Assembly: GCA_900617975.1 (NCBI GenBank)
Contig: UZAE01012524.1
Span: 1 to 15,238 of the forward strand
Source of the DNA: Rodentolepis nana
Lineage: Eukaryota > Platyhelminthes > Cestoda > Cyclophyllidea > Hymenolepididae
Length of the DNA: 15,238 bases
Direction: 5' to 3'
This document shows positions 1 to 15,238 of this stretch, piece after piece. Position numbers and translations under genes: made by a program. The notes beneath the pieces are model-generated. The model worked only from the letters and a program-made list of their open reading frames with translations. It made no database searches and had not been told where the DNA came from. Each line of letters starts with the position of its first letter. Positions within the stretch are counted from its first letter, which is position 1.

Positions 1-783
1 CTTATTTGAAATCGGCAATGACTTAGTTGCAAACCTAATAGCTCAAAAAAAAATAAAATTTGAGATGGGATATTAGATTAGGATAATACAGGGAAGGATA
101 TTAGAGTTCACCTGAATTTGCCCCACATTTCGATCAGTAAGTCGATTTAAATTTACATTTGCAAACATTTTTGCGAACAATTGCGATTGCCAATTAAGCT
201 CCCCGGAAAGAATTGTGGTTGAAAAATGTGACATTCTCGTAGTGCTTTAAAACACGATCAAAGCAAACGAAAGCTGGTTTTATAAATTGGGAGTCCAGAA
301 ACAAGGTCAAATTCTAGCTAAATTCCAAAAGTAGTTACATAATCACGTGACCCGGGAGAGTATTATTAATCAAGAAATTTTGACTAATCGATTAATGAGC
401 GTCTTGCATACTAATTTAGATTATTGTTCAGCCTTTGCCAACATAAGTTATCTTTCATCAATTAAATGTCTTTATAACTGATTATCCGTCAAATACATTT
501 TGTAAACAGACTTAAGTATTGAGATATTGGGATGGATTCACATATGATCACATTAAGAAGTAGATATTCTCGACTGTTAGATAAGTTGGCATATGTAACA
601 TTTACTCAGAACCTTAAAGAAGTATACCTTTTCACTAAAAAGTGGACAGATTGAAACGCACAACCCCTGTAGATTAATCAATCCCAATTCTTCGATACGT
701 TGTTGGATTAACCAACCTGATTTGCCGTCTTGCTCAAATGATTAATTTCGCAAAATCCCACATAATACAAAATTGGAGCGCTG
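1..783. other. AT-rich non-coding stretch, no gene seen
   Basis: I see no coding frame, RNA gene or repeat copy here. There is an A-rich run near position 46-57 and a small perfect hairpin at 702-716 (GTTGG, five-base loop, CCAAC). Neither is more than expected in AT-rich DNA. Confidence 0.5.
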
Positions 784-1080
784 CTAACAAGACTTCTGCT
801 GCTTGGCACACAGAATGACCTTCAAACTCTCCTGTTGACCCTAGAAGTCGTCAGACACAGCATTCTTGCTTTTCAGTTCCCTAATCACAATATATTTTCC
901 CACAAGCTCCCAATCGGATTCTTCATCGTCTTTTAACTATTCCAGAGGTTTATGTCAAAGTACATCCACATTTAATCTTACACCTGAAGCGGCTCGGACA
1001 TTCCAGGTTCCATAACAAATCATACATCTGCCAGCTTTTATCTGCGACACCTCGAATATTATCCGCCTTCGTAGTGCCCT
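784..1080 (-). pseudogene. Decayed protein-coding remnant, family not settled
   Basis: One minus-strand frame stays readable for about 97 codons but carries three internal stops (TGA at 957-955, TAG at 939-937, TAG at 843-841) before a final TAG at 786-784. The part between 936 and 844 reads like protein, with a DDEESDWELVGKY stretch, and continues after the stop to a Cys-rich end (CAKQQKSC). Upstream in the same frame is RCMICYGTWNVR, and the first TGA falls where an LC dipeptide would fit. An RC-x2-CY followed by LC is loosely like the C-terminal cysteine-rich domain of piggyBac transposases, but the spacing is not convincing. A second minus-strand frame is also open over about 953-1140, so the true frame is uncertain. 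I infer an old transposon or pseudogene remnant and do not name it. Confidence 0.25.
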
Positions 1081-2757
1081 CTCTTCCCACCACAGTGATA
1101 AACCCCCTTACTAGTTCACATCTGGTGATCCTAGCATTTATCGTATATAAAAGCTTTTATTGTAGAGATTCTTATACAAATTTCCATTTTTTTTCAAATA
1201 TTATCCACCCTTTGGCGACATTCATTAATCTACTTATTATATCTCAAGGGTGGACGCCTTATTCACTTTCTTGGGCTGTGACGTCCAAAATGACGCACAT
1301 TTGACGTCGACATGTGACTTGAGTTCCATATCCGGCCCATATACTTCCGCAAAAAATTTATAACTAATCTTAAGAGGAAATACAAAGTTTATAGCCTATT
1401 TTAGCCTAGTTACAAAGTTAAATGCACCAAAACCATAACATTTTTTCCTAATTTTAGCCAATAAATCTTTGCCAGATATTATAAATTGCCAACTATTTGC
1501 CCGTACAACTCCTCAAGAATTAAAAAATTATTCTAATAGGAAAAAACAGATTTAACTTTATTTTATTAAATTCGCAGTTTATCGTATAATAGTAAAATGA
1601 TGTCGACAGATATGTTCTATCAGTCATTTCGGAAAGTGAAATTAGCATCTGTTTTTTTCAAAATCGCAATATGACTTTTGTTTTTTTTTCTATTCAATTC
1701 CTTTGACTGACATCAGTAGAATGTGCATACTTCCGAAATGGTAGCTAAAGTTACCTAAATTTACCCCCACCAGGGATAATATGCGCCTCTAACATACCCT
1801 GAGATCTTTAGCTCACAACCTGTCGGTCTGAGTTAAAAAATGAACCACTATTTTTAATGCGGTTTTGAATCAGTCCCCTCTCCCCCCTCTGCCTTGTAAA
1901 ACTTCAAAGCTATTTTCCTTCCAAATGAATTTTGTTCTTGAAATATGCCATTTTTCAATTGACATTGAAATCACTCTTCGTGCTCAGTGAGGAGTAATTA
2001 TTAAACAACTGTAAACTTACTACTGAATATAGTTGAGTAGAGTAACTTAAATTTATATTCACATACTTCAAGTCTGCTTAAACCATGAGAATTGAGCGAT
2101 GACAGAAGTGCAGTTACTCCAGGGCACTTAATGAGCAAACATGACCAGTTTAAAATCCAACCTTTTTATGTTTTTTCGGTTTAGGTTACATTGAGGATGC
2201 GCCTGAACATGAATGATTGTCATATTACCTTCTCTTCTCGACACCTTCCCTCTGGACTAAAGTTGCTCCATAATGTTAATAATGAGAAGTTGTATCTAGA
2301 GCTTCGATGGAGCTTTCTGCGATATCCCTCGCTTTCTGGGATAGCCTGACCTGAAAGAGAACAACCCCAATTTGACCTAAAAGTGGGGGGCTGTCAGTCC
2401 GTGCAATGGCCAATTAGCGCTACCGTTTAGCATGAAGAAAAAACTTTGTAGATAAGGCAAAAACCAGACAAAATCAATTTAAGTCATATGCTCAGTTCTC
2501 TCTAAGGGTAGACCTAAGTGAGGACACGTCCTCCATGACCTACCTGTTTGATGATCCAGTTAGTGAACTTCTAGCCCACACACTCACCTTTCTCTTAAAA
2601 GCGTGGCTTCAACTGGACTTGTTTGAAATAACTTATGGCACACAAACTTACGGAATTCTTTAATATCTTTTGAAGTGCAGTAGCCCTTTTATAAAATATA
2701 TATCGCCAAATTGAGATACAGATACGAAAAATATAGTAATTAAGAATAAGAAATTCA
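1081..2757. other. Non-coding stretch, no supported gene
   Basis: Only short chance frames occur here. A 10-bp inverted repeat, CATTTCGGAA at 1625-1634 and TTCCGAAATG at 1731-1740, lies about 100 bp apart. It has no TSD or longer similarity to suggest a transposon. On the minus strand, ATTAAA (written tttaat at 2659-2664) could serve as a polyadenylation signal for the possible exon ending at 2758. Confidence 0.4.
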
Positions 2758-3021
2758 TTAGTGATGAAGTTGATGCGCAGGGATATCGTCTAATGGGATA
2801 ATCAATAATAGCACATAGGAAAATGCTTCTCGGGTGGAAATGAAAGATTCTAGAGTCTGGTTATCTGGAAAAATCAACAATCCATTCTGTGGATATACAG
2901 TGCTGGAATCGAACTTGTGTCCATTGATGAATCCGACGCGCATTTGATTAAAAAGCGCCCAATCCACGTTGAAAACAAGAACATCCGGCCGTGCGTAATC
3001 ACTTAAAGATCTAACCTGCAT
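2758..3021 (-). CDS. Possible host-gene exon or short ORF, unknown product
   Basis: An open frame of 87 codons begins at ATG (3021-3019) and ends at TAA (2760-2758). Its codon use is mixed and its composition is not low-complexity, unlike most chance frames nearby. It contains VFNVDWALFNQM and GHKFDSSTVYPQNG; I recognise no family or catalytic motif. No signal peptide is visible; the segment YVLLLIIPL is hydrophobic but short for a membrane helix. The sequence just upstream (ctgat about 30 nt back, then gacctcccaatgCAG) could be a branch point plus splice acceptor, which would make this a terminal exon starting at 3015. Alternatively the ATG is a real start. A possible ATTAAA signal lies about 95 nt beyond the stop. 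The truncated retroelement at 3106-4034 lies just upstream, in what would be intron or promoter. It could still be a chance frame. Confidence 0.3.
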   Translation of the reverse strand: MQVRSLSDYARPDVLVFNVDWALFNQMRVGFINGHKFDSSTVYPQNGLLIFPDNQTLESFISTREAFSYVLLLIIPLDDIPAHQLHH

Positions 3022-3105
3022 TGGGAGGTCATATATAAATCAGACCGCATTGTGTTTCGCTTGAGCAATCAGAAATGACAAAACAGATTGCGCATATATT
3101 CATCA

Positions 3106-3930
3106 AGCACCCCTCCGGAGCAAATGCACTCACTGGCCCTTGAGACAAACGATGTCAACTATCCTGGAGATCAATGGCTCCAAGTCTTCACTGATGGGTC
3201 ATACATAGAAAACCAAGCAAACATTGGTGGTGTCTTTTCTGAACTCATCTCTTTCTACGCAGCAGCGGGACACAATAGATCCGCTATTGAAGGAGAAATA
3301 GAGACCATTAGGATAGCACTATGCCAATTATGTTGCCTGGATACGAAATTCACCAAAGCGGTGATACTTTCGGACTCATAGTCAGCAATAAACTCGATTG
3401 GAAATAGAGAGCCACCCAAAACAGCTGAGATATACGAATGTAGAAAACTCTATCAGCTGCTTAGAGAGAAAGACAAAACAGTGGTCGTACAATGGATTCC
3501 TGGTCACTGTGGCATTAAAGGCAATGAGCTTGCTGACACACTTGCTAAGAAGGGGACACCGATTTTGCAATGCATGGACAGGCCAATGTCTTTCCACACA
3601 ATGAAAGCCTTAATCAGAAGAGAATTTCAGACCTCAAGGTGCAACGAACTTAAAGCTCGAACAAAGGAGAAACAGTGGACAGTGGCACTCTCCGATATAG
3701 CCGACTGGGCAAGAATCGAAGCCGTTGCTGAGTTTAGACTACGTTCCGGACACGATCGCTTGGTAAAACACCTTCACAAATTGGGAGTATACACTCAACC
3801 CACATGCCCTCTATGTAACCTACAGGAGGAAATGGAGAAGACCCACCTGATTCGGTTTCCAGCCCTAAAGACAACGACGGAAATCCAGAGATACTGGGAA
3901 GCAAGAAGACAGCTAATAAACTGCTTTTAA
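3106..3930 (+). pseudogene. RNase H domain of a LINE polyprotein (pseudogene)
   Basis: RNase H would remove the RNA strand of the RNA:DNA hybrid during retrotransposition. The frame holds the four acidic residues in order: Asp in FTDGS, Glu in EGEIETI, Asp in LSDS and Asp in NELADTLAKKG, plus the IPGHCGIKGN histidine loop. A helical linker and a C-terminal CPLC...H segment follow. The usual last cysteine of that CCHC-like end is replaced by Phe (IRFPAL where relatives have CPAL). One in-frame TAG (3379-3381) sits directly after LSDS, where a Gln codon is expected (CAG to TAG). Otherwise the frame is intact to the TAA at 3928-3930, so decay is modest. The frame is open back to a TGA at 3076, but the codons before 3106 are probably host DNA. 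The product would be non-functional as it stands. Confidence 0.85.
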
Positions 3931-4034
3931 TTAAGTGTTATAAATGTACCCCCACCCTTGGGGGAAGCTGAAGTCAAAGTTAAAGGGTTAATGATAAATA
4001 TCACAAAGCCTGCCATTTGAAATTATTAAAATAA
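3106..4034 (+). mobile_element. 5'-truncated non-LTR (LINE-type) retrotransposon, RNase H end and 3' UTR
   Basis: Only the last ~930 bp of the element is present: the RNase H domain, a Cys/His end, then a ~100-nt 3' UTR and an A-rich tail (attattaaaataa). No reverse transcriptase or endonuclease sequence lies upstream, as expected for the 5' truncation typical of LINE insertions. ATATTCATCA at 3096-3105 and ATATTCACCA at 4035-4044 agree at 9 of 10 positions and are a probable TSD, which fixes both ends. The 3' UTR shares CTGAAGTCAA (3968-3977), TAATGATAA (3989-3997) and GCCTGCCATTTGA (4008-4020), in the same order and spacing, with the 3' end of family A. This makes the element, or a relative, the likely supplier of the enzymes that moved family A. 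RNase H at the C terminus fits the I/R1/ingi-type LINE groups; I cannot choose among them. Confidence 0.8.
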
Positions 4035-4044
4035 ATATTCACCA

Positions 4045-5536
4045 GTTAATCACTCAAACATTCTACGTCAATTTACAGCCACGAAAATATATTCACTACT
4101 CGTAATCACGAACAAGTTCATAGTGTTAGCACTCTACATTAAGCCTATCGACTCATATCGAGTGCAGTGCTGTAGATCTGCATTCCAATCTCTCAGAGAC
4201 TTGTTGGTTAAAATTTTTCCTACGACTTCCTTCGCTACAATTATGAGGGTTCAAACAACAATAAAAGCATTGATGCTTTTCAAAAATTAGACAATGCATT
4301 GACCAAAACTTTAACGCCCGAATTATTTTCTGACGAATGCACCCCGACGCATTCACGCGTGTCTCACAGCACAGGCGATTGCCGCAGACATGACGGGTTT
4401 TTGGTGATGACAGGCAAAGGTTATAGACGCATTGAACATGCTTCAAGTGGCAATAGCGCCTTCTGTTACGCGTCTTGTACCAATGGTGGTTATTTTGAAA
4501 GAGGACCGTACGGTGTTAAGGGCGCTAAAGGGTTAATATTCCTCGAAAAAATCAAGGTCTATTTTCTGGGTTATATCAATCCTGTGATTAACTCAACAAG
4601 TTTTGGCTTTCAATGTCAAAAAAACTATTCAATGGTATACATCAGTCATACTTGTGAAATTGTCATCTGGCAATTTTAAGTCGAAACCGGAAAAAACTTA
4701 AATGTTTACTTCTTAAAGTTTGTCCTTCCTTAACGCGATGTATCTCGGCCTAACCTACCTGGCCTTGTCTTCCACATGACCTCATTCCCAAATGTAAGTT
4801 TGCCTTCAGATTTTACTTAGCGTACCTGAAGAGTTGACTCAATCCCTTGTTGGTGCTGATTTGGCTCACCTTGGGAGAAGTAATGCGTCAAGTGCTTGCC
4901 TGAACAACTTTCCCCATAGTTTCATTGCCAAACGTGAGTTAGAATAGTCCGAAAGTAAAAGGGAGAGAGTGGGGGTAGAATTGGGTAGGATTGGATTATT
5001 TTATTCAGGTGCCTAATATGTGAATCCACCTGTCAAGATGGGACAACCAATCACTGGCAGTACTAATCTGTGTCCGTTAATTTATCTATCTTCTCGCTTT
5101 CTTATTGCCAGTTTTATAACCTTGTTTAATATGAATTGTTTCTCAGAGGAAGACAAAATTCACTGCCCAATAAAATGAGTATGGCTTATTCTTACTTACT
5201 TTGGGACCGGCGTTAAAGTCGACTTGCCCCCCCCCCCCACAAACCTTCACTTCTTATTTAACACCCACATTTATTACCGTTCTTAACCAATTATGTGTGC
5301 TAATTACATTTTATTTAAACAGAACCACCAAGTAAACGCATACTCTCAACTACACATATTTGTATAGCGCGAACTACCAAGACACAAAGCGTCTCTGCCT
5401 CACTTTGCAAGCTTTGGGGCCGATTGAGGCCATTCCCTACGAGGGAGGGGAATATAGAATTTTTCTCCATCTAGTTGAATAGCCTAATATGTTCACCACC
5501 CTCTTCAGCCACAAGAATCGGGAATACTTAGACGTA
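4045..5536. other. Non-coding stretch with a CpG-richer island and a poly-C tract
   Basis: A 126-codon frame on the plus strand (4299-4679, TTG start) and a 97-codon frame on the minus strand (4153-4446) overlap here. Neither shows a recognisable domain, so I call neither. About 4310-4530 is richer in CpG than its surroundings (about 17 CpG in 220 bp by eye). A run of 12 C lies at 5227-5238. The phrase TCATTsCCAAAyGTrAGTT occurs twice, near 4783 and 4920, and looks like a weak local duplication. Confidence 0.4.
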
Positions 5537-5850
5537 TGCTGCAGATTGCTACACTAATAAGCCTTAACTGTACTCAGAAATCTCAATGGCAGACCCTCCT
5601 ATATTTGGAATAACTCCCAGGAAACAGAAGTATGACAAGGAACACATTTATTTGGTATGGCGTGTAGGCTTGCTAACAGACTAGCGTGCTGTATGATGTG
5701 TTGTGATACGGTGGCGTGGAATTTAATCCTTATATACACTTTATGGCATTGTAACCACTTAATGACTTTGACCATTGATTGGTCGGATAACCACATACTG
5801 GGTTTGGCAGTTGATTAGTCGTCTTGGCTTTGGTCGTTGATTGGTCGAGA
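5537..5850. repeat. Family B repeat copy B1 (probable LTR fragment, diverged)
   Basis: The start (TGCTGCAGATTGCTAC) and the following ~150 bp align with B3 and B4: shared phrases include ACTCAGAAATCTC, ATGGCAGACCCTCCTA, CTCCCAG, GGAAACAGA and ACACATTTATT. It lacks the AGCTAAGCT...AGCTATAAAGG segment of the other copies. The distal half is diverged, so the right end is approximate. Around 5780-5850 the motif gattggtc (an inverted CCAAT box) or a close variant occurs three times, as expected in a promoter-like LTR. No TSD could be defined. Confidence 0.5.
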
Positions 5851-6020
5851 GGCTTCTGCTCTATTCATGATAAATCCGCGTTCTCTAAACGTCGCAATCA
5901 ATTCCAATGACCAACACAATGAATTTTAGGTTATGACGGTATTAAAATATTGATACTTTCTTTAAGTTGGAAGGCGTAGTATAAAAATACTTAGCAATAA
6001 AGACCTATTATCTTCCAAAG

Positions 6021-6292
6021 TTTATTTATATCAACTAGTTATCATTACCTCTTTAGCTGACTTCGGGGTTCACAACGGGGAGGAACATCAAAGTCACAAA
6101 ATAGTAGTGAGGGGAACAGAAGAGTGAATCATATATGTAAAGGAGACAGACATAAATGTAGAGAAAATGGTAAGGTGAGTAAATCGAAAGTGGTCGAATA
6201 TGACATAGTGTCGGGTCATGGCGGTTTGAAGTCAACTGTCGGTTGTAGTTGCCCAGGGCGTACCTAGTGAAGGTAAGTCTATTGCACACTCC
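6021..6292 (-). mobile_element. Family A retroposon copy A1 (internal deletions)
   Basis: Minus-strand copy: the 5' end at 6292 reads GGAGTGTGC and the 3' tail (TTGATATAAATAAA) lies at 6021-6034. It keeps the first half of the HDV-like ribozyme (P1, P2 5' strand, P3, P1', GGGCAAC) but has lost P4, the catalytic-C segment and the P2 3' strand, because GGGCAAC runs directly into the CGACAGTTGACTTC body. The ribozyme is therefore dead. About 12 bp just before the tail (the CGCCTGCC region) are also missing. Flanks TCTTCCAAAG (6011-6020) and TCTGTCAAAA (6293-6302) agree at 7 of 10 positions and look like an eroded TSD, suggesting this is one of the older copies. Confidence 0.85.
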
Positions 6293-6445
6293 TCTGTCAA
6301 AATCTGCAACCAATAAATAAGTTAATAGTTTATTTTGTAATCATTCTTCTATAAAGTAGTTTCGATTCCTCTCAACAAATGTTCAAAATTCATTTGAATA
6401 CCGGGAACATTTTTCACTTCCCTTCCACTTTGAAATGATGGAGCT

Positions 6446-6503
6446 TTTAGCGGATTGCTAAACGAATAAGCCTAAACTTATTCTCAGTAACCTCTATGCC
6501 AAA
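6446..6503. repeat. Family B fragment B2
   Basis: A short piece matching the beginning of family B: TTTAGCGGATTGCTAAAC, then AATAAGCCT, CTCAGTAACCTCTATGCC. Similarity fades after about 6503. No TSD or second end is seen, so it is a truncated or decayed copy. Confidence 0.55.
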
Positions 6504-6768
6504 ATGCCCTAATGTGGATTGGCTCTGGAAATGAATTAGGCTATCTCCATGGTGTAGATGAAGCGAGTATAGCGACCATAGATTTTCTTAAAATTACCAT
6601 CACAACCAGTATGCTTAACAATTGAATACATTTAACATTACTTGAATGAATATTAATATCTGAGTAACTGAGAAGTCCCATACACGCGCACGACCAAACC
6701 ATCCAGAATGTTCGGGTGCGCTCAGTTTAATTGTGTTAGTGGTGACAGTACGATTATTTTTAATTTCA

Positions 6769-6841
6769 GGGGTGTGCGATAAACTTACATCTAGGTGGTG
6801 CACAATGGGCAACGTATACTCATACGGCAAAAAAGTCTATT
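6769..6841 (+). ncRNA. HDV-like self-cleaving ribozyme in A2 (partly decayed)
   Basis: The layout matches the other copies: P1 GGGGTGT with GCACAAT (G1-U kept, two mismatches at positions 2-3), P2 GATAAACTT with AAGTCTATT (one A-C mismatch), GGGCAAC joining segment, P4 GTAT/ATAC closing ACTC, then GGC and an A run. P3 is altered (ACA...GGT) and its loop reads TCTAGGT. The P1 mismatches make activity doubtful. Confidence 0.65.
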
Positions 6842-6853
6842 TGAAATAAATAA
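6769..6853 (+). mobile_element. Family A mini-copy A2: ribozyme plus tail only (85 bp)
   Basis: The copy starts GGGGTGTGCG exactly like the full-length elements, runs through the complete ~73-nt ribozyme region, then passes directly into TTGAAATAAATAA, the family's 3' tail. The ~220-bp body is absent. ATTTTTAATTTCA (6756-6768) and ATTTTTAAATTTCA (6854-6867) flank it, differing by one A, so the 85-bp unit seems to have been inserted as such rather than deleted later in place. Known routes to such a product are an internally deleted RNA template or template switching during target-primed reverse transcription; the sequence does not choose between them. Confidence 0.85.
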
Positions 6854-7025
6854 ATTTTTAAATTTCAAGGAGATGGGTGAATAGGACTGACCGAAACTCT
6901 TGTCAAATTTTAATCAAATGAAATAATTCCGAAATTTGTTATCAAATAAGCAAGAAGACTACACAAAATGAATGACAGCCCACAACAGTCTATAGAAAAA
7001 ATGTTTAGAACAATGTTCAGAATAG

Positions 7026-7355
7026 GGGGGTGTGTGATGCTCTTTCCTCCACGTGGGGCATCCTGGGCAACGTATACTTACACGGCAAAAAAGTCTATAA
7101 ACCGGCAGTTTACTTCCCACTTCATACTACCATGATCCCACTGTAATGCCATATTCGACCCCTTCCACAGTACTCACCTTACCCTTTTCTCTACCTTTAT
7201 GCTTGTCTCTTTTACCTCTGTGAATCCCTCTACTGTTCCCCTCTCGAATTTTTTCCACTCTGATGTTCCTCCCCTGTGTGAAGCCCGAGGTCAACAAAAG
7301 GGCTAATCCTAACTATCAAAACGCCTGCCATTTGATAAATACATATAAATAAGTA
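7026..7355 (+). mobile_element. Family A retroposon copy A3 (near full length)
   Basis: Plus-strand copy from a G run (GGGGGTGTGTG) to the tail TTTGATAAATACATATAAATAAGTA. It has the body landmarks CGGCAGTTTACTTC, CATATTCGACC, CACAGTACTCACC, a long pyrimidine tract, TGATGTTCCTCC and CGCCTGCCATTTGA. TTCAGAATAG occurs immediately before (7016-7025) and after (7356-7365), a perfect 10-bp TSD. One extra G lies between the TSD and the usual GGGG start. The copy has no coding capacity. Confidence 0.9.
7027..7099 (+). ncRNA. HDV-like ribozyme in A3 (P2 broken)
   Basis: P1 GGGGTGT with GCATCCT forms seven pairs if wobbles are allowed, with G1-U at the start. The GGGCAAC segment, P4 and the GGCAAAAAA strand are intact. 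The 5' strand of P2 has changed to GATGCTCTTT and no longer matches AAGTCTAT well, so cleavage is probably lost or weak. Confidence 0.65.
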
Positions 7356-7365
7356 TTCAGAATAG

Positions 7366-8529
7366 ATCAAAATTTTTTCGGTAATTAATGCATTCATTCA
7401 TTCCAATTAATCATTTTACGGTGATTTAACATGCTTTAAAAGTGGAAATTCCTTGGTCACCAGGATCCTTTCTGTTGCCGATGCATGCAAATTAGTTCTT
7501 CAAACTTAGAAATAAAATACGCAAAACAAAACTCTAATGCTCCAATTTTAAACTCAAGTGAACATGTGAATTGTTGGTTCTTGATGTGTTTTCTGAGTTC
7601 ATCGCAAAAAACATATCTCTGAGGTTATATTGACATTACGCAGAGGCAATAATTGTGTCTAAACAGGTAGTAATATCTTAATTTAAAGAAGAGATACTTT
7701 AAAAATTGAAAATATATAGGGTAATGGTTAGGTTATTTTGCCCAAGAAACCGACGGATGTGTACATAATGAACCGCCTTCAGTGTAATTGAGTTTAATTA
7801 TTAGAAAGTTTTGAGAAAATGTGTGGGGACTCTTCTCTTCATTTGGCACTTCATTGGGTCTCGGAACTTCGTTTAGTGGGAATCTGCTGAAGTTTGTATT
7901 GATTTAAGTGATAATTGACGCAAACGATTTAAAAAATAGGGCTAAAATGACCCTTACGACCAATAAGGAAATTATGTTGCTCTGAAAATATGATGATTTT
8001 GGTGGTGATGATATGGAGGTAATACGTTTCTATACTAATTTACAGTGAATTGCCGTGTCACATATCAATAAGAAAATTGTTATACGGTCATTTCAGAGCA
8101 AAGTAGTTTCACTATTATTTTTTTGGATTCACCTCTATGAGTAGAGGTTTAAGTGGAAGCTCTTGAAGATCTCGTCGAACAAACTGGAGAGATACTGAGG
8201 GAGATACTGATCTTCCTCTAATCGTTTGTTGAGGGCTTTGGAGACACTTTTTTCCAAAAAGTCACATTTTGGCTCCTTGTTTTAAAATCCGACTGCGTTT
8301 GATATCGTCGATATTAAAAAGAATTACGGTTTCCGTGATTGTTGTATGCTGAAACGAATTGAAGTTTTTCATATTCGATTGAAAAGACGATGCATTTTGG
8401 CAATGACGATACAAGTTTGTACATCTCTAGTAGTGAATATTAACAAATACTTCTTTCAGGTTAATGCATATTTGATCTCATCCTTTTGTTCTAATAATAA
8501 GGAAGATATCATGAGGAATTAGTGATTTT
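7366..8529. other. Non-coding stretch, no gene or repeat copy seen
   Basis: AT-rich sequence between A3 and A4 with no long open frame, no family A or B similarity and no RNA gene that I can recognise. Confidence 0.4.
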
Positions 8530-8543
8530 AAATATTTTAAAAT

Positions 8544-8616
8544 GGGGTGTGCGACAGACTTACCTCCACGTGGTGCAACCTGGGCAACATATACTCATAC
8601 GGCAAAAAAGTCGATT
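8544..8616 (+). ncRNA. HDV-like ribozyme in A4
   Basis: P1 GGGGTGT pairs with GCAACCT with G1-U first and one G-A mismatch. P3 is ACC/GGT around the 7-nt loop TCCACGT, whose CC can form the two P1.1 pairs with GG of GGGCAAC. P4 has TAT/ATA around CTC-type loop bases. The strand GGC plus six A leads into AAGTC for P2, where the pairing partner GACAGACTT has an A-G clash after the first five pairs. Confidence 0.7.
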
Positions 8617-8855
8617 AGCTGGCAGTTGAATTCTCACTTCAAACTACCATGACCCCACTGTATGTAATATTCGACCACTTCCACAGTACTACATAACATT
8701 TTTCTAAATTTTCAACCTTCGTCTTTGAAACACTCTTCAGTTCCCCTCCTCTCGACTTTTTTTCACTTTGATGTTCCTTCCCCTCTGTAAAGCCTGAAGT
8801 CAACTAAAAGACTAATGATAACCATCAAAACGCCTGCCATTTGACATAAATAAAT
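8544..8855 (+). mobile_element. Family A retroposon copy A4 (full length, 312 bp)
   Basis: Full-length plus-strand copy starting GGGGTGTGCG and ending CGCCTGCCATTTGACATAAATAAATA-like tail. The 14-bp sequence AAATATTTTAAAAT occurs directly before (8530-8543) and directly after (8856-8869): a perfect TSD. Order inside: ribozyme, a ~90-nt conserved body (GGCAGTTGAATTC to CCACAGTACT), a pyrimidine-rich tract, then the 3' segment shared with the RNase H LINE. No coding frame. TSD length, the (TAAA)n-like tail and lack of terminal inverted repeats indicate target-primed reverse transcription. Confidence 0.93.
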
Positions 8856-8869
8856 AAATATTTTAAAAT

Positions 8870-9831
8870 TGGTACTCTTTTGATCAGCAACAAGATATAC
8901 TTTTATTATTGTTGAGTTGATCTTGAAACTATGCCACTTTACTTACAGATGTAAGGTACCGCTAGGTGTTTTAGTAGAATTGGAGTGTTTTATGTGTCCA
9001 ATCAATTCGTTATTAAGTACCCCAATGCTAACCTATTGTTTCTAGATATGGAATAAGGTGCTTATTTGAACAAAACTATGAAATATAACAAATTCATTTA
9101 TATTATTTGTGCACCTTTGCTGAAGATAGACTTTTCCTTTCGTCTAACTTAGACAGTGAAAAAAGTGTGTAGAGAATAGCAAGACCAGACATGAGTCTTA
9201 GCAACTGCTCTGTTTTCGAATTACGTCTTGAGGTAAAAGAAAGCGGAAGGGGTGGGGGAATGTGCTGGAACAGAACTATTTCCACGAGAGGGAGAGAGAG
9301 AGTCAAAAATGTGAAGATGAAGAAATGGAGGCGATAAACAACGATGTAAAATAAATTAACGGAATGACCGATTCTGCTTATCAGGACAAACAAGAGAAAC
9401 AATAAAAAGCGAATTTCACGTCAGAGGGATTGCAGAGTACCCACTCCTACGCAGTCTGTCTTAATTAGTCGTTTAATTTACTCAGTCCATATTCGTTAGG
9501 GCGTGAACATTCAATAAACATAATCCAAATCTTCAAATTTCAATCACCTCGTTTTCCTTATAACCACAACCGAGAAAACTGCTATTCAAACTCCTATTTT
9601 GATACAAATATTAGCGAAATAGCTTATTAGAATTAACCTAATGGATGAATGAGCAATACTATTTATCAAGTCAAGAACACTGAATAGTAATAGTCCATTT
9701 GTAAGTCCTTTTGGAAATATGTATTTTAAAAAATTTAATAGATAAACAAAAATCAATCCTGAACGTCAATATCTGAATTGATTTTTACTAGCGCAAATGA
9801 AATTGTTGAACTCTGTGATTTTGGTAAGATA
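8870..9831. other. Non-coding stretch with short GA microsatellite
   Basis: No supported gene. A purine run with GA repeats lies near 9286-9302. The 99-codon minus-strand frame at 9103-9402 is pyrimidine-biased, rich in Leu/Phe, and best explained by composition. Confidence 0.4.
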
Positions 9832-10125
9832 TGAAACGGATTGCCACGCTAGTAAAGCCTGATCGACTCAGAAATCTCTATGGCAGATTCTCCACCATCT
9901 AGCTAGACTCCCAGAACAAGCTAAGCTATAGCCCAGCTATAAGGGAAACAGACGTGTAGCACGGAATACGCTTATTGAGTACGTATATTGATAGCGAATT
10001 GTCATTTTGGCAAAGTGATTAGTTATCAGATAAATCTAGCATAATTCGCGTGAATATTAATAGCTAAATATCTCTGAGTAGTGTTCTGTACCAGGATTTC
10101 CATTGGTCATTGATGAAGTGTCCCA
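9832..10125. repeat. Family B repeat copy B3 (probable solo LTR)
   Basis: The copy starts TGAAACGGATTGCC and can be followed to GTGTCCCA, the same end as B4. Shared internal phrases are AAAGCCTGA, ACTCAGAAATCT, TATGGCAG, CATCTAGCTAGAC, CAGCTATA and GGAAACAGACGTGTAG. Flanks aagata (9826-9831) and ctgata (10126-10131) agree only in gata, so the TSD is weak. A TG start, CA end, a TATA-like box (CTATAAGG) and ~300-bp length suit an LTR. No internal gag/pol sequence is attached. Confidence 0.6.
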
Positions 10126-10131
10126 CTGATA

Positions 10132-10498
10132 AATTGTATTACTAAACAAATCCTTCACTGTATTATAATGACTAAGATCCGTGTCAACGACACAGCCCGG
10201 GAAAACTTGTTAAAACCATACGCCTGTTTCCTTTGTTCTTTATTATGGAGATTAGGGGGCATGAGTCAATGCTTATAGGTGCAACAGTCCACACAATGTT
10301 TATTGATTACATCAAGTGCATGTTGCTCCTACTTCGTCTGTGAGAATCTTACTAATCAGATGCCAGTGTTAAAGCTCTTATAGTGGTAGTCCCGATACTC
10401 TACAAAAAAGTACAAATTTTACGTGATTTTATTGTTTCCGTTTAAAATTCAGGTAGGCGGCCTAACGCACCACTGAGCTTTAGCATAAATCAATATCT
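10132..10498. other. Non-coding stretch, no gene seen
   Basis: Nothing coding is seen. On the minus strand near 10460-10487 the phrase GCTCAGTGGT resembles a tRNA A box, but I find no good B box at the right distance, so I do not call a tRNA or tRNA-derived SINE. Confidence 0.4.
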
Positions 10499-10508
10499 AC
10501 TATGTTTT

Positions 10509-10579
10509 GGGGTGTGCGATAGACTTACCTCCATGTGGTGCACATTGGGTAACACATACTCATGCGACAAAAGTCTATA
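10509..10579 (+). ncRNA. HDV-like ribozyme in A5 (P1 decayed)
   Basis: P2 GATAGACTT with AAGTCTAT is fully paired over eight positions, and P3 ACC/GGT is intact with loop TCCATGT. P1 GGGGTGT with GCACATT has lost a pair near the cleavage end, and the joining segment reads GGGTAAC instead of GGGCAAC. Two A are missing from the strand before AAGTCTAT. The catalytic C is kept (GACAAAA). Activity is doubtful. Confidence 0.65.
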
Positions 10580-10633
10580 AACCGCAGTTGACTTCTGACT
10601 TCAAGCTACCATGACCCGACTGTATGCCATATT

Positions 10634-10972
10634 TGTAGCGGATTGCTACTTTATTAAAGCCTGACTGACTCAGAAATCTTTATGGCAGTTCCTCCTACAT
10701 CTAGCTAGACGCCCAGAACCAGCTAAGCTAAAGCCCAGCTATAAAGGAAACAGACGTGTAGTACGGAGCACGTTTATTCAGTGGGTATATTGTGGATAAA
10801 GTGCACACGCATGGAGCTACTCATGATCAGGATGGGGGATTAGGTTAAACAGCGGTTGATGATTGGTCACTATTCGTACGGTCGCTGCATACAGAGTTGT
10901 ACAGCGCACCTCCCAATCCTGGCGAGCAGACATGCAGGCATACGATGACGAACAACGCGATAACGTGTCCCA
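10634..10972. mobile_element. Family B copy B4: probable solo LTR inserted in A5
   Basis: A 339-bp insertion splits A5 at a position continuous in the other A copies. CATATT at 10628-10633 is repeated at 10973-10978, a 6-bp TSD (5 bp if the element ends one base later). The element starts TGTAGCGGATTGC and ends GTGTCCCA, so TG...CA. It has a TATA-like box (CTATAAAGG, about 10739-10747), an inverted CCAAT box (GATTGGTC near 10861) and, on the other strand, AATAAA close to the TGTAGCGG end. These traits and the short TSD suit a solo LTR of a Ty3/gypsy- or BEL-type retrotransposon; transcription direction is not settled. A cut-and-paste MITE is less likely since long terminal inverted repeats are absent. 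Confidence 0.7.
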
Positions 10973-10973
10973 C

Positions 10974-11345
10974 ATATTCGAACACTTGCACAGTACTCAT
11001 CTCACCTTTTTCTCTACCTTGATATCTGTCTCTTTTACATCTTTGAAACACTCTTCTGTGCCCCCTTCCCCGACTTTTCTCCCTTTGATGTTCCTCCCCC
11101 CCCCCCCTGTGGAGTCCGAAGTCAACTAAAGGGCTAATGATAACTATCATTTATTTATTTATATCAAATGGGAGGCGTTCTGATAGTCATCATTAGCCCT
11201 TTAGTTGACTTCAGGCTTTACAGAGGGGAGGGAACATCAAAGTGGAAAAAAAGTCGAGAGGGGGGGGGGAACAGAAGAGTGCTTCAAAGACGAAGGTTGA
11301 AAAAAATTGAGGTGAGTACTGTGAAAGTAGTCGAATATGGCTTAC
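10974..11345. repeat. Long inverted repeat formed by A5 and A6
   Basis: A5 (plus) and A6 (minus) meet tail to tail. A5 sequence at 10974-11149 is largely complementary to about 11181-11345 in A6, with roughly 30 nt between the arms. The arms continue outside B4 (10509-10633 with about 11335-11461). A transcript would fold into an imperfect hairpin of over 150 bp. Confidence 0.8.
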
Positions 11346-11461
11346 AGTGGGATCATGGTAGTTTGAAGTCAGAAGTCAACTGCCCATTGATAGACTTTTT
11401 TGACGTATGGATATACGTTGCCCAGGGTGTACCACGTGGAGGTAAGTCTATCGCACACCCC
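11151..11461 (-). mobile_element. Family A copy A6 (full length, 311 bp, nested in A5)
   Basis: Minus-strand, full-length and best-preserved copy. Its 5' end GGGGTGTGCG lies at 11461 and its tail (GATATAAATAAATAAA) ends at 11151. ATGATAACTATCAT, itself A5 sequence, occurs on both sides (11137-11150 and 11462-11475): a perfect 14-bp TSD. The ribozyme, body, pyrimidine tract and 3' segment shared with the LINE are all present. The perfect TSD and near-ideal ribozyme pairing suggest a relatively young insertion. The 103-codon plus-strand frame across it (11168-11479) is chance and has no coding logic. Confidence 0.93.
11389..11461 (-). ncRNA. HDV-like self-cleaving ribozyme in A6 (best fold)
   Basis: Numbering from the element's first G: P1 1-7 (GGGGTGT) pairs with 32-38 (ACACCCT), six Watson-Crick pairs plus G1-U at the cleavage site. 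J1/2 is GC (8-9). P2 10-18 (GATAGACTT) pairs perfectly with 65-73 (AAGTCTATC). P3 19-21/29-31 is ACC/GGT with 7-nt loop TCCACGT. P1.1 can form between loop CC and GG at 39-40. GGGCAAC covers 39-45. P4 is GTAT/ATAC (46-49/54-57), extendable outwards. The candidate catalytic cytosine is C60, followed by an A run. Every helix of the HDV-like double pseudoknot is present in order at typical size. Self-cleavage would free the RNA exactly at the retroposon 5' end. Activity is inferred, not shown. Confidence 0.85.
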
Positions 11462-11518
11462 ATGATAACTATCATATAGCTTGACATTTGATATAAATAA
11501 ATAAATACTCACTATGTT

Positions 11519-13700
11519 GGTGCTTTTCGAATGCAGAGGAATGAAGTGTATTGACCACACTCGGCTTAAGTAAGGACCCGAATATAAAAGGGCAATTATT
11601 TCATTTACCTCACATGAAATAACGATGGATTTAAGGAGGGCGGTGGGGGAGGGGAAGGTGAACTATATGAATCAGCATAATTCGATTTGGAGTGGTAGCT
11701 CTTAAGTCATGCAAGTTAATGTTGCCTTTCATGTATGACATGGGCTGAAATGCATCTGACTCGATGGGGTTTAGATTCAACAGGATCTGAAAGTGTAAGG
11801 CCTATATGACCTACAAGACTGATGAACGCACCACAAATTTTTGTCACTGGAAATTCTGCCGTTTTTCTTTTCATTTCCCTGTTTGAATACGATTACATAA
11901 CAACAATTGGAGTGTACATTGCACTGTTTTGGATAAATTTTTCCCCGGGGTAAGGAATGCTTATTGAGGAATTAGACAAGGTCTAGACGATATTACTGAA
12001 ATCTATCATATCGTCAGTAGTAACTTACCTGTTATTTCACATTTTTGGTGAGTATCGAAGTCTGGTGATGAAATTGGACATTTGCGATGGAGCAGTGATT
12101 AGCATGCAGAGGATAGGCGAGTGGAGATTTCTGACATGCTCAAATTAATTGTAGCCCACATGAAGGATGGTAGAGTACAGGTCTATGACACGTATCCACT
12201 AACAAAGTCAGTTATTGCCAATACTTCCTTAAAAGGCTTAGAAAACTTAAAAGTAGAAAGCACAGCACTAATAACTAAGATCAGTGACTAAAGTGCTATT
12301 TTGTAAAATTGGAAGTCCAACTCCCCATCGTACTTAATTATAGGCATTACAAATTTATAAATGTACTAAGGAAAATCCATAGTGATTAGCCATTCTCCAT
12401 CCCCAGGCTCCACAACTCGATACTTGGAATTTGTTTGATTTAAGTTATAAAAAATCGGTTATGGCTGATTAAAGCGAGCATCCGTTTTTGAATTTGACTA
12501 AAGCCTATAGTTACTTTCCACCCAATTAACCCTTTTGGGTAATAGTTGGGGTGGGGGTGAGAGTGGGGAGGGGGAAGGGGGAAGGGGTGTATGGTGGTAG
12601 AGGGGGGTGCGGGAGGAAGAGGGATATAAAAAACCAAGCTCTTTGAATTTCACAAACATCGCCACCCACTATTGCAATATTCACAAACTAATACAACTTT
12701 TTAGAAATTACAATTGGTCAGTTTTAAAATAAATGAACTTGTATTTGAGAAGAATACAGAAGTCTCATCACCGTGGATATAACCTCGACAGACCACTTGG
12801 GAGTCGAAACGGAGTGTGAATAAAAGGACATCGGGCTCTAACTAAGCCTCGTAGAAGAAATTGCTAGCATGTGCTTCGAGAGAATTTAGTAAATTGAGAT
12901 TGTGTTAGCAACAGCCTCTTCACTCCCAGCCCATTTTCTCATCTTATTGAAATCGTCAAAAGCCATTCTCTCTTAATATGCCTTTCCGTGATTTAAAAAC
13001 TAAACGAGTTTATCCTTCCAATGCCATGGAGGTTGGTTCAGCTCAATTCTTAAAATAATAAGAGATACAATAATTTGCAACGGGGATTTCCGTCGATGAG
13101 CTACTTAATGTTTAAGCATTGTAGGACCTTCTAATACCTTGTTCAAGGCTAGTTTTGGGTCTACTGCGAGATTTGACAGTAATTATTGCGGAAAGAGATT
13201 GAGATCATTGCCTGATTAGTAAGAATGTTGGATAAGTACGAGTAGGAGTGCAACACCCGGCTGGATAAATTGATGGCACGAGTTACAGAACGTATTCCCA
13301 CTTTGAAATCACATACACACCACCCCAATTAAGGCAATAGCTTGTTATCCCAAAGGGGAAACAGTTAAGCTTGCATCCCATCACAAAATTGATGTTAATT
13401 AAATCGTTTAGAATAGAAACGCTCAGTAACACGAATATGTCTAACTCGCATGTTGAACCCACCTCGATGAGCCAGTCACATCGGCAAATAATTCATCGGT
13501 CTTGGTACACCATATTCACAATGTAAACGAATTGTGTATATCCTGGGGTGAATAACCATTCGAAAATAATTTTTTCAGCTGTGTTAAACGCTATGCGAAG
13601 GCACCACAAACCGTCCAGGTACAAGAGACAAAGTCCTCCGCTACTGAGCTTTCTCTTAGTTCAGGACAATCAAACTTCCCTTTTAAGCAAATTTGATCAT
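11519..13700. other. Non-coding stretch, no supported gene
   Basis: No domain-bearing frame and no A or B copy. The 65-codon minus-strand proline-rich frame at 12440-12637 is just the complement of a G-rich tract. G-rich sequence also occurs near 11636-11659. Confidence 0.4.
12548..12587 (+). repeat. G-rich tract with G-quadruplex potential
   Basis: Six runs of four or five G separated by one to seven bases fall in 40 bp (12548-12551, 12553-12557, 12565-12568, 12570-12574, 12577-12581, 12584-12587), with further G-rich sequence to about 12622. This fits the usual G-quadruplex pattern on the plus strand. No gene is near enough to suggest a role. Confidence 0.7.
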
Positions 13701-13765
13701 TCGGTATTTTAGATCGTCAGTGAAGAGGAATAATTGCAAAATTCACTAAAAGCGAAAAGCCAACT

Positions 13766-13771
13766 TTTAAT
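13766..13771 (-). promoter_or_regulatory. Possible polyadenylation signal for the minus-strand gene
   Basis: ATTAAA on the minus strand, about 345 nt beyond the stop codon at 14115. It is a common variant of AATAAA. Placement is reasonable for a 3' UTR, but such hexamers are frequent in AT-rich DNA. Confidence 0.25.
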
Positions 13772-13967
13772 AACGCGGTCACCTTTTTGTATTCTTTTAA
13801 AAAGAGATAGGGAGTAATCATCGGACAAAATGTTTGAGAGATGGGAGCAAGGGGAGAAAAGGGAACACTAATATTTGCGAGTAGTAAACTAGCAATAAGT
13901 GGGGAGACACGAAAGGAGATAGAAGTATTAGCACCAAGTAAACAAGCCATCCGATTAAGGGGATGGA

Positions 13968-13985
13968 GGGGGGGGGGGNGGGGGG
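13968..13985 (+). repeat. Poly-G run containing an unresolved base
   Basis: Eleven G, one N (13979) and six G. The N points to a sequencing or polishing problem in the homopolymer, so the true length is unknown. It would lie in the 3' UTR of the minus-strand gene as poly-C. Confidence 0.9.
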
Positions 13986-14114
13986 ATAAACGACGACAAA
14001 AAGGGGGCATCGTGCAGGGTAAATAGGCTAACAAGAGATAGGAGGGATGGGTGACAGTATTGAGAGATTGAGAATTGGCAATAGTTAATGCAAGCAAAAG
14101 AGAGAAGACAGCGA

Positions 14115-14363
14115 TTAGAAGTGTAATCCGGGAGCAGGTATGACCGCGGCAGTAGGAGGTGGATAAGGAGTACCGTGAGATACTGCAGCAGCATTAATGA
14201 ACATCGGTGGGGGTGGGTGGTCACGACCAGATGCTCCAGCCGAGTTGACAAGTTGATTTTGACGTTGATGTGGGGCTAAGAGAGCAGGTCCGCCTGATGA
14301 CTGATGGTGATGTGAAAACAAACTTGTTGAATTCGCGGCCAATCCACCATTTGAGTAAGCAAA
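14115..14363 (-). CDS. Probable terminal coding exon of a host gene, product unknown
   Basis: A minus-strand frame of 82 codons plus TAA (14117-14115). Just upstream is a good splice acceptor: a T-rich run (gaacttttgtaccaacttttatag) then TTTGCTTAC, so I start the exon at 14363; no convincing start codon is needed. The peptide begins FAYSNGGLAANSTSLFSHHHQ and ends TAAVIPAPGLHF. It is rich in Ser, Pro, Ala, His and Gln, with PPPP and YPPP stretches, typical of disordered C-terminal tails of transcription factors or RNA-binding proteins. I see no folded domain and cannot name the family. The region is less AT-rich than its surroundings and uses varied codons, unlike chance frames nearby. Upstream exons should lie to the right, at least partly outside the window. 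The 3' UTR would run left through the poly-C tract. Confidence 0.6.
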   Translation of the reverse strand, partial: FAYSNGGLAANSTSLFSHHHQSSGGPALLAPHQRQNQLVNSAGASGRDHPPPPMFINAAAVSHGTPYPPPTAAVIPAPGLHF

Positions 14364-15238
14364 CTATAAAAGTTGGTACAAAAGTTCGGTTATACATGAT
14401 TACTAGCAGTATAGGGGGCAAATAAAATTTGAAAGGCTAATTTTACAGTCTCAAACACATTTATAGGTCAGCGAAAGAAACCTGGGCATAGATGCATAAA
14501 AGGAAATAGCCAGCAGACTAATACTAATGAGATACCATAATTGGAAAAAGGGGAGCAAGTTTAAGGAGAGCGTAGTCCAGGTGATTGGGAAACCATCGAA
14601 TTTATGAAGGAAGAAATTCTCAAATTCCCTTTAAATGAATAGAAGTAGAAACAAAATAACTGCGGGTTGTCTTAATCTACGATAATTCCTTAATCGGCAA
14701 CGTACCAGTATTGACTTCGATTAGCTCAATCCCAAACTGTATTCCCCCTGATGGTGGTGAGAAAACCAATGATTCTGTGTGAATACAGAAATGTAAATTA
14801 ATATTACATATTTATTTGAAAGTAGTAAGTACAAAGTATTACAAATAAGTACAGACCATGGACTTTTCCATGAATGCGTATGCTAAATTCAACTGTATGT
14901 GGATTACCACAGTACACTTCAGCCTTTAAATTACCCCACAAATAAAATTTCAGGTAGAAATATCGAGCGATTGGGGAGAATACGAACCTATACGAGGACC
15001 GCATTTTATTCATCGAAAGCTTCAAGAACGTAAGCCATTTAAAAACCGCTGATTATGTGCGGTAGCACCAACTCGCTGGAGCAATGTGCAATGAATGGTT
15101 GCAATAATTCCGCTAAAGAAGACGATGGCTACAATACGCACCAAACGCCTATTTTTTCAATCAATATGGAGGCACAAATAAGGTGTTCTCTAGAATTGTC
15201 CCTTGACCAAACGCGAGTGCTTTGAGAATTCATATACT
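14364..15238. other. Probable intron of the minus-strand gene, no firm exon
   Basis: If the exon at 14115-14363 is real, this is intron, perhaps with small exons. Two minus-strand frames could be exons but lack convincing splice sites: one at 14804-15025 containing AEVYCGNPHTVEF and IHGKVHGLYLF, and a hydrophobic one at about 15024-15158 containing IVAIVFFSGIIATIHC. I call neither. Confidence 0.35.

Follow-up and report, generated by a model that had tools for sequence, protein, structure and literature searches.

Rodentolepis nana, a tapeworm, carries a SINE and a LINE that share a predicted HDV-like ribozyme at their 5' ends

Webb in 2009 and Ruminski in 2011 reportedly described LINEs, RTE among them, with HDV-like ribozymes that process the 5' ends of non-LTR elements, and 5' processing of non-LTR elements is also what we propose for the tapeworm family described here. 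In trypanosomatids, the L1Tc/NARTc and ingi/RIME pairs are described as having a common 77-nt HDV-like 5' ribozyme in a truncated element and in its LINE, which has endonuclease, reverse transcriptase (RT) and RNase H, and SIDER2 of T. brucei is described with two tandem Pr77 (PMC4035085). In Drosophila, the non-autonomous R2 SIDEs and R2/R1 hybrid SIDEs are described as a 5' ribozyme joined to a LINE 3' end and moved by target-primed reverse transcription (TPRT), with template jumps at the 5' end (PMC3414825). On the one hand, the family that we found in R. nana resembles the trypanosomatid pairs, in that a LINE and a truncated partner share a 5' HDV-like ribozyme. On the other hand, its host is a tapeworm, and the likeness is one of arrangement and domain content rather than of compared sequences. 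Whereas the SIDEs of Drosophila are described as rare and located in rRNA genes (PMC3414825), the tapeworm copies are dispersed over many contigs.

The stretch analysed (the window) comprises the 15,238 nt of contig UZAE01012524.1. COI places the host among the tapeworms, with a hymenolepidid as its nearest named relative. A 72-nt HDV-like motif forms the 5' start of five copies, A2 to A6 (Table 1), at the positions given by the original prediction. The nested double pseudoknot claimed for them, with P1, P1.1, P2, P3 and P4, fits all five copies according to the pair counts, yet A6 alone is fully paired, every one of its helices being complete; A2 to A5 have two to four mispairs per ribozyme. 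A1 is indeed a broken version, which keeps P3 and 6 of 7 P1 pairs and is without P4 and the 3' strand of P2. A strict descriptor, designed with A6 known (P1 7/7, P2 8/8, P3 3/3, P4 4/4 and a C after P4), matched A6 alone in the window (start 11461, plus a second, overlapping register at 11459), and 204 dinucleotide shuffles gave no match. It was used instead of a loose structure-only descriptor, which was unspecific, with 225 matches in 100 shuffles and seven starts in the window (three A6 registers and four elsewhere). Independently of our own descriptor, the Rfam model RF02682 matched A2 to A6 at 28.9–37.7 bits (E 5e-4 to 0.057), none of the five window matches exceeding the curated cut-off. 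Rfam plant miRNA matches at 11032–11298 lie on the inverted A5/A6 overlap and were taken as chance.

Table 1. Element copies and predicted ribozyme features in the window (pairs are those of P1, P2, P3, P4)
Feature	Position	Strand	Pairs	Remarks
LINE copy, 5'-truncated	3079–4037	+		RNase H region and 3' UTR; terminus similar to SINE 3' end; end (~4037) by eye
A1, decayed SINE copy	6036–6292	−		ribozyme incomplete (6292–6248)
A2, minimal copy	6769–6855	+	5/7, 7/8, 2/3, 5/5	ribozyme 6769–6840 fused to ~15 nt of element 3' tail
A2, probable duplication	upstream; 6855–6867			TTTTTAATTTCA upstream, TTTTTAAATTTCA at 6855–6867; one indel apart, by eye
A3, SINE copy	7027–7354	+	7/7, 6/8, 3/3, 4/5	with ribozyme
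A3, duplication	ends 7025; 7355–7365			(A)TTCAGAATAG; extra G at 7026
A4, full SINE copy	8544–8854	+	6/7, 6/8, 3/3, 4/5	with ribozyme
A4, duplication	8529–8543; 8855–8869			TAAATATTTTAAAAT
A5, SINE copy	10509–11505	+	6/7, 8/8, 3/3, 4/5	with ribozyme, A run 2 nt shorter; interrupted twice, by an unrelated repeat (about 10634–10972) and by A6; 3' end (~11505) by eye
A6, full-length SINE/SIDE	11151–11461	−	7/7, 8/8, 3/3, 5/5	inserted into A5; ribozyme at 5' end
A6, target-site duplication	11137–11150; 11462–11475			ATGATAACTATCAT, 14 nt
A6, HDV-like ribozyme	11390–11461	−		Rfam match and pair count
A6, P1	11461–11455/11430–11424	−
A6, P2	11451–11444/11397–11390	−
A6, P3	11443–11441/11433–11431	−
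A6, P4	11417–11413/11408–11404	−
A6, C75 equivalent	11402	−
A6, predicted cut	directly upstream of 11461	−

When RF02682 (HDV-F-prausnitzii, presumably bacterial in source, going by its Rfam name) was searched against the genome, as had been proposed as a check, 37 of 61 scored matches lay above the gathering score, the best at 54.5 bits (E 1.1e-7). None of the 14 control genomes had a match above that score, weaker ones occurring in eight at E up to 10. All 20 matches retrieved, which were the 19 best above-cut-off RF02682 matches and the best RF00094 match, belong to the family of the window copies; RF00094 gave 71 matches in the genome, with none above its cut-off. The tapeworm family has the layout of RF02682, and members of it exceed the curated score, with a 3-nt gap following the P1 5' strand in the alignment. 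In 81 aligned copies, mapped onto HDV numbering by our own assignment, the C75 equivalent is C in 79, the P1.1 letters are C in 80 (outer) and 74 and G in 79 (outer) and 78, and an A follows the C41 equivalent in all 81. The original prediction had named missing covariation and a missing descriptor hit among the findings that would count against it. The covariance-model match is present, whereas covariation within this one family is no higher than in shuffles: standard pairs fill 93.0% of 2,011 pair cells (93.0% in shuffles as well), and there are four both-sided pair changes, a number that 52 of 500 shuffles reached, against a shuffled mean of 1.9. Considering that copies decay independently after insertion, this result says little either way.

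The exact 30-nt SINE-type core with paired P1 occurs 3,685 times in the assembly and its one-letter P1 break (CCAT) 56 times, and there are 360 LINE-type cores. A second active subfamily with broken P1 (CCAT, CAAT) was considered and rejected, because the count of 56 against 3,685, taken for CCAT only, makes ordinary decay likelier. The aligned set is enriched in A2-like copies since A2 was the first query, and for that reason the broken forms were also frequent in the first list of copies. The exact core pattern was absent from the viral and prokaryote contigs searched, and one SINE copy used as query had no exact match in plasmids.

The partner LINE has endonuclease (exo_endo_phos), RT and RNase H domains, and in its endonuclease it is unlike R2, whose endonuclease is of another type. 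Relatives of its RT show 49–77% identity over 38–95% of the query within R. nana and 42–53% identity in three arthropods (best match overall, 64%); related RTs are present in Hymenolepis genomes as well. The HDV-like motif stands at the LINE 5' end, about 100 nt upstream of the presumed start codon, in four of six upstream pieces (L106, L107, L108, L110) and, whole or in part, in nine of ten further pieces; among these ten, the C3791 piece missed the end, C4337 is damaged and C2602 is cut by the end of the piece. Of the first four LINE 5' ends, L107 (37.1 bits) and L106 (32.2 bits) score below the RF02682 cut-off; L108 was matched by RF00094 only (24.3 bits), and L110 by neither model. Several LINE copies (e.g. 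L106, L107 and L123) contain CCTCCTCGTGG. These 11 nt are identical to the stretch of the R2 5' region that is described as its best conserved part in fly and as present in zebra finch too (PMC5035012). At the other end, the LINE 3' UTR is 77.6–81.5% identical to nt 230–312 of the SINE in all five loci compared (L080–L084). Accordingly, with the 5' motif and the 3' end both common to it and the autonomous LINE, the short element is, as judged from its sequence, a SIDE-type SINE like those of L1Tc/NARTc and the R2 SIDEs. An origin from tRNA was rejected, the head being the LINE 5' end rather than tRNA-like; ARAGORN found no tRNA genes in the four SINE loci scanned.

The position of the block in the LINE 5' UTR, just upstream of the presumed start codon, could also mean that it has been retained because the LINE protein or the ribosome uses it as a structural element or binding site, and that its HDV likeness is convergent, and R2 HDV-like ribozymes are said to aid both 5' processing and translation initiation (PMC5035012). 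However, the block is retained in the SINE, where no LINE coding region was found, and the HDV core letters stand at the correct places in the fold; we regard this explanation as highly improbable.

The insertion boundaries argue indirectly for cutting by the predicted ribozyme. Target-site duplications of the SINE reach the predicted HDV cut site in 26 of 43 copies, against 1 of 838 swapped controls, and five of ten LINEs have duplications exactly there, with two more (C2229 and C2602) showing by eye a duplication with about one mismatch. Under the criteria used, 17 of 43 SINE copies and three of ten LINEs had no boundary duplication. L113 (LINE C3424) has a clean duplication and an A at the C75 position, which may be a later mutation. 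The family has the target-site duplications and A/T-rich tail of TPRT, and its copies are scattered with varied duplications. The claim that it uses the 5'-processing trick of other non-LTR elements is hence supported, both by RF02682 scores above the cut-off and by a predicted cut site that coincides with the boundary of SINE and LINE insertions. It is improbable, in our view, that the block acts chiefly as a promoter within the element or as a start-site element, with GGGG as the transcription start and the HDV-like fold a relic or dispensable. Pr77 of the trypanosomatid elements is described as promoter and ribozyme (PMC4035085), so the two roles can coexist; self-cleavage here is a prediction from the fold, and in the aligned set, which is rich in A2-like copies, 21 of 81 have P1 pair 2 disrupted. 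Against a mainly promoter role, the insertion boundary is the very base predicted by the HDV fold, the Rfam scores are significant, the four SINE loci have no tRNA-like gene, and the excess of P1-paired cores fits source copies that keep P1, or an ancestral CCCT.

We are confident that the best explanation is a SIDE-type SINE and a LINE with 5' cutting by an HDV-like ribozyme and LINE-driven TPRT, and the RNA copies of both are very probably trimmed by the predicted ribozyme ahead of re-insertion. In this reading the SINE consists of the LINE 5' ribozyme region and the LINE 3' end, with about 120–150 nt of other sequence between. Both elements are probably transcribed within longer RNAs, in which the HDV-like fold at the extreme 5' end would cut before the first G and release an RNA beginning with GGGG. 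The LINE protein may then bind the common 3' end and copy the RNA by TPRT, so that the SINE would be mobilised in trans, likely by the longer element described here. The expected outcome is full-length insertions that begin with GGGG beside a target-site duplication of about 10–17 nt.

In a side branch of the family, which is mobile in its own right, several ribozyme pieces stand in tandem. Counting against the ribozyme reading, the inserted sequence in three of these multi-ribozyme copies, L022, L025 and L030, reaches further upstream than a fully paired ribozyme within it, indicating that cutting was incomplete or that pieces were added afterwards. It is conceivable, although we hold it for rather doubtful, that RT, on reaching the ribozyme-cut end, switches template to other ribozyme RNAs and extends the element by 5' ribozyme pieces, giving mobile SINEs with two to nearly 30 pieces. 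A2, whose ribozyme/tail junction is the sole exact copy across the assembly, would then be close to the smallest mobile unit, with its ribozyme and 15-nt tail. If true, the ribozyme-made 5' end also drives the evolution of the element.

In the literature open without subscription, we found no report linking tapeworm, ribozyme and retrotransposon, or Cestoda and the hepatitis delta ribozyme; the single paper that came up for HDV-like ribozymes and flatworms is about arthropod viruses. The main text of the Hymenolepis microstoma genome paper does not contain the word "ribozyme" and gives LINEs as 1% and an unclassified share of 14.8% (PMC7653826). Other organisms are already known to use the 5' HDV-like ribozyme trick; going by the same literature, the tapeworm would be a new host. 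A LINE and a SINE with a common HDV-like ribozyme are thus found in trypanosomatids, rarely in Drosophila R2 and now in a tapeworm. An abundant ribozyme family can escape notice in a parasite genome. This one, whose core copies number in the thousands and whose boundaries are clean, is well suited as a natural test of the way in which a 5' end cut by a ribozyme affects reverse transcription.

We have shown that the short element (SINE) present as copies A1-A6 carries an HDV-like ribozyme motif at its 5' end, that the motif is shared with a presumed autonomous partner (LINE), that marks of insertion lie at its start, and that it is abundant in the Rodentolepis nana assembly. The original prediction placed the motif at the 5' start of A2-A6; it is there, with a length of 72 nt, and the strand pairing described matches helix by helix. 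P1 pairs GGGGUGU with (G/A)CACCCU and opens with G-U, P2 pairs AUAGACUU with AAGUCUAU, and P3 (ACC/GGU) has a 7-nt loop, UCCACGU. GGGCAAC precedes P4 (CGUAU/AUACG), which is followed by GC or UC, then by a stretch of A. A1 was rightly called a broken version, as both P4 and the P2 3' strand are missing. Among the window copies, pairing is complete only in A6, with 4, 3, 4 and 2 mispairs across P1-P4 in A2, A3, A4 and A5, respectively. A strict descriptor matched only A6 in the window, as two overlapping registers, and gave no match in 204 shuffled windows. Rfam RF02682 also recognised A2-A6, at 28.9 to 37.7 bits, under its cut-off of 44 bits. The exact ribozyme/tail junction of A2 occurs once in the whole assembly.

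Features of the R. nana window
Feature	Position	Strand	Observation
A2	6769-6867		Ribozyme and about 15 nt of tail, nothing else; target-site duplication probable
A6	11461	-	Inserted in A5
RNase H fragment	3382-3930		Part of the LINE
Dispersed repeat, separate family	9829-9990		85% alike to the next copy across 162 nt; one copy of the family interrupts A5
Dispersed repeat	10631-10792		85% alike to the preceding copy
Dispersed repeat	5572-5620		Third copy, across 49 nt
Rfam plant miRNA matches	11032-11298		Far under cut-offs, on the inverted A5/A6 overlap; taken as chance

Across the assembly (107.1 Mb in 4,701 contigs, of which the window is C2722), 61 of 25,212 first-look candidates were scored with RF02682; every one gave a match with E no higher than 10, and 37 exceeded the curated score, the best with 54.5 bits. 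RF00094 gave 71 matches, none above its cut-off. The best 19 RF02682 matches and the best RF00094 match all belong to the ribozyme SINE/LINE family (20/20). We aligned 81 distinct copies of the 82 collected outside mosaic loci, excluding locus L092. By our numbering of HDV core positions, 79 of these copies have C at the site equivalent to C75, P1.1 pairs are present in 96.9% of cells, and standard pairs fill 93.0% of all pair cells. Covariation did not exceed that of shuffles (4 vs 1.9, reached in 52/500); since copies decay independently once inserted, this count weighs neither for nor against the fold. Judged from sequence, in structure and score, the motif would qualify as an HDV-like ribozyme.

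The LINE gave 150 scored matches among 3,236 candidates. When upstream pieces were taken for six copies picked by an endonuclease-side query, four had the ribozyme (L106, L107, L108, L110), with its opening letters changed in L108 and L110. In five copies measured, the distance from the first G to the presumed start, an in-frame ATG, is 99-104 nt, which puts the ATG about 31 nt past the ribozyme. Pfam detected the endonuclease in part of one copy, and RT together with RNase H in another; in L083, endonuclease-side and RNase H sequence share a single frame, most of the RT being missing. LINE copies also contain CCTCC(T/A)CGTGG, identical to, or one letter off, the R2 sequence quoted in PMC5035012. 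SINE nt 230-312 were matched by the LINE 3' UTR in 5/5 loci. Because the short element combines the 5' ribozyme and the 3' end of the LINE, its sequence identifies it as a SIDE-type SINE.

The insertion boundary was located by target-site duplications. From 58 full-length SINE matches outside 13 mosaic loci, 43 were non-redundant with both flanks. In 26 of these copies, the 11-mer whose last base directly precedes GGGG was found again beyond the tail with no more than one mismatch, vs 1 of 838 swapped-flank pairs; a few duplications fall within simple A/T-rich sequence. When the 11-mer end was shifted from -2 to +4, 27, 25, 26, 17, 6, 3 and 0 copies matched, and exact 9-mers at offsets -2 to +2 gave 18, 18, 15, 2 and 0. 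This fall-off indicates that the duplications extend to the first G and no further. Ten LINE copies were chosen in which matches to the endonuclease side and to RNase H line up. Five of them (C3424, C3879, C4530, C2522, C4111) had an exact 13-17 nt duplication directly before GGGG, and C2229 and C2602, judged by eye, a similar one differing at about one position; C3574 was ambiguous, the 5' end of C4337 is damaged, and the piece of C3791 stops short of the end. The base at the boundary coincides with the cut site that the HDV fold predicts.

Exact 30-nt cores with paired P1 and GGGC number 3,685 in the assembly, those with a one-letter P1 break 56, and those of the LINE type GGAC 360, although these are not element counts, as some cores belong to tandem arrays and mutation is another source of GGAC. 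A sample of 36 loci (112,440 bases), picked by COI or LINE rather than ribozyme and perhaps LINE-rich, held 21 ribozyme matches (three within one array), 15 of them full-length and 3 exact cores, with 6.3% SINE coverage. Rough extrapolation from this sample puts the assembly total at about 20,000 ribozyme pieces. Separately, L048 (C1797) is a mitochondrial contig, with cox1 open without stop in the flatworm code and an apparent 16S rRNA adjoining it (by eye only). Its nearest cox1 relatives are tapeworms: the best at 89%, Pseudanoplocephala crawfordi, a hymenolepidid of the order Cyclophyllidea, at 86%, and Taenia serialis and others at 80-84%. On this evidence the host would belong to that order and family.

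When the window and 39 loci were examined, 13 of them (L017-L022, L024-L028, L030, L035) proved to hold several partial ribozymes joined head to tail, with smaller cases in L073 and L092; these loci are not independent, every one being found via the A2 query or sharing blocks. The number of partial pieces in a SINE array ranges from 2 to 28 (28 BLAST pieces in L021); most are ribozyme, chiefly from SINE nt 1-128, while L026 and L028 also repeat parts of nt 107-176, and L026 parts of nt 219-321. Thirteen arrays were examined for target-site duplications. In L022 and L030 an exact duplication directly precedes the outermost GGGG, and in L027 and L073 there is one that, by eye, contains a mismatch; the duplication of L025 adjoins a start within the ribozyme, and that of L020 ends 10 nt ahead of GGGG. 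L017 is simple sequence, L035 had a misplaced 8-mer, and L018, L019, L021, L028 and L092 no duplication, the last three or so being truncated by the piece end. These flanking duplications show that some arrays moved as units. Given the two tandem Pr77 in SIDER2 (PMC4035085) and the template jumps at the R2 5' end (PMC3414825), it is a fair guess by analogy that the arrays arose from RT jumping between ribozyme RNAs. On the complete reading, RT at the ribozyme-cut end would jump to further ribozyme RNAs, adding 5' pieces and yielding mobile arrays, with A2 close to the smallest mobile unit. We consider this whole rather unlikely, and slightly more so in view of two features that it does not simply explain: array pieces derived from other parts of the SINE than the 5' region, and the longer insertions of L022, L025 and L030, which a fully paired inner ribozyme did not prevent.

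The anatomy of the LINE/SINE pair is like that of L1Tc/NARTc and of R2 SIDEs. As far as literature searches show, the host and the pair are new, and this type of system is already known. By analogy with R2 and L1Tc, the ribozyme would cut the element RNA free of a longer transcript; TPRT by the LINE protein would then insert it.
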